Assembly (NCBI GenBank): GCA_020248945.1
Contig: JADCGQ010000005.1
Coordinates: 1 to 64,000, forward strand
Length of the DNA: 64,000 nt
Direction of reading: 5' to 3'
Source of the DNA: Rubrivivax sp.
Lineage (GTDB): Bacteria > Pseudomonadota > Gammaproteobacteria > Burkholderiales > Burkholderiaceae_C
The stretch's first letter is position 1; the number at the start of each line of letters is the position of its first letter. This document shows positions 1-64,000 of the stretch, piece after piece. The position numbers were made by a program, and so were the translations under genes. The notes beneath the pieces were generated by a model. That model was not told the origin of the DNA, ran no database searches, and worked only from the letters and a program-made list of their open reading frames with translations.

Positions 1-109
1 CCAGCAGGGCGTCAAACGAGGCCCCTGTGCTCAAAACCGGCCGAGTAGCCGCGTCGGTGCCGATCTTGGCTAACTTGATGTGCTCGGCGAAGTTCTGCCG
101 CCCACGCTC
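1..109. other. No gene recognised at the left edge
   Basis: This 109-base stretch lies downstream of the stop codon of the minus-strand lipoprotein gene. I see no start with a ribosome binding site, no RNA gene and no clean hairpin. It may hold the end of the lipoprotein transcript or of a gene cut by the window edge. Confidence 0.4.
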
Positions 110-844
110 CTAGCCCGGCACGAACTGGAAGTTGAACGCCGGCATGAAGCCGCTGTAGCTGCCCACGCCGCGCTGGTTCTGCCCTGGCAGCGGCAGCGCT
201 TGCCACAGCTCGGTGTTGAGGAACGACTCCTGCCCGCCGTTCTGGCGCCAGATGCCCGGAATCGGCACGTTGGGCGCCAGCACCTGCAGCGCGATGCGGT
301 CGTTGAAGGCGATGGTGGTGGTGTCGGTGGGCGGCGGCAGTGGCGTCCAGCCCATCGTGAAGTTCAGTGTCACGGTCGTGTCGGCATTGGCCTGGGGCGT
401 GAACGTGGCGCCGATCTGCTCGACCGAGCAGCAAAAGGCGCCGAAGCCGTTCTGGAAGCTCGCCCGCATGCGCAGGAAGCGCATCGGGCCGGTGACGCCG
501 CCCACCCGCACGGTGGCGGTCGTCACGCGGCCCAGCCCCGAAGGCTGCATCACCGGCTGGCCGGCGGCGGCACCGGCCGACACGGTGAGCACCGCACACG
601 AGCCGGCACCCTGAAAGGCGAACGGCTGCGGAAAGCTGGGGTTGATCTGGATGACCAGCCCGTCGGCGCAGCTGACGTTGCTCAGGGGGCTGAAGTTCAG
701 CGTCGGCCCGACCGTCACGGCAGGGCGGGCGCCGCCGTCCTCGCCGCCACCACCGCCGCCGCAGGCGCCGAGCAGCAAGGCGGTTGCCGCCACGGTGACG
801 AGCCCGAGCCGGGGCAGGGGTGCTTGGAAGCTGGGCGTGGTCAT
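110..844 (-). CDS. Putative secreted lipoprotein of unknown function
   Basis: I do not recognise the family. The 244-residue product starts at the ATG at 844, which has a GGGGAGAG-type ribosome binding site just upstream. It has a type II signal peptide: a hydrophobic stretch ending in the lipobox LLGAC, with the acylated cysteine near residue 28. The cysteine is followed by a run of glycines, a linker often seen in Burkholderiales lipoproteins. The mature part is rich in Thr, Pro, Gly and Asn and has several Cys (VSCADG, GSCAV, FCCSV) that could form disulfides, in keeping with an envelope location. The large regulator gene lies 73 bases upstream on the same strand, so co-transcription is possible. 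An upstream in-frame start at 880 would add 12 residues ahead of the signal peptide and is less likely. Confidence 0.75.
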   Translation of the reverse strand: MTTPSFQAPLPRLGLVTVAATALLLGACGGGGGGEDGGARPAVTVGPTLNFSPLSNVSCADGLVIQINPSFPQPFAFQGAGSCAVLTVSAGAAAGQPVMQPSGLGRVTTATVRVGGVTGPMRFLRMRASFQNGFGAFCCSVEQIGATFTPQANADTTVTLNFTMGWTPLPPPTDTTTIAFNDRIALQVLAPNVPIPGIWRQNGGQESFLNTELWQALPLPGQNQRGVGSYSGFMPAFNFQFVPG

Positions 845-917
845 CGGATCTCTCCCCTCGGGGTTCTGCGGCAGGAACACCGCAGCGCGAGCTTGGCCGC
901 GTGCCGTCTGGAGATCG

Positions 918-3641
918 TTAGCCGCGCAGCGCCAGGGCCACGGCCTCGGTCAGCGACAGGCCCTGGCCCTCGGCCCAGGCCAGATCGGTGGGCACGGTGC
1001 CCCGCAGGCGCTCGGAGAGCCGACGCACGGTGCGCACGTAACGCCAGTCGCGGGGTGTCAGCGGCGCGTAGTGCGCCTGCCACTCGCGCACGCAGCAGGC
1101 CAGCACCTGGGTGGCCTGCTCGGGCTGGGCGCTGCGTGCCAGTGGCCGCGCCAGGTTCCACAGCGCCATCAGCTGCATGTAGCGTGAGTAGCGCCGCGTG
1201 GCCAGTTGCAGCTGGCGGCGGCCGTGGTGCACCGCGTCCTCCCAGCGCCGCGCCAGCGTGCAGGCCACCGCGAGGTTGTTGCAGGCGTCGATCAGCAGCA
1301 GCGGGTCGTCCAGCCGCTCGGCCGCCCGCGCCACCGCGCCATGCAGGGCCACGGCGTCGTCGTAGCGGCCCTGGACCTGGGCGCAGATGCCCTGGCCCAG
1401 GCGCACGTCCCAGGCCTGGCGCACCTCGCCGAGGGCCTCGTACAGGGCCTGTGCCTCGTCGTAGAAGGTGAGCGCGGCCTCGGGGTCCTGCTGCCCTTGC
1501 ACCATGACTTCGCCCAGCAGGTTCAGCAGTTCGGCGCGGGTGCGGCGGTCGCCGTCCGGGTGGGTGAGTTCGAGTGCCCCGCGCAGCGCGGCCGAGAGTC
1601 CGTCGTCGTGGCGCGGCTGGCTCTTCCAGCGCAGGCGCAGCTGCACGGCCAGCGCCTGTGCGTGGCGCTCGCGGTCGGCCCTGGCCTGCGCCACCGCGTC
1701 GTCGGCCAGCTGGCGTGCGGCCTCGGTGTCGCCAGCGTCGTAGAGCCGCCGCGCGAACAGGCAGCGGGCGGCATGCAGCTCCACATCGGGCGCGGCGGGG
1801 CCCTCGGCGACCTGGCCGGGCAGGGCCTGCAGCGCGGCCAGCCAGAGCCGGCGCAGCTCGGGGCCTGTGCCGCGGCGCTCCCAGTGGGCGGCGGTGGCCA
1901 GGCTGAGCGTGAGCACCTCGCGGGCCTGGCCGTCGGCCACGGCGCTGGCCAGGGCTTCGAGCAGGTTGGGCTCGTCCGCCGCGGGCAGGGCAGCCGCCCG
2001 GCTCACGTGTTGCAGCATCCACGCGCGGTGGCGCTGGCGCGCGCGCAGGCGCTCGTCGGCCGCCAGCTGGCCGGCTGCGAACTCGCGCACCATTTCGTAG
2101 AGCTGATGGCGCATCGGCCCATCCGTGCCGGGTTCGGCCCGCACCAGGGAGTCGCCCACCAGCCGCGCCAGCAGCTCGCCGGCGTCGGGCTCGGTCCACA
2201 CGGCCGCCGCGGCGTCGGCGGTGAAGCCTTCGCGGAACACCGACAGCGCCGCCAGCGCGCGCTGCTCCCGCCGTGTCAGCAGCTGCCAGCTCCACTGCAG
2301 GGCCGCGTCGAGCGAGGCGTGCCGGGCCTGGGCCGAGGGCTCGCCGATCGTGGGCGTGGGCCTGGACGGCATCGGCGAGGCGCCGAGCCGGGCCTCGAGT
2401 TGCCGGCGCATGTCGGCGAATGACAGGGTGTGCGCACGCGAGGCCGCCAGTTCCAGCGCCAGCGGCACGCCCTGCAGCGCGGTGCACAGCGCCATCACGT
2501 CGGCGCGGTTGTGGCCCTCCAGGCGCAGGCCGGCACGCGCGGCCTGCGCGCGGTCGACGAACAGGGCCACGGCGGGGTTCGCCGCCAGTGTCGCGAGGTC
2601 GTCGTCGTCCGCAGGCAGCGGCAATGGCAGCACCTCGTGGCAGCGCTCGCCGGCCAGCCCGAGGCGGCGGCGCGAGCTGAGCAGCAGATGCAGCCCCGGC
2701 AGCTGGCCCAGCAACTGGGCGACGACGGGCACGCCACCCTCGGCCACGAGCTGCTCGAAGTTGTCCAGCACCAGCAGCGCCCGGCGGCCCTGCAGGCGCA
2801 GGCCGACCTGCCCGAGCACGTCGTCCGCGCCCGGTGGCAGCTGCAGCGCCGTGCGCAAGCGGGTCGGCAGTTCGTCGCCCCGGCGGCAATCGGCCAGCGC
2901 GACGAAGGCCACGGTGTCGAAATGCGCCAGCTCGCGCCGGGCCAGTTCGGCGGCCAGGCGCGTCTTGCCCGTGCCGCCGGGCCCGGTCAGCGTGAAGAGC
3001 CGGTGCGACTGCAGGCCCTGCAACAACCCGGCCAGCTCGGTCTCGCGGCCGAAGAAGGGGGTCAGGTAGCACGGCAGCGCCAGGGCCGGCCGCGATGCCG
3101 GCTCGGGCGATGGCGCCGTGGCCAGGGCCGAGAGGGCCTGCTCGTCGACCCGCCCTGCCAGGTCGGCCAGGCGCTGCCGCTCGTCGTCGATCCAGTCTTC
3201 GTAGTGCCCGGGCATCAGCTCGCCGACGTAGAGCAGGCGCGCCTGCGCCCAGTCGCGGGCATGCACGAAGGCCTCGAACTCGGCCACGTCGCAGCGCACG
3301 GCCCCGGGCAGCAGGGCCACGCCGACATGGTCGACCTGCAGCACCGGCGGCGCGCCCTGGGGCTCGAGCAGCTGGCGCAGCGCGAACAAGACTTGCCGGA
3401 GGCGGTTGCGCCCGGTGGCCAGGTCGGCGTCGGGCCACAGCAGGTCGATCAGCTCCTCGCGGGAGGCCTGGCGCCGCGGGTGCAGGGCCAGCCGCCCGAG
3501 CAGCGCGGTGATCTTGCGCCCGCCAAAGCGCGTGATCACCTGGGTGCCGCGGCTGGCGCGAACCTGCCCCAGCAGCTCGATGCGCCACGGTGCCGGGCTC
3601 GAATCGGGAGTCGCGTCGCTCACAGCTCGCGATTGGAGCAC
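918..3641 (-). CDS. BTAD/winged-helix, NB-ARC-like ATPase and TPR transcriptional regulator
   Basis: A 907-residue regulator built like the large SARP/AfsR-type activators. Residues about 15-110 form an OmpR-like winged helix (FGGRKITALLGRLAL, then LIDLLWPDAD). They are followed by the bacterial transcriptional activation domain up to about 180. A P-loop ATPase follows, with Walker A GPGGTGKTR near residue 217 and a Walker B-like LLVLDNFEQ near 290. The C-terminal half is alpha-helical with TPR-like repeats (LLGEVMVQGQQDPEAAL, ACNNLAVACTLARRWEDAV). Such proteins integrate a ligand or partner signal through the ATPase and TPR parts and activate nearby genes; the signal here is unknown. The lipoprotein gene follows on the same strand and is a possible target or partner. 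Start choice is uncertain within the first 15 residues. Confidence 0.85.
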   Translation of the reverse strand: MLQSRAVSDATPDSSPAPWRIELLGQVRASRGTQVITRFGGRKITALLGRLALHPRRQASREELIDLLWPDADLATGRNRLRQVLFALRQLLEPQGAPPVLQVDHVGVALLPGAVRCDVAEFEAFVHARDWAQARLLYVGELMPGHYEDWIDDERQRLADLAGRVDEQALSALATAPSPEPASRPALALPCYLTPFFGRETELAGLLQGLQSHRLFTLTGPGGTGKTRLAAELARRELAHFDTVAFVALADCRRGDELPTRLRTALQLPPGADDVLGQVGLRLQGRRALLVLDNFEQLVAEGGVPVVAQLLGQLPGLHLLLSSRRRLGLAGERCHEVLPLPLPADDDDLATLAANPAVALFVDRAQAARAGLRLEGHNRADVMALCTALQGVPLALELAASRAHTLSFADMRRQLEARLGASPMPSRPTPTIGEPSAQARHASLDAALQWSWQLLTRREQRALAALSVFREGFTADAAAAVWTEPDAGELLARLVGDSLVRAEPGTDGPMRHQLYEMVREFAAGQLAADERLRARQRHRAWMLQHVSRAAALPAADEPNLLEALASAVADGQAREVLTLSLATAAHWERRGTGPELRRLWLAALQALPGQVAEGPAAPDVELHAARCLFARRLYDAGDTEAARQLADDAVAQARADRERHAQALAVQLRLRWKSQPRHDDGLSAALRGALELTHPDGDRRTRAELLNLLGEVMVQGQQDPEAALTFYDEAQALYEALGEVRQAWDVRLGQGICAQVQGRYDDAVALHGAVARAAERLDDPLLLIDACNNLAVACTLARRWEDAVHHGRRQLQLATRRYSRYMQLMALWNLARPLARSAQPEQATQVLACCVREWQAHYAPLTPRDWRYVRTVRRLSERLRGTVPTDLAWAEGQGLSLTEAVALALRG

Positions 3642-3713
3642 CTGCGCGTGCGCGCCAGGGGGCTGGCGACCGACCGACCCCGCGAACGCAGGCCTGGTAG
3701 CGTGGGCGGCCCG

Positions 3714-4628
3714 TCAGCGCTGCGGGCGCTGCAGGCTCACCGCAATGCCGCCGACGATGAGCACGAAGGCCACCGCGTGGTAGGGCTGCGGCGCTTCGCC
3801 CAGCACCAGCGTCGACAGCAGCGCCGCGAACAGCGGCGTGAGGTTGTTGAAGAAGGCCGCCAGCGCCGGCCCGCCTTCGGCCACGCCCAGCCCCCAGCAG
3901 CGGTAGGCCGCGATGCTGGCGCCCAGCGACACGTACAGCAGCGCCGCCACCACGCCCCAGCTCCACTGGATGGGCGCCGCGCCCAGGGCGTGCTCGCCGG
4001 CCGTGAAGACCGAGGCCGCGATCAGGCCGAACAGCGTCTGCACCAGCAGGAAACCGGCCCAGTCCCAGGGCGGGCGGTTCGCGCCCTGCATGTGCGCCGG
4101 TGGCCGCGCCAGCAGCCAGCTGTAGAAGGCCCAGCCGATGATGGCCACCAGGATGAGCAGGTCGCCGGGCACGAAGCGCACCGCCAGCAGCGTGTGCCAC
4201 GAGCCGCGGCCGATGACCAGCGCCACGCCGGCCAGGCCGAGCAGGGCGCCCAGCACCTGCCGGCGCGTCGGCCGCACGCCGTAGGCCAGGGCGCCGACGG
4301 CCAGCATCCACACCGGCAGGCTGGACGCCACCAGCGTGACGTTGATCGGGCTCGAGGTCACGAGTGCCAGGTACTGCAGCGAGTTGAAGGCACCGACGCC
4401 CAGCAGGCCCAGCGCGAACAGGTACGGCCAGCGCGCGGCCAGCGCCGAGAAGGGCCGCAACGCCCGCCACGCGATGGGCAGCAGGATCAGCGCCGTCAGC
4501 AGCCAGCGCAGCAGGTTCAGCGTCAGCGGCGGCACGCTGTCGGCCATCAGGCGGCCGACGACGGCGTTGCCGGCCCAAAGCAGCGGCGGCAGCGTCATCA
4601 GCAGGGCCAGGCGGGGTGTCAGGGACAT
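3714..4628 (-). CDS. EamA/DMT-superfamily inner-membrane exporter
   Basis: A 304-residue protein with about ten hydrophobic segments arranged as two EamA repeats. The first begins near residue 10 (LLMTLPPLLWAGNAVVGRLMA) and the second near residue 155 (PGDLLILVAIIGWAFYSWLLA). The conserved Trp/Asn and the ALxYxxxP-type elements are typical of drug/metabolite transporters. Members export amino acids, nucleosides or other metabolites by proton exchange; nothing here shows the substrate. It lies 13 bases downstream of the DUF2007-type gene on the same strand and 72 bases upstream of the BTAD regulator, so all three may share a transcript. Confidence 0.88.
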   Translation of the reverse strand: MSLTPRLALLMTLPPLLWAGNAVVGRLMADSVPPLTLNLLRWLLTALILLPIAWRALRPFSALAARWPYLFALGLLGVGAFNSLQYLALVTSSPINVTLVASSLPVWMLAVGALAYGVRPTRRQVLGALLGLAGVALVIGRGSWHTLLAVRFVPGDLLILVAIIGWAFYSWLLARPPAHMQGANRPPWDWAGFLLVQTLFGLIAASVFTAGEHALGAAPIQWSWGVVAALLYVSLGASIAAYRCWGLGVAEGGPALAAFFNNLTPLFAALLSTLVLGEAPQPYHAVAFVLIVGGIAVSLQRPQR

Positions 4629-4641
4629 CGGCCTTCAGCCC

Positions 4642-4959
4642 TCAGCCCGCCGCGAGCGGTGGCATGTCCGTGCCGCAGTTCCAGCACTGCGAGAAGGGCC
4701 CGTCGATGATCTCCTGGCAGCCCGGGCAGGCCCAGTGCTGGTGCGGCGCATGGCGCAGTTCCTCGAGCAACTGGCGTGCGCGATCGAGCTCGGCCGCATC
4801 GAGCACCCAGATCTCGGGCTGGCTCTGGTCGGGCGGCACCTCGCCCGCGATGGCGCAGATGTGGGCGCGCAGCACGCGGCAGGGCACGCCCTCGGCGGCC
4901 AGCATGTCGGCCCACAGCGTGGCCAGGGCAAGGTTCGGGGCGAGGGTGAGGCGCTTCAT
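4642..4959 (-). CDS. DUF2007-type small protein with C-terminal zinc ribbon
   Basis: A 105-residue soluble protein. Starting at the ATG at 4959 it begins MKRLTLAPNLALATLWADML, the usual opening of the DUF2007 'putative signal transducing protein' family: a short alpha/beta fold in which the locus of the start resembles a small ligand-binding domain. Residues about 78-100 carry two Cys pairs (CPGC and CWNCG) that should bind zinc. An in-frame start at 5091 would add 44 residues of low-complexity Arg/Ser/Gly sequence that look untranslated. The promoter probably lies in the 109-base divergent gap shared with the quinone oxidoreductase. Function unknown. Confidence 0.8.
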   Translation of the reverse strand: MKRLTLAPNLALATLWADMLAAEGVPCRVLRAHICAIAGEVPPDQSQPEIWVLDAAELDRARQLLEELRHAPHQHWACPGCQEIIDGPFSQCWNCGTDMPPLAAG

Positions 4960-5068
4960 GGGGCTGCAGCGGCCGATCGTGCCATGAGAGGCGCCATGCC
5001 CGCGTGCCGACGCGCGGCGGGAGGCTGTCGTAACCTCGCGCCCCATCGAACCACGAGGAGACGTCCCC

Positions 5069-6052
5069 ATGCCCCGCGCCATCCAGATCACCGCCTATGG
5101 CGGCCCCGAGCAGATGCAGCTCGTCGACCTTGCCGTGGGCGAGCCCGGCCCGGACGAGATCCGCATCCGCCACCAAGCCTGCGGCCTGAACTTCATCGAC
5201 GTCTACCAGCGCACCGGCCTGTACGCCAACCCGCTGCCGCTGACGCTGGGCATGGAAGGCGCCGGCATCGTCGAGGCCGTGGGCGAGGGCGTCACGCACC
5301 TGAGGGCCGGCGACCGCGCGGCCTACGCCAGCAACCCGCCGGGCAGCTACAGCGAGGCGCGCGTGATGCCGGCGAAGAACGTGGTGAGGCTGCCCGACGG
5401 CATCGCCTTCGACACCGCCGCCGGCATGATGCTCAAGGGCCTGACGGCGCAGTACCTGCTGAAGAAGACGCGGCCGGTCGAGGGCCTGGAGGCGGGCGAC
5501 TTCGTGCTCTTCCACGCCGCCGCCGGTGGCGTGGGCCTGATCGCCTGCCAGTGGGCGCGGGCGCTGGGCCTGCAGCTCATCGGCACGGCCGGCAGCGCCG
5601 CCAAGTGCGACCTGGCGCGGGCGCACGGCGCCGCGCACATGATCGACTACAGCCGCGAGGACTTCGTGGCGCGCGTCAAGGACATCACCGGTGGCCGCGG
5701 CGTGAAGGTGGTGTACGACTCGGTGGGCAAGGACACCTGGGAAGGCAGCCTGAACTGCCTGCGGCCCTTTGGCCTGATGGCCAGCTTCGGCAACGCCAGC
5801 GGACCGGTGCCACCGTTTGCGCCCGGCAGCCTGGGGCCGAAGGGCTCGATCTACGTGACGCGGCAGACCCTCTTCACGCACATCGCCACGCGCGAGGCCA
5901 CGCAGGCGATGGCCGACGACCTGTTTGCGGTGGTGGGCAGCGGCGCGGTGCAGATCCGCATCGACCAGCGCTATCCGCTGGCTGATGCGGCGCAGGCGCA
6001 CCGCGACCTGGAGGCGCGCAAGACGACGGGGTCGACGGTGTTGCTGCCCTGA
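5069..6052 (+). CDS. NADPH:quinone oxidoreductase (zinc-independent MDR family)
   Basis: A 327-residue cytosolic enzyme of the QorA type. The N-terminal GroES-like domain contains GLNFIDVYQRTGLY and LGMEGAGIVEAVGEG. The Rossmann domain near residue 150 has the NADPH-binding motif AAAGGVGLIACQWA. No catalytic or structural zinc cysteines are seen, as expected of quinone reductases that move one or two electrons from NADPH to quinones or reduce activated alkenes. The ATG at 5069 has a good upstream CGAGGAGA ribosome binding site. The length matches the family. It is transcribed alone, divergent from the DUF2007-type gene and convergent with the PpiC gene. Confidence 0.92.
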   Translation: MPRAIQITAYGGPEQMQLVDLAVGEPGPDEIRIRHQACGLNFIDVYQRTGLYANPLPLTLGMEGAGIVEAVGEGVTHLRAGDRAAYASNPPGSYSEARVMPAKNVVRLPDGIAFDTAAGMMLKGLTAQYLLKKTRPVEGLEAGDFVLFHAAAGGVGLIACQWARALGLQLIGTAGSAAKCDLARAHGAAHMIDYSREDFVARVKDITGGRGVKVVYDSVGKDTWEGSLNCLRPFGLMASFGNASGPVPPFAPGSLGPKGSIYVTRQTLFTHIATREATQAMADDLFAVVGSGAVQIRIDQRYPLADAAQAHRDLEARKTTGSTVLLP

Positions 6053-6125
6053 AGCAAGCGCGGCCGCGAAGCCGGCCGCCCATCAAGTGGCAGGCGCGGA
6101 ACCGGCTCCGCCGGGCCGCTGCCTG

Positions 6126-6167
6126 AGCCCCCTCGGGGGGTGGCGAGCGCTAGCGAGCCTGGGGGCC
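6126..6167. repeat. GC-rich inverted repeat at the convergent qor/PpiC gene ends
   Basis: GCCCCC at the left pairs with GGGGGC at the right, enclosing a smaller imperfect palindrome around AGCGCT. It resembles the GC-rich palindromes that commonly sit at gene ends in Burkholderiales and may act as a bidirectional terminator; there is no T-tract. The right arm encodes the last residues (GPQAR) and stop of the PpiC protein, so the repeat reaches into the gene. Confidence 0.45.
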
Positions 6168-6965
6168 GTCAAACTTGTAGTCCGTCTTCGCGCGCTTGCG
6201 CAGATCGTCCTGGAAGGTCTGCGCCTGCACCTGCTCCAGGCGCTGCTTGATCTGGCCCTTCACGTCGTCGAAGGCCGGGAACGCGGCCTCGCGGGTGTCT
6301 TCGAGCTTGATGATGTGCCAGCCGAACTGGCTCTTCACCGGGGCGTCGGTCATCTGGCCCTTCTGCAGCCGGGCCATCGCCTGGCCGAACTCGGGCACGT
6401 AGCTGTCGGGCTTGGCGAAGTCGAGATCGCCGCCGTTGGCGCCCGAGCCCGGGTCCTTGCTGTGCTTCTTGGCGAGGTCTTCGAAGCTCGCGCCGGCCTT
6501 GATCTGCGTGATCAGCGCCTTGGCCTCGGCCTCCTGCTCGACGAGGATGTGGCGCGCGCGGTACTCGGTGCCCGCCGCCTGGGCCTTGAACTTGTCGTAC
6601 TCCACCTTCGCGGCGGCGTCGGTGACCGGGTTCTTGCGCTTGTGGTCCTCGAACAGCTCGCGGATCAGCAGGCTCTGGCGCGCCAGCTCCATCTGGGCGC
6701 GGAACTCGCGGCTGGCGGCGATGCCGCGCTTTTCGGCCTCTTGCGCAAAGATCTCGCGCAGCACCAGCTGGTCGCGGGCCTGCTGCTCCATCTCGGGCGT
6801 CACGGCCTGGCCGCTGCGCGTGGCTTGCAGCAGCAGGGTGTCCATGCGCGACTTCGGCACCGGCTTGCCGTTGACGATGGCGATGTTCTGCGACCAGGCA
6901 GGCATCGCGGCGGGCAGGATGAAGGCAAGCACGAGCGCGCCGGCGGCGAAGGGTTTGAGCAGCAT
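6150..6965 (-). CDS. Periplasmic parvulin-type peptidyl-prolyl isomerase (PpiC/SurA family)
   Basis: A 271-residue exported chaperone. Residues 1-25 form a signal peptide ending AWSQ/NIA. An N-terminal helical region (residues about 30-125, rich in Gln, Glu and Arg) resembles the SurA chaperone domain. The parvulin domain spans about 130-235, with ARHILVEQEAEA, SKDPGSGANGGDLDF and QFGWHIIKLED. It catalyses cis-trans isomerisation at proline bonds in periplasmic and outer-membrane proteins. It lies 59 bases downstream of bolA in an msrB-bolA-PpiC group. No purine-rich ribosome binding site is visible before the ATG at 6965, so translation may be weak. The C-terminal tail is encoded inside the GC-rich repeat. 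Confidence 0.92.
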   Translation of the reverse strand: MLLKPFAAGALVLAFILPAAMPAWSQNIAIVNGKPVPKSRMDTLLLQATRSGQAVTPEMEQQARDQLVLREIFAQEAEKRGIAASREFRAQMELARQSLLIRELFEDHKRKNPVTDAAAKVEYDKFKAQAAGTEYRARHILVEQEAEAKALITQIKAGASFEDLAKKHSKDPGSGANGGDLDFAKPDSYVPEFGQAMARLQKGQMTDAPVKSQFGWHIIKLEDTREAAFPAFDDVKGQIKQRLEQVQAQTFQDDLRKRAKTDYKFDGPQAR

Positions 6966-7024
6966 GGATGCGGGGAGTTGGAAGGAGGTTGACGCGGCGT
7001 GAGACCGCGGCGGCGACGCGAAGT

Positions 7025-7285
7025 TCAGCCTTCGCCCGGGGCCCGGGTGACCAGCGCGAGGGCGTGAATACCCTGCCCGGCCAAAGGGCCGAGGGCATCA
7101 TAAACGAGCCGATGCCGGGCCACGCGTGACAGCCCGGCGAAGCGCGCGCTGCGGATCTGCACGCTGAAGTGCCGGCCTTCGCGGGCACCCGCATGGCCGG
7201 CGTGCTGGTGGCTGTCGTCTTCGACCAGCAGCTGCTCGGGGGCCAGCGCCGCCTGCAACCGCGCGGCCAGTGCATCGGCGGTCAT
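7025..7285 (-). CDS. bolA: BolA family protein
   Basis: An 86-residue protein with the BolA fold. It contains DDSHQHAGHAG, with the conserved His residues that bind Fe-S clusters or glutaredoxin, then HFSVQIRSARFAGLSRVARHRLVYDAL and the GIHALALVTRAP strand. BolA proteins pair with monothiol glutaredoxins and act in iron-sulfur and stress regulation. I chose the ATG at 7285. A GTG at 7297 would overlap the msrB stop as GTGA and allow translational coupling, so either start is possible. It is sandwiched between msrB and the PpiC gene on the same strand. Confidence 0.88.
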   Translation of the reverse strand: MTADALAARLQAALAPEQLLVEDDSHQHAGHAGAREGRHFSVQIRSARFAGLSRVARHRLVYDALGPLAGQGIHALALVTRAPGEG

Positions 7286-7293
7286 GGTGGCCG

Positions 7294-7737
7294 TCACAGG
7301 CGTGTCTCGCCGCCGTCGTTGGGCGCGAAGTCGATCGCCGCGGAGTTGATGCAGTAGCGCTCGCCGGTGGGCTCGGGGCCGTCGGGGAAGACATGCCCCA
7401 GGTGCGAACCGCAGTTGCGGCAGCGCACCTCGACCCGCACCATGCCGTGGGTCTTGTCGACCACGCGCTCGATGACATCGGCCCCGGCGGCCGTGTGGTA
7501 ACTCGGCCAGCCGCAGCCGGCGTCGAACTTGGTGTCGCTTTCGAACAGCACCGTGCCGCAGCCGACGCAGCGGTACAGGCCGTCTTCCCAGTGGTCCCAG
7601 AAGCGGCCGGTGAAGGCACGCTCGGTGGCGGCGTGGCGCGCCACCTGGTACTGCATGGGGTCGAGCTGCTCGCGCCACTCGGCGTCGGACTTGCGCACGG
7701 GGTAGCGGGGATCGTCGTGATCGTGGGCGGAACTCAT
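7294..7737 (-). CDS. msrB: Peptide-methionine (R)-S-oxide reductase MsrB
   Basis: A 147-residue thioredoxin-dependent enzyme that reduces methionine-R-sulfoxide in proteins. It shows the two zinc-binding pairs (CVGCG near residue 55 and CRNCG near 104), the substrate-site GWPSY and the catalytic cysteine in [11 protein letters not shown]. No signal peptide, so cytosolic. The ATG at 7737 gives the usual family start (MSSAHDHDD, then [14 protein letters not shown]); an upstream ATG at 7857 would add 40 residues of untypical sequence. It heads the msrB-bolA-PpiC group and abuts bolA almost without a gap. Confidence 0.95.
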
Positions 7738-7908
7738 GGTGTTCGGGGGTTTGTGTGGGGTGGGATTGTCCGCTCCGCGGCAAGGCCTTGTTGGCGTCAA
7801 GCTGTCCCGCGGGCGACAACACTGCGGGAGAGTCCCGAGGGGCAGAGGCTGCTGCATCCGTTACCTTCCGGCGCGTTCCTCGTGTACCGAATTCCAAGGA
7901 GACATCCC

Positions 7909-9153
7909 ATGCCCCAGTCCTTCAAGCGCCGCCTGTTCGGTGCATCGGTGGCCGCCACCGCCCTGCTGAGCACGGGGCTCGTGTTCGCGCAGGCCGGCCA
8001 GACGGTCCGCATCGCGTTCATCGACCCGCTGTCCGGCCCGTTCGCCAACGTCGGCCAGAACCAGCTCAAGGGCTGGCAGTTCAGCGCCGAGCAGTTCAAC
8101 AAGAAAAACGCCGCCGGCGTGAAGTTCGAGATCGTGGCCTTCGACAACAAGGGTTCCCCGCAGGAAAGCCTGACGGTCCTGAAGGCCGCCATGGACCAGG
8201 GCATCCGCTACGTCACCCAGGGCAACGGCTCGGGTGCGGCGGGCGCCATCAGCGACGCCGTCACCAAGCACAACGAGCGCAACCCCGGCAAGGAGGTCGT
8301 CTACCTCAACTACGCCGCGGTCGACCCCGACCTGACCAACAGCAAGTGCTCGTTCTGGCACTTCCGCCTCGACGCCGACACGTCGATGAAGATGGAAGCG
8401 CTGACGAGCTTCATGAAGGACCAGGCGGACATCAAGAACGTCTACCTGATCAACCAGAACTATGCGCACGGCCACCAGGTCAGCCGCTATTTCAAGGACA
8501 CCATCGCGCGCAAGCGGCCCGACATCAAGATCGTCGGCGACGACCTGCACCCGCTGGGCCAGGTGAAGGACTTCGCCCCCTTCGTGGCCAAGATCAAGGC
8601 CGCCGGCGCCGACAGCATCGTCACCGGCAACTGGGGCCAGGACCTGGCGCTGCTGGTCAAGGCCGCCAAGGACGCCGGCCTCAACGCCAACTTCTACACC
8701 TACTACGCCGGTGTCAGCGGCACGCCGACGGCGCTGGCCTCGGGCGTGGGTGGCAAGGTGCGTCAGGTCGGCATCCTCGACAACTCGATGCCCGGCACCG
8801 TGCGCACCTGGCAGACCGAGTACAAGGCCAAGTTCAACGACGACTGGTACACCGGCCAGACCTACAACGGCATCGCCATGCTGGCCGCCGGCATGGCCGC
8901 AGCCAAGTCGGTGGACCCGGTGGCCGTGGCCAAGGCCATGAGCGGCATCAAATTCATGGGCTTCAACGGCGAGGTCGAAATGCGCCGTGCCGACCACCAG
9001 CTGCAGCAGCCGATGGTCATCTCCGAGTGGCGCAAGGCCGACGCCAAGAACCCCTACAGCGTCGAGAACACCGGCTTCAACTTCGCGGCGGTGAAGGCCA
9101 TTCCGTCGTTCGTGGCCAGCACGCCGACCAGTTGCCAGATGAAGCGACCCTGA
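7909..9153 (+). CDS. livK: Branched-chain amino acid-type ABC transporter, periplasmic binding protein
   Basis: A 414-residue periplasmic binding protein of the LivK/peripla_BP_6 family. The signal peptide covers residues 1-27 (cleavage about VFA/QAG). The mature start VRIAFIDPLSGPFANVGQNQ is typical, followed by two lobes joined by a hinge (YAHGHQVSRYF, SIVTGNWGQDLALL). The ATG at 7909 has a strong AAGGAGA site seven bases away; the open frame extends upstream but without homology. It heads livKHMGF. The family binds branched-chain amino acids, but many Burkholderiales members bind other carboxylates or amides, and the acyl-CoA genes downstream leave the true substrate open. Confidence 0.93.
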   Translation: MPQSFKRRLFGASVAATALLSTGLVFAQAGQTVRIAFIDPLSGPFANVGQNQLKGWQFSAEQFNKKNAAGVKFEIVAFDNKGSPQESLTVLKAAMDQGIRYVTQGNGSGAAGAISDAVTKHNERNPGKEVVYLNYAAVDPDLTNSKCSFWHFRLDADTSMKMEALTSFMKDQADIKNVYLINQNYAHGHQVSRYFKDTIARKRPDIKIVGDDLHPLGQVKDFAPFVAKIKAAGADSIVTGNWGQDLALLVKAAKDAGLNANFYTYYAGVSGTPTALASGVGGKVRQVGILDNSMPGTVRTWQTEYKAKFNDDWYTGQTYNGIAMLAAGMAAAKSVDPVAVAKAMSGIKFMGFNGEVEMRRADHQLQQPMVISEWRKADAKNPYSVENTGFNFAAVKAIPSFVASTPTSCQMKRP

Positions 9154-9178
9154 TGCTGCCCTGAGCAGCTTATCCGTC

Positions 9179-9205
9179 AAGCGGCGCCGCAGCCCGGCGC
9201 CGCTT
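9179..9205 (+). terminator. Intra-operon hairpin between livK and livH
   Basis: A perfect 11-bp stem (AAGCGGCGCCG pairing with CGGCGCCGCTT) with a five-base loop, followed by a short T-containing stretch GTCTTG. It lies 26 bases after the livK stop and 24 bases before livH. It could be a partial terminator or a 3' mRNA stabiliser; either would make more binding protein than permease. Confidence 0.7.
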
Positions 9206-9229
9206 GTCTTGTGGGCAGCCGACTGATCC

Positions 9230-10255
9230 ATGGACGCCAGCTACTTCCTCATCTCCGTACTCAACGGCCTGTCGGTCGGCCTGCTGCTGTTCATGCTGGC
9301 CTCGGGGCTGACGCTGATCTTCAGCATGATGGGCGTGCTGAACTTCGCGCACGCCAGCTTCTACATGGTGGGCGCGTACGTCGCCTACAGCATCACGCAG
9401 GTGGTGGGGTTCTGGTGGGGGCTGGTGCTGGCGCCGCCCATCGTGGGCCTGATGGGCGCGGCTTTCGAGCGCTTTGCCTTGCGCAAGGTGCACAAGTTCG
9501 GGCACGTGCCCGAGCTGCTCATCACCTTCGGCCTCAGCTACATCCTGCTCGAGCTGGTGCAGCTGATCTGGGGCCGCCAGGCGGTGGACTTCCGGCCGCC
9601 GCCCTCGTTGCAGGGCCCGCTGTTCACCATCGTGCAGCTGCCCGAGGCGCTGAGCCTGGCCTGGGGCAGCCCACCGCCGGTCTGCAAGGAAATCGCCGGG
9701 GCCATCTGCACCACCTTCCCGGCGTTCCGCGCCTTCGGCATGGGCGTGGCCATCGCCATGCTCGTGGCGGTGTGGCTGCTGCTCACACGCACCCGCATCG
9801 GCCTCGTGATCCAGGCCGCACTGACGCACCCTGACGCGGTGGAAGCGCTCGGCCACAACGTGCCGCGGGTCTTCATGGGCGTGTTCGGCGGCGGCACGGC
9901 GCTGGCCGCGCTGGCCGGGGTGATCGGCGGCGCTCTGCGGGTCACCGAGCCCAGCATGGCGCTGGCAGTGGGCGCGGTGGTGTTCGCCGTCATCGTGATC
10001 GGCGGCATGGGCTCGCTGGCCGGGGCCTTCGTGGCCAGCGTGGGCCTGGGCCTGATCGAGAGCTTTGCCGTGGGCAGCGACCGCTCCATCGCCGACGGCC
10101 TGAAGGCCGTGGGCATGGCCGTCACCCCCGAGACCTTCGGCTACGTGGTGTGGAGCGTGAAGATGAGCCAGGTCGCCGCGATCCTGCCCTACCTGCTGCT
10201 CGTGCTGATCCTGATCTTCAGGCCCAAAGGCTTGTTCGGAACCCGCGAAGGCTGA
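9230..10255 (+). CDS. livH: Branched-chain amino acid-type ABC permease, LivH family
   Basis: A 341-residue inner-membrane permease with about eight membrane segments. It begins with the usual ISVLNGLSVGLLLFMLASGL and contains GVLNFAHASFYMVGAY, typical of LivH. The segment RIGLVIQAALTHPDAVEALGHN is the cytoplasmic coupling loop to the ATPases, and FAVIVIGGMGSLAGAFVAS is a conserved late helix. It pairs with LivM to form the channel. A stretch around residues 120-160 (RPPPSLQGPLF, PPPVCKEIAGAICTT) is longer than in Escherichia coli LivH and is periplasmic by prediction. Spacing to livM is 18 bases. Confidence 0.93.
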   Translation: MDASYFLISVLNGLSVGLLLFMLASGLTLIFSMMGVLNFAHASFYMVGAYVAYSITQVVGFWWGLVLAPPIVGLMGAAFERFALRKVHKFGHVPELLITFGLSYILLELVQLIWGRQAVDFRPPPSLQGPLFTIVQLPEALSLAWGSPPPVCKEIAGAICTTFPAFRAFGMGVAIAMLVAVWLLLTRTRIGLVIQAALTHPDAVEALGHNVPRVFMGVFGGGTALAALAGVIGGALRVTEPSMALAVGAVVFAVIVIGGMGSLAGAFVASVGLGLIESFAVGSDRSIADGLKAVGMAVTPETFGYVVWSVKMSQVAAILPYLLLVLILIFRPKGLFGTREG

Positions 10256-10273
10256 GTTCCAGACCACCCCGCC

Positions 10274-11575
10274 ATGCACCACAAAGGCAACGTCTACCGT
10301 TTCAGGCCGTACAACGTCGGCCGCTGGATCGTCTGGGGGCTGTACGCCCTGGTCATGCTGGTCGCGCCGCTGATGTTCAGCAGCAGCCTGTCGCTGACCA
10401 TGCTGTCGCAGATGGGCATCGCCATCATCGCCTGCCTGGCCTTCAACATGCTGCTGGGCCAGGGCGGCATGCTCAGCTTCGGCCATGCGGTGTATTCGGG
10501 CCTGGGCTCGTTCTTCGCGATCCACACGCTCAACCTCATCAGCAAGGGTTCGATCGTGCTGCCGGTGAGCGCCATTCCGCTGGTGGCGGGTGCCTTCGGC
10601 GCGCTGTTCGCGGTGCTGCTGGGCTACGTCACCACCAAGAAGGCGGGCACGCCGTTCGCGATGATCACGCTGGGCGTGGGCGAGCTGGTCTGGGCGATGT
10701 CGCTGATGTTCCCGGGCTTCTTCGGCGGTGAAGGCGGCATCAGCGGCAACCGCGTGGCGGGCCAGCCCTTCCTGGGCGTGACCTTCGGCCCGCAGATCCA
10801 GCTCTACTACCTGATCGCGATCTACACCTTCGTCTGCACGGTGGCCATGTTCGCCTTCACGCGCACGCCGCTGGGCCGCATGCTCAACGCCGTGCGCGAC
10901 AACCCCGAGCGCGTGGAGTTCGTCGGCTACAACACGCAGATCGTGCGCTACATCGCGTTCATCGCGAGCGGCTTCTTCATGGGCATTTCCGGCGGCCTGG
11001 CGGCGCTCAACTTCGAGATCGTGACGGCCGAAGTGGTGAACGCGGCGCGCTCGGGCGCCTTCCTGCTGTTCACCTTCCTTGGCGGCGCGATCTTCTTCTT
11101 CGGCCCGATCATCGGCGCCGTGCTGATGGTGCTGGCGCTGGTGCTGCTGTCCGAGCTGACGCAGGCCTGGCTGCTGTACCTGGGTGTCGTCTTCACCTTC
11201 ATGGTGATGTACGCGCCGGGCGGCATCTCCAGCCTGATCATGATGAACCTGCGCGTGGCCGCGTTCGGCAAGCTCAGGCCGCTGCTGGGCAGCTACCTGG
11301 CGCTGGCAGGCACCGCCTTCGTGGTGCTGGCGGGCTCGGGCGCGATGATCGAGATGGTCTACCACCTGCAACTGAACCAGGCCCTCGGGCCGGAACTCAA
11401 GTTCATGGGCGCCACGCTCAACGCCAAGGATCTGGACAGCTGGTTCGGCGCCGCCTTCGTGCTGGCGGTGGGCGTGGCGATGTTCGAGCTCACGCGCCGG
11501 CAGTTCGTGCGCGAGTGGGGCGAGATCCAGGAGTGGATCGAGAAGGAAGTGAAGCGCCGGGAGGCTGCCCTGTGA
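10274..11575 (+). CDS. livM: Branched-chain amino acid-type ABC permease, LivM family
   Basis: A 433-residue inner-membrane permease. The core (residues about 20-330) has the LivM motifs NMLLGQGGMLSFGHAVYSGLG, TPFAMITLGVGEL, GGEGGISGNR and the coupling loop RTPLGRMLNAVRDNPERVEFVGYN. Beyond the usual end (MYAPGGISSLIMM) it carries about 100 further residues with two more hydrophobic segments and a charged helical tail ending KEVKRREAAL. The TGA stop overlaps the GTG start of livG (GTGA), so the two are translationally coupled. The tail may be a lineage trait rather than a fusion. Confidence 0.92.
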   Translation: MHHKGNVYRFRPYNVGRWIVWGLYALVMLVAPLMFSSSLSLTMLSQMGIAIIACLAFNMLLGQGGMLSFGHAVYSGLGSFFAIHTLNLISKGSIVLPVSAIPLVAGAFGALFAVLLGYVTTKKAGTPFAMITLGVGELVWAMSLMFPGFFGGEGGISGNRVAGQPFLGVTFGPQIQLYYLIAIYTFVCTVAMFAFTRTPLGRMLNAVRDNPERVEFVGYNTQIVRYIAFIASGFFMGISGGLAALNFEIVTAEVVNAARSGAFLLFTFLGGAIFFFGPIIGAVLMVLALVLLSELTQAWLLYLGVVFTFMVMYAPGGISSLIMMNLRVAAFGKLRPLLGSYLALAGTAFVVLAGSGAMIEMVYHLQLNQALGPELKFMGATLNAKDLDSWFGAAFVLAVGVAMFELTRRQFVREWGEIQEWIEKEVKRREAAL

Positions 11576-12360
11576 GCCCGACCAACTCCGAATTCGCGCT
11601 TGAGTTGCGCGACGTGCGCAAGAGCTTCGGCAAGACCGAGATCATCCGCGGCGCCAACCTGCAGGTGCGCCCGGGCGAGCGCGTGGCCGTGATCGGCCCC
11701 AACGGCGCCGGCAAGAGCACCCTCTTCAACCTGATCAGCGGCCGCTTCGGCAGCACCAGCGGCGACATCCTGCTCGCCGGCCGCAAGCTCGATGGCCTGA
11801 AGCCCTACGAGATCAACCGCCTGGGTCTGGCGCGCAGCTTCCAGGTGAGCAACCTGTTCACGCGGCTGTCGGTGTTCGAGAACCTGCGCTGCGCGGTGCT
11901 CTGGAGCAAGGGCTACAAGTACTCGTTCTGGAAGTTCCTGGCCGACGCGCGCGACGCCAACGACCGCGCCGAGGAAGTGATGGAAATGATCAAGCTGCAC
12001 AAGCGGCGCGACGTGCAGGCGATGAACCTGACGTACGCCGAGCAGCGTGCGCTCGAGATCGGCATCACCATCGCCGGCGGCGCGCAGGTGATCCTGCTCG
12101 ACGAGCCCACCGCCGGCATGAGCAAGAGCGAGACGGCCCGCTTCGTCAACCTGATCCGCGAGGTCACGGTGGGCAAGACGCTGCTGACGGTGGAGCACGA
12201 CATGGGCGTGGTGTTCGGCCTGGCCGACAAGATCGCGGTGCTGGTGTACGGCGAGGTCATCGCCTTCGACACGCCCGAGCGCGTGCGGGCCAACGAGCGC
12301 GTGCAGGAGGCCTACCTGGGCAGCGTGCTGGCAGATCAACAAGCGGCAGGCGCCCACTGA
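11572..12360 (+). CDS. livG: Branched-chain amino acid-type ABC ATPase, LivG family
   Basis: A 262-residue ATP-binding subunit. Walker A is GPNGAGKST near residue 44, followed by a Q-loop region and Walker B VILLDEPTAGMS near 178. The signature region reads LTYAEQRALEIG rather than the classic LSGGQ-type sequence, as is common in LivG. The start is the GTG at 11572, which overlaps the livM stop and has GGGAGG seven bases upstream; an ATG at 11515 inside livM would add 19 residues with no homology. It pairs with LivF to power uptake through LivHM. Confidence 0.93.
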   Translation: MSPTNSEFALELRDVRKSFGKTEIIRGANLQVRPGERVAVIGPNGAGKSTLFNLISGRFGSTSGDILLAGRKLDGLKPYEINRLGLARSFQVSNLFTRLSVFENLRCAVLWSKGYKYSFWKFLADARDANDRAEEVMEMIKLHKRRDVQAMNLTYAEQRALEIGITIAGGAQVILLDEPTAGMSKSETARFVNLIREVTVGKTLLTVEHDMGVVFGLADKIAVLVYGEVIAFDTPERVRANERVQEAYLGSVLADQQAAGAH

Positions 12361-13055
12361 TGCTCAAGGTCGACAAACTCCACGCCTACTACGGCAAGAG
12401 CCATGTGCTGCATGGCGTGAACTTCGAGGTGCGCGAGGGCGAGATCGTCGCGCTGCTTGGCCGCAACGGCAGCGGCCGCAGCACCACCGTGAAGGCGGTG
12501 ATGGGCCTGGTCGATCTGCAGGGCTCGGTGCAGTTCAAGGGCCAGGAGCTGATGGGCCGCAAGGCCTTCGAGATTGCCCACGCCGGCATCGGCTACGTGC
12601 CCGAGAACCGCGACATCTTCCCCACGCTCACCGTGCACCAGAACCTGATGCTCGGCCAGAAGAGCGGCCAGAAGGACAGTCGCTGGGGCTTCGAGGACAT
12701 GTACAAGCTGTTCCCGCGGCTGCGCGAGCGACAGTACACGGAAGCCGGCGTGCTGAGCGGCGGCGAGCAGCAGATGCTCACGCTGTGCCGCACGCTGATG
12801 GGCGACCCGGCGCTGATCATGATCGACGAGCCCACCGAGGGCCTGGCGCCCAAGATCGTGGAACTGGTGGCCGAGTATCTGCGCGAGCTCAAGCGGCGCG
12901 GCATCAGCGTGCTGCTGGTGGAGCAGAAGCTCACCATCGCGCTCGAGGTGGCCGACCGCTGCCTCGTCATGGGCCACGGCCAGATCGTCTTCGAGGGCAC
13001 GCCGGCCGACCTGCGGGCCAACAGCTACATCCGCAAGGAGTGGCTGGAGGTGTAG
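12360..13055 (+). CDS. livF: Branched-chain amino acid-type ABC ATPase, LivF family
   Basis: A 231-residue ATP-binding subunit whose ATG shares one base with the livG stop (TGATG). The signature is LSGGEQQMLTLCRTLM and Walker B is LIMIDEPTEGLAP. The Walker A motif is GRNGSGRST: the lysine that normally contacts the beta and gamma phosphates of ATP is replaced by Arg at residue 40, while LivG keeps its lysine. From memory, other betaproteobacterial LivF proteins carry this change, so it is probably a stable lineage feature, not a broken gene. It is the last gene of the transporter operon; 133 bases follow before the acyl-CoA cluster. Confidence 0.93.
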   Translation: MLKVDKLHAYYGKSHVLHGVNFEVREGEIVALLGRNGSGRSTTVKAVMGLVDLQGSVQFKGQELMGRKAFEIAHAGIGYVPENRDIFPTLTVHQNLMLGQKSGQKDSRWGFEDMYKLFPRLRERQYTEAGVLSGGEQQMLTLCRTLMGDPALIMIDEPTEGLAPKIVELVAEYLRELKRRGISVLLVEQKLTIALEVADRCLVMGHGQIVFEGTPADLRANSYIRKEWLEV

Positions 13056-13131
13056 GCTGCGCCGCGGCAAGCACCTCCTCGCCTTCGGGCTTGTCGTCAC
13101 CGGGGGGACACCCTCCGACCCGGGTGACTTC

Positions 13132-13150
13132 TAGAATAGAACGATCGTTC
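13132..13150 (+). promoter_or_regulatory. Promoter-like element with 12-bp palindromic operator before the acyl-CoA cluster
   Basis: TAGAAT at 13132-13137 resembles a -10 box, and the perfect palindrome GAACGATCGTTC follows at 13139-13150, 38 bases before the ATG of the hydratase/dehydrogenase gene. The position just after a -10 box suits a repressor. The symmetry and length resemble operators of TetR-family repressors that respond to acyl-CoA. No good -35 hexamer is visible, and no TetR gene lies in the window. I see no second copy of the palindrome. Confidence 0.6.
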
Positions 13151-13188
13151 ACTTTTCTCTGCCTCACGAGGCCATCGGAGGAGACGCC

Positions 13189-15285
<2,097 letters not shown>

Positions 15286-15302
15286 ACAACCAGGAGCCCG
15301 CC

Positions 15303-15893
15303 ATGAACGCCCGCGCCAACTTCACCCGCATGGAAGACAGCACGCAGGCCGACTGGCGCGTGATCGGCGCCGAGGTCATGGCCTCGGCGCGCAGCCTGCC
15401 CGACCGCGTGCTGGCCCACCTCAAGCTGCTCGACGGCGACCACGGCGGCTTCCCCATCGACCGCTACCAGCACAGCCTGCAGACCGCCACGCGCGCGCTG
15501 AGGGACGGCCGCGACGAGGAGTACGTGGTCTGCGCGCTGCTGCACGACATCGGCGACACGCTCGGCAGCTACAACCACTTCGACATCGCCGCAGCCATCC
15601 TCAAACCCTTCGTCAGCGAGGCCAACCTCTGGATGGTGCAGCAGCACGGCATCTTCCAGGGCTACTACTTCTTCCACCACGTCGGCCTCGACCGCAACCT
15701 GCGCGACCAGTTCCGCGGCCACGCGCACTACACGCGCACCGAGGAGTTCTGCGCGCTGTACGACAACGCGGCTTTCGACCCGCAGGGCGAGACGGAGCCG
15801 ATCGAGACCTTCGAGCCCATGGTGCGGCGCGTCTTCGCGCAGCCGCGCAACAGCGTCTACAAGTCCGCGTCGGTTCTGCAGACCGGCGCCTGA
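15303..15893 (+). CDS. HD-domain protein, possible mixed-valent diiron oxygenase or phosphohydrolase
   Basis: A 196-residue soluble protein with one HD domain. The visible metal-ligand set is His57 (RYQHSLQTA), His81-Asp82 (ALLHDIGD), His92 ([11 protein letters not shown]), His115 (QQHGIFQ) and an Asp at 154 or 159 ([10 protein letters not shown]). This six-ligand H-HD-H-H-D pattern binds two metals. It is the pattern of the PhnZ/TmpB/myo-inositol-oxygenase group of diiron HD oxygenases as well as of some phosphohydrolases. It sits between the beta-oxidation fusion protein (17 bases upstream) and the thiolase (26 bases downstream), so a role on an acyl or hydroxy-acid intermediate is plausible but inferred. 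CAGGAG precedes the ATG at 15303. Confidence 0.8.
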
Positions 15894-15919
15894 TAACCCT
15901 GATCCCAGGAGCAATCCCC

Positions 15920-17095
15920 ATGACCTCTGCCGTCATCGTCTCGACCGCCCGCACGCCCCTGGCCAAGAGCTGGAAGGGCGCCTTCAACATGACGCACGGC
16001 GCCACGCTGGGCGGCTTTGCCGTCAAGGCGGCCGTGGAGCGCGCCGGCATCGATCCCGGTGCCGTGGAAGACGTGCTGATGGGTTGCGCCAACCCCGAGG
16101 GCGCCACGGGCAGCAACATCGCGCGCCAGATCGCGCTGCGCGCCGGGTTGCCCATCACCGTGAGCGGCGTCACCATCAACCGCTTCTGCTCGAGCGGCCT
16201 GCAGACCATCGCGATGGCTTCGCAGCGCGTCATCGCCGGCGAAGGCGATGTGTACGTGGCCGGTGGCGTGGAGAGCATCTCCTGCGTGCAGCAGGAGATG
16301 AACATGCACATGATGGTGGACCCCGAGCTCCAGGCGATGAAGCCTGAGATCTACTGGAACATGCTGCAGACCGCCGAACAGGTGGCCAAGCGCTACGGCA
16401 TGCCCAAGGAGCGCATGGACCACTACGGCGCCGCCAGCCAGCAGAAGGCCTGTGCGGCGCAGGAGCAGGGCCTGTTCAAGGACGAGATCGTGCCGGTCAC
16501 CGTGACGGCCGGCGTGGCCGACGCGGTGATGGGCCTGCGCAGCAAGCAGGTCACGGTGAGCGCCGACGAGGGCCTGCGCCCGGGCACCACCTACGAGGGC
16601 ATCCAGGGCATCCGCTCGGCCGTGCCGGGCGGTGTGGTGACGGCGGGCAACGCCAGCCAGTTCAGTGACGGCGCCGGTGCCTGCGTGGTGGTGAGCGAGG
16701 CCTACGCGCAGCAGAAGAACCTCAAGCCCATCGGCCGCTTCCTCGGCTTCGCCGTGGCCGGCTGCGAGCCCGACGAGATGGGCATCGGCCCGGTCTTCGC
16801 CGTGCCCAAGGTGCTGGCGCGCCTGGGCCTGAAGGTGAGCGACATCGATCTGTGGGAGCTGAACGAGGCCTTCGCCGTGCAGGTGCTGTACTGCGCCGAC
16901 AAGCTGGGCATCCCGATGGACCGGCTCAACGTCAACGGTGGCGCCATCGCCTTGGGCCACCCCTACGGCGTGAGCGGCCAGCGCCTCACCGGCCACGCGC
17001 TCATCGAGGGCAAGCGCCGCGGCGCCAAGCGCGTGTGCGTGACGATGTGCATCGGCGGTGGCATGGGTGCCGCCGGCATCTTCGAGGTGCTCTGA
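15920..17095 (+). CDS. Acetyl-CoA acyltransferase (3-ketoacyl-CoA thiolase)
   Basis: A 391-residue thiolase of the usual length. The nucleophilic cysteine is Cys90 in [10 protein letters not shown]. The His of the second motif is in [17 protein letters not shown] near 349, and the general-acid Cys is in [10 protein letters not shown] near 379. It cleaves 3-ketoacyl-CoA with free CoA, the last step of beta-oxidation, and is cytosolic. The position two genes after the hydratase/dehydrogenase fusion matches a FadBA-like pair split by the HD-domain gene. GGAG lies upstream of the ATG at 15920. Confidence 0.94.
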
Positions 17096-17097
17096 GC

Positions 17098-17925
17098 GTG
17101 TTGGCCCGGCCAGGCTGGGCACGCGCGCTGGGTGCGGCCCTGCTGGGCCTGCTGGCCGGCGGAGCGCTGGCCGTCGAGCGTCCCGAGGAGAGCACGGCCG
17201 AGGCCGACACGATCGCCAGCGTCATGCATGGCTTTCGTCACAGCGACTGCAAGCTCGCGGTGTCGCACCTGAACAGGGGTCTGAAGGCCCGCTACCCGGG
17301 CATCTACGTGCTTGCGGGCTCGATGTACGAAGAAGGCCTGTGCCTGAAGGCCAACTGGGAGCAGGCCGAGCGCATGTACCTGCGGGCTCGGGAGGTCGGC
17401 CACGGCGCCGGGCTGCTGCGCCTGGTGGCGGGGCTGGCGCGTGGCCAACGCGACATCGGCGCCGCCCTGTGGTGGGCGCAGCAGGCCAAGATCTCGTTGC
17501 CGGCAGACTGCCGGCTCGGCCCCGCCGCCCGCGCAGACCCAGAGGCCTTCGTCCGAGCCTTGCAGGCCTGGCCTGCGGGCCGGCCGCAAGCCTGTGCCTA
17601 CGTGGCGGGTGTGATGGCCTTCCTGGTGGGCGACGCCGAGTACCCGCGCTCGTCGCTGGCCATGGGCTTTTCGGGCCGCGTGGAACTGCAGTACACGCCG
17701 GCAGATGAGCGCATGGACTGGAAGACGCTGGAGATCACCGAGCATGCCCTGTACGGTGTGTCCAGTGGCGACACGGTGGCCGACCGCGACTCGCGCAAGT
17801 TCCGGCTGCAGTTCGAGGCCGCGCTGCGCGATCTGGGAGCGCAGGCGCTGAAGCGCTTCCAGCGGCCGCCAGCCGTCGACCCTGCCTGGGCCTTGCGGAT
17901 GGTGTTCGTGTTCGACCTGCGCTGA
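17098..17925 (+). CDS. Exported protein with Sel1/TPR-like region, unknown function
   Basis: I do not recognise a named family. The 275-residue product probably starts at the GTG at 17098, two bases after the thiolase stop, with GAGGTG eight bases upstream inside the thiolase gene. Residues 1-25 form a signal peptide (LLGLLAGGALA then VERPEE). The middle, residues about 45-150, has Sel1/TPR-like helical pairs (YEEGLCLKANWEQAERMYLRA, GQRDIGAALWWAQQA) and several cysteines. The C-terminal third (GRVELQYTPADERMDW to ALRMVFVFDLR) is strand-rich and loosely recalls a TonB C-terminal domain. It is likely periplasmic and co-expressed with the acyl-CoA genes. Confidence 0.75.
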   Translation: MLARPGWARALGAALLGLLAGGALAVERPEESTAEADTIASVMHGFRHSDCKLAVSHLNRGLKARYPGIYVLAGSMYEEGLCLKANWEQAERMYLRAREVGHGAGLLRLVAGLARGQRDIGAALWWAQQAKISLPADCRLGPAARADPEAFVRALQAWPAGRPQACAYVAGVMAFLVGDAEYPRSSLAMGFSGRVELQYTPADERMDWKTLEITEHALYGVSSGDTVADRDSRKFRLQFEAALRDLGAQALKRFQRPPAVDPAWALRMVFVFDLR

Positions 17926-17944
17926 CGCCGCGCACCCCTGGCCA

Positions 17945-18385
17945 ATGGACCTTGCCACGCTGCGCCATTTCTTCGCTGCATCGCCCTTTCTGCGTGAACT
18001 GGGCGTTCAGCCGACCGCGGCCGCACCGGGCCGCGTGACGACCTTGCTGCCGGTGACCGAGCGGCTGTTCCAGCACACGGGTCAGGTGCACGCCGGCGCC
18101 ATGGCCACGCTGGCCGACCACAGCATGGGCACCGCGGCGCAGACCCTGGCCCCCGACGGCCACTGGGCGCTGACCGCCGAGCTGAAGACCAGCCAGCTGC
18201 GCCCGGGCCGCGGCGAGCGGCTGGTGTGCGAGGCCTGGGTCGTCAAGGCCGGCCGGCGGCTGAGCTTCACCGAGGCCGAGGTCTGGGCCGAGCAGGCCGA
18301 CGGCCGCCGGGTGCTGGTGATGAAGGCCTCGGCCACGATGGCCCTGGTGCCGCAAGACCCCGAGCAGGACACCGCCACGCCATGA
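17945..18385 (+). CDS. PaaI-family hotdog thioesterase
   Basis: A 146-residue hotdog-fold protein. The helix motif QHTGQVHAGAMATLADHSMG matches the active-site helix of PaaI-type acyl-CoA thioesterases, which release CoA from dead-end or aromatic acyl-CoAs. It lies 19 bases after the preceding exported protein. Its stop overlaps the start of the acyl-CoA dehydrogenase by four bases (ATGA). It is the first of two such thioesterases in this run; the other begins at 21220, and their sequences differ clearly, so they are not a recent duplication. Confidence 0.87.
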   Translation: MDLATLRHFFAASPFLRELGVQPTAAAPGRVTTLLPVTERLFQHTGQVHAGAMATLADHSMGTAAQTLAPDGHWALTAELKTSQLRPGRGERLVCEAWVVKAGRRLSFTEAEVWAEQADGRRVLVMKASATMALVPQDPEQDTATP

Positions 18386-20193
18386 GACCCACCCTCGACT
18401 TCCTGTTGCACCACTGGATCGGCGTCGAGCAGTTGCTCGATCGCCCGCGTTTCGCCGACCACACGCGCGAGACCTTCGATGCCGTGCTCGACACCTGCGA
18501 GCGTATCGCGCGCGAGAAGTTCGCGCCCTTCAACCGCCTGGCCGACACGCAGGAACCCCACTTCGACGGCGAACGCGTGCACCTGCCCGAGGCCACGCAC
18601 GCCGCGATGCAGGCCTACGTCGACAGCGGCATGCTGGCCGCGGCGCAGGCCTACGACATCGGCGGCATGCAGCTGCCCTGCGTGGTGGAGATGGCGGCCA
18701 ACGCCTTCTTCAGCAAGGCCAGCGTCGCCATGGGCGGCTACGCCATGCTCACCAGCGGCAACGCCAACCTGCTGATGGCGCACGGCACGCCCACGCAGCG
18801 CGAGGTGTTCGCTCGAGCAGAGTTCGCCGGCCGCTGGTTCGGCACCATGTGCCTGAGCGAGCCGCAGGCCGGCTCGTCGCTCTCCGACGTGGCCACGCGC
18901 GCCGTGCCGGATGGCGTCGGCGCCGAGAGCGATCCGCTCGGCCCGCGCTTTCGCCTGCGCGGCAACAAGATGTGGATCAGCGGCGGCGAGCACGAGCTCA
19001 CCGAGAACATCGTGCACCTGGTTCTGGCCAAGATCCCGCAGGCCGACGGCGCGCTGCTGCCCGGGACCAAGGGCATCTCGCTCTTCATCGTGCCCAAGAA
19101 GCTGGTGGATGCGCAGGGGCGCCTGACGGGCGAACGCAACGACGTCGCCCTGGCCGGCCTGAACCACAAGCTCGGCTACCGCGGCACCACGAACACGCTG
19201 CTGAACTTTGGCGAGGGCAAGTTCCTGGTGCGCGGTGAGCCCGGTGCCGTGGGCTACCTCGTCGGCCGGCCCGGCGAAGGCCTGCGCTGCATGTTCCACA
19301 TGATGAACGAGGCGCGCATCGGCGTCGGCCTCGGCGCGGTGATGCTGGGCTATGCCGGCTACGAGGCCAGCCTCGACTACGCCCGCCAGCGCGCCCAGGG
19401 CCGGCCCATCACCGGCGCGGGCAAGGACGCCTCTCAGCCGCCGGTGCCGCTGGTGCAGCACGCCGACGTGCGCCGCATGCTGCTGGCGCAGAAGGCCTAT
19501 GTCGAAGGCGGCCTGGCGCTGGCGCTGTACTGCGCGCGCCTCGTCGACGAGCAGCACACCGCCGACGAGACAACCGCCGCCGAGGCGGCGCTGCTGCTGG
19601 AGATGCTGACGCCCATCGCCAAGAGCTGGCCCAGCGAGTGGTGCCTGGAGGCCAACTCGCTGGCCATCCAGGTGCTGGGCGGCTACGGCTACACGCGCGA
19701 CTTTCCGGTGGAGCAGTACTGGCGCGACAACCGCCTGAACATGATCCACGAGGGCACCCACGGCATCCAGGCGCTCGACCTGCTCGGCCGCAAGGTGGTG
19801 ATGAACGGCGGCGCGGGCCTGAAGCTGCTGGCCACGCGCATCGGCGCCACCATCGAACGCGCCGGCCATGTCGAGGGCCTGGCCGAACCCGCCAACCGCC
19901 TGGCCGCCGCGCTGCAGAAGCTGGGCGCAGCCACCAAGAGCGCCTGGGCCACCGGCGTGCCCGAAGAGGCCCTGGCCAACGCCGTGCCCTACCTGCAGGC
20001 CTTCGGCCACGTCGTGCTGGCCTGGCTGTGGCTCGATGTGGCCGGGGCCTCGCGCGGCCATGCTTTGCAGCCGGGCAAGGAGGCCGCGATGCGCTACTTC
20101 TACGCCCACGAGCTGCCGAAGATCGATGCCTGGCTGGCCGTGGTGGCTGCGCGCGACGACAGCGCCCGCACGATGCGCGACGAGTGGCTCTGA
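18382..20193 (+). CDS. Acyl-CoA dehydrogenase, DmdC-like long form
   Basis: A 603-residue flavoprotein, longer than the common 380-residue acyl-CoA dehydrogenases and with the extra C-terminal region of the DmdC/AidB-like group. It shows the flavin-contact motif MCLSEPQAGSSLSDV near 153, the substrate segment GLRCMFHMMNEARIGVG near 300, and LGGYGYTRDFPVEQYWRD followed by HEGTHGIQALDLLGRK near 455, whose Glu should be the catalytic base. It introduces the 2,3 double bond and passes electrons to ETF. The ATG at 18382 overlaps the thioesterase stop. The C-terminal residues about 480-600 are helical and probably aid oligomerisation. Confidence 0.92.
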   Translation: MRPTLDFLLHHWIGVEQLLDRPRFADHTRETFDAVLDTCERIAREKFAPFNRLADTQEPHFDGERVHLPEATHAAMQAYVDSGMLAAAQAYDIGGMQLPCVVEMAANAFFSKASVAMGGYAMLTSGNANLLMAHGTPTQREVFARAEFAGRWFGTMCLSEPQAGSSLSDVATRAVPDGVGAESDPLGPRFRLRGNKMWISGGEHELTENIVHLVLAKIPQADGALLPGTKGISLFIVPKKLVDAQGRLTGERNDVALAGLNHKLGYRGTTNTLLNFGEGKFLVRGEPGAVGYLVGRPGEGLRCMFHMMNEARIGVGLGAVMLGYAGYEASLDYARQRAQGRPITGAGKDASQPPVPLVQHADVRRMLLAQKAYVEGGLALALYCARLVDEQHTADETTAAEAALLLEMLTPIAKSWPSEWCLEANSLAIQVLGGYGYTRDFPVEQYWRDNRLNMIHEGTHGIQALDLLGRKVVMNGGAGLKLLATRIGATIERAGHVEGLAEPANRLAAALQKLGAATKSAWATGVPEEALANAVPYLQAFGHVVLAWLWLDVAGASRGHALQPGKEAAMRYFYAHELPKIDAWLAVVAARDDSARTMRDEWL

Positions 20194-20206
20194 CCGCCCC
20201 CGCATC

Positions 20207-20398
20207 ATGAGCAACCGCGGTCTCGAAGCGCTGGTCTGGGTGCTGATCTACGGCGGCCTGCTGCTGCTGGCCCTGGGCGTGTTCGTGCAGCGCCAGGGCG
20301 GCGGCTTCGGCTGGGCTCTCATCGGCATCGGGAGTGGCGTGGCGGCCATCGGCGCCGTGCTCATCTTCGTGCGCTCACGACGCGGCCCCGACCGCTGA
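20207..20398 (+). CDS. Small two-helix membrane protein
   Basis: A 63-residue protein with two hydrophobic helices (VLIYGGLLLLALGVFVQ and ALIGIGSGVAAIGAVLIF) separated by a short loop QGGGFG and ending in a basic tail RSRRGPDR. I recognise no family. The start at 20207 is 13 bases after the dehydrogenase stop and 25 bases precede the next gene, so it is in the same run. The predicted hairpin topology with a basic C-terminus suggests an inner-membrane protein, perhaps an anchor; this is inference. Confidence 0.65.
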   Translation: MSNRGLEALVWVLIYGGLLLLALGVFVQRQGGGFGWALIGIGSGVAAIGAVLIFVRSRRGPDR

Positions 20399-20423
20399 AC
20401 AACCATCCCCACAGGAGACGACC

Positions 20424-21212
20424 ATGGGAACACCGATCAAGGAACTGTTCGACCTCACCGGCCAGGTGGCGCTCGTCACTGGCGGCTCGCGCGGCCTGGG
20501 CCTGCAGATGGCCGAGTCGCTGGGCGAGGCCGGCGCGAAGATCATGCTCACCAGCCGCAAGGCGGCCGACCTGGAAGAGGCCGCCGCCGACCTGGCCGCA
20601 CGCGGCATCGACGCGCGCTGGATCGCCGCCGATGCCAACAAACCCGAGGACGTGCAGCGCGTGGTGAGCGAGACCATGCAGCGCCTGGGCCGCATCGACA
20701 TCCTCATCAACAACGCCGGCGCCACCTGGGGCGCCCCGGCCGAGGACTACCCACTCGAGGCCTGGGACAAGGTGATGAACCTGAACATCCGCAGCCTGTT
20801 CCTGTTTGCGCAGGCAGTCGGCAAGGCCTGGATGATCCCCAACAAGCGCGGTCGCATCATCAACATCGCCAGCATCGCCGGCCTGGGCGGCAGCATGGAC
20901 GTGAAGTTCATCGCCTATGGCACCAGCAAGGGCGCGGCGGTGAACTTCACGCGCACGCTGGCGGCAGAGTGGGGCGCGCACGGCATCACCGTCAACGCGC
21001 TGGCGCCGGGGTTCTTTCCGAGCAAGATGACGGCCGGCGTGCTGGCCCACTTCGGCGCCGAGAAGCTGGCCCAGGCCGCGCCGCTGAAGCGCCTGGGCGA
21101 CGACGACGATCTGAAGGGCGCCGTGCTGCTGCTGGCCAGCGCCGCGGGCAAGCACATCACGGGGCAGATCCTGGCGGTGGATGGCGGCGTGAGCTCCTGC
21201 CACGGCGGCTGA
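20424..21212 (+). CDS. Short-chain dehydrogenase/reductase (SDR)
   Basis: A 262-residue classical SDR. The cofactor motif is TGGSRGLGLQ near residue 20, followed by NNAGATWGAP near 95. The catalytic Ser is in INIASIAGLGG and the YxxxK pair in IAYGTSKGAAVNFTR near 160. The C-terminal ILAVDGGVSS is typical of the FabG/gluconate 5-dehydrogenase type. It oxidises or reduces a hydroxyl or keto group with NAD(P); the position in the acyl-CoA run suggests a hydroxyacyl substrate. CAGGAGA lies eight bases before the ATG at 20424. The next thioesterase follows after seven bases. Confidence 0.92.
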   Translation: MGTPIKELFDLTGQVALVTGGSRGLGLQMAESLGEAGAKIMLTSRKAADLEEAAADLAARGIDARWIAADANKPEDVQRVVSETMQRLGRIDILINNAGATWGAPAEDYPLEAWDKVMNLNIRSLFLFAQAVGKAWMIPNKRGRIINIASIAGLGGSMDVKFIAYGTSKGAAVNFTRTLAAEWGAHGITVNALAPGFFPSKMTAGVLAHFGAEKLAQAAPLKRLGDDDDLKGAVLLLASAAGKHITGQILAVDGGVSSCHGG

Positions 21213-21219
21213 TCGAGCG

Positions 21220-21699
21220 ATGACGAAGCCGACCGGCAAACTGCCGTTTCCGCTGCGCATCCCGTTCGTCGAGGAGCTGGGCCTGGAGCTCTGGCACTTC
21301 GGCGGCGGCAAGGCCGAACTGCAGGTGGACCTCGCCGAGGCCCACCTCAACAGCTGGGAGGTGGCGCACGGCGGCGTGCTGATGACCATGCTCGACGTGG
21401 CCATGGCGCACGCCGCGCGCAGCGCCAACACGGCCGACCCGATGACGGCCCCGGGCGTGGTGACGGTGGAGATGAAGACCAGCTTCATGCGCGCCGCCGA
21501 AGGCCGCATCCGCGCCGTCGGCCACCTGATGCACCGCACCACCACGATGGCCTTCACCGAGGGCCACGTCTACGACGAAGACGGCCACCTCTGTGCCCAC
21601 GCCACGGGCACCTTCAAGTTCCTGCGCGCGCTGCCCACCAAGGGCCGCCAGTCCAAGGCGCTGCAACACAACCCCGGATCCGGAGACACCCCCTCATGA
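21220..21699 (+). CDS. PaaI-family hotdog thioesterase (second copy)
   Basis: A 159-residue hotdog-fold protein with AHLNSWEVAHGGVLMTMLDV, where the HGG and the following Asp belong to the active-site helix of PaaI-like thioesterases. The beta-sheet ends GTFKFLRALP. It likely hydrolyses an acyl-CoA formed in this pathway. The stop overlaps the start of the MDR reductase gene as ATGA. The start ATG at 21220 is seven bases after the SDR stop. The sequence differs from the copy at 17945, suggesting different substrates. Confidence 0.88.
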   Translation: MTKPTGKLPFPLRIPFVEELGLELWHFGGGKAELQVDLAEAHLNSWEVAHGGVLMTMLDVAMAHAARSANTADPMTAPGVVTVEMKTSFMRAAEGRIRAVGHLMHRTTTMAFTEGHVYDEDGHLCAHATGTFKFLRALPTKGRQSKALQHNPGSGDTPS

Positions 21700-22712
21700 G
21701 CACCCACCGCCGCATCGTGCTGGCCGCCCGCCCCCAAGGTGAGGCCGCACTGGAGCACTTCCGCCTCGAGACCACCACCACGCCCGCCGTCCCCGAGGGC
21801 CATGTGCGCGTGCAGGTGCACTACCTCAGCCTCGACCCCTACATGCGCATGCGCATGAACGACATGAAGAGCTACGCCGCGCCGGTGGGCATTGGCGAGG
21901 TCATGGTGGGCGGCACGGTGGGCGTGGTGGCCGAGTCGCGCCACGATGGCTTTGCCGCGGGCGACGCGGTGGTGTGCATGGGCGGCTGGCAGGAGCAGGC
22001 CGTGCTCGACGCGCGGCTGCCCGGCCTGGTGCGCAAGGTCGATGCGAGCCGCGTGCCGCTGAGCGCGTTTCTCGGCGCGGTGGGCATGCCCGGTGTCACG
22101 GCCTGGGTGGGCCTGAGCATGATCATCGAGCCCAAGGAAGGCGAGACGGTGATCGTCAGCGCCGCCAGCGGCGCCGTGGGCAGCGTGGTGGGGCAGCTGG
22201 CCAAGGCCAAGGGCTGCCGCGTCGTGGGCATTGCCGGCGGTGCCGACAAGTGCGCCTACGTCGTCGACGAACTGGGCTTCGACGCCTGCATCGACCACCG
22301 CGCGCACCGCGACGCCAAGTCGCTGGCCGCGGCACTGGACGCCGCCGCGCCCAAGGGCATCGACGGCAACTTCGAGAACGTCGGCGGGATGATCCTCGAC
22401 GTCATCCTGAGCCGCATGAACGCCTTCGGCCGCGTGGCGCTGTGCGGCATGATTTCCGGCTACGACGGCCAGTCGCTTGCCATCACCAATGCGCGCCTGC
22501 TGCTGACGCAGCGGCTCAAGCTGCAGGGCTTCATCGTCAGCGAGCACATGCAACTGTGGCCCGCGGCGCTGAAGGAGCTCGGCACGGGCGTGGCCACCGG
22601 CCGCATCAAGTACCGCGAGAGCGTGGCGGCCGGCCTCGAAGCCGCGCCCGAGGCCTTCCTGGGCCTGCTGAAGGGCCGCAACTTCGGCAAGCAGGTCGTC
22701 AAGCTGGTCTGA
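21696..22712 (+). CDS. NADP-dependent MDR oxidoreductase (prostaglandin reductase/CurA type)
   Basis: A 338-residue zinc-independent medium-chain reductase. The motif LDPYMRMRMND near residue 47 marks the leukotriene B4 dehydrogenase/prostaglandin reductase group. The NADPH site is VSAASGAVGSVVGQLAKAKG near 152, and FENVGGMILD follows near 228. Family members reduce the double bond of alpha,beta-unsaturated ketones and aldehydes. In this run it could reduce an enoyl intermediate that normal beta-oxidation cannot handle. It is coupled at both ends: ATGA with the thioesterase and TGATG with the acetyltransferase. Confidence 0.9.
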   Translation: MSTHRRIVLAARPQGEAALEHFRLETTTTPAVPEGHVRVQVHYLSLDPYMRMRMNDMKSYAAPVGIGEVMVGGTVGVVAESRHDGFAAGDAVVCMGGWQEQAVLDARLPGLVRKVDASRVPLSAFLGAVGMPGVTAWVGLSMIIEPKEGETVIVSAASGAVGSVVGQLAKAKGCRVVGIAGGADKCAYVVDELGFDACIDHRAHRDAKSLAAALDAAAPKGIDGNFENVGGMILDVILSRMNAFGRVALCGMISGYDGQSLAITNARLLLTQRLKLQGFIVSEHMQLWPAALKELGTGVATGRIKYRESVAAGLEAAPEAFLGLLKGRNFGKQVVKLV

Positions 22713-23182
22713 TGCCGATGGGCGTGCACTGGACCTGGTCGCGCTTCGGCGAGCTGGGTGTCGACAACCTCTACGACGCGCTGGCGCTGCGCTGCCGCGT
22801 GTTCGTGCTGGAGCAGGGGCCGTACCTCGACCCCGACGGCATCGACCGCCACGCCTGGCACCTGCTGGGCCGCGATGCGGACGGCGTGCTGCAGGCCTAC
22901 CTGCGTGTCGTCGATCCCGGCGCCAAGTACGCCGAGCCGTCCATCGGCCGCGTCATCACCAGCCCCGAGGCCCGCGGCACCGGCCTGGGCCGCGCGCTCG
23001 TGGCCGAGGGCGTGGCGCGCTGCGTCGCGGCCTGGCCGGGCCAGGGCATCCGCATCAGCGCGCAGTCGCACCTGGCCGGCTTCTACGGCGGCTGGGGCTT
23101 CCAGCGTTGCAGCGACGATTACCTCGAAGACGACATCCCCCACTGCGAGATGCTGAAACCCGCATCGAAGGAGACCCCATGA
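22712..23182 (+). CDS. ElaA-type GNAT N-acetyltransferase
   Basis: A 156-residue GNAT protein. The N-terminal LYDALALRCRVFVLEQGPYLDPDG and DRHAWHLLG match the ElaA family opening. The acetyl-CoA loop is VITSPEARGTGLGRALVAEG near residues 88-105. The C-terminus has the GFYGGWGFQR turn. The acceptor is unknown. The ATG shares one base with the MDR gene stop and its own stop overlaps the following SDR start (ATGA), so it is embedded in the operon although its role in acyl-CoA breakdown is not obvious. Confidence 0.88.
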   Translation: MPMGVHWTWSRFGELGVDNLYDALALRCRVFVLEQGPYLDPDGIDRHAWHLLGRDADGVLQAYLRVVDPGAKYAEPSIGRVITSPEARGTGLGRALVAEGVARCVAAWPGQGIRISAQSHLAGFYGGWGFQRCSDDYLEDDIPHCEMLKPASKETP

Positions 23183-24081
23183 CACTGCAAGCAGGCGACA
23201 TCGCCGTCATCACCGGCGCCGCATCGGGCTTCGGTCTCGAAGCCAGCCGCGTGGCCGCGCGCCGCGGCATGAAGATCGTGATGGCCGATGTGCAGGCCGA
23301 CGCGCTGGCCACCGCGCAGGCCGAGATCGAAGGCCTCGGCGCCGAGGTGCTGCCGTTCCGGCTGGATGTGTCCAAGGCCGCCGAGGTCGAGGCCCTTGCC
23401 GCCGCCACCTTCGCGCGCTTCGGCGTGCCGAACTTCGTGTTCAACAACGCGGGCGTCGGCGCCGGCGGCCTGATCTGGGAGCACACCGCGGCCGACTGGG
23501 ACTGGGTGATCGGCGTCAACCTCATGGGCGTGGCCCACGGCGTGCGCGTGTTCACGCCGGCCATGCTGGAGGCGGCCGCGAACAACCCCACCTGGGAAGG
23601 CCACGTCGTCAACACCGCCAGCATGGCCGGGCTGCTGAACGCACCCAACATGGGCGTCTACAACGTCAGCAAGCACGCCGTGGTGTCGATGAGCGAAACG
23701 CTCCACCAGGACCTGGCGCTGATGACCGAGCAGGTGCACGCCCACGTGCTGTGCCCCTACTTCGTGCCCACCGGCATCAGCAAGAGCCACCGCAACCGCC
23801 CGGCCGACATGGCCCCGGCGCGGCCGACGAAGAGCCAGCTCATCGCCCAGGCCATGAGCGACAAGGCTGTCGGCAGCGGCAAGGTCACCGCCGCGCAGGT
23901 GGCGCAGTGGGTGTTCGAGGCCTGCGACGAGCGCCGCTTCTACATCTACAGCCACCCGCACGCGCTGGGCGGCGTGCAGGTGCGGCTCGATGACATCGTG
24001 CAAGCGCGCAATCCGACCGACCCGTTCGCGGCCAAGCCGGAGATCGGCGCCGAGCTCAAGCGGCAGCTGCGCAGCGCCTGA
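23179..24081 (+). CDS. Short-chain dehydrogenase/reductase, second in the cluster
   Basis: A 300-residue SDR. Cofactor motif TGAASGFGLEASRVAARRG starts near residue 12, NNAGVGAGG lies near 91, and the catalytic Ser (NTASMAGLL) and Tyr/Lys (VYNVSKHAV) follow near 145-165. The C-terminal 60 residues, including RRFYIYSHPHALGGVQVR, are longer than in FabG-like SDRs and match a group often annotated as SDR family NAD(P)-dependent oxidoreductase next to acyl-CoA genes. GAAGGAGA precedes the ATG at 23179. It is the last gene of the run; a convergent DUF1223 gene ends seven bases later. Confidence 0.92.
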   Translation: MTLQAGDIAVITGAASGFGLEASRVAARRGMKIVMADVQADALATAQAEIEGLGAEVLPFRLDVSKAAEVEALAAATFARFGVPNFVFNNAGVGAGGLIWEHTAADWDWVIGVNLMGVAHGVRVFTPAMLEAAANNPTWEGHVVNTASMAGLLNAPNMGVYNVSKHAVVSMSETLHQDLALMTEQVHAHVLCPYFVPTGISKSHRNRPADMAPARPTKSQLIAQAMSDKAVGSGKVTAAQVAQWVFEACDERRFYIYSHPHALGGVQVRLDDIVQARNPTDPFAAKPEIGAELKRQLRSA

Positions 24082-24088
24082 GCGCGCC

Positions 24089-24832
24089 TCAGCAGGCCAG
24101 GGCCAAGCCCTGCAGCGGCCGGCCGCTGCGCGCGTCGGTCACGACGAAGACCACACGCCGCGGGTGCTCGGCCACGCCGCGCGAGACCGCGATCGAGGGC
24201 CTGGCGCCGGCCGATGCGGCCCAGGCCGCCACCGGCTCGTACAGGCGGACGACATGGTCGTGGCGCAGCGTCTCGCCGCGGTTCTCGCCGGCGGTCACGC
24301 GGCTGCTGTGGCCGTCTTCGAGCACGGCCCAGTAGCCGGCGAGACGGGTGTCCGCGCCGGGCGCGGCTGCCACCGTGGCGACGGTGGCCACGACGAGGTC
24401 GCCCTGGCGCTCGAGCTTCAGAGCAGGCGCGGCCGGGGCCACCCGCGGGCCGGGCAGCGCCGGCCAGCGCCGCCAGTCGGCGCCGTCAACCACCACCTGC
24501 GGCGTGTAGACCTGGCGCGAGCCGGCGCGCTGAGCCAGTTCTTGCTGGCGGGTGGTGTGCGCGGCGGCGCCGAAGCGGTCGGGCCAGCCGAGGCGGTCCC
24601 AGTAGGTCACGTGGAAGGCAAGAGCCAGCACGTCCTGGCGGCCGCGCAGCGTCGAAAGCCAGCGGTCGGCCGGCGGGCAGGAGCTGCAGCCCTCGCTGGT
24701 GTAGAGCTCCACGACGATGGGCGCCACCGGGCCGCTGTGGGCGCGGCAGCTGCCGTCGGCTTGCGCCTGGGCCAGCGGCAGGGCGCACAGGGTGGCGGTG
24801 GCGAACAGCCAGGGCAACGGCGAGGCAGGCAT
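24089..24832 (-). CDS. DUF1223 thioredoxin-like exported protein
   Basis: A 247-residue protein with a signal peptide (residues 1-23, ending AQAQA) and the DUF1223 hallmark VELYTSEGCSSCPPADRWL near residue 42, a thioredoxin-like CSSC site. HVTYWDRLGWPDRF and QVYTPQVVVDG follow the family pattern. DUF1223 proteins are thought to be periplasmic thiol-redox proteins; the substrate is unknown. The start at 24832 was chosen because the longer in-frame extension is low-complexity and has no signal peptide. It lies downstream of the TauE/SafE gene on the same strand. Confidence 0.86.
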   Translation of the reverse strand: MPASPLPWLFATATLCALPLAQAQADGSCRAHSGPVAPIVVELYTSEGCSSCPPADRWLSTLRGRQDVLALAFHVTYWDRLGWPDRFGAAAHTTRQQELAQRAGSRQVYTPQVVVDGADWRRWPALPGPRVAPAAPALKLERQGDLVVATVATVAAAPGADTRLAGYWAVLEDGHSSRVTAGENRGETLRHDHVVRLYEPVAAWAASAGARPSIAVSRGVAEHPRRVVFVVTDARSGRPLQGLALAC

Positions 24833-24890
24833 GCGGTACTCCGGTTGGGGCGACGGGCCCCGTCCAGTCGCTCGCGCAGGCGTTTCGGTT

Positions 24891-25658
24891 TCAGCCTGCG
24901 CGCGCCAAGAGCGGCGGCAGCGCGCGCACCAGCAGCGCCGCCCCCGTGAGCGCCAGCAGCGCCAGGACCACGCGCTTGAAGGCTTCAGTGCTGAGCCCGG
25001 CATACAGCCGCGCGCCCAGCAGCACGGGCACCAGCACGGCGGCGGCCACCCAGGGCAGCAGCGACACCATCGGCGGCGTCACCATGCCGCGCGCGGCGTA
25101 GGCGGCCAGCGTCACCACCAGCATCGCGAGGTTGAAGTTCTGCACCACCGTGCGCAGCGTGTCGCGGTCCCAGCCGCGCAGCGTGGCCCACAGCGTGGGT
25201 ATCGGCCCGGCGAAGCCCGCCACCGCGCCGGTGAGCCCACCGGCCAGCCCCGATGCCGCATCGGCCAGCCGGCCGCCGCGGCGCAGGTGCGGGATGCGGC
25301 CCGAGAACAGCATCACCGGGCACCACGCGGCCAGCAGCAGGCCCACCGCGAGCTGGAAGGTCGGCGCGTCCAGTCGAGGCAGCAGCAGCAGCCCGAGAGG
25401 GATGCCGGCCAGCCCGCCGGCCAGCATCGGCCCCAGCTTGGCCCAGTGCAGCCCGCGCTTGACGGTGAACACGGCGATCAGCTGCCCCACCAGCGCGCCG
25501 AACACCGACAGCGGCGCCACCATTTGCGGTGGCAGCCACCAGGCCCAGATGGAAGTCGCCACCAGGCCGAAGGCAAAGCCCGAGAGCCCCTGCACGAAGC
25601 CGGCGACCACGGCCCCGGCCACCACCACCACAAGCGTCGAATCCAGCGTCAAATCCAT
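24891..25658 (-). CDS. TauE/SafE (TSUP) family membrane transporter
   Basis: A 255-residue membrane protein with about eight hydrophobic segments and the paired TSUP repeats: VAGFVQGLSGFAFGLVATSIW near residue 17 and AGGLTGAVAGFAGPIPTLWATL near 138. The family exports sulfite or organosulfonates, or carries other small anions; the substrate is not visible. The ATG at 25658 is 46 bases from the divergent HI0933-type gene. Its C-terminus ends 58 bases before the DUF1223 gene. Confidence 0.88.
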   Translation of the reverse strand: MDLTLDSTLVVVVAGAVVAGFVQGLSGFAFGLVATSIWAWWLPPQMVAPLSVFGALVGQLIAVFTVKRGLHWAKLGPMLAGGLAGIPLGLLLLPRLDAPTFQLAVGLLLAAWCPVMLFSGRIPHLRRGGRLADAASGLAGGLTGAVAGFAGPIPTLWATLRGWDRDTLRTVVQNFNLAMLVVTLAAYAARGMVTPPMVSLLPWVAAAVLVPVLLGARLYAGLSTEAFKRVVLALLALTGAALLVRALPPLLARAG

Positions 25659-25703
25659 CGGCTGCGATTGTCGTCGGGCCCCGCGCCTTACAGTCGCGCC
25701 CCC

Positions 25704-26945
25704 ATGCACCCCGACTTCACGCTCGATGCCGCCGTCATCGGTGCCGGCCCCGCCGGCCTGATGGCCGCCGAGGCGCTGGCCCGCCAGGGCCGCGCCGTGC
25801 ACGTCTTCGACGGCATGCCCTCGGTCGGGCGCAAGTTCCTGCTGGCCGGCAAGGGCGGGCTCAACCTGACGCACGGCGAGCCCTGGGAGCGCTTCGTCAC
25901 GCGCTACGGCCCGCGCCCGCCGCAGCTGCAGGCGGCCCTCGATGGCTTTCCGGCTCAAGCGCTGCGCGATTGGGCGGCGGCGCTGGGCGTCGACACCTTC
26001 GTCGGCAGCAGCGGCCGTGTGTTCCCCAAAGACCTGAAGGCTGCACCGCTGCTGCGCGCCTGGTTACACCGGCTGCGCGGGCAGGGCGTGCAGCTGCACA
26101 TGCGCCATCGTTGGCTGGGCTGGGCCGACGACGGCACGTTGCGCATGGCCACGCCCCAGGGCGAGCGCCGCGTGCAGGCCCGCGCCACCGTGCTGGCGCT
26201 GGGCGGCGCGAGCTGGCAGCGCCTCGGCTCCGACGGCGCCTGGTGGCCCTGGCTGCAGGCGGCCGACGTGGCGCTGCAGCCGCTGGTGCCCAGCAACTGC
26301 GGCTTCGACGTGGCCTGGAGCGAGAAGCTGCAGTGTGAGCACGCCGGTGCGCCGCTGAAGGGTGTGCGCCTGGCGTTCGAGGGCTTCGAGCAAGTCGGCG
26401 AGATGGTGCTCACGGCGGGCGGTGTCGAGGGCAGCCTCGTCTATGCCGCCTCGTCGGTGCTGCGCGACGCCATTGCGCGCAGCGGCCCCGTCACCTTCAC
26501 GCTCGACCTGCTGCCTGACCGCGACGCCGCCTGGGTGGCGCGCGAGGTGGCGCACCCGCGCGGCAGCCGCTCGCTGGGCTCGCACCTGCAGTCGCGTCTG
26601 AACCTCGGCCCGGCCAAGGCCGCGCTGCTGTGGGAGGTGGTGATTCGCCACGAGCCGGCTGCTCGGCACGACCTGCCGCGCCTTGCGCAGCTGGTGAAGG
26701 CGCTGCCGGTCACGGTGACGGCGCCGCGCCCCATCGACGAGGCCATCAGCAGCGGCGGCGGCGTGGCCTTCGAGGCCCTCGACGCCCATCTGATGCTGCA
26801 GGCGCGCCCTGGCGTCTTCTGCGCCGGCGAGATGCTCGACTGGGAAGCCCCCACCGGCGGCTATCTGCTCACCGCCTGCTTCGCCACCGGCCTGGCGGCC
26901 GGCGAGGGCGCGGCGGCCTGGCTGGGCGGATCAGACTCGCGCTGA
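25704..26945 (+). CDS. HI0933/BaiN-family NAD(P)/FAD-dependent oxidoreductase
   Basis: A 413-residue flavoprotein. It starts with the FAD-binding fold AAVIGAGPAGLMAAEALARQG and shows GRKFLLAGKGGLNLTHGE, the signature of the HI0933-like/TIGR03862 subgroup. SSGRVFPKDLKAAPLLRAWL is near residue 94. The C-terminal FAD contact is GVFCAGEMLDWEAPTGGYLL near 375. Members are soluble and poorly characterised; BaiN reduces bile-acid intermediates, but that activity cannot be read here. The start ATG at 25704 gives the expected N-terminus. A REP-like hairpin follows its stop. Confidence 0.9.
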   Translation: MHPDFTLDAAVIGAGPAGLMAAEALARQGRAVHVFDGMPSVGRKFLLAGKGGLNLTHGEPWERFVTRYGPRPPQLQAALDGFPAQALRDWAAALGVDTFVGSSGRVFPKDLKAAPLLRAWLHRLRGQGVQLHMRHRWLGWADDGTLRMATPQGERRVQARATVLALGGASWQRLGSDGAWWPWLQAADVALQPLVPSNCGFDVAWSEKLQCEHAGAPLKGVRLAFEGFEQVGEMVLTAGGVEGSLVYAASSVLRDAIARSGPVTFTLDLLPDRDAAWVAREVAHPRGSRSLGSHLQSRLNLGPAKAALLWEVVIRHEPAARHDLPRLAQLVKALPVTVTAPRPIDEAISSGGGVAFEALDAHLMLQARPGVFCAGEMLDWEAPTGGYLLTACFATGLAAGEGAAAWLGGSDSR

Positions 26946-26958
26946 CCCCCCACTGTTC

Positions 26959-26979
26959 GCGCTGAGCCTGTCGAAGCGC
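26959..26979. repeat. REP-like hairpin, isolated copy
   Basis: GCGCT and AGCGC arms enclose the 11-base core GAGCCTGTCGA. The same core recurs in a cluster at 32661-32757 with different but matching arms. The copy lies between the HI0933-type gene and tex and is preceded by GTTC, as in one of the other copies. Confidence 0.75.
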
Positions 26980-27023
26980 CGCCTCGTACACTCCCCCGCT
27001 TCCCGATTCCGTCCCCATCTCTC

Positions 27024-29359
<2,336 letters not shown>

Positions 29360-29360
<1 letters not shown>

Positions 29361-31549
29361 TGCGGCTGGCGGCGGCGCTGGCGCTGGTGGCGCTGCCGGC
29401 GCAGGCGCAGCAGCCGGCGCCTGCGGCGCCAGCCGCCTCGGCGCCCAGCACCTCGGTCACCGTGCAGGGCCGCCGCGACAACGAGGCCGACGAACGCCGC
29501 CACAGCGTGGTCGGCCTCACGGTCGTCGGCCGTGACGAGCTCGACGCCCACGGCGACATCAGCGTGCTCGACGTGCTGGCCCGCGTGGCCGGCATCGACA
29601 TCGACGGCGACATGCCGCGCCTGCGCGGCCTGGGCGGCGGCTACACGCAGATCCTGCTCAACGGCGAGCCCGCGCCGCCTGGCTTTTCGATGGACATGCT
29701 GGCGCCGGCGGACATCGAGCGCATCGAGGTCATCAAGGGCCCGACGGCCGAGTTCGGTGGCGTGGCCGGCACCATCAACATCATTCTGCGCCGCGCGCCG
29801 CGGCTGAAGCAGACGGAGCTGCGGCAGTCGCTCGGCTACCGCGCCGTGGCGCCGCAGGGCAGCACCAGCGTGTCGCATGGCGACCGTGTCGGCGCGCTGG
29901 GCTTCCATCTGCCGATCACGCTGTTCACCTGGGCCAACGGCCAGCAGGTCACGAGCGAGCGCGACTCGCGTGATGCGGCTGGCACCCGCAGCCTGCGCCG
30001 CACCGAGCAGCAGGACCGCTGGCTCGGTGGCGGCGTGCAGTTCTCGCCGCGGCTGGACTGGACGCTCAGCGAGCGCGACGCGCTGCAGTGGCAGGTGCTG
30101 CTGCAGGCCCACCGCTCGCGCAACGCCGGCGAACGCGAGACCGTGCCGCTGGCAGGCCCAGCGCCGAGCACGCTGCAGTCGGCCTACCGCTCGCGCGGTG
30201 AGTGGGAGCTGGCGCGCAGCCAGTGGCAGTGGGTGCACAAGGCCGCGAGTGGCGCCCGGCTCGAGCTGAAGGCGGCGCTGCAGCAGTCGCTCGCCACCGG
30301 CCAGAGCCGCTCGGTCGGGCAGGGCGCGGGCGGCGTGCTCACCACCGCGCGCGAGAGCGGACATCGGCAAGAGGGACGGCAGCTGTCGCAGGGCGGGCGC
30401 GTGCGGCTGCCGGCCGGCGAGCACCGCACCTGGAGCGGCGGCTGGGACGTGGAGCACCGTGAACACGACGAGCAGCGCGAGTTGGTCGAGAACGGCGTGC
30501 CGCAGCGCACCGGCAGCCTGGGCGTGCCCTTTGCCGGCCGCACGCAACGCGGTGTGGTGTTCGTGCAGCATGAGTGGGCGCCGTCGCCGCGCTGGTCGCT
30601 CTCGACCGCGCTGCGGGGCGAGCAGTGGGCCTTCGAGACCGCCGGCCCGCCAGGCATCGAGCGCCACCGCTACGCGGCGCTGCTGCCGGTGCTGCACCTG
30701 CGCCACGCGCTCGACGACGCCGGCCGCGAGGTGCTGCGCGCCAGCGTCTCGGTGAGCCAACGCGCCCCCGACATCGGCCTGCTGCTGCCGCGCTACAGCC
30801 TGGACGGCACCTACCCGCGCGAAGAGACCAACACGCCGATCACGCCCGACACCGCCGGCAACCCGGCGCTGGCGCCCGAGCGCGCCCGCGGCATCGAACT
30901 GGCCTGGGAGCGCAGTGCCCCGGGCGGTGGGGTGCTCAGCGCCGGCTTCTTCCAGCGCGAGGTGCAGGGGCTGATCCGCCGCCGCATCGCGCTGGAGGTG
31001 GTGAGCGAAGCGCCCGTGCCGCGCTGGGTGAGCCGGCCGGTGAACCTGGGCCGCGCGCACAGCAGCGGGCTGGAGTTCGAGTGGCGGCATCGTGTGCCCG
31101 AGGCCGGCCGTGCCGGCACGGCGCCCGGCGCGGCCCGCGCGGGTGTCACCTGGCGCAGCGCCTTGTCGCTGTACCGTTCGCGCGTGGAGCAGATCGACGA
31201 CCCCGATGCCCGCCTCGAAGGCCAGCCGCCCTGGCGCCTGACGCTGGGCGCCGAGCGCCAGTGGGCGGCCGGCCACGGCGCCGGCGCCACGCTGCTGCAC
31301 ACGCCGGGCTTCTCGACGCAGCAGAGCGACCGCCAGCGCCTGTGGCGCAGCACGCAGACGCGGCTCGATGCGTTCGTGTCGTGGCGCCAGGCGGGTGTCG
31401 GCCAGTGGCGGCTGGCGGTGGTGAACGCGCTGGCGCCGGTGCAGCGCAGCCGCAGCGCGGTGACCGATCTCGACGGCTTCGATGCCAGCGCCGCCACGCA
31501 ACGCGACGGCGTGGCGCAGTGGACGGCCAGCTTCGTGACGAGGTTCTGA
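29360..31549 (+). CDS. TonB-dependent outer-membrane receptor
   Basis: A 729-residue outer-membrane protein. A short signal peptide (about residues 1-16, ending AQA/QQ) is followed by an Ala/Pro-rich spacer and a TonB-box-like segment TSVTVQGRR. The plug domain is at about 45-145 (VLDVLARVAGIDI, YTQILLNGEPAPPGF, DIERIEVIKGPTAEFGGVAGTINI). The rest is a beta barrel ending in Phe (ASFVTRF), the usual signal for BAM insertion. It imports a chelate or glycan; no ligand-specific motif is clear. The ATG at 29360 overlaps the tex stop (TGATG), and its own stop overlaps the patatin gene in the same way. Confidence 0.92.
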
Positions 31550-32652
31550 TGGGCCGGTCCCGCGCCTTGCGCATCCTCGCCGGGCCGCTCGCGCGCGCCC
31601 ACCTGCACGAGCGCGGTCTGGCGGCGGGCGACGTGCGCGCCGTGCCGGCGGCTGCCGGGGGTGCCAAGGGCCTGGTGCTGCTGCCGCTCGATCGCTTCCT
31701 GTTCGGCCACTGGCTGCCGCAGTCGACGCAGACCGTGCACCTGCTGGGCGCCAGCATCGGCGCCTGGCGCATGGCCGCGGCCTGCGTGCGCGCTGACGGC
31801 GGGGCCGACGCGGCGCTGGCCGAGCTGGCCGAGGACTACATCACCCAGAGCTACCCGCACGCCCCGGGCCGCATGCCCACCGCCGCGGTGGTGTCCGAGC
31901 ACTTCCAGCGCAAGCTGCAGCAGCGCCTGGGCGCGCGCGCCGCCGAGGTGCTGACGCACCCGCGCTATCGGCTGCACGTGTTCACGAGCCGCGGCCGCGG
32001 GCTGCTGCACCGGCCCGGCCGCCTGCGCCACCCGCTGGGCTGGGCCAGCGCCTTTGCGGCGAATGCGATGCACCGCAAGGCGCTGGGCGGCTGGCTCGAG
32101 CGCATCGTCTTCGCCGACCCGCGCGAGCCGCTGCCGCTGCCGCTGAACGACTACCCCACGCGCCAGGTGCCGCTGACGGCGCACAACCTGACGCCGGCCG
32201 TGCTGGCCAGCTGCGCCATCCCCTTCGTGCTCGAGGCCGTGCGCGACGTGCCCGGCGGCCCGCCCGGCAGCTACTGGGACGGCGGCATCACCGACTACCA
32301 CCTGCATCTGGACTACAGCGCCTTCGGCGACGGCCTCGTGCTCTACCCGCACTTCGGCCCGCACGTCGTGCCCGGCTGGCTCGACAAGCCCTGGAAGCGC
32401 CGCCACGCGGCCACCGAGGCGCTGTCGCGTGTGGTGCTGCTGGCGCCGCGCGAGGAGTGGATCGCATCACTGCCCGGTGGCAAGCTGCCCGACCGCCGCG
32501 ACTTCAAGACCTGGGGCGACGACGAGGCCGGCCGCCAGGCGGTGTGGCGCGGCGCGCATGACGAATCGCAGCGCCTGGCAGACGAGTTCGCGGAGTGGGT
32601 CGCGCGTGGCGGCCGAGCGGGGCAGGGCGTGGAGATCGAGCCGCTGCCCTGA
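31549..32652 (+). CDS. Patatin-like phospholipase
   Basis: A 367-residue putative serine hydrolase. The nucleophile elbow is LLGASIGAWRMA (GxSxG, Ser near residue 68) and the catalytic Asp lies in SYWDGGITDYHL near 245, the Ser-Asp dyad of the patatin fold. AAGGAKGLVLLP near 36 could supply the oxyanion hole. No signal peptide is seen, so the site of action is probably cytosolic or membrane-associated. The ATG at 31549 shares a base with the TonB receptor stop. It is the last gene before the REP-like cluster. Confidence 0.85.
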   Translation: MGRSRALRILAGPLARAHLHERGLAAGDVRAVPAAAGGAKGLVLLPLDRFLFGHWLPQSTQTVHLLGASIGAWRMAAACVRADGGADAALAELAEDYITQSYPHAPGRMPTAAVVSEHFQRKLQQRLGARAAEVLTHPRYRLHVFTSRGRGLLHRPGRLRHPLGWASAFAANAMHRKALGGWLERIVFADPREPLPLPLNDYPTRQVPLTAHNLTPAVLASCAIPFVLEAVRDVPGGPPGSYWDGGITDYHLHLDYSAFGDGLVLYPHFGPHVVPGWLDKPWKRRHAATEALSRVVLLAPREEWIASLPGGKLPDRRDFKTWGDDEAGRQAVWRGAHDESQRLADEFAEWVARGGRAGQGVEIEPLP

Positions 32653-32660
32653 CATCCGCT

Positions 32661-32757
32661 ATTCGGGCTGAGCCTTTCTCCATCCGGGCTGAGCCTGTCG
32701 AAGCCCAACCGTTCGCCCTGAGCCTGTCGAAGGGTCGGGGTGAGCCTGTCGAAGCCC
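32661..32757. repeat. Cluster of four REP-like palindromic units
   Basis: Four units share the core GAGCCTGTCGA, or a truncated form of it. Unit 1 (32664-32677) is truncated. Unit 2 (32686-32706) has GGGCT/AGCCC arms. Unit 3 (32715-32735) has GCCCT/AGGGT arms. Unit 4 (32737-32757) has GGGGT/AGCCC arms with one mismatch. Arms vary in a compensating way while the loop is constant. The cluster lies between the patatin gene and the thrS promoter region and could terminate or stabilise the upstream transcript. Confidence 0.8.
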
Positions 32758-32776
32758 TGGTGAGGGCAAAGCTGCC

Positions 32777-32782
32777 TACAAT
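32777..32782 (+). promoter_or_regulatory. Putative -10 box of the thrS leader
   Basis: TACAAT matches five of six bases of the sigma-70 -10 consensus and stands 47 bases before the leader-peptide start. No convincing -35 hexamer is present 16-18 bases upstream, where the last REP-like unit ends. Confidence 0.4.
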
Positions 32783-32828
32783 CTGCCCGAGTTTCGACGC
32801 AACAAGGGCAAGGAAAGGCACGACGGTT

Positions 32829-32870
32829 ATGACACCGCGGACTACGAGCTTCACCGCCACCGGCTTCTAG
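32829..32870 (+). CDS. Threonine-rich leader peptide of the thrS operon
   Basis: A 13-codon open frame, [13 protein letters not shown], with five threonine codons (2, 5, 6, 9 and 11). AGGAAAGG at 32811-32818 is a strong ribosome binding site ten bases before the ATG. A terminator and then threonyl-tRNA synthetase follow, the arrangement of a transcription attenuator sensing charged tRNA-Thr. Leader codons GCGG (32837-32840) can pair with CCGC at 32881, and CCGGC at 32860 with GCCGG at 32871. Ribosome stalling at Thr codons would break these pairings. The role is inferred from the layout. Confidence 0.72.
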
Positions 32871-32917
32871 GCCGGCCGATCCGCGCACGTCCGAACGACC
32901 CACCGTCCCCTCGAACC

Positions 32918-32942
32918 AAGCGCGGCACCCCCGCGCTTTTTT
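32918..32942 (+). terminator. Rho-independent attenuator before thrS
   Basis: An 8-bp stem, AAGCGCGG pairing with CCGCGCTT, with a five-base CACCC loop, runs straight into a T-tract and ends 20 bases before the thrS ATG. CCGCGC at 32881-32886 is identical to the 3' arm and can pair with the 5' arm instead, giving a candidate antiterminator. Confidence 0.88.
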
Positions 32943-32962
32943 CATGCCCTGAAGGACACTCC

Positions 32963-34870
32963 ATGATCCAGATCACGCTCCCCGACGGCGCCCGCCGCGA
33001 GTACCCCGCTGCACTCACGGTCGGCGAGGTCGCCGCCAGCATCGGCCCCGGCCTGGCCAAGGCCGCGCTCGCCGGCAAGGTGGACGGCCGCGTCGTCGAC
33101 CTCAGCCACCGCATCGAGGCCGACGCCCAGCTCGCCATCGTCACCGACAAAGATGCCGACGGCCTGGAAGTCATCCGCCACAGCACGGCCCACCTGCTGG
33201 CCTACGCGGTGAAGGAGCTGTTCCCCGAGGCGCAGGTGACGATCGGCCCGGTCATCGAAAACGGCTTCTATTACGACTTCGCCTACAAGCGCCCGTTCAC
33301 GCCGGAAGACCTGGCCGCGATCGAGAAGCGCATGGGCGAGCTGGCCGCCAAGAACGAGCCCGTGATCCGCCGCGTGCTGCCGCGCGACGAGGCCATTGCG
33401 CTCTTCAAGGCCCAGGGCGAGCACTACAAGGCCGAGATCATCGGCAGCATCCCCGCCGACCAGGACGTGAGCCTGTACCGCGAAGGTGGCTTCGAAGACC
33501 TGTGCCGCGGCCCGCACGTGCCCAGCACGGGCCGCCTGAAGCACTTCAAGCTGATGAAGGTGGCTGGCGCCTACTGGCGCGGCGACCAGGCCAACGAGCA
33601 GCTGCAGCGCATCTACGGCACGGCCTGGGCCACGAAGGACGAGCTGCAGGGCTACCTGCGCATGCTCGAAGAGGCCGAGAAGCGCGACCACCGGCGCCTG
33701 GGCCGTGAGCTCGACCTGTTCCACCTCGACGAGCACAGCCCCGGCACGGTGTTCTGGCACCCCAAGGGCTGGACGCTGTGGCAGGAGGTGGAACAGTACA
33801 TGCGGCGCATCTACCGCGACAACGGCTACCAGGAGGTCAAGGGCCCGCAGATCGTCGACCGCGTGCTCTGGGAGAAGTCCGGCCACTGGGAGAAGTACCG
33901 CGAGGCCATGTTCACGACCGAGTCGGAAAAGCGCGAGTACGCGCTCAAGCCGATGAACTGCCCCGGCCACATCCTGATCTTCAAGCAGGGCATCAAGAGC
34001 TACCGCGACCTGCCGCTGCGCTACGGCGAGTTCGGCCAGTGCCACCGCAACGAGCCCACGGGCGGCCTGCACGGCATCATGCGCGTGCGCGCCTTCACGC
34101 AGGACGACGGACACATCTTCTGCACCGAAGACATGATCCTGCCGGAGTGCGTGGCCTACACGGCGCTGCTGCAGAAGGTCTACAAGGACTTCGGCTTCAC
34201 GGACATCATCTACAAGGTGGCCACGCGCCCCGAGGCGCGCATCGGCTCGGACGCCATCTGGGACAAGGCCGAGCACGCGCTGATGGAAAGCCTGCGCGCC
34301 AGCGGCTGCGAGTTCGTCATCGCCCCCGGCGACGGCGCCTTCTACGGCCCGAAGATCGAGTACACGCTGAAAGACGCCATCGGCCGCCAGTGGCAGTGCG
34401 GCACGATGCAGGTCGACTTCTCCATGGCCGAGCGCCTGGGCGCCGAGTATGTGGCCGAGGATTCCAGCCGCCGCCATCCCGTCATGCTGCACCGGGCCAT
34501 CGTCGGGAGCCTGGAGCGCTTCATCGGCATCCTGATCGAGCAGCACGCCGGTGCGCTGCCCGCCTGGCTGGCGCCGGTGCAGGTGGTGGTGGCCTCGATC
34601 AGCGAGCCGACGGCCGATTACGCGTCGGAAGTGGTGAAATCGCTGCAAAAACAAGGAGTTAGGGCTCAAGCTGATTTGCGTGCCGACAAGATTGGCTATA
34701 AAATTCGCGAGCATTCGATGCAGAAGGTCCCGTACATCCTTGTCGTAGGCGACAAGGAAAAGGCGGACGGGGCCGTCGCCGTGCGCGCCCGGGGCAACCA
34801 GGATCTGGGCACGATGCCGCTGACGAGCTTTGCCGAGAGGCTGCTCGCCGACATCGCTGCCAAGGTCTGA
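32963..34870 (+). CDS. thrS: Threonyl-tRNA synthetase
   Basis: A 635-residue class II synthetase, close in length to the Escherichia coli enzyme (642). The N-terminal TGS domain is [15 protein letters not shown] to about residue 62. The editing domain contains [16 protein letters not shown] near 73. The catalytic core has the zinc-site [16 protein letters not shown] near 330, [19 protein letters not shown] and [19 protein letters not shown]. The anticodon-binding domain forms the C-terminus. It charges tRNA-Thr and edits Ser. The gene is preceded by a leader peptide and attenuator, and its 3' end holds an AT-rich promoter-like island serving infC. Confidence 0.97.
34676..34704 (+). promoter_or_regulatory. 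Putative promoter inside thrS for infC-rpmI-rplT
   Basis: TTGCGT at 34676-34681 and TAAAAT at 34699-34704 are separated by 17 bases; the latter lies within TATAAAATT. The surrounding 75 bases use codons rare elsewhere in this gene (AAA, CAA, GGA, GTT, AGG, ATT, TAT), suggesting selection on the DNA rather than the protein. Internal infC promoters within thrS are known in Escherichia coli. Confidence 0.6.
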
Positions 34871-34942
34871 GGCTGTCCTCCGGCGCGCTTTGATTTTTGA
34901 CGTGGCCCGCACCGCCTTCGGGTTGCCACAGGAGCTGGAACC

Positions 34943-35491
34943 ATCGCTACCTTCATGGACCGCCGCGTGCCCAACGCGGAGCGCAAGCACCGGTTGAACC
35001 GGGAAATCATGGCGCTGCAGGTGCGCCTGAACGGGGTCGAGAACGAGCCGCTGGGCATCGTCCCCATTCAAGAGGCGTTGCGCATGGCAGGGGAGCTGGA
35101 CGTCGATCTGGTCGAGATCGCTGCCACCGCCGACCCGCCCGTGTGCCGGTTGATGGACTACGGCAAGTTCAAGTACCAAGAGCAGAAGAAGGCCGCTGAA
35201 GCCAAGAGCAAGCAGAAGGTCATCGAGATCAAGGAAGTGAAGTTCCGCCCCGGCACCGACGACGGCGACTACGCGATCAAGATGCGCAACCTGCGCCGCT
35301 TCATCGCCGAAGACGGTGACAAGGGCAAGGTGACGCTGCGCTTCCGGGGCCGCGAGATCACCCACCAGGAGATCGGCATGCGCATGCTGGAACGCATCCG
35401 CGACGAGCTCTCCGATGTGGCGATGGTCGAGCACATGCCCAAGCTCGAAGGCCGGCAGATGATCATGGTGCTGGCGCCCAAGCGAAAGTAG
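34943..35491 (+). CDS. infC: Translation initiation factor IF-3, probably starting with AUC
   Basis: A 182-residue IF-3. The N-domain has [29 protein letters not shown], the linker is Lys/Gln-rich ([17 protein letters not shown]), and the C-domain contains [23 protein letters not shown] and [18 protein letters not shown] place the start at ATC 34943 because AGGAG at 34930-34934 is eight bases before it, whereas it is 20 bases before the first ATG at 34955. A non-canonical AUU start is the basis of IF-3 autoregulation in Escherichia coli, and AUC would serve equally. The added residues are (M)ATF before MDRR. The alternative is the ATG at 34955 (178 residues). Confidence 0.9.
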
Positions 35492-35525
35492 TTCCGAAGC
35501 AGGGCGGCTGGCAAGAGATTCGGCA

Positions 35526-35606
35526 GCCAGGTCTGGTCGACCTGGCAGCTGAAAAGAAGCGGCTGCAGGCCGACAAGCGCACCGAGCCCTCGGTGCCGCC
35601 TGCAGC
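35526..35606 (+). promoter_or_regulatory. Structured mRNA leader of rpmI-rplT
   Basis: Three perfect stems lie in the 139-base gap after infC: GCCAGGTC/GACCTGGC (35526-35533 with 35539-35546), GCTGCAGGC/GCCTGCAGC (35562-35570 with 35598-35606), and inside the latter GCACCGAG/CTCGGTGC (35579-35586 with 35589-35596). The second ends 25 bases before the rpmI start. Ribosomal protein L20 represses rpmI translation through a leader structure in Escherichia coli, so this is a candidate L20 operator; no T-tract is present. Confidence 0.65.
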
Positions 35607-35630
35607 AGCAATCAAAGAAGGAGCATTCAC

Positions 35631-35834
35631 ATGCCCAAGATGAAGACCAAGAGCGGCGCGAAGAAGCGCTTTCGCGTACGCCCGGGTGGCACCGTCAAGC
35701 GGGGCCAGGCGTTCAAGCGCCACATCCTCACCAAGAAGAGCACCACCCGCAAGCGTCAGCTGCGTGGCGCCGTGAACGTGCACGAGACCAACATGGGCCA
35801 CATGGCCCAGATGTTGCCGTTCGCCGGTCTCTGA
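35631..35834 (+). CDS. rpmI: 50S ribosomal protein L35 (bL35)
   Basis: A 67-residue, strongly basic ribosomal protein, [20 protein letters not shown] at the start and a normal length for bL35. It binds 23S rRNA in the large subunit. AAGGAG lies seven bases before the ATG. It is preceded by the folded leader and followed after 29 bases by rplT. Confidence 0.97.
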
Positions 35835-35863
35835 TCCACCACGACTGAACAAGGAGCACACAC

Positions 35864-36220
35864 ATGCCTCGCGTCAAACGTGGTGTCATCGCCCACGCAC
35901 GTCACAAGAAGATCCTCGCCCTCGCCAAGGGCTTCCGCGGCCGCCGCAAGAACGTCTTCCGCATCGCCAAGCAGGCGGTGATGAAGGCGGGCCAGTACGC
36001 CTACCGTGACCGTCGTACCCGCAAGCGGGTGTTCCGCCAGCTCTGGATCGCGCGCATCAATGCCGCGAGCCGGGAACTGGGCGTCACGTACAGCAAGTTC
36101 ATGGCCGGCCTGAAGAAGGCGCAGATCGACATCGACCGCAAGGTCCTGTCCGACATGGCCATCCACGACCCGGCGGGCTTCAAGAGCATCGTCGAGAAGG
36201 TGAAGGCCCAGCTCGCTTGA
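35864..36220 (+). CDS. rplT: 50S ribosomal protein L20 (bL20)
   Basis: A 118-residue basic protein beginning [20 protein letters not shown] and containing [29 protein letters not shown], typical of bL20. It binds 23S rRNA early in large-subunit assembly and in enterobacteria also represses its own operon. AAGGAG precedes the ATG. The end of the gene is followed by a terminator before pheS. Confidence 0.97.
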
Positions 36221-36278
36221 TGTTCCGGGGCTGCCGGCCGTCCTTCACGGGGCGGCAGGGGGCCCGGCTCTCGCATCC

Positions 36279-36310
36279 AAGGCCGTCACCTTCGGGGGCG
36301 GCCTTTTTTT
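36279..36310 (+). terminator. Rho-independent terminator between rplT and pheS
   Basis: AAGGCCG at 36279-36285 pairs with CGGCCTT at 36299-36305, closing a 13-base loop that contains TTCG, and a T-tract follows. It lies 59 bases after the rplT stop and 33 bases before pheS, so it separates the ribosomal genes from pheST, or acts as a partial terminator or attenuator. Confidence 0.88.
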
Positions 36311-36342
36311 GTCCGTTTTTCTTGCCTGTTTTCCACCCGTCC

Positions 36343-37398
36343 ATGAACGATCTCGACTCGCTCGTGCAACACGCGCGCTCTGCGTTCGACGCGGCCCCCA
36401 CGGCGGCCGAGCTCGAAAACGCCAAGGCACGCTTCCTCGGCAAGAGCGGCAGCCTCACCGAGTTGCTCAAGGGCCTGGCCGCGCTGCCGCCCGAGGCCAA
36501 GAAGGCCCGCGGCGCCGAGATCAACCAGGCCAAGCAGCAGGTCGAGGCGCTGCTCGCCGCCGCACGCGAGCGCCTGGCGCAGGCCGAGCTCGAGGCGCAG
36601 CTGCGCGCCGAGGCGCTGGACGTGTCGCTGCCCGGCCGCAGCCGCGGCACCGGCGGCCTGCACCCCGTGAGCCGCACCATCGAGCGCATCGAGGCCATCT
36701 TCTCGAGCATGGGTTTCGACGTCGCCGAAGGCCCCGAGATCGAGACCGACTGGATGAGCTTCACGGCGCTGAACAACCCCGAGAATCACCCGGCGCGGTC
36801 GATGCAGGACACCTTCTACGTCGAGCTGAAAGACGCCGAAGGCCGCTGGCTGAACCTGCGCCCGCACACGAGCCCGATGCAGGTGCGCTACGCCAGGGCG
36901 CACGCAGCGCGCCACGCCCGCGCGATCGCCGAGGGCGGATCCGTGCCCGAGGTGCGCGTCATCGCGCCGGGCCGCGTGTACCGCGTCGACAGCGACGCCA
37001 CGCACTCGCCCATGTTCCACCAGATCGAAGGCCTGTGGCTGGGCGAAAACGTCAGCTTCAAGGACCTGAAGGTCACCTTCGCGACGCTGGTGCGCGAGTT
37101 CTTCGAGACCGACGACTTCGACGTGCGCTTCCGGCCGAGCTTCTTTCCGTTCACCGAGCCCAGCGCCGAGATCGACATCCGCTTCGGCAGCGGTCCGCTC
37201 GCCGGCAAGTGGCTCGAAGTGGCCGGCTCCGGCCAGGTGCACCCGAACGTGGTGCGCAACTTCGGCCTCGACCCCGAGCAGCAGATCGGCTTTGCCTTCG
37301 GCATCGGTGCCGACCGCTTTGCCATGCTGCGCTACGGCATCGACGACCTGCGCCTGATGTTCGACGGCGACCTGCGCTTCCTGTCGCAGTTCCGCTGA
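36343..37398 (+). CDS. pheS: Phenylalanyl-tRNA synthetase alpha subunit
   Basis: A 351-residue class II catalytic subunit. An N-terminal coiled-coil (residues about 10-90, [18 protein letters not shown] onward) precedes the catalytic core with [74 protein letters not shown] and [20 protein letters not shown]. It activates Phe and forms an alpha2-beta2 enzyme with PheT. The ATG at 36343 matches the family start but has no clear ribosome binding site. The frame stays open upstream to an ATG at 36220 overlapping the rplT stop, crossing the terminator; I regard that extension as untranslated. Confidence 0.96.
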
Positions 37399-37428
37399 AG
37401 CCCGCACGAACCTGACCCCGAGATCGAG

Positions 37429-39864
37429 ATGCAATTCCCCGAGTCCTGGCTGCGCGAGTTCTGCGATCCGCCGCTGTCCACCCAAGCCCTGGCCGACCTG
37501 CTGACGATGAGCGGCATGGAGGTCGAAGAACTGCGGCCCGTGGCGCCACCCTTCAACGGCATCGTCGTGGCCGAGATCCTGACGGCCGAGCAGCACCCGC
37601 AGGCCGACCGCCTGCGCGTGTGCACGGTGGCGGCCGGCGAGTTTTCGAAGGATGGCCCGCTCCAGATCGTCTGCGGCGCGCCGAACGCCCGTGTCGGCAT
37701 CAAGGTGCCGCTCGCGGTGGTGGGTGCGGAGCTGCCGCCCGGCGAGGATGGCAAGCCGTTCAAGATCGGCGTGGGCAAGCTGCGCGGCGTGCAGAGCTAC
37801 GGCATGTTGTGCTCGGCGCGCGAGCTCAAGCTGTCCGAGGACCACGGCGGACTGCTCGAGCTGGCGTCTGATGCGCCCGTGGGCACGGACCTGCGAGCGC
37901 ATCTGAAGCTCGACGACACCATCTTCACGCTCAAGCTCACGCCCAACCTGGCGCACGGCCTCAGCGTGTATGGCGTGGCGCGCGAGGTGGCTGCGCTCAC
38001 TGGCGCGCCGCTGAAGCAACCCTGCTTCCCGCCCGTGGCGCCGGGCACCGAGCGCAAGCTGCCGGTGCGCGTGGAAGCGGCCGACCTGTGCGGCCGCTTC
38101 TCGGGCCGCGTGGTGTTGGGCGTGAACCCGCAAGCGCCGACTCCTGCCTGGATGGTGGATCGCCTGGCGCGTTGCGGTCAGCGCAGCGTGAGCGCCCTCG
38201 TCGACATCTCGAACTACGTGATGTTCGAGTACGGCCGGCCTTCGCACATCTTTGATCTCGACAAGATCCACGGCGGCCTTGTCGTGCGCTGGGGGCGGGT
38301 CGGCGAGACGCTGAAGCTGCTCAATGGCAACACCGTCGAACTCGATGCGAAGGTGGGCGTGATCGCCGACGAGCAAGCGGTCGAATCACTCGCCGGCATC
38401 ATGGGCGGCGACGCCACCGCGGTGGGCGACGGCACGCAGAACATCTACGTCGAGGCCGCCTTCTGGTGGCCCGAGGCCGTGCAGGGCCGCTCGCGCCGCT
38501 ACGCCTTCAGCACCGACGCCGGCCACCGCTTCGAGCGCGGTGTCGACCCGGCCTCGACGGTGGAGCACATCGAGCGCATCACGCAGCTGGTGATCGACAT
38601 CTGTGGCACGCCGGCCACCGTGGCCGGCCCCATCGACGACCAGACCCTGGCGCTGCCCGAGCGCAAGCCGGTGGCGCTGCGCGTGGCGCGTGCGGCCAAG
38701 GTCATCGGCATGCCGGTGACGCAGGCGCAGTGCGCCGATGTCTTCAGCCGCCTCGGCCTGCCGTTCACGCAGGCCGACGGCGTGCTGACCGTCACGCCGC
38801 CGAGCTGGCGCTTCGACATCGCCATCGAGGAAGACCTCATCGAGGAGGTGGCCCGCGTCGTTGGCTACGACAAGCTGCCGGCCACGCCCACCGTGGCGCC
38901 CACGCAGGCGCGCGTGCGCCGCGAAGGCCAGCGCTCCGCCCACGACGTGCGCCACGCGCTGGCCGGCCTGGGCTTCCAGGAGACCATCGGCTTCTCCTTC
39001 GTCGAAGAACGCTGGGAGCGCGAGCTCGCGGGCAACGCCGATCCGATCCGCGTGCTCAACCCCATTGCCGCGCCCTTGGCGGTGATGCGCTCCAGCCTCA
39101 TCGGCAGCCTCGTGCAGGCGCTGCGCCACAACCTGGCGCGCAAGCTGACGCGGGCGCGGCTGTTCGAGATCGGCCGCGTCTACCGCAAGCACGCGGGCGC
39201 GGCCGATGGCCCGCTGGCCGTGGCGGGTGTCGAGCAGCCGATGCGCGTGGCCGCGCTCGCCTTCGGCCCGGCTGCGCCGGCGCAATGGGGCAGCGCCGAG
39301 CGCGCCACCGACTTCTTCGACATCAAGGGCGAGCTCGAGGCGCTGCTGGCGCCGGCCGTGCTGCGCTTCGAGGCCACGGCGCATCCGGCGCTGCATCCGG
39401 GCCGCTCGGCCGCCGTGTGGCTGGGCGATCGCGCCATCGGCTTTGTGGGCGAGCTGCACCCGCGCTGGCGCCAGGCCTACGAGCTGCCGCAGTCGCCGCT
39501 GGTCTTCGAACTGGAGCTCGATGCTGTGCTGGCGCGCGAGGTGCCGGTGTTCGCGACGGTGTCGCGCCGGCAGCCGGTGCAGCGCGACGTGGCGCTGGTG
39601 GTGCGCGATGGCGTGTCGCACGACGCGCTGGTGGGCGCGCTGCGGGCCGATCCAGCCGGGCTCATCCGTGCGGCGACGTTGTTCGACGTGTGGAAGCCCA
39701 CCCGTGGCGCGGCCAGCGGCCTCGACGACAGCGAGCGCAGCCTCGCCATCCGGCTTGAACTGCTGGACTTCGATCAGACGCTCACCGACGATCGCATCGA
39801 AGCCACGGTGCAAGCCGCCGTGGCCCGCGCGGCCGCTGCCTTTGGCGCGCGCCTGCGCGCCTGA
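37429..39864 (+). CDS. pheT: Phenylalanyl-tRNA synthetase beta subunit
   Basis: An 811-residue subunit. Domains in order: N-terminal B1 and tRNA-binding EMAP-like domain ([21 protein letters not shown] near 45), the B3/B4 editing domain ([21 protein letters not shown] near 260), B5 (near 400-480, ending [15 protein letters not shown]), the inactive catalytic-like domain, and the C-terminal anticodon-binding ferredoxin-like domain ([19 protein letters not shown] near 718). It edits Tyr-tRNA-Phe. The gap to pheS is 30 bases. The length is slightly above that of the Escherichia coli protein (795). Confidence 0.97.
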
Positions 39865-39902
39865 AGCCGACCACCCCGCCCCTGGCCCGAGGGAGACCCG
39901 AG

Positions 39903-40310
39903 ATGAATCCAGAACCCACCGCCGACGACCCGGGCCCGGCCGACGAAGCGCTGGCTCCCCCGGCCGCGTTGAGCCGCGTCATCCTGCCGTCCATCGAGAC
40001 GCCCACGCTGACCAAGGCCGAGCTGGCCGAGTTGCTGTTCGACCGCCTGGGCCTGAACAAGCGCGAGAGCAAGGACATGGTCGAGGCCTTCTTCGACATC
40101 GTGCACGGCACGCTGGTCGACGGCCGCGACGTCAAGCTCTCGGGCTTCGGCAACTTCAACATCCGCCGCAAGGCGCCGCGCCCGGGGCGCAACCCGCGCA
40201 CTGGCGAGAGCATTCCGATCAAGGCGCGCAACGTTGTCACCTTCCACGCCAGTCACAAGCTGAAATCGATCGTGCAAGGCGACACCCCGGTGGAGGGGGA
40301 CTTCGAGTAG
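39903..40310 (+). CDS. ihfA: Integration host factor alpha subunit
   Basis: A 135-residue DNA-bending protein. The core (residues about 36-130) has [52 protein letters not shown] and the DNA-minor-groove arm [17 protein letters not shown]. The first 35 residues (Pro/Ala/Asp-rich) have no counterpart in the 99-residue Escherichia coli IHF-alpha. GAGGGAG lies before the ATG at 39903, supporting the long form. IHF acts as a heterodimer with the beta subunit encoded elsewhere. The gene follows pheT as in many proteobacteria. Confidence 0.95.
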
Positions 40311-40332
40311 AGTCTAGTTTTCCCCACCGAAA

Positions 40333-40348
40333 CCATTGATTTCAATGG
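40333..40348 (+). promoter_or_regulatory. Inverted repeat covering the start codon of the MerR gene
   Basis: CCATTGA, two bases, then TCAATGG: a perfect 7-bp inverted repeat, with the ATG start codon (40345-40347) in its right arm. It could be an operator for the MerR-family protein itself or an RNA hairpin that hides the start. It lies 22 bases after the ihfA stop. Confidence 0.5.
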
Positions 40349-40848
40349 AGAAATCGCTCCCCGCCATTCCGGCCAAGCGTTACTTCACCATCGGTGAGGT
40401 GAGCGAGCTGTGCGGGGTGAAGCCTTACGTGCTGCGCTATTGGGAGCAGGAGTTCACGCAGCTCAAGCCGATGAAGCGGCGGGGCAACCGGCGCTACTAC
40501 CAGCACCACGAGGTGCTGCTGATCCGGCGCATCCGCGAGTTGCTCTACGACCAGGGCTTCACGATCAGCGGCGCACGCAACCGGCTGGCCGACGTGGCGC
40601 CGCCCCTGCGCTTGGGCGCAGTGCTGCCCGACCCGGACGGCGTGGACGACGACAGCGTGCCGGTGGGCGAGTCCATCATTGAAGGCGCCGCAGCGATGCT
40701 GTTGATGCACCCAGCCGCCGACCGCACGAGTCTGCCGCTGCAGAGCCCCGGGGCCTTGTCGGGCGCGTCGCAGGCAGGGCTGAGCGACGCCGACACGCGC
40801 GCGTTGCGCCACGAGTTGTTGTCGATCCGCGAACTGCTGAGCGTGTAG
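40345..40848 (+). CDS. MerR-family transcriptional regulator
   Basis: A 167-residue regulator. Residues about 14-85 form the MerR winged helix (YFTIGEVSELCGVKPYVLRYWEQEF, then RRGNRRYYQHHEVLLIRRIRELLYDQGFTISGARN). The C-terminal part is short, Asp/Ala/Leu-rich and has no metal-binding cysteines, so the signal is probably not a metal. The gene follows ihfA in many beta- and gammaproteobacteria. The start ATG at 40345 lies within an inverted repeat; a TTG at 40336 in frame would add three residues. Confidence 0.9.
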   Translation: MEKSLPAIPAKRYFTIGEVSELCGVKPYVLRYWEQEFTQLKPMKRRGNRRYYQHHEVLLIRRIRELLYDQGFTISGARNRLADVAPPLRLGAVLPDPDGVDDDSVPVGESIIEGAAAMLLMHPAADRTSLPLQSPGALSGASQAGLSDADTRALRHELLSIRELLSV

Positions 40849-40873
40849 GCCGGGAAAGACCCGCGAGCCAGCC

Positions 40874-40879
40874 TATAAT
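40874..40879 (+). promoter_or_regulatory. -10 box of the tRNA-Pro gene
   Basis: A perfect TATAAT 12 bases before the mature tRNA 5' end and 25 bases after the MerR gene stop. The -35 region (around 40851-40856) is poor, so the promoter rests mainly on the -10 box. Confidence 0.6.
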
Positions 40880-40891
40880 CTGAGGCTCAGT

Positions 40892-40968
40892 CGGGGTGTA
40901 GCGCAGCCTGGTAGCGCACTTGCATGGGGTGCAAGGGGTCGCGAGTTCGAATCCCGCCACCCCGACCA
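40892..40968 (+). tRNA. tRNA-Pro (anticodon GGG)
   Basis: A 77-base tRNA including an encoded CCA end. Acceptor stem CGGGGTG pairs with CACCCCG; the anticodon stem CTTGC/GCAAG encloses the loop ATGGGGT with anticodon GGG at 40926-40928; the T loop is GTTCGAATC. The GGG anticodon reads CCC and CCU proline codons. It is a single-gene transcript with its own -10 box and a strong terminator. Confidence 0.97.
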
Positions 40969-40979
40969 TTGAAGACGCA

Positions 40980-41007
40980 AAACCCGGAGTCGCAAGACTC
41001 CGGGTTT
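40980..41007 (+). terminator. Terminator of tRNA-Pro
   Basis: A perfect 12-bp stem, AAACCCGGAGTC with GACTCCGGGTTT, capped by a GCAA tetraloop and followed by CTTGCTT. It begins 12 bases after the CCA end. Confidence 0.85.
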
Positions 41008-41009
41008 CT

Positions 41010-41694
41010 TGCTTCTGGCTCTAGGCTTCCGGCCGGCTCCCGGCCCGCCCGGGAGGCCCCACCTAACATGTGCGATTGTCCTGGCTACAACTGAACTGAT
41101 CATGCCCGATGGGGACGCCGTGATGCCGTCCGAAGTCCCGGTCCATGGTGCGCACGCTGGCGCCGTTTCTGGTTCGCCGCCCGTGTGGCCGGCTCTGTTC
41201 GAGGAGCGAGTGCGCGCGGTCACCGTGGTGGTCGTGCGCAAGCGACCGCAGATGGCAGAGCCCGAGACGAGCAGCCAACTTGCCGCCGATGCAGGCGGCG
41301 AAGTGGAACGCAAGACCCGCGTCTTCGTGGTGCCGACGGAGCCGCGTGCCGCGATCACGGATCCCGCGCACAAGGGCTTGGCAGTCGCGCCAGCGGCGGT
41401 GGCGTGCGGCACGCGGCGGCGCCAGAGTGCGTTGCACCGTCCAGGCAAGGTGGTTCTCATCGTGCCGCCCCAAGACAACGTGCATCCACCAGCCGATGTG
41501 GGCCTGGACGAGACCGCGCTGAACGATACGACGCCGGTATGCCGCCCGCAGGTCGACGACTGGCTGCCGCCACCTCTGGCGAGCGACTACCCTACGGTGC
41601 AGGCCTCGCTGGCTCATGTGCTGACCCTCGGCAAGCAGGCGCAAGCTGCCAGCCGCTGGCGCTTCAGGCGCTGAGCCAACGTGGCCCGGCCTTC
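41010..41694. other. 685-base stretch without a recognisable gene, next to tRNA-Pro
   Basis: The best open frame runs on the plus strand from ATG 41102 to 41674 (190 codons, beginning MPDGDAVMPSEVPVHGAHAG). It has no ribosome binding site. Its third-position G+C, judged by eye at about 80 percent, is lower than in flanking genes, and the protein resembles nothing I know. Two minus-strand frames (41063-41644 and one ending inside the tRNA region) are equally unconvincing. It could be a decayed gene, a remnant of DNA inserted at the tRNA, or the upstream control region of creB. Confidence 0.3.
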
Positions 41695-42408
41695 ATGCCC
41701 ATTGCAGTGTCGACCCGAATTCCCCCCTCTGTGGCGCCCCTGATCCTGCTGCTCGAAGACGAGCAGGCCATCGCCGATACCTTGCTGTATGTCCTCGGCA
41801 GCGAGGGCTTCGAGGTGCGGCACGAAAGGCTGGCGCGTGATGCACGCGCCGCCGTCGCTGAACGCTTGCCCGCATTGGCCATTCTGGACGTCGGCCTGCC
41901 CGATGGCAGTGGATTCGACGTCTGTCGCGACATTCGCCGCCAGAGCAACCTTCCGGTGCTCTTCCTGACTGCGCGCGCCGATGAGTTCGACCGCGTGCTG
42001 GGGCTGGAATTGGGGGCCGATGACTACGTTGCCAAGCCGTTCTCGCCGCGCGAGGTCTGCGCTCGGGTGCGTGCCATCCTGCGGCGAAGCGCCGGCAGCG
42101 CGGCCCCCGGGGCGGCGCCGGTGCTACCGCTGCGGCTGGACGACGGCGCCCAGCGCATCCTCGGCCCGGCCGGGCCGCTGCCACTGACGCGGCTGGAGTA
42201 TCGGTTGCTCGCGGCGCTGCTGCGGCGGCCTGAACGCATCTTCTCGCGCCGCGAGCTGATGTCGATGGTCTGGGACGACGCGCCGGACACCTCGGACCGG
42301 ACCGTCGACGCGCATGTCAAGCTCGTTCGTGCCAAGTTGCGCGAGGCCGGCCTCGATGGAGACCTGATCCAGACGCATCGCCACATGGGCTATTCGCTGC
42401 AGCGCTGA
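41695..42408 (+). CDS. creB: Response regulator CreB
   Basis: A 237-residue OmpR-type regulator. The receiver domain has the acidic pair (LLLEDEQAIAD), the phosphoacceptor Asp65 in LAILDVGLPDGSG, the Thr in FLTARADEFD and Lys in DDYVAKPFSPREV. The C-terminal winged helix includes LTRLEYRLLAALLRRPERIFSRRELM and TVDAHVKLVRAKLRE. Identification as CreB rests on the following creC and creD genes and on the direct repeat before creD. The first 14 residues before LILLLEDE are a longer lead than in Escherichia coli CreB, so the true start may be further in. Confidence 0.9.
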   Translation: MPIAVSTRIPPSVAPLILLLEDEQAIADTLLYVLGSEGFEVRHERLARDARAAVAERLPALAILDVGLPDGSGFDVCRDIRRQSNLPVLFLTARADEFDRVLGLELGADDYVAKPFSPREVCARVRAILRRSAGSAAPGAAPVLPLRLDDGAQRILGPAGPLPLTRLEYRLLAALLRRPERIFSRRELMSMVWDDAPDTSDRTVDAHVKLVRAKLREAGLDGDLIQTHRHMGYSLQR

Positions 42409-42409
42409 C

Positions 42410-43870
42410 ATGCGCATCGGTCTGCGGCTGCTTTTGGGCTTCTTCTTGGTGCTGGGGCTGGCGCTGGTCGTTGTGCTGCAGGTGTTCCTGGAAGAGGTCA
42501 AGCCCGGCACACGGCTGGCCATGGAGGACAGCCTGGTCGACACCGCCCACACCCTGGCTGCGCTCGCCGCACCGGACCTCCGCGCCGGTGTCATTGCCAG
42601 CGGCAGCTTCGCCCAGTCGCTCAGCCGTCTGCAGGACGTGCGCCCCCAGGCCTTGCTCTGGGGCTTCAACAAGACGCGCATCGAGACCCGGGTCAGCATC
42701 ACCGACGCGAGGGGCATCGTCGTCTACGACACGCAGCCTGAGGCCATCGGGCAAGACCACTCACGCTGGAACGACGTGGCACGTACGCTGCGCGGCCAGT
42801 ACGGTGCCCGCTCCAGTGCGTTGCGCGCTGACGAGCCCGACAACACCGTCATGCACGTGGCGGCTCCCATCGTCGATGGCCCCCGCATCATCGGCGTGCT
42901 CACGGTGTCGCGTCCCAACCGCACGCTGGAACCCTACATCGCGCGCAGCCGCGAACGCATCCTCGTCGCAGCGGGGCTGTTGCTGGGCGTGACGCTTGCC
43001 GTCGGCGGCTTGTTCACGTGGTGGATCGCGAGCTCGCTGCAGCGTCTGCAGGGCTATGCGCTGGCTGTCGCGCGCGGCGAGCGCGCCGAGCCCCCGCGCC
43101 TGGGCCGCCTGAGTGGCAACACCGAGTTCAGCGACCTGGCGCAGGCCGTGGAGCGCATGCGCCTGAAGCTCGAGGACAAGGCCTATGTCGAGACCTACGT
43201 GCACACCCTGACGCACGAGTTGAAGAGCCCGCTCGCTGCCATCCGCGGCGCCGCCGAACTGCTGCAGGAGCCCTTGCCCGACGCCGAGCGCCGCCGCTTC
43301 GCCGGCAACGTGCAGCGGCAAACCGAGCGCCTGAAGCAATTGGTCGACCAGTTGCTTGGCCTGGCGGCGGTGGAGCAGATGCGCCGCCTTGCCGACGTGG
43401 AGGAACTCGACCTCGCCGCGCTCACGCACGAACTGCTGCAGGGCCTGGAGCCGCGTCTGCGCCAGAAGGCGCTGCGCCTGCACTGCGAGATGTCCACTCC
43501 CGCGGCGCTGCGGGGTAACCGCTTCCTGGTGTCGCAGGCGCTGCGTAACCTGCTCGACAACGCCATCGACTTCTCACCCGCTGGCGGCCAGCTGTGGCTG
43601 CGGCTGCAGCCCGACGTGGAGCACGGGCGCGAGGGTCTGGTCTGGTCGGTGCAGGACGAGGGCCCAGGCGTGCCCGACTACGCACGCGAGCGCATCTTCG
43701 AACGCTTCTACTCGCTGCCCCGCAGCGACACGCAGGAGCGCAGCTCCGGCCTGGGGCTCTGTCTTGTCCAGGAAGTCAGCAGCCTGCACGGCGGGCGTGT
43801 GACGGTGGGTAATGCCGCCACCGGTTGCATCGCCCGCTGGTGGCTGCCGCGAGTGCCGCCCGGGTCTTGA
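42410..43870 (+). CDS. creC: Sensor histidine kinase CreC
   Basis: A 486-residue inner-membrane kinase. One membrane helix at residues 5-25 and another near 185-207 bracket a periplasmic sensor of about 155 residues (VSITDARGIVVYDTQPEAIGQDHSRW). A HAMP domain (RLQGYALAVARGERAE) follows, then the dimerisation/His domain with LTHELKSPLAAIRGAAELL (His near 269), and the ATPase domain with NLLDNAIDFSP, DEGPGVPDYARERIFERFYS and SSGLGLCLVQEV. It phosphorylates CreB; in enterobacteria it responds to carbon or envelope conditions. It starts one base after the creB stop. Confidence 0.92.
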   Translation: MRIGLRLLLGFFLVLGLALVVVLQVFLEEVKPGTRLAMEDSLVDTAHTLAALAAPDLRAGVIASGSFAQSLSRLQDVRPQALLWGFNKTRIETRVSITDARGIVVYDTQPEAIGQDHSRWNDVARTLRGQYGARSSALRADEPDNTVMHVAAPIVDGPRIIGVLTVSRPNRTLEPYIARSRERILVAAGLLLGVTLAVGGLFTWWIASSLQRLQGYALAVARGERAEPPRLGRLSGNTEFSDLAQAVERMRLKLEDKAYVETYVHTLTHELKSPLAAIRGAAELLQEPLPDAERRRFAGNVQRQTERLKQLVDQLLGLAAVEQMRRLADVEELDLAALTHELLQGLEPRLRQKALRLHCEMSTPAALRGNRFLVSQALRNLLDNAIDFSPAGGQLWLRLQPDVEHGREGLVWSVQDEGPGVPDYARERIFERFYSLPRSDTQERSSGLGLCLVQEVSSLHGGRVTVGNAATGCIARWWLPRVPPGS

Positions 43871-43893
43871 GAGCCGCGGCCGCATCGGCCGGT

Positions 43894-43909
43894 TTCACGC
43901 TCGCTTCAC
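43894..43909 (+). promoter_or_regulatory. CreB-type direct repeat (cre tag) before creD
   Basis: TTCACGCTCGCTTCAC is TTCAC, six bases, TTCAC: an exact match to the CreB recognition repeat known from enteric bacteria and Pseudomonas-group studies. It starts 24 bases after the creC stop and ends 36 bases before the creD ATG. Confidence 0.85.
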
Positions 43910-43945
43910 ACCCGCCGCGCGGCCGCTGCGCAGCCGGCTTCGACA

Positions 43946-45328
43946 ATGGCCCGGTCCCCGCCCGAACCGGAGCCCCGAGTGAGCCGACACCCCCTGCTGA
44001 GCAAGCTGCTGATCATTGCGGCCCTGATTGCGCTGATGTCCGTTGCCCTGACGCTGGTACGCGTCACCGTGGCCGAGCGCAGCGCCTACCGACAGGACGC
44101 GACCGACCAGGTCTCTGCAGCCCACGCCCGGGCGCAGACCATTACCGGCCCCGTGATCTGGCTGCAGTACACCGAGACCGGCGTGCGCCGCGTCCGGATC
44201 GACGGCGACGGCGGCGAACGCTTCCGCGAAGAACCGGTCACCGAGTCGCGCGTGGCACTGGTCTTCCCACAGCGGCTCGAGACCCGCAGCCAGCTGGCGA
44301 CTGAGCGCCGCCAGCGCGGGATCTTCCCCGTCATGGTGTACACCAGCCAGCACCGGAGCACCGGACGCTTCGTGTGGAACGATCCGGTGCCACGCACCCC
44401 GGGCGCCCGCATCACGCCCGGAAGGGCGCTGCTGCTGATGGGTGTCAGCGATGCCCGCGGCCTGCTCAGCGCGCCGCAGCTGCGCCTGGCTGGGCAGCCG
44501 CTCGCGGTGGCGCCAGCGCCGGCCGAGGCTCCGTTGCCTCTGGCTGCGGTCATTGACCTGGCGCTGCTGCAGCCCGGTGCGACACTCGACGTGGCGCTGG
44601 ACTTCGAGTTGGCCGGCACCGGCCGCATCGGCTGGGTGCCCTTGGCCGACGACACCGAGGTGACGCTGGTTTCGCCCTGGCCGCACCCCAGCTTCGGCGG
44701 CAACTTCCTGCCGCGCACACGGCGCGTCGGTGCCGACGGCTTTGAGGCCACGTGGCGCGTGCCTGCGCTGTCTACACAGGCCCGCACGCAGTTCGCGGCC
44801 CGGGGCAACGAGCGTCCCCAGCCGGAGCAGTTCTCGGTGTCGCTGGCCGACCCGGTGGACCCGTACCGGTTGGCCGAGCGTGCCGCCAAGTACGGGCTGC
44901 TGTTCATCGTGCTCACCTTCGCGGCCTTCTTCGTGCTCGAGATGGTGCGCCGCTGGCGCATCCACCCGATGCAGTACCTGATGATCGGTGCGGCGCTGGT
45001 GCTGTTCTTCCTGCTGCTGCTGTCGTTGGCCGAGCACCTGGCTTTCGGTGCCGCCTATGCGCTGGCCAGCGGTGCCTGCATCGGGCTCCTGGCGTACTAC
45101 CTGCGCCACGTGCTCGGTGGCTGGCGGGCGGGCCTGGCGATGAGCAGCCTGCTGGTGGCGCTTTACGGCGTGCTCTACAGCATCCTGCTGTCGGAAGACA
45201 ACGCCTTGCTGCTCGGCAGCTTGCTGCTCTTCGGCGTGCTGGCCACCGTGATGACGGTCACGCGGCGCATCGACTGGTACGACGTGCTGCCGACCGATGC
45301 AGCAGGGTCAGCAACGAAGGCGCGCTGA
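43946..45328 (+). CDS. creD: Inner-membrane protein CreD
   Basis: A 460-residue membrane protein of the CreD family. An N-terminal helix (LLSKLLIIAALIALMSVALTL, residues about 20-41) anchors a large periplasmic domain (about 45-300, with QYTETGVRRVRIDGDGGERF and FRPQL-type strands). A run of six or so hydrophobic helices follows from about 310 to 455 (YGLLFIVLTFAAFFVLEMV, YLMIGAALVLFFLLLLSLAEH). In other bacteria CreD is the main CreBC target and affects envelope integrity and beta-lactam response. A short overlapping-start alternative is not evident. The cre tag lies directly upstream. Confidence 0.9.
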   Translation: MARSPPEPEPRVSRHPLLSKLLIIAALIALMSVALTLVRVTVAERSAYRQDATDQVSAAHARAQTITGPVIWLQYTETGVRRVRIDGDGGERFREEPVTESRVALVFPQRLETRSQLATERRQRGIFPVMVYTSQHRSTGRFVWNDPVPRTPGARITPGRALLLMGVSDARGLLSAPQLRLAGQPLAVAPAPAEAPLPLAAVIDLALLQPGATLDVALDFELAGTGRIGWVPLADDTEVTLVSPWPHPSFGGNFLPRTRRVGADGFEATWRVPALSTQARTQFAARGNERPQPEQFSVSLADPVDPYRLAERAAKYGLLFIVLTFAAFFVLEMVRRWRIHPMQYLMIGAALVLFFLLLLSLAEHLAFGAAYALASGACIGLLAYYLRHVLGGWRAGLAMSSLLVALYGVLYSILLSEDNALLLGSLLLFGVLATVMTVTRRIDWYDVLPTDAAGSATKAR

Positions 45329-45422
45329 CGCTGTCGCGTGGATTCACACCTGCTGGCGGCTCGCCAGGCGCTGGCAGGGCTTCGTTGAGGCAGGCCGGTA
45401 CCGTGCCCGTTCAGCGCTTGAG

Positions 45423-47922
45423 TCACGTGCCGCTGCGCAACAGCTGCGCCGGGCTCGGCCGCAGTTGCAACAGCAGCAGGCGCGCACCCAGCCCCAGGCT
45501 CAGGCCGCTCACGCCCAGGGCGGTGAGCAGGCCGGTCCAGTACAGGCCGGCGGGGCTCATGTCCAGGCGCCACAGCAGCAAGCCGGTGGCCAGCGCGCTG
45601 CCGGTCATCAGGGCAAAGCCGGCGGTGGCCGCGGCCAGCAGCAGGTACTCCCAGCCGAGCACGCGCTGCAGCAGCGAGTGGCGCGCGCCGAGGGCGTGCA
45701 TCACGGTGGCGTCGTAGAGCTGGCGGCTGCGGCTGGCAGCCACCACGCTGGCCAGCACCAGCAGGCTGGCGGCCAGGCAGACGCCGGCCACCACCGCCAG
45801 GCCGGCGCTGGCACGGCCCATCAGCGCGCGGGTCTCGCGCAGCAGCGACTCGGTGCGCGCGGTGGCGATGTTCGGTGCCACCGCGGCCAGGCGGTCCTGC
45901 GCCTGCAGCGTGTGCTCGGCCGGCATCCAGGCAGCGCCGACGTGGCGGGTGATGAAGGGCTCGAGCACGCCGTCGCTGAAGATGGCCTCCAGCCACAGCC
46001 GCGACTGCATGCGCCGCTGGCTGTAGATGGCGACCAGGCGCGCCTCGACCGGCGTGCCCAGGATCTCGAAGCGCAGCCGGTCGCCGATCTGCAGGCCCAG
46101 TTGATCGGCCTCGCGGTCTTCCATCGCCACCAGGGGCTCTGCCGTCGCGCCCTCGGGCCACCAGGCGCCGCGGTCGATGATCACGTCGTCGAAGTTGCCG
46201 CTGCGGTTGCTGAGCTTGTGCTCGTCGCGCGCTTCGCGGGCGCGTTCGCCGTCGCTGCTCTCGCGCAGTTCTTCGCCATTGACGGCCACCAGCCGCCCCA
46301 GCACCAGCGGCGCGGTCTTCACGGCCTGCAGGCCCGGGGTGGCCCGCAGCGTCTCGTTGAGCAGCGGAATCTGCTCGGACTGCACGTCGTGGAAGACGAG
46401 CGCTGGCGCCTGCGTGGGCACGGTCTCGTTCACGGTGCGCAGCAGCGTGGCCACCACCAGCGTGCAGGCCACCAGCAGCGTGAGCGCCGTGCCCAGAGAC
46501 AGCAGCGCCGTGCGCAGCGGCGATTGCGGCTGCTGCAGGCCCGCCAGCGCCAGGCGCAGCGCCAGCGGCAAGCCGGCGCGGTGCTGCAGCCGGGCGGCCC
46601 CGCGCCGCAGACCGCGCGTGGCGGCGTCGAGCACGGCCATCAGCGCCGCGGTGGCCACCACGAAGGCGAGGCCAAAGCGCGGGTCGGGCAGGGCCAGCAC
46701 CAGCAGGGCCAGCAGGGCGGCGGCGATGGCGGCAGTGGTCCACCAGGCCTTGCGCGGCGTGTGCAGCGCCTGCCCTTCGACACCGCGGAACAGCGCCGCC
46801 GGCGAGACCGTGAGTGCCCGGCCTAGCGCCGGCAAGGAAAACGCCAGCGCCGTGAGCACGCCGAACAGCATCGCCATCAAGGCCGGCGGCCCCAGGCTTT
46901 GCCAGGCCAGTGCCACCGGCAGATTGCCGGCTGCCAGCTGCGCGCCCGCCAGCGCCAGGCCGATGCCCAGCAACGCACCGCCCGCACTGGCCAGCACCGC
47001 CAGCAACAACACCTGCAGCAGCACGAAGGCGGCCAGCCGCGCATCGCGCAGCCCCAGCGCGCGCAGCGTGGCCAGGCTGGTGAGCTTGCCCTGCAGGTAG
47101 GCCTGCACGCTGTTGAACACGCCCAGGCCGCCGATGAAGAGCGCCGAGAAGCCGATGAGCAGCAGCCCCGAGCCGATCTGCCCCAGCACCTCGGCCATGC
47201 GGTCGCTGCGCTGGTCGATGCTGCGGGCCTCGGCCTCGAGCGCGGGGAAGGCGGCCATGAAGGCATCGCGCCAGGCGGCCGGGGTGGGGCGGCCGGGCCC
47301 ATCGAGGCGCACACGGTAGTGGTACTCGACGCGGCTGAAAGGCTGCACCAGGCCGGTGGCCTGCAGGGCGCCATCGGCCAGCAGCACCGGCGCGGCGCCC
47401 CAGTCGGCGCGCAGGCTGCGGTCGCTCTGGCGCACGACGAGGGCGCGCACGGCGAGGGTGAGGTCGCCGATGGCGATGCGGTCGCCGGGCTTGAGCTGCA
47501 GGCGCTGCGCCAGCGTGGCGTCGACGGCGGCGCCCCAGAGGCCGTTCTGCTGTGTCAGGGCCTCGGCCAAGGGGCCGGCGGGCTGGATGTCGACCCGGCC
47601 CACCAGCGGGTAGGCGCTGTCGGCGCTCTGCAGTTCCGCCAACTGCGTGCGGCCGGCTTCGGTGCGCAGCATGGTGCGCAGCTCAGTGACGCGCGAGACG
47701 GCGCCGCGCTGCTGCATCCAGGCCAGCGCCTCGGGCGGCAGCGGCGTGGCGGATTCGATCTCGACATCGCCGCCGAACAGCGCGCGCGCGTCGTTGCGCA
47801 GCCCGTCGGCCACCTGCTGGTACAGGCCGCCACCGGCCGTGACCAGCGAGACGCCCAGCATCAGGCAAGCGACGAAGATCCACAGCCGGCGGCCGCTGGC
47901 GCGCAGGTCGCGCCAGGCCAGG

Positions 47923-47939
<17 letters not shown>
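45423..47939 (-). CDS. FtsX/MacB-type ABC transporter permease (YbbP-like)
   Basis: An 838-residue inner-membrane permease with two FtsX domains and a duplicated layout: helix 1 near residue 20 (LWIFVACLMLGVSLVTAGGGLYQ), a first extracytoplasmic MacB-like domain (about 45-245), helices at 260-420, further helices near 435-520, a second extracytoplasmic domain (about 530-690) and a final helix group to 825. It follows its ATPase gene, overlapping it by 17 bases. YbbAP/LolCDE-type transporters move lipoproteins, lipids or peptides out of the inner membrane; the substrate is unknown. It is convergent with creD. Confidence 0.9.
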
Positions 47940-48669
<730 letters not shown>

Positions 48670-48709
48670 GCTGGCGCGGGAGTGTGCGCGAGCCCGATCC
48701 GCCGATGCC

Positions 48710-48768
48710 GCCACGGGCCCATGCGGGCCCGTGGCGCTGAAGGTCTTGCCGGCCCGCGGGCGGGCCGG
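48710..48768 (-). terminator. Two strong hairpins after hppA
   Basis: CCGGCCCGC/GCGGGCCGG (48749-48768) and GCCACGGGCCC/GGGCCCGTGGC (48710-48735, ATGC loop) are perfect stems between the hppA stop and the ABC ATPase start on the minus strand. No T-tract follows, so they may act as a factor-dependent terminator or mRNA 3' stabilisers. Confidence 0.6.
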
Positions 48769-48777
48769 CCGAGCGCC

Positions 48778-50973
48778 TTACTTCGAAGCCGCCGCCGCCG
48801 GTGCCGGTGCCGGCATGACCGCCGGAGCAGCCACGGCAGGCGCCGTCACCGCCGCCGGCGTGTGCGCCGCGGGCGGCTTGGTGGCCGCGCTCATCGGCAG
48901 CAGCGGCACGATCAGCAGCGCCACCAGGTTGATGATCTTGATCAGCGGGTTGACGGCGGGGCCGGCCGTGTCCTTGTACGGATCGCCCACCGTGTCGCCC
49001 GTGACGGCGGCCTTGTGCGTGTCGCCGCCCTTCTTGTGCAGCACGCCGTTGGCGTCGGTGAAGCCTTCTTCGATCAGCTTCTTGGCGTTGTCCCAGGCGC
49101 CGCCGCCGGTGCACATGCTGATGGCGACGAACAGGCCCGTGACGATGGTGCCCATCAGCAGGCCGCCCAGCGCGGCCGGGCCGAGCAGCAGGCCCACGAC
49201 GATGGGCACGACCACCGGCAGCAGCGACGGGATCATCATCTCCTTGATCGCCGCCGTGGTGAGCATGTCCACCGCCGCGCTGTAGTCGGGCTTGCGCTGG
49301 CCCGCCATGATCTGCCCGTCAGAGAACTGGCGCCGCACCTCCACCACCACGCTGCCGGCCGCGCGGCCCACAGCCTCCATCGCCATCGCCGCGAACAGGA
49401 AGGGGATGAGGCCGCCGATGAACAGGCCGACGATCACCTCGTGGTTGCTCAGGTCGAAGGTGACGAGCATGCCGCGCGACTCGAGCGCGTGCGTGTAGTC
49501 CGCAAACAGCACCAGCGCGGCGAGGCCGGCCGAACCGATGGCATAGCCCTTGGTCACGGCCTTGGTGGTGTTGCCCACGGCGTCGAGCGGGTCGGTGATG
49601 TCGCGCACGCTGCTGGGCAGCTCGGCCATCTCGGCAATGCCACCGGCGTTGTCGGTGATGGGGCCGTAGGCGTCGAGCGCCACCACGATGCCGGCCATGC
49701 TGAGCATGCTGGTGGCCGCTATGGCAATGCCGTACAGGCCCGCCAGCGCATAGGCGGCGTAAATCGAGATGCAGACGAAGATCACCGGCCAGGCCGTGCT
49801 CTTCATGCTCACGCCCAGGCCCGCGATGATGTTCGTGCCGTGGCCCGTGGTGCTGGCCTGCGCCACGTGCTGCACCGGTTTGTACTGAGTGCCGGTGTAG
49901 TACTCGGTGATCCAGACCATGGCCGCCGTGAGCACCAGGCCCACCAGGCAGCACAGCCACAGGCTCATCGCACCGACCTGCTTGCCGCCCACCGAGATGG
50001 CCTGCGGGAACATGGCCGTGGTGACGAAGTAGAACGCGATCAGGCTGAGCACGCCCGACACCGCCAGACCCTTGTACAAGGCCGGCATCACGTTGACCAT
50101 GCCCGGCTTGGCCTTGACAAAGAAGCAGCCGATGATCGACGCGATGATCGACACGCCGCCCAGCACCAGCGGGTAGGTCACGCCGGCCATCGCGGCCGCG
50201 CCGGCCACCACCACCGAGGCCAGCGCCATGGTGGCGATCAGCGTCACGACGTAGGTCTCGAACAGGTCGGCGGCCATGCCGGCGCAGTCGCCGACGTTGT
50301 CGCCCACGTTGTCGGCAATCACGGCCGGGTTGCGCGGGTCGTCTTCGGGGATGCCGGCCTCGACCTTGCCCACCAGGTCCGCGCCGACGTCGGCGCCCTT
50401 GGTGAAGATGCCGCCACCGAGCCGCGCGAAGATGCTGATGAGGCTGGAGCCGAAGGCCACGCCCAGCAGCGGCTTCAGCACCGCCGACAGCGTGCCTTCG
50501 GTCGGCGCGCTCGTGCCCGCCACCCACCAGAAGAACAGCACCACGCCGATGAGGCCCAAGCCCACCACCAGCATGCCGGTGATGGCGCCGCCCTTGAAGG
50601 CCACGTCCAGAGCCGGCCCGATGCCGCGCGTGGCGGCCTGCGCCGTGCGCACGTTGGCGCGCACCGAGATGTTCATGCCGATGAAGCCACAAGCACCCGA
50701 GAGCACCGCGCCGAGCAGGAAGCCCGCGGCCGTCTTCCAGCCCAGACCCGGCGCCAGAAGGATCAGCATGAAGAGCACCACGCCGACGATGGCGATGGTC
50801 TTGTACTGGCGGGCCAGGTAGGCCGCGGCGCCCTGCTGGATGGCGCCGCTGATTTCTTGCATGCGCGCGTTGCCGGCGTCCTGCGCCAGGATCCAGCTGC
50901 GCTGCCAGAACCCGTAAACGACAGCGGCCAGGCCGCAAGCCAGCGCTACGTAGAGCGCCATCTGAGTCGACAT
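48778..50973 (-). CDS. hppA: Membrane-bound proton-translocating pyrophosphatase, potassium-independent type
   Basis: A 731-residue polytopic enzyme that couples PPi hydrolysis to proton export. The substrate motif [13 protein letters not shown] lies near residue 190, followed by [50 protein letters not shown] near 467 has Lys where potassium-dependent enzymes have Ala, so a K+-independent H+ pump is expected. A third acidic motif lies in [21 protein letters not shown] near 650. The C-terminal 35 residues are an Ala/Pro-rich extension ([18 protein letters not shown]). The start at 50973 is preceded by GGAAGGAG; a longer frame upstream is not family-like. Divergent from ppa. Confidence 0.96.
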
Positions 50974-51246
50974 GAAACGGTCTCCTTCCTCTCGAGGGGT
51001 GTTGTGGTCGGAATGGGGTGCCGACGGCCCGTCGATGCCAGTACCGCTCGGCCTCAGAAAGTGCAAGGGCATGCTAGCTCGCGGTTCTGGGCGAACGGTC
51101 CCGGGTTTGCCAAGGGGCCGGCGGGGCCGCCGGGGCGCCCGTTCGCGTCAGGGCGTGGCAAGGGCGGCACCTAGAATCTCAGGGTTTGGCCTAGGCAGGC
51201 GTGACCTGCGGGCCTGCCGACTCTCCACTCTCCAGAAGAAGCCACC

Positions 51247-51783
51247 ATGAGCCTGCACAACGTGACGCCCGGCCCCCAGGCCCCCGATCAGTTCAACGTG
51301 ATCATCGAGATCCCGATGAACGGCGACCCGATCAAGTACGAGGTCGACCATGAATCCGGCGCGCTCTTCGTCGACCGATTCATGAGCACGGCCATGCACT
51401 ACCCGTGCAACTACGGCTACATCCCCAACACGCTGGCCGACGACGGCGACCCGGTCGACGTGCTGGTGATCACGCCGGTGCCGCTGATTCCGGGCGTGGT
51501 CGTCACCTGCCGCGCCCTGGGCATGCTGAAGATGGACGACGAGGCCGGTGGCGACAACAAGCTGCTGGCCGTGCCCATCGACAAGATCCTGTCGATCTAC
51601 TCGCAGTGGCAGAAGCCGGAAGATCTGAACCCGATGCGGCTGAAGACCATCCAGCACTTCTTCGAGCACTACAAGGACCTCGAGGTCGGCAAGTGGGTCA
51701 AGGTGCTGGGCTGGGAAGGCCCGGAAGCCGCCAAGGGCGAGATCCTCGCCGGCATCGCGAACTACCAGGCCAAGAAGGCCTGA
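51247..51783 (+). CDS. ppa: Soluble inorganic pyrophosphatase (family I)
   Basis: A 178-residue cytosolic enzyme that hydrolyses PPi to phosphate. Family I motifs are present: [19 protein letters not shown], the active-site [15 protein letters not shown] and the later [14 protein letters not shown] with LGW. Length matches bacterial hexameric enzymes. A -10-like TAGAAT at 51172-51177 lies in the 273-base gap shared with the divergent hppA gene; the rest of that gap holds GC-rich imperfect repeats and no gene. AGAAG lies near the ATG. Confidence 0.96.
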
Positions 51784-51810
51784 GGCGCCGCACCCGCGCG
51801 GCGGCGTCGA

Positions 51811-53034
51811 TCAGGCGCCGTCGCCTATCGGCGGGGTCTTGAAGGGGCTGCGTTCGCGCAGTTCGTCGACGTAGGCCGAGACGCCTTCGCCCTCGCGGCC
51901 CAGGAACTCGGCCACGGCGTTGGCGAAGCGCTCGTCGCGCAGCCAGTGTGCCGAGTGCGTGGCCACCGGCAGCAGGCCGCGGGCCATCTTGTGCTCGCCC
52001 TGCGCTCCGCCCTCGAAGCGCACGAATCCCTGCGCCAGGCACCAGGCCAGCGGCTGGTAGTAGCAAGCCTCGAAGTGCAGGCAGCTCACCGGCTCGGTGG
52101 CGCCCCAGTAGCGGCCCCAGGCGGCGCGGCGCGGGCGGTCGATGGCGATCAGCGAGGCGGCGATCGGCGTGCCGTCTTCGCCGCCGGCACCTGGCCTGCG
52201 TGCCACGAACATCAGCCAGTGCTCGGGCATCGTGGCCGCCATGCGGGCGAAGAAGTCGCGCGTGAGGTAGGGCGAGCTGTGGTGGGCGGCGTAGGTGAGC
52301 GTGTAGCAGTGGTAGAAAAACTCCCACAGCGGCTCGGTGATGGCCGTGCCCTCGTGCACGCTGAAGACCACGCCCTGCTCGGCCACGCGACGGCGCTCCT
52401 GCTGGATCTTCTTGCGCTTGTCGCGCTGCAGGCGCGCCAGCAGCGCGGCGAAGTCGGGCGCGGGGTCGGTGGCGTCCTGCGTCCAGTGGAACTGCACGTT
52501 CTGGCGCATCAGCCAGCCGTCGGCCTGCAGCGCGGCGCGGTCGGCGTCGCTCACGAACAGCAGGTGGGCTGACGACAGGCGCCGATCCTGCGCAACCAGG
52601 CCGCGCAGCGCTCGCAGCAGGGCCGAGCGCGCCGCGTCATCCGCCGCCAGCAGCCGCGTGCCCGGCACGGGCGTGAAGGGCACGGCGCCCAGCAGCTTGG
52701 GGTAGTAGCGCAGGCCGTGGCGCTGGTAGGCGTCGGCCCAGGCCCAGTCGAACACGTACTCGCCGTAGGAGTGCGACTTGGCGTACAGCGCCACGGCCGC
52801 CACCAGGCTGCCGCTGCGTTCGAGCGTCAGGAAGCAGGGCGCCCAGCCGGTGGCGGCGACTGCGCTGCCGCTGGCGTGCAGGGCCGCGAGGTACTCGTGC
52901 CGCATGAAGGGCGTGGGCTCGGATTGCGCCGCCAGCAGCGCGTTCCAGGCGCCGCCATCCAGCGACGCCGGGTCGTCGCAGACCCGGACGCGATAATCCG
53001 GATCCAGTTTCTCGAGGTCGATCGTCATGTCCAT
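51811..53034 (-). CDS. GNAT-fold protein of the DUF482/FemAB-like family
   Basis: A 407-residue soluble protein. The C-terminal half has EHWLMFVARRPGAGG, PIAASLIAI and RAAWGRYWGATEPVSCLHFEACYYQPLAWCLAQG, the pattern of the large 'peptidogalycan biosynthesis/GNAT' (DUF482) family, with two tandem acyltransferase-like folds. LQRDKRKKIQQERRRVAEQGV near 215 is a basic coiled-coil stretch also seen in that family. Substrate unknown. The ATG at 53034 (or 53028) lies within eight bases of the divergent nadE start, so the two genes have no separate promoter gap. It is convergent with ppa. Confidence 0.82.
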   Translation of the reverse strand: MDMTIDLEKLDPDYRVRVCDDPASLDGGAWNALLAAQSEPTPFMRHEYLAALHASGSAVAATGWAPCFLTLERSGSLVAAVALYAKSHSYGEYVFDWAWADAYQRHGLRYYPKLLGAVPFTPVPGTRLLAADDAARSALLRALRGLVAQDRRLSSAHLLFVSDADRAALQADGWLMRQNVQFHWTQDATDPAPDFAALLARLQRDKRKKIQQERRRVAEQGVVFSVHEGTAITEPLWEFFYHCYTLTYAAHHSSPYLTRDFFARMAATMPEHWLMFVARRPGAGGEDGTPIAASLIAIDRPRRAAWGRYWGATEPVSCLHFEACYYQPLAWCLAQGFVRFEGGAQGEHKMARGLLPVATHSAHWLRDERFANAVAEFLGREGEGVSAYVDELRERSPFKTPPIGDGA

Positions 53035-54751
53035 CGCTGCGTCCGCCGCCGGTGCGGCCCGTCCCCCGGTGAGGGTCGCGCTGGCCCAGATCAACGCGAC
53101 GGTCGGCGATCTCGACGGTAACGCAAGGCTGATCGAAGCCGCGGCCCGGGCGGCCCATGCCCAGGGCGCCGCCCTGTTGTTGGCGCCGGAACTGGCGCTC
53201 ACTGGCTATCCGCCCGAAGACCTGCTGCTGCGTCCGGCCTTCACCAGCGAAAGCGCCCGGGTGCTGCAGGCGCTGGCCGAGCGGCTGGCCGAGTGCGCGG
53301 GCTTGAGCGTCGTCGTCGGCCACCCGCACCAGTTCAATGGCCAGGGCGGCTGGCGCACGCGGTCGGTGGCGGTGGCCGAGCGCTACAACGCCGCTTCGGT
53401 GCTGCAGGGCGGGCGCATCGCCGGCACCTATGCCAAGCGCGAGCTGCCGAACTACCAGGTGTTCGACGAGCGCCGCTACTTCGCCAGCGGGCGTGATGCC
53501 GGGCTGCCGCCGCTGGTGTTCGAAGCCGGCGGGCGGCGCTTCGGCGTGCTGATCTGCGAAGACGCCTGGTTCGAGGAGCCTGGCCTCGCCGCGCGCGAGG
53601 CCGGGGCCGAGTTGCTGTGCGTGCTCAACGCCAGCCCCTTCCACCTGGGCAAGGCCGGCGAGCGCGAGGCGCGCATGGCCGAGCGGGCCCGGGCCACCGG
53701 CTGCCCGCTGCTGTTTTCGCACCTGGTGGGCGGCCAGGACGAGGTGGTGTTCGACGGCGCCTCGTTCGTGCTCGACGCCCAGGGCCGCGTCGGCGCCCGT
53801 GCCGCCAGCTTCGAGCCGGCGCTGCTGCTGGCCAACGTCGCCAGCGACGGCAGCGTCACCGGCGAGATCGCGCCGCTGCCCGAACCCGAGGCCGAGGCCT
53901 GGCAGGCGCTGGTGGTGGGCGTGCGCGACTACCTCGGCAAGAACGGCTTCCCGGGTGCCCTCATCGGCCTGTCCGGCGGCATCGACTCCGCCCTGGTGCT
54001 GGCCCTGGCGGTGGACGCCCTGGGCGCCGACAAGGTGCGCGCGGTGATGATGCCCAGCCGCTACACCGCCGACATCTCCTGGCTCGACGCCCGCGACATG
54101 GCCGCGCGGCTGGGCGTGCGCTACGACGAGATCGCGATCGAGCCGATGTTCGACGCCTTCCGTGGCGCGCTCAGCGCACAGTTCGCGGGCCTGCCCGAAG
54201 ACACCACCGAAGAGAACCTGCAGGCGCGCATCCGCGGCACGCTGCTGATGGCGCTGAGCAACAAGACCGGCGCCATCGTGCTGACCACCGGCAACAAGAG
54301 CGAGATGGCCACCGGCTACTGCACGCTGTACGGCGACATGGCCGGCGGCTTTGCCGTCATCAAGGACGTGGCCAAGACGCTGGTCTACAGGCTCGCGGAG
54401 TGGAAGAACCGCCAGCCGGTGCGGCGTGCCGACGGCAGCATCGGCCCGGTGATCCCCGAGCGCATCATCACGCGCCCGCCCTCGGCCGAGCTGCGCCCCG
54501 ACCAGACCGACCAGGACAGCCTGCCGCCCTACGAGGTGCTCGACGCCATCCTGGCGATGTACATGGAAGAAGACCGTTCGATCGAGGACATCGTGGCCGC
54601 CGGCTACGCGCGTGCCGACGTCGAGCGCGTGACGCGGCTGATCAAGCTGAACGAGTACAAGCGGCGCCAGGCGCCGGTGGGCATCCGCATCACCCATCGC
54701 GGATTCGGGCGGGATTGGCGCTACCCCATCACCTCGAAGTTCCGTGCTTAA
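53027..54751 (+). CDS. nadE: Glutamine-dependent NAD+ synthetase
   Basis: A 574-residue two-domain enzyme that makes NAD+ from nicotinate adenine dinucleotide using glutamine nitrogen. The N-terminal nitrilase-type glutaminase has the catalytic Glu (LAPELALTGYPPEDLLLR), Lys (TYAKRELPNYQVFDERRYF) and Cys (VLICEDAWFEEPG) triad. The C-terminal synthetase has the PP-loop IGLSGGIDSALVLALAVDALG near 320 and TTGNKSEMATGYCTLYGDMAGG. The ATG at 53027 has GAGG nine bases upstream; a GTG at 53069 is a possible internal start. The PII gene glnB follows after 36 bases, which fits nitrogen-linked control. Confidence 0.96.
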   Translation: MSIAASAAGAARPPVRVALAQINATVGDLDGNARLIEAAARAAHAQGAALLLAPELALTGYPPEDLLLRPAFTSESARVLQALAERLAECAGLSVVVGHPHQFNGQGGWRTRSVAVAERYNAASVLQGGRIAGTYAKRELPNYQVFDERRYFASGRDAGLPPLVFEAGGRRFGVLICEDAWFEEPGLAAREAGAELLCVLNASPFHLGKAGEREARMAERARATGCPLLFSHLVGGQDEVVFDGASFVLDAQGRVGARAASFEPALLLANVASDGSVTGEIAPLPEPEAEAWQALVVGVRDYLGKNGFPGALIGLSGGIDSALVLALAVDALGADKVRAVMMPSRYTADISWLDARDMAARLGVRYDEIAIEPMFDAFRGALSAQFAGLPEDTTEENLQARIRGTLLMALSNKTGAIVLTTGNKSEMATGYCTLYGDMAGGFAVIKDVAKTLVYRLAEWKNRQPVRRADGSIGPVIPERIITRPPSAELRPDQTDQDSLPPYEVLDAILAMYMEEDRSIEDIVAAGYARADVERVTRLIKLNEYKRRQAPVGIRITHRGFGRDWRYPITSKFRA

Positions 54752-55126
<375 letters not shown>

Positions 55127-55165
55127 GGCGGCAGCTCAGGCCGCCATCGAGGGCGCGCGGCCCTC
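55127..55165. terminator. Convergent hairpins between glnB and the LOG gene
   Basis: GGCGGC/GCCGCC (55127-55145) and GAGGGC/GCCCTC (55149-55165) are adjacent stems that fill the 37-base gap between the two stop codons. They could end both transcripts. There is no T-tract. Confidence 0.5.
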
Positions 55166-55781
55166 AGACCTTCGAGTAGTTGTCCCCGCCGCGCGCCGCT
55201 TCGGCGGCCGCAGCCACACGGTCGAGCAAGTCGATCGGCTCGTCGCCCACGAGCACCAGCGCGCGCATGGCGGGCGACAGGAAGCCCTCGGCCACCGTGT
55301 GGTCCATCAGGCGCAGCAGCGGCTGCCAGTAGCCGGCCGTGTCGAGCAGCCCGATCGGGTTGTCGTGGTACTTCAGCTGGCGCCAGGTCCACACCTCGTA
55401 CAGCTCTTCCAGCGTGCCGATGCCGCCGGGCAGCGCGATGAAGGCGTCGGCACGCTCGGCCATCATCTGCTTGCGCACGTGCATGGTGGGCACCACGTGC
55501 AGTTCGGTCAGGCCGGTGTGGCCGACCTCGAGCTTCTCGAGCGATTCGGGGATCACGCCGATCACGCGGCCGCCGGCGGCCAGCACGGCGTCGGCCATTT
55601 CGCCCATCAGGCCCACCTTGCCGCCGCCGTAGACCAGCTGCCACCCGCGTTGGCCGATGGCCGCACCCAAGCTGCGGGCCGCCTCGGTGTATTCGGGACG
55701 CGTGCCGTGGCGCGAGCCGCAATAGACGCAGATGCTCAGCGGCTGTGGCGTCTGTACGGGGCTGGTTGAAGTGGGGGTCAT
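55164..55781 (-). CDS. LOG-family protein (cytokinin riboside 5'-monophosphate phosphoribohydrolase-like)
   Basis: A 205-residue Rossmann-fold enzyme. The signature motifs are SICVYCGSRHG near residue 16, YGGGKVGLMGEMADAVLAAG near 51 and LPGGIGTLEELYEVWTWRQL near 117 (PGGxGTxxE). LOG proteins release base from nucleoside 5'-monophosphates; in bacteria the physiological role is often nucleotide salvage. The ATG overlaps the RDD gene stop as ATGA. It is the last of five same-strand genes each overlapping the previous by four bases. Frame continuity upstream is not coding. Confidence 0.92.
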   Translation of the reverse strand: MTPTSTSPVQTPQPLSICVYCGSRHGTRPEYTEAARSLGAAIGQRGWQLVYGGGKVGLMGEMADAVLAAGGRVIGVIPESLEKLEVGHTGLTELHVVPTMHVRKQMMAERADAFIALPGGIGTLEELYEVWTWRQLKYHDNPIGLLDTAGYWQPLLRLMDHTVAEGFLSPAMRALVLVGDEPIDLLDRVAAAAEAARGGDNYSKV

Positions 55782-56320
55782 GGCGCGGGTGCGTTGTTCA
55801 GGCGTGGGGGCGCGGGCTTCGTGACGAGCCGCGTGCCGCAGATCTGGTCGTGCAGGAACTGGCGATCCGGGTGCAGCCGGGCGAGCGCGGCGTAGACCAG
55901 CATGCCGGTGATCACGACGCCGGCCACTGGCCAGCCGCCCTTCAGGCCCGAGGCCTGCACCAGGGCCAGCGAAGGCAGGAACCACATCCAGGCGGCCACG
56001 TAGCGCATCACGGCACGCAGCGGCCGCAGCGGATGACCTTCGCGGGTGACGACGCGGATGCGCCAGGTGAGCATGGCCAGGGTCTGGCCGCCGCGTGTCC
56101 AGAACCACACGAAGTACACGCCGAGCACGCCAAACAGGAAGGCCTGCAGCCCCGTAGAACCCACCAACGCATGCCGCTGCTGCGTGACCACGCCGTAGAA
56201 CAGCCCCGCCAGCATGACGACACCGAACAGCAGCACGCCTTCGTACAGCAGGGCGGCCAGGCGACGCCGGATGCCGGGCGTCGGCGCGCCGTACGCGCCC
56301 GCGTCGAGCCGCTCGCTCAC
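55778..56320 (-). CDS. RDD-family membrane protein
   Basis: A 180-residue protein. The start is a GTG at 56320 that overlaps the DUF3106 gene stop (GTGA). After an N-terminal PGIRRRLAALLYEG, the Arg-rich RDD motif region, it has helices near 33-53 (GVLLFGVVMLAGLFYGVVTQ), 66-87 (LFGVLGVYFVWFWTRGGQTL) and 119-160. The membrane-proximal GQTLAMLTWRIRVV is typical of RDD proteins. The function is unknown, perhaps transport or membrane assembly. Its 3' end overlaps the LOG start. Confidence 0.86.
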   Translation of the reverse strand: MSERLDAGAYGAPTPGIRRRLAALLYEGVLLFGVVMLAGLFYGVVTQQRHALVGSTGLQAFLFGVLGVYFVWFWTRGGQTLAMLTWRIRVVTREGHPLRPLRAVMRYVAAWMWFLPSLALVQASGLKGGWPVAGVVITGMLVYAALARLHPDRQFLHDQICGTRLVTKPAPPRLNNAPAP

Positions 56321-57036
56321 GGCTCTGAGGTGGGCGCTGAGGCGGACGTGCGGGCCGAAGCCGCGCGCTGCGCGGCCGCGCCTTGCGGCCCGCGCTTGGG
56401 CAGCAGCGTGGCGGGATCGACGAATCCGGGTGTGGCAGCGATCTTGGGCATGCCGTGCTGGATGGCGGCAGGCGGAAGCGGTGTCTGGGTCATGGGCGAG
56501 GTCGTCGCGCCAGGCCGAGCCTGGCGCGCGGTGGCGGTGGCGGCGCCCGCAGGCGCCCGAGCGCTCGATTGCACCACGTTCACCTTGGCTGTCGGGGACG
56601 GGGCCGATGGTTTGGGCGCCGCGGCGTTGCGGGCCGCGGGCTGCGATTGCTGGGCCAGGCGCCGGCGCTGCTCGTCGGGCAGCGCCTGGTAGGCCTTCCA
56701 GGCCGCCTGGCGGTCTTCGGGCGACACGCGCCGGGTCTCCTGGAACTGCAGGCGGGCGGTGCGGCGCTCGGCCGGTGTCAGGCGGGCCCACTCCGCCATC
56801 CGCGAATGCAGCCGCTGGCGCTCGGCCGCGGTCATGGTCGGAAACCGGTCGGCGACCTCGAGCCACTTGGCCTGGCGCTCGGCCTCGAGCGCAGGCCAGT
56901 CGGCCATCAGGGGATGAAGAGCCTGCTGCTGGGCGGGGGTGAGTCGCACCCAGTCGGTGCGTTGCGCCGCCTCGGCCGGCGCCAGCCCGAGCAGGGCCAG
57001 CAGGAACAGCACCGTCTGGAAGGCGCGGGCGCTCAC
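56317..57036 (-). CDS. DUF3106 domain protein, exported
   Basis: A 239-residue protein starting at the GTG at 57036 that overlaps the DUF3619 gene stop. A signal peptide (SARAFQTVLFLLALLGLAPAEA) leads to repeated motifs of the form LTPAQQQALHPLMADWPAL, MTAAERQRLHSRMAEWARL and VSPEDRQAAWKAYQAL, the hallmark of DUF3106. The C-terminal 120 residues are low-complexity Ala/Pro/Ser/Thr. Repeat units recall the Spy/CpxP-type periplasmic chaperones, but no function is known. It is in the sigma-factor operon. Confidence 0.85.
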   Translation of the reverse strand: MSARAFQTVLFLLALLGLAPAEAAQRTDWVRLTPAQQQALHPLMADWPALEAERQAKWLEVADRFPTMTAAERQRLHSRMAEWARLTPAERRTARLQFQETRRVSPEDRQAAWKAYQALPDEQRRRLAQQSQPAARNAAAPKPSAPSPTAKVNVVQSSARAPAGAATATARQARPGATTSPMTQTPLPPAAIQHGMPKIAATPGFVDPATLLPKRGPQGAAAQRAASARTSASAPTSEP

Positions 57037-57524
57037 GGCGCGGGGTCGCTGCGCAGGAACTCGGCGAAGCCCGGGTCGGCGTAGGCTTCGGGCGGCAGGT
57101 CGTCGGCCAGCAAGGCGGCGTCGATGTCGGCCGCGGTGTGGATCTGCTCCTGCATCGTCCAGTGGTCGATGCCGACGAGGCCGGCGACCAGCACCACCAG
57201 GGGCAGCAGGGCGGCGGCGTGGCGCCACCACGGCATCGGGCCTCCGAACAGGCCGCTCACCGAACCCGTGCGAGCCGCCGCCAGCCCGAGCCCCGGGCCG
57301 CCGAAGACCGCCAACGCGGGCTCGGCGAGTGGCGCCGCGCTCACCGGCAACGGCGCCGCCGCGGCGCGCACGGCCCGGGCGCGCTCCAGCGCCTGTTGCC
57401 GCGCAAAGCGCAGCCGCTCGGTGGTGTCGGGTGCGAGCGCGGGTTGCGAGGTGACCAGCACGCCGATCACGCGCGCAGCCATCCGTGCCTCGAGGGCGTC
57501 GGTGGCGGGGCGGGTGCGGCTCAT
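57033..57524 (-). CDS. DUF3619 family protein, possible anti-sigma-like membrane protein
   Basis: A 163-residue protein. Residues about 1-105 are cytoplasmic, with TERLRFARQQALERARAVRA. One membrane helix lies at about 113-133 (HAAALLPLVVLVAGLVGI). The short C-terminal tail is acidic (AADIDAALLADDLPPEAYAD). The arrangement, a small single-pass protein directly after a sigma factor and coupled by ATGA, recalls anti-sigma factors, but no RseA-like sequence is seen. DUF3619 is known mainly from Burkholderiales at this locus. Confidence 0.8.
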   Translation of the reverse strand: MSRTRPATDALEARMAARVIGVLVTSQPALAPDTTERLRFARQQALERARAVRAAAAPLPVSAAPLAEPALAVFGGPGLGLAAARTGSVSGLFGGPMPWWRHAAALLPLVVLVAGLVGIDHWTMQEQIHTAADIDAALLADDLPPEAYADPGFAEFLRSDPAP

Positions 57525-58090
57525 GCTTGGATTCCCTTGTTGCTGAGGGCCTTGACCAGCGCGTGAACGGCCCGCGAGCAGTGTGTCTTGACACTGCCTT
57601 CGGAGCAACCCATCACCGCCGCCGTTTCGGCCACGTCGAACTCTTCCCAGTAACGCAGCAGGAAGGCCTCCCGTTGACGTGGCGGCAGCGCTTCGAGCTC
57701 AGTCTCGATCAAACGCAGCACCTGCGTGCGGTACACCGCGTCTGAAGCACTTTCGGTGCCCAGGGTGTCTTCGAGCAGGTGGAGCGACTCCAGCAGGTCG
57801 AAGTCGCCTTCGCCGTCGGCATTTCCCTCGAAGTCGCCGAGGTTGTGCACCACGGCGGAGCGCACCTTTTCGCGCCGGAACCAGTCCATCGTGGCGTTGG
57901 ACAGGATCCGCTGAAACAGCAGCGGCAGTTCGGCGGCCGGGCGATCGGCGTACTTCTCCGCCAGCCGGATCATCGCGTCCTGCACGATGTCGAGTGCGGC
58001 GTCGTCGCTGCGAACGGCGTAGGCCGTGCGTTTGAAGGCGCGTTTGTCGACGCTCTGAAGGAAGTCGGCGAGTTCCTGGTCGGTGGCCAA
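57521..58090 (-). CDS. ECF-type RNA polymerase sigma factor
   Basis: A 189-residue sigma factor. Region 2 spans about residues 10-75 (KRTAYAVRSDDAALDIVQDAMIRL and LPLLFQRILSNATMDWFRRE). Region 4 spans about 130-185 (LEALPPRQREAFLLRYWEEF, AAVMGCSEGSVKTHCSRAVHAL). The start is a TTG at 58090; the next in-frame ATG is too far inside. No good ribosome binding site is seen. The linked DUF3619 gene may encode its regulator. It is divergent from ilvB with about 260 bases between. Confidence 0.9.
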   Translation of the reverse strand: MATDQELADFLQSVDKRAFKRTAYAVRSDDAALDIVQDAMIRLAEKYADRPAAELPLLFQRILSNATMDWFRREKVRSAVVHNLGDFEGNADGEGDFDLLESLHLLEDTLGTESASDAVYRTQVLRLIETELEALPPRQREAFLLRYWEEFDVAETAAVMGCSEGSVKTHCSRAVHALVKALSNKGIQA

Positions 58091-58280
58091 CGGATGAGGG
58101 GCGCGGGGCCCTGAATGCCCTGTTTCGGGGCGGGTGGATTATGGCATCGGGGCCTGTCTGCACCGGTTGGCACCGGGCGATGGCAAACACCGCATGCATA
58201 ATGCTGGGTTCGCACAACGTTCTCTTGCGGTGCTGGGCGAGCCGTTTCATCCGGGCGGCCGACAGCACCAGGTAGCACCA

Positions 58281-58304
58281 GGTCTCCGAACCCGTTCAGA
58301 GACC
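58281..58304 (+). promoter_or_regulatory. Hairpin in the ilvB leader
   Basis: GGTCTC and GAGACC arms flank an inner GAAC/GTTC pairing. It lies in the 296-base gap between the sigma-factor start and ilvB. No T-tract follows. CATAAT at 58197-58202 may be a -10 box. I find no convincing branched-chain leader peptide. Confidence 0.4.
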
Positions 58305-58386
58305 GCGCAGGCACCACATCCGCCTCACGAGGGCGCGAAGAGGTGCACCGATGGATTTTCGTCAGAGAAAACCTCAGAGGTTCAAC

Positions 58387-60177
58387 ATGGATCTGTCTGC
58401 CGCGGAAGTCAAGCGTGCCGCTTCGGCACTCCCGTCTTCTTCTCCCTCCCCCGCATCGCCCGCAGCCGACATCAACGGCTCGGAGATCCTCGTCCGCTGC
58501 CTGCAGGCCGAGAACGTCAAGTTCCTCTGGGGCTACCCCGGCGGCGCGGTGCTCTACATCTACGACGCGCTGTACAAGCAGGACACCATCGAGCACGTGC
58601 TGGTGCGCCATGAGCAGGCCGCCGTGCACGCCGCCGACGGCTACGCCCGCGCCACCGGCGAAGTGGGCGTCGCGCTGGTCACCTCGGGCCCGGGCGTCAC
58701 GAATGCCGTCACCGGCATCGCCACGGCCTACATGGACAGCATCCCGATGGTGATCATCACCGGGCAGGTGCCGACGCCGGCGATCGGCCTCGATGCCTTC
58801 CAGGAGTGCGACACCGTCGGCATCACGCGGCCCATCGTCAAGCACAACTTCCTCGTCAAGGACGTGCGCGACCTGGCGCTGACGATGAAGAAGGCCTTCC
58901 ACATCGCCCGCACCGGCCGCCCCGGCCCGGTGGTGGTGGACGTGCCGAAGGACGTGTCGCTCAAGACGGCCGCGTTTGCGTACCCCGACAAGGTCGAGAT
59001 GCGCTCCTACAACCCGGTGCGCAAGGGCCACGGCGGGCAGATCCGCAAGGCCGTGCAGCTGCTGCTGGGCGCCAAGCGCCCGTACATCTACACCGGTGGC
59101 GGCGTCATCCTGGGCAACGCGAGTGCGGAGCTGCGCGAGCTGACCGAGATGCTGGGCTACCCCTGCACCAACACGCTGATGGGCCTGGGCGCCATCAAGG
59201 CCAGCGACCCCAAGTTCCTGGGCATGCTGGGCATGCACGGCACCTACGAAGCCAACATGACCATGCAGCACTGCGACGTGCTGCTGGCCGTGGGCGCGCG
59301 CTTCGACGACCGCGTCATCGGCAACCCGAAGCACTTCGCGCAGAACGAGCGCAAGATCATCCACGTCGACATCGACCCGAGCAGCATCAGCAAGCGCGTG
59401 AAGGTCGACATCCCGATCGTCGGTGACGTGAAGGAGGTGCTGGTCGAGCTGATCGCCCAGATCCGCGAGGCGCAGGCGCGCCCCGACAGCGCCGCGCTGG
59501 GTGCCTGGTGGAGCCAGATCAACACCTGGCGCAAGCGCGACTGCCTGGCCTACAAGCACAGCACCGAGGTCATCAAGCCGCAGATGGTGGTCGAGAAGCT
59601 CTGGGAGCTGACCAAGGACCGCGACACCTACATCACGAGTGACGTCGGCCAGCACCAGATGTGGGCGGCGCAGTTCTACCGTTTCGAAGACCCGCGCCGC
59701 TGGATCAACTCCGGCGGCCTGGGCACCATGGGCGTGGGCCTGCCGTACGCGATGGCCATCAAGCTCGCCAAGCCCGAGAGCGATGTCTTCTGCATCACCG
59801 GCGAGGGCAGCATCCAGATGTGCATCCAGGAGCTGTCGACCTGCCAGCAGTACCGCACGCCGGTGAAGATCGTCTCGCTGAACAACCGCTACCTGGGCAT
59901 GGTTCGGCAGTGGCAGCAGCTCGACTACGGCGGCCGCTACTCGCACAGCTACATGGACGCGCTGCCCGACTTCGTCAAGCTCGCCGAGGCCTACGGCCAC
60001 GTGGGCCTGCTGGTCGAGAAGCCGTCCGATGTGGAAGGCGCGCTGCGCGAGGCCATCCGGCTGAAGGACCGCACGGTCTTCCTCGACGTGCGCACCGACC
60101 CGACCGAAAACGTCTGGCCGATGGTGCAGGCGGGCAAGGGCATCTCCGAGATGCTGCTGGGCTCCGAAGACCTCTAA
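58387..60177 (+). CDS. ilvB: Acetolactate synthase large subunit
   Basis: A 596-residue thiamine-diphosphate enzyme making acetolactate or acetohydroxybutyrate for Val, Leu and Ile. The N-domain has WGYPGGAVLYIYDAL and the catalytic Glu in RHEQAAVHAADGYAR. The C-domain cofactor motif reads ITGEGSIQMCIQELS where most enzymes have GDG, followed by NNRYLGMVRQWQQ. AGAGG lies six bases before the ATG at 58387. Another ATG at 58351, also with an AAGAGG site, would add 12 residues. It partners IlvH downstream; the 112-base gap has a hairpin. Confidence 0.96.
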   Translation: MDLSAAEVKRAASALPSSSPSPASPAADINGSEILVRCLQAENVKFLWGYPGGAVLYIYDALYKQDTIEHVLVRHEQAAVHAADGYARATGEVGVALVTSGPGVTNAVTGIATAYMDSIPMVIITGQVPTPAIGLDAFQECDTVGITRPIVKHNFLVKDVRDLALTMKKAFHIARTGRPGPVVVDVPKDVSLKTAAFAYPDKVEMRSYNPVRKGHGGQIRKAVQLLLGAKRPYIYTGGGVILGNASAELRELTEMLGYPCTNTLMGLGAIKASDPKFLGMLGMHGTYEANMTMQHCDVLLAVGARFDDRVIGNPKHFAQNERKIIHVDIDPSSISKRVKVDIPIVGDVKEVLVELIAQIREAQARPDSAALGAWWSQINTWRKRDCLAYKHSTEVIKPQMVVEKLWELTKDRDTYITSDVGQHQMWAAQFYRFEDPRRWINSGGLGTMGVGLPYAMAIKLAKPESDVFCITGEGSIQMCIQELSTCQQYRTPVKIVSLNNRYLGMVRQWQQLDYGGRYSHSYMDALPDFVKLAEAYGHVGLLVEKPSDVEGALREAIRLKDRTVFLDVRTDPTENVWPMVQAGKGISEMLLGSEDL

Positions 60178-60187
60178 GCGCCTTTCG

Positions 60188-60209
60188 CGGGCCGGTGCGT
60201 GCCGGCCCG
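60188..60209 (+). terminator. Hairpin between ilvB and ilvH
   Basis: CGGGCCGG pairs with CCGGCCCG across a six-base loop and is followed by TTCTT. It starts 10 bases after the ilvB stop. It may be a weak terminator or stabiliser that separates large- and small-subunit levels. Confidence 0.55.
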
Positions 60210-60289
60210 TTCTTCACCCGTTGCTGCGTGGCCAAGGGCCCGGGGTTACCGCCCCGACGTCTGAAGAGCGCGTGGCCAGGACATCCACC

Positions 60290-61835
<1,546 letters not shown>

Positions 61836-61878
61836 CGGCTCCGCCCCGGGTCCGCCTGGGGCGCTATGCTCACCGGCT

Positions 61879-62706
61879 GTGAAAGAAGACCTGAACCTGA
61901 ACACCGACGACGACGCGCCGGCGCCGCTGCCCCCGCGGCGCAGGGGCATCTACGTGCTGCCCAATGCCATCACGCTGGCGGCGCTGTTCTCGGCGTTCTA
62001 CGGCATCATCATGGCGACCAACGGCCGCTTCGAGCTGGCCTGCATCGCCATATTCGTGGCCGCAGTGCTCGACAGCCTCGATGGCCGCGTGGCCCGCATG
62101 ACGAACTCGCAGAGCGCGTTCGGCGAGCAGATGGACAGCCTGTCGGACATGGTGGCCTTCGGGGCTGCACCGGCGCTCATCGTCTACCAGTGGGCGCTGC
62201 AGGACCTGGGGCGACTGGGGTGGATCCCGGCCTTCGTGTACATCGCCGGTGCGGCGCTGCGCCTGGCGCGCTTCAACGTCAACATCGGCGTGGTCGACAA
62301 GCGTTTCTTCCAGGGACTGCCCAGCCCCGCGGCGGCGGCCATCGTGATGAGCTTCATCTGGGTCATGGACGACGCCGGCTTCAAGGGCGTGAGCCGCATC
62401 GACTGGATCGAGTGGTCGGCCTTCGGCATCACGCTGTACGCGGGCCTGTCGATGGTGACCAACGCGCCGTTCTACAGCTTCAAGGTCTGGGGCGGCCGGC
62501 GGACGGTGCCGTTTGCGGTGCTGATCGTGGTGATGCTGACGATCGCGCTGGTGGCACTCGATCCGCCGCGCGTGCTGTTCGGCATCTTCTGCCTGTACGG
62601 CCTGTCGGGCTACGTGGTGTACGCTTGGCGCAAGTACAAGGGTCGGCATGCCAGCGTGGTGGCGCTGTCCACCGACGAGCCCGATGAAAAGGGCCTTCAT
62701 CCCTGA
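61879..62706 (+). CDS. pssA: CDP-diacylglycerol-serine O-phosphatidyltransferase
   Basis: A 275-residue inner-membrane enzyme making phosphatidylserine. The CDP-alcohol phosphotransferase motif is in LDSLDGRVARMTNSQSAFGEQMDSLSDMV near residue 70, where the four Asp bind metal. About seven hydrophobic segments are visible. The start is a GTG at 61879. The placement after ilvC is common in Burkholderiales although the pathways are unrelated. The polar N-terminal tail (NTDDDAPAPLPPRRRG) is cytoplasmic. Confidence 0.94.
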   Translation: MKEDLNLNTDDDAPAPLPPRRRGIYVLPNAITLAALFSAFYGIIMATNGRFELACIAIFVAAVLDSLDGRVARMTNSQSAFGEQMDSLSDMVAFGAAPALIVYQWALQDLGRLGWIPAFVYIAGAALRLARFNVNIGVVDKRFFQGLPSPAAAAIVMSFIWVMDDAGFKGVSRIDWIEWSAFGITLYAGLSMVTNAPFYSFKVWGGRRTVPFAVLIVVMLTIALVALDPPRVLFGIFCLYGLSGYVVYAWRKYKGRHASVVALSTDEPDEKGLHP

Positions 62707-62752
62707 ATCCCCCAAGCCTCGCGCGTGCGGGGCACGTGCTACATTCGACCGC

Positions 62753-62809
62753 ATGACGACCTTCGGTATTCTTTCGCTAGCGCTAGGCACCGCTTCCGCG
62801 GGTGCCTGA
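62753..62809 (+). CDS. Leucine leader peptide of leuA
   Basis: An 18-residue frame, MTTFGILSLALGTASAGA, with Ile-Leu-Ser-Leu-Ala-Leu at codons 6-11. Two of the leucine codons are CUA, which is rare in this high-GC genome and so sensitive to leucyl-tRNA supply. It is followed by a terminator and leuA. GGCACC at 62786-62791, just after the CUA codons, pairs with GGTGCC at 62801-62806. No ribosome binding site is visible; TACATT at 62740-62745 could be a -10 box, giving a nearly leaderless message. Confidence 0.8.
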   Translation: MTTFGILSLALGTASAGA

Positions 62810-62858
62810 TCGCACGCGACCGTCCTGACACCGAACGACGCCAGTCCCTACCCCGATC

Positions 62859-62899
62859 AACGGCCCGCCAGCGCACAGCAGCGGGCCGTTTGTCTTTTC
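62859..62899 (+). terminator. Rho-independent attenuator before leuA
   Basis: A perfect 10-bp stem AACGGCCCGC/GCGGGCCGTT (62859-62868 with 62881-62890) is followed by TGTCTTTT. It ends about 50 bases before leuA. GCGGG at 62798-62802 in the leader can pair with CCCGC of the 5' arm as an antiterminator. Confidence 0.85.
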
Positions 62900-62950
62900 C
62901 CCCGTCTACCGAAGCTGCTTGCGCACCGCAACCACCGCAAAGGCACGACC

Positions 62951-64000
62951 ATGACCGACAAGCTCATCATCTTCGACACCACCTTGCGCGACGGCGAACA
63001 GAGCCCCGGCGCCTCGATGACGCGCGACGAGAAGCTGCGCATCGCGCGCCAACTCGAGCGGCTGAAGGTCGACGTCATCGAGGCCGGTTTTGCCGCCAGC
63101 AGCAACGGCGACTTCGAGGCCGTGCGTGCCATCGCGCTGGCCATCAAGGACAGCACGGTGTGTTCGCTGGCCCGCGCCAACGACCGCGACATCGGCCGTG
63201 CCGCCGAGGCGCTGAAGGGCGCGGCCCGTGCGCGCATCCACACCTTCATCGCCACCAGCGAACTGCACATGGAGAAGAAGCTGCGCATGACGCGCGAGCA
63301 GGTGCTCGAGCAGGCGAAGCTGTCCGTGCGCTTTGCGCGCCAGCATTGCGACGACGTCGAGTTCAGCCCCGAAGACGGCTACCGCAGCGACCCCGACTTC
63401 CTGTGCCGCGTGCTCGAGGCCGTCATCGCCGAGGGCGCCACCACGATCAACATCCCCGACACCGTGGGCTACGCGATCCCCGAGCTGTACGGCGAGTTCA
63501 TCCGCTCCCTGCGCGAGCGCGTGCCCAACAGCGGCCGCGCGATCTGGAGCGTGCATTGCCACAACGACCTGGGCATGGCCGTGGCCAACTCGCTGGCCGG
63601 CGTGAAGATCGGTGGTGCGCGCCAGGTCGAGTGCACCATCAACGGCCTGGGCGAGCGCGCAGGCAACTGCAGCCTCGAAGAGGTGGTGATGGCCGTGCGC
63701 ACGCGGCGCGACTACTTCGGCCTCGATCTCGGCATCGACACGACTCAGATCGTGCCTGCCAGCCGAATGGTGAGCCAGACCACCGGCTTCGTCGTGCAGC
63801 CGAACAAGGCGGTGGTGGGCGCCAACGCCTTTGCGCACGCCAGCGGCATCCACCAGGACGGCGTGCTGAAGGCGCGCGACACCTACGAGATCATGCGCGC
63901 CGAAGACGTGGGCTGGGCCGCCAACAAGATCGTGCTGGGCAAGTTGAGCGGCCGCAACGCCTTCAAGCAGCGGCTGCAGGAACTGGGCATCGAGCTCGAG
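62951..64000 (+). CDS. leuA: 2-Isopropylmalate synthase (3' end outside window)
   Basis: The first 350 codons of the enzyme that condenses 2-oxoisovalerate with acetyl-CoA, the first step of leucine synthesis. The N-terminal HMGL-like barrel shows [20 protein letters not shown] (catalytic Arg and metal Asp), [31 protein letters not shown] (metal-binding HCHND) and [38 protein letters not shown] is followed by KLSGRNAF in the linker. The regulatory C-terminal domain lies beyond the window end. The ATG at 62951 gives the usual start. Leader peptide and attenuator lie upstream. Confidence 0.96.

Follow-up and report, generated by a model that had tools for sequence, protein, structure and literature searches.

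In Escherichia coli, the product of thrS, threonyl-tRNA synthetase, binds a tRNA-like operator in its own mRNA and blocks translation. Amino-acid attenuators of the thrL-thrABC type are known from enterobacteria, and the T-box antiterminators of synthetase genes in Firmicutes do without a leader peptide, the tRNA itself binding directly to the leader RNA. Attenuation of amino-acid and aminoacyl-tRNA operons was reportedly treated by Lopatovskaya, Seliverstov and Lyubetsky in 2010, and that work may already contain the prediction of a thrS attenuator; we noticed no report of a betaproteobacterial thrS attenuator in the open-access literature. Passages of PMC1262725 describe attenuators of synthetase genes, namely pheST in gammaproteobacteria and trpS and leuS in Streptomyces, and also mention T-box antiterminators. 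The initial annotation of the DNA studied here, which is from a Rubrivivax genome, had proposed that a translation-coupled attenuator with a threonine-rich leader peptide heads thrS. We compared this locus with its relatives and conclude that thrS is very probably controlled by a classical ribosome-mediated transcription attenuator that senses the supply of threonyl-tRNA.

The window, by which we mean the whole 64-kb stretch of DNA analysed, belongs to a 4.57-Mb genome sequence that comprises 89 contigs. Its thrS gene is followed by infC, rpmI, rplT, pheS, pheT and the gene for IHF-alpha (Table 1). The genes from thrS to rplT point in the same direction and are possibly co-transcribed. By eye, an ATC at 34943, 8 nt past AGGAG, may replace the listed ATG at 34955 as the start of infC. 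Between rplT and pheS there is, again by eye, a hairpin (AAGGCCG/CGGCCTT) followed by seven T residues (36279-36310), which a site of the terminator scan (36296-36314) overlaps; no Phe-rich leader ORF was seen by eye in front of it. The attenuator had been said to head infC-rplT-pheST as well. The gene order agrees with this, but control of pheST through the attenuator is not established because the further hairpin and T7 separate rplT from pheS. Upstream of thrS, the interval 29360-32652 contains genes for a TonB-dependent receptor and a patatin-like phospholipase. Just upstream of the presumed promoter, a 22-nt repeat around CTGAGCCTGTCGAAG occurs four times (32664-32757), with start-to-start spacings of 21, 29 and 22 nt. 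Elsewhere in this genome, a threonine leader directly before hom was considered and rejected, since hom (L260) overlaps the preceding ORF and thus no leader fits there.

Table 1. Positions of the predicted thrS control elements and of the genes downstream (numbering of the window).
Feature	Position	Strand	Evidence
-10-like hexamer TACAAT, presumed thrS promoter	32777..32782	+	sequence; TANRAT in relatives
Shine-Dalgarno-like, purine-rich AAGGAAAGG of the leader ORF	32810..32818	+	sequence
Leader ORF, 13 codons, stop TAG	32829..32870	+	Thr enrichment, frame conservation in relatives
Segment 1 (CGCGGA, inside Pro-Arg-Thr codons), partner of segment 2	32836..32841	+	fold; conserved pairing position
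Hairpin around the leader stop codon (32860-32865 with 32870-32875)	32860..32875	+	fold
Segment 2 (TCCGCGC), partner of segment 1 or of the terminator 5' arm	32880..32886	+	fold, alignment, swap test
Intrinsic terminator: 8-bp stem 32918-32925/32931-32938, loop 5, T6 at 32937-32942	32918..32942	+	terminator scan; covariation
Segment 3 (GCGCGG), antiterminator partner of segment 2 and core of the terminator 5' arm	32920..32925	+	fold, alignment
Shine-Dalgarno-like TGAAGGA of thrS	32950..32956	+	sequence
thrS, threonine--tRNA ligase; gene controlled	32963..34870	+	TIGR00418, 714 bits
infC, rpmI (35631-35834), rplT (35864-36220), downstream	34955..36220	+	TIGR00168, TIGR01032, TIGR00001; rpmI ORF
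pheS (36343-37398), pheT (37429-39864), behind a further terminator-like hairpin	36343..39864	+	TIGR00468, TIGR00472

The region ahead of thrS consists of a leader ORF, a GC-rich spacer and a terminator. The frame with five threonine codons was found as annotated, with threonine at codons 2, 5, 6, 9 and 11 of 13, and the strong ribosome binding site ascribed to it corresponds to AAGGAAAGG, 10 nt upstream of the ORF. By eye, a GAAAGG-like stretch occupies the same position in relatives whose leader peptide, like that of the window, belongs to the MTPRT group. The -10-like hexamer lies 52 nt before the leader ATG, and hexamers of the form TANRAT cluster about 50 nt before the ATG of MTPRT leaders; 37 of 50 such leaders, including the window, have one at 25-80 nt (1.7 expected). 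Transcription would be expected to start near 32789. A sigma-70 scan around the leader found no full promoter. The terminator had been placed right before thrS, and its T6 does end 20 nt before the gene. Its hairpin alone has a folding energy of -12.4 kcal/mol, and a terminator scan of 32650-33000 detected this terminator together with a single minus-strand site, two sites in all against 0.3 (sd 0.7) in shuffled sequence. No T-box matched the Rfam covariance models in the window or in 32700-33000. The sole Rfam match at gathering score in the window was a tRNA, and 32700-33000 gave only a sub-threshold match to MDR-NUDIX (17 bits, cut-off 54.9). In the genome sequence, which is 91.9% complete, the only occurrence of the pattern ATGACNCCNCGNACNAC is the one in the window.

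Folding of the leader with the spacer and of the spacer with the terminator 5' arm gave the alternative helices of an attenuator. An early pairing annotated as 32837-32840/32881-32884 proved to be the middle of a 6-bp helix (32836-32841/32880-32885), and a second one, 32860-32864/32871-32875, was recovered with one additional loop-side U-G pair; both are in the minimum-energy fold of leader plus spacer. The candidate antiterminator (32881-32886/32920-32925) is present in the minimum-energy fold of spacer plus terminator 5' arm. Pairing of segment 2 with segment 1 and with segment 3 is mutually exclusive, and 2:3 pairing excludes the terminator. The duplexes of the window itself were not stronger than those formed with shuffled spacers (p = 0.185 for leader:spacer, p = 0.160 for spacer:terminator). 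The locus combines three predicted elements of an attenuator: a short leader ORF in a conserved frame with five cognate codons among 13, an intrinsic terminator between this ORF and thrS, and an antiterminator that overlaps the terminator 5' arm.

From these elements we infer how the promoter, the ribosome and the terminator would act together. RNA polymerase would start near 32789, and a ribosome would begin the leader at 32829. With ample threonyl-tRNA the ribosome would reach the stop codon (32868) and leave, segments 1 (32836-32841) and 2 (32880-32885) would pair, and segment 3 would be free, so that the terminator (32918-32942) would form and transcription would end before thrS. With threonyl-tRNA in short supply the ribosome would wait at threonine codon 5 or 6 (32841-32846) and cover segment 1; segments 2 and 3 would then pair (32881-32886/32920-32925), the terminator would be blocked, and thrS would be transcribed. 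Segment 1 would be covered by a ribosome whose A site holds codon 5 or 6, and would be released by one that finishes at 32868-32870.

To place the window among its relatives, we used 252 regions: 217 unbiased regions, 34 biased ones and the window. The unbiased regions are 79 of 80 named thrS loci (in the one left out, L080, the match starts inside the gene), the closest being from Rubrivivax, Roseateles, Methylibium, Piscinibacter and other Burkholderiales, and 138 regions of the same order found by ThrS similarity. These 138 come from 135 genomes, three of which have a second copy; G119 and G132, where the matches lacked the gene start, were left out. The biased regions belong to the same family and were chosen by DNA likeness to the leader (36 minus 2). 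Two regions were dropped before the count: L118 (the second match of G005), which was rejected as a thrS leader because it is not located ahead of that gene and resembles coding sequence, and L087, in which the sequence ends before thrS.

We searched all 252 regions for short ORFs ahead of a terminator with at least three threonines in six codons. Such ORFs were present in 91 regions, compared with 10.0 in shuffles; the 91 comprise 60 unbiased regions (out of 217), 30 biased ones (out of 34) and the window. The only other clear excesses were for valine (36 vs 5.0) and glutamate (10 vs 1.2), the remaining amino acids being near or below the shuffled counts; arginine-rich ORFs were not enriched (20 vs 28.2). 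Both excesses are mostly explained by other sequences: in-frame reading of a tRNA-Val gene accounts for 33 of the 36 Val-rich ORFs, and 8 of the 10 Glu-rich ORFs are the tail of an upstream gene. A tRNA-Val gene (anticodon GAC) lies directly upstream of thrS or its leader in all nine betaproteobacterial relatives searched (L030, L037, L040, L042, L050, L058, L059, L068 and L070). Because of the excess of Thr-rich ORFs over shuffles, judged from sequence, a chance origin of the leader layout is untenable.

For later tests, seven of the 91 ORFs were removed by hand as off-target or doubtful (L124, L238, L027, L155, L249, L161 and L050), although L124 and L027 each have another leader, of the MTPRT group. 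L095 and L113 were also dropped, and merging of identical leaders left 81 for the duplex-energy test and 79 for the swap, fold and codon tests. In the helix and codon tests 28 of the 79, about a third, were chosen by similarity; the p values therefore overstate the support, since the leaders are related and about a third were selected for resembling that of the window.

The coding frame was examined independently of threonine content. In the 217 unbiased regions, CGAACT is preceded within 18 nt by an ATG 56 times; the two are in frame in 55 of these, mostly with two codons in between (42). In 14 further occurrences no ATG lies that close; some of these belong to leaders that begin with GTG or start farther away (L049, L059, L205), and others look like chance. 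The encoded peptides vary by group (MTPRTT..., MFKRTTTTRISR, MSFRTTTTGTL..., MFRTTTEAGN, MAVRTTTTHP) around a constant Arg-Thr core. Among 53 distinct leaders picked by ATG and CGAACT rather than by threonine content, threonine follows the core at +1 in 28, at +2 in 32, at +3 in 16 and at +4 in 11, and at +7 in none of 40. These motif-selected leaders have 1-7 threonine codons, with only one or two in 15 of 53.

Conservation of the helices was assessed in alignment A1, which contains 50 of 53 MTPRT references (L234, L095 and L113 were left out, and L010 was entered by hand-set coordinates). In the terminator, 94.4% of cells are paired, with 25 double-change cells compared with 9.8 in shuffles. 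The 1:2 helix has 71.6% of its cells paired, and no more than 50.9% when slid; for the 2:3 helix the respective values are 78.0% and at most 51.4%. The covariation of both helices in the 50 aligned leaders is within shuffles (113 of 500 reach the score for 1:2 and 75 of 500 for 2:3), because the segments hardly vary. The initial annotation had named conserved threonine codons, a conserved terminator and covarying pairings as what relatives should display. The codons and the terminator are conserved, and covariation is present in the terminator; the 1:2 and 2:3 helices do not covary beyond shuffles, but their positions are kept.

We also compared leaders with their own and with foreign spacers. 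In a swap test of 79 leaders, the spacers fitted their own terminator 5' arms better than swapped ones (0 of 5000 permutations), a result inflated by relatedness; the leader-spacer fit of the 1:2 helix was weaker and likewise inflated (p = 0.015). Fold energies lay below those of shuffles (n = 79; mean z -0.95 for leader plus spacer, -0.82 for spacer plus terminator arm), and the pairing of segment 1 was stronger than with shuffled spacers (mean z -0.90, n = 78). When duplexes were compared with shuffled spacers sequence by sequence, p was at most 0.05 in 12 of 81 for leader:spacer and 25 of 81 for spacer:terminator; the GC-rich spacers make chance duplexes strong. In the MTPRT group, the leader pairs with the spacer at CGCGAACTAC, the Arg-Thr codons (z -1.23, n = 51; 0.09 to 0.30 at other offsets). 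In other groups the pairing segment lies 8-12 nt further downstream (z -1.14, n = 21; z -1.18, n = 18), and the CGAACT offset gives z -0.20 (n = 21). Leader 6-mers of the other groups matched their own spacers in 19-20% and those of others in 2-3% at the peaks (+9, +10). The comparison is uninformative for the MTPRT group (31% and 29% at best), the leader segment being invariant.

The leader is scattered over the betaproteobacterial order, to judge by a detector that is doubtful for some loci (e.g. L155, L161, L238, L249 and L050) and misses leaders seen by eye in L007, L045 and L048. In the 138 order-set regions it reported leader and terminator in 48 (23 of 51 families), a terminator only in 37 and neither in 53, which amounts to no leader in 90. 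The corresponding numbers for the 79 named loci are 37, 16 and 26. Seven loci keep a terminator before thrS while no leader ORF was detected (L016, L055, L011, L013, L020, L022 and L043), and by eye the hairpin in these is preceded, at only about 15-40 nt, by an A/T-rich -10-like element. The 33 ThrS matches from other orders of the class gave 29 loci with one detection (L272, MSTTTAQR, without CGAACT), perhaps by chance; in L288 and L290, CGAACT is part of an ORF that lacks a terminator. The detector reported no leader for the 14 named loci with non-betaproteobacterial or undecided titles (L063, L065, L069, L071, L073-L079 and L081-L083). The attenuator had been called an uncommon solution. 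This is true only in part: within the order the element is common, if by no means universal, and synthetase genes other than thrS are known to have attenuators.

The near-invariant and rare CGA-ACT pair is the unexpected part and lies outside the textbook scheme, with the window itself as an exception. Arg-Thr is present in 72 of 79 dereplicated Thr-rich leaders, encoded with CGA in 70 and with CGG in two (the window and L009), and the first threonine codon is ACT in 64 of the 72. Without the biased set and the window, the counts are 42 of 43 for CGA and 37 of 43 for ACT. Both codons are rare in the thrS genes of those named loci that have a leader, with CGA at 39 of 976 arginine codons and ACT at 28 of 628 threonine codons; in the thrS of the window the counts are 0 of 46 and 0 of 24. 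All seven leaders without Arg-Thr keep threonine codons, and five (L128, L135, L139, L154 and L163) have ACT at the core threonine place after CTG or CCG (Leu or Pro). In the lineage of the window, segment 2 can still pair with the CGG-bearing segment. Groups that pair downstream of the codon pair retain CGA in 21 of 21 and ACT in 17 of 21, so that outside the MTPRT group CGA-ACT is conserved, as the sequences indicate, although it is on average outside the RNA helix; L164 and L235 are single members that do pair it in their folds.

CGA is decoded through inosine-adenosine wobble. In the his leader of Salmonella, as parts of PMC4046918 describe, the ribosome reads CGA at a slower rate than CGC or CGU, and strong de-attenuation is seen with Arg-Arg pairs that contain CGA. 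By analogy, a brake before the sensing codon is plausible because of this slowness. We considered that the codon pair CGA-ACU, and not mainly the threonine run, is the sensor across betaproteobacterial thrS leaders, an idea that we regard as possible but put forward tentatively. The pair follows the start by 1-5 codons. With peptidyl-tRNA-Arg on CGA, decoding of the next codon would be slowed, and one ACU codon might be enough to sense threonyl-tRNA. Besides groups in which it is on average unpaired, leaders reduced to one or two threonine codons also retain the pair. The conservation may have other causes, such as an RNA contact, a pause site or shared ancestry.

These codon data also bear on whether threonine is the signal at all. 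The leader could sense general translation, arginine or ribosome speed at CGA, with the Arg-Thr core as a fixed slow site and the threonine run secondary, which would fit the near-invariance of CGA in unbiased leaders (42 of 43), the 15 motif-selected leaders with one or two threonine codons, and the slow reading of CGA described in passages of PMC4046918. We consider this improbable: threonine is enriched and arginine is not, the gene controlled is thrS, the leaders that lack Arg-Thr keep their threonine codons, and the window has CGG. It is less probable still that the terminator merely ends upstream transcription or fixes a constant level of thrS, the leader ORF being incidental. Terminators without a detected leader do occur in 53 of 217 unbiased regions (37/138 and 16/79), and in L016 and L055 the -10-like element is, by eye, only about 27 nt before the hairpin, but a constant terminator leaves unexplained the frame (55 of 56), the threonine run, the rare dicodon and the conserved alternative helices. 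Autogenous control in the manner of E. coli, by the synthetase bound to a tRNA-like operator that overlaps the thrS ribosome site, is the least credible of these possibilities. That mechanism is known for the E. coli gene, but in the window only 20 nt separate the T-run from the thrS start, nothing in the sequence points to such an operator, and at that site no tRNA-like element was called and no Rfam gathering score was reached. Taken together, the conserved threonine codons, the conserved and covarying terminator and the kept helix positions support the translation-coupled attenuator first proposed for thrS.

If true, a large clade would regulate thrS in its own way, in contrast to the textbook case of E. 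coli, and attenuation would prove to be no rarity among synthetase genes. The CGA-ACU pair would also offer a natural test of whether evolution has used codon-context slowing to sharpen the sensing of starvation, a question that parts of PMC4046918 approach through artificial codon changes in the his leader. Compared with E. coli thrS, the gene is the same, and here termination of transcription is the apparent, predicted control point. With the T-box the thrS leader would share transcription control of synthetases by tRNA charging. Like thrL-thrABC, it has a predicted leader peptide with threonine codons, predicted alternative 1:2, 2:3 and 3:4 helices and an intrinsic terminator before the first gene; unlike thrL-thrABC, it would control thrS rather than a biosynthetic operon and has, in motif-selected leaders, 1-7 threonine codons behind a fixed Arg-Thr core. 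The pheST, trpS and leuS attenuators, in the passages of PMC1262725 that treat them, likewise combine a leader peptide with cognate codons, a terminator and an antiterminator ahead of a synthetase gene. The thrS leader differs from these in its amino acid, its lineage and its near-invariant rare codon pair.
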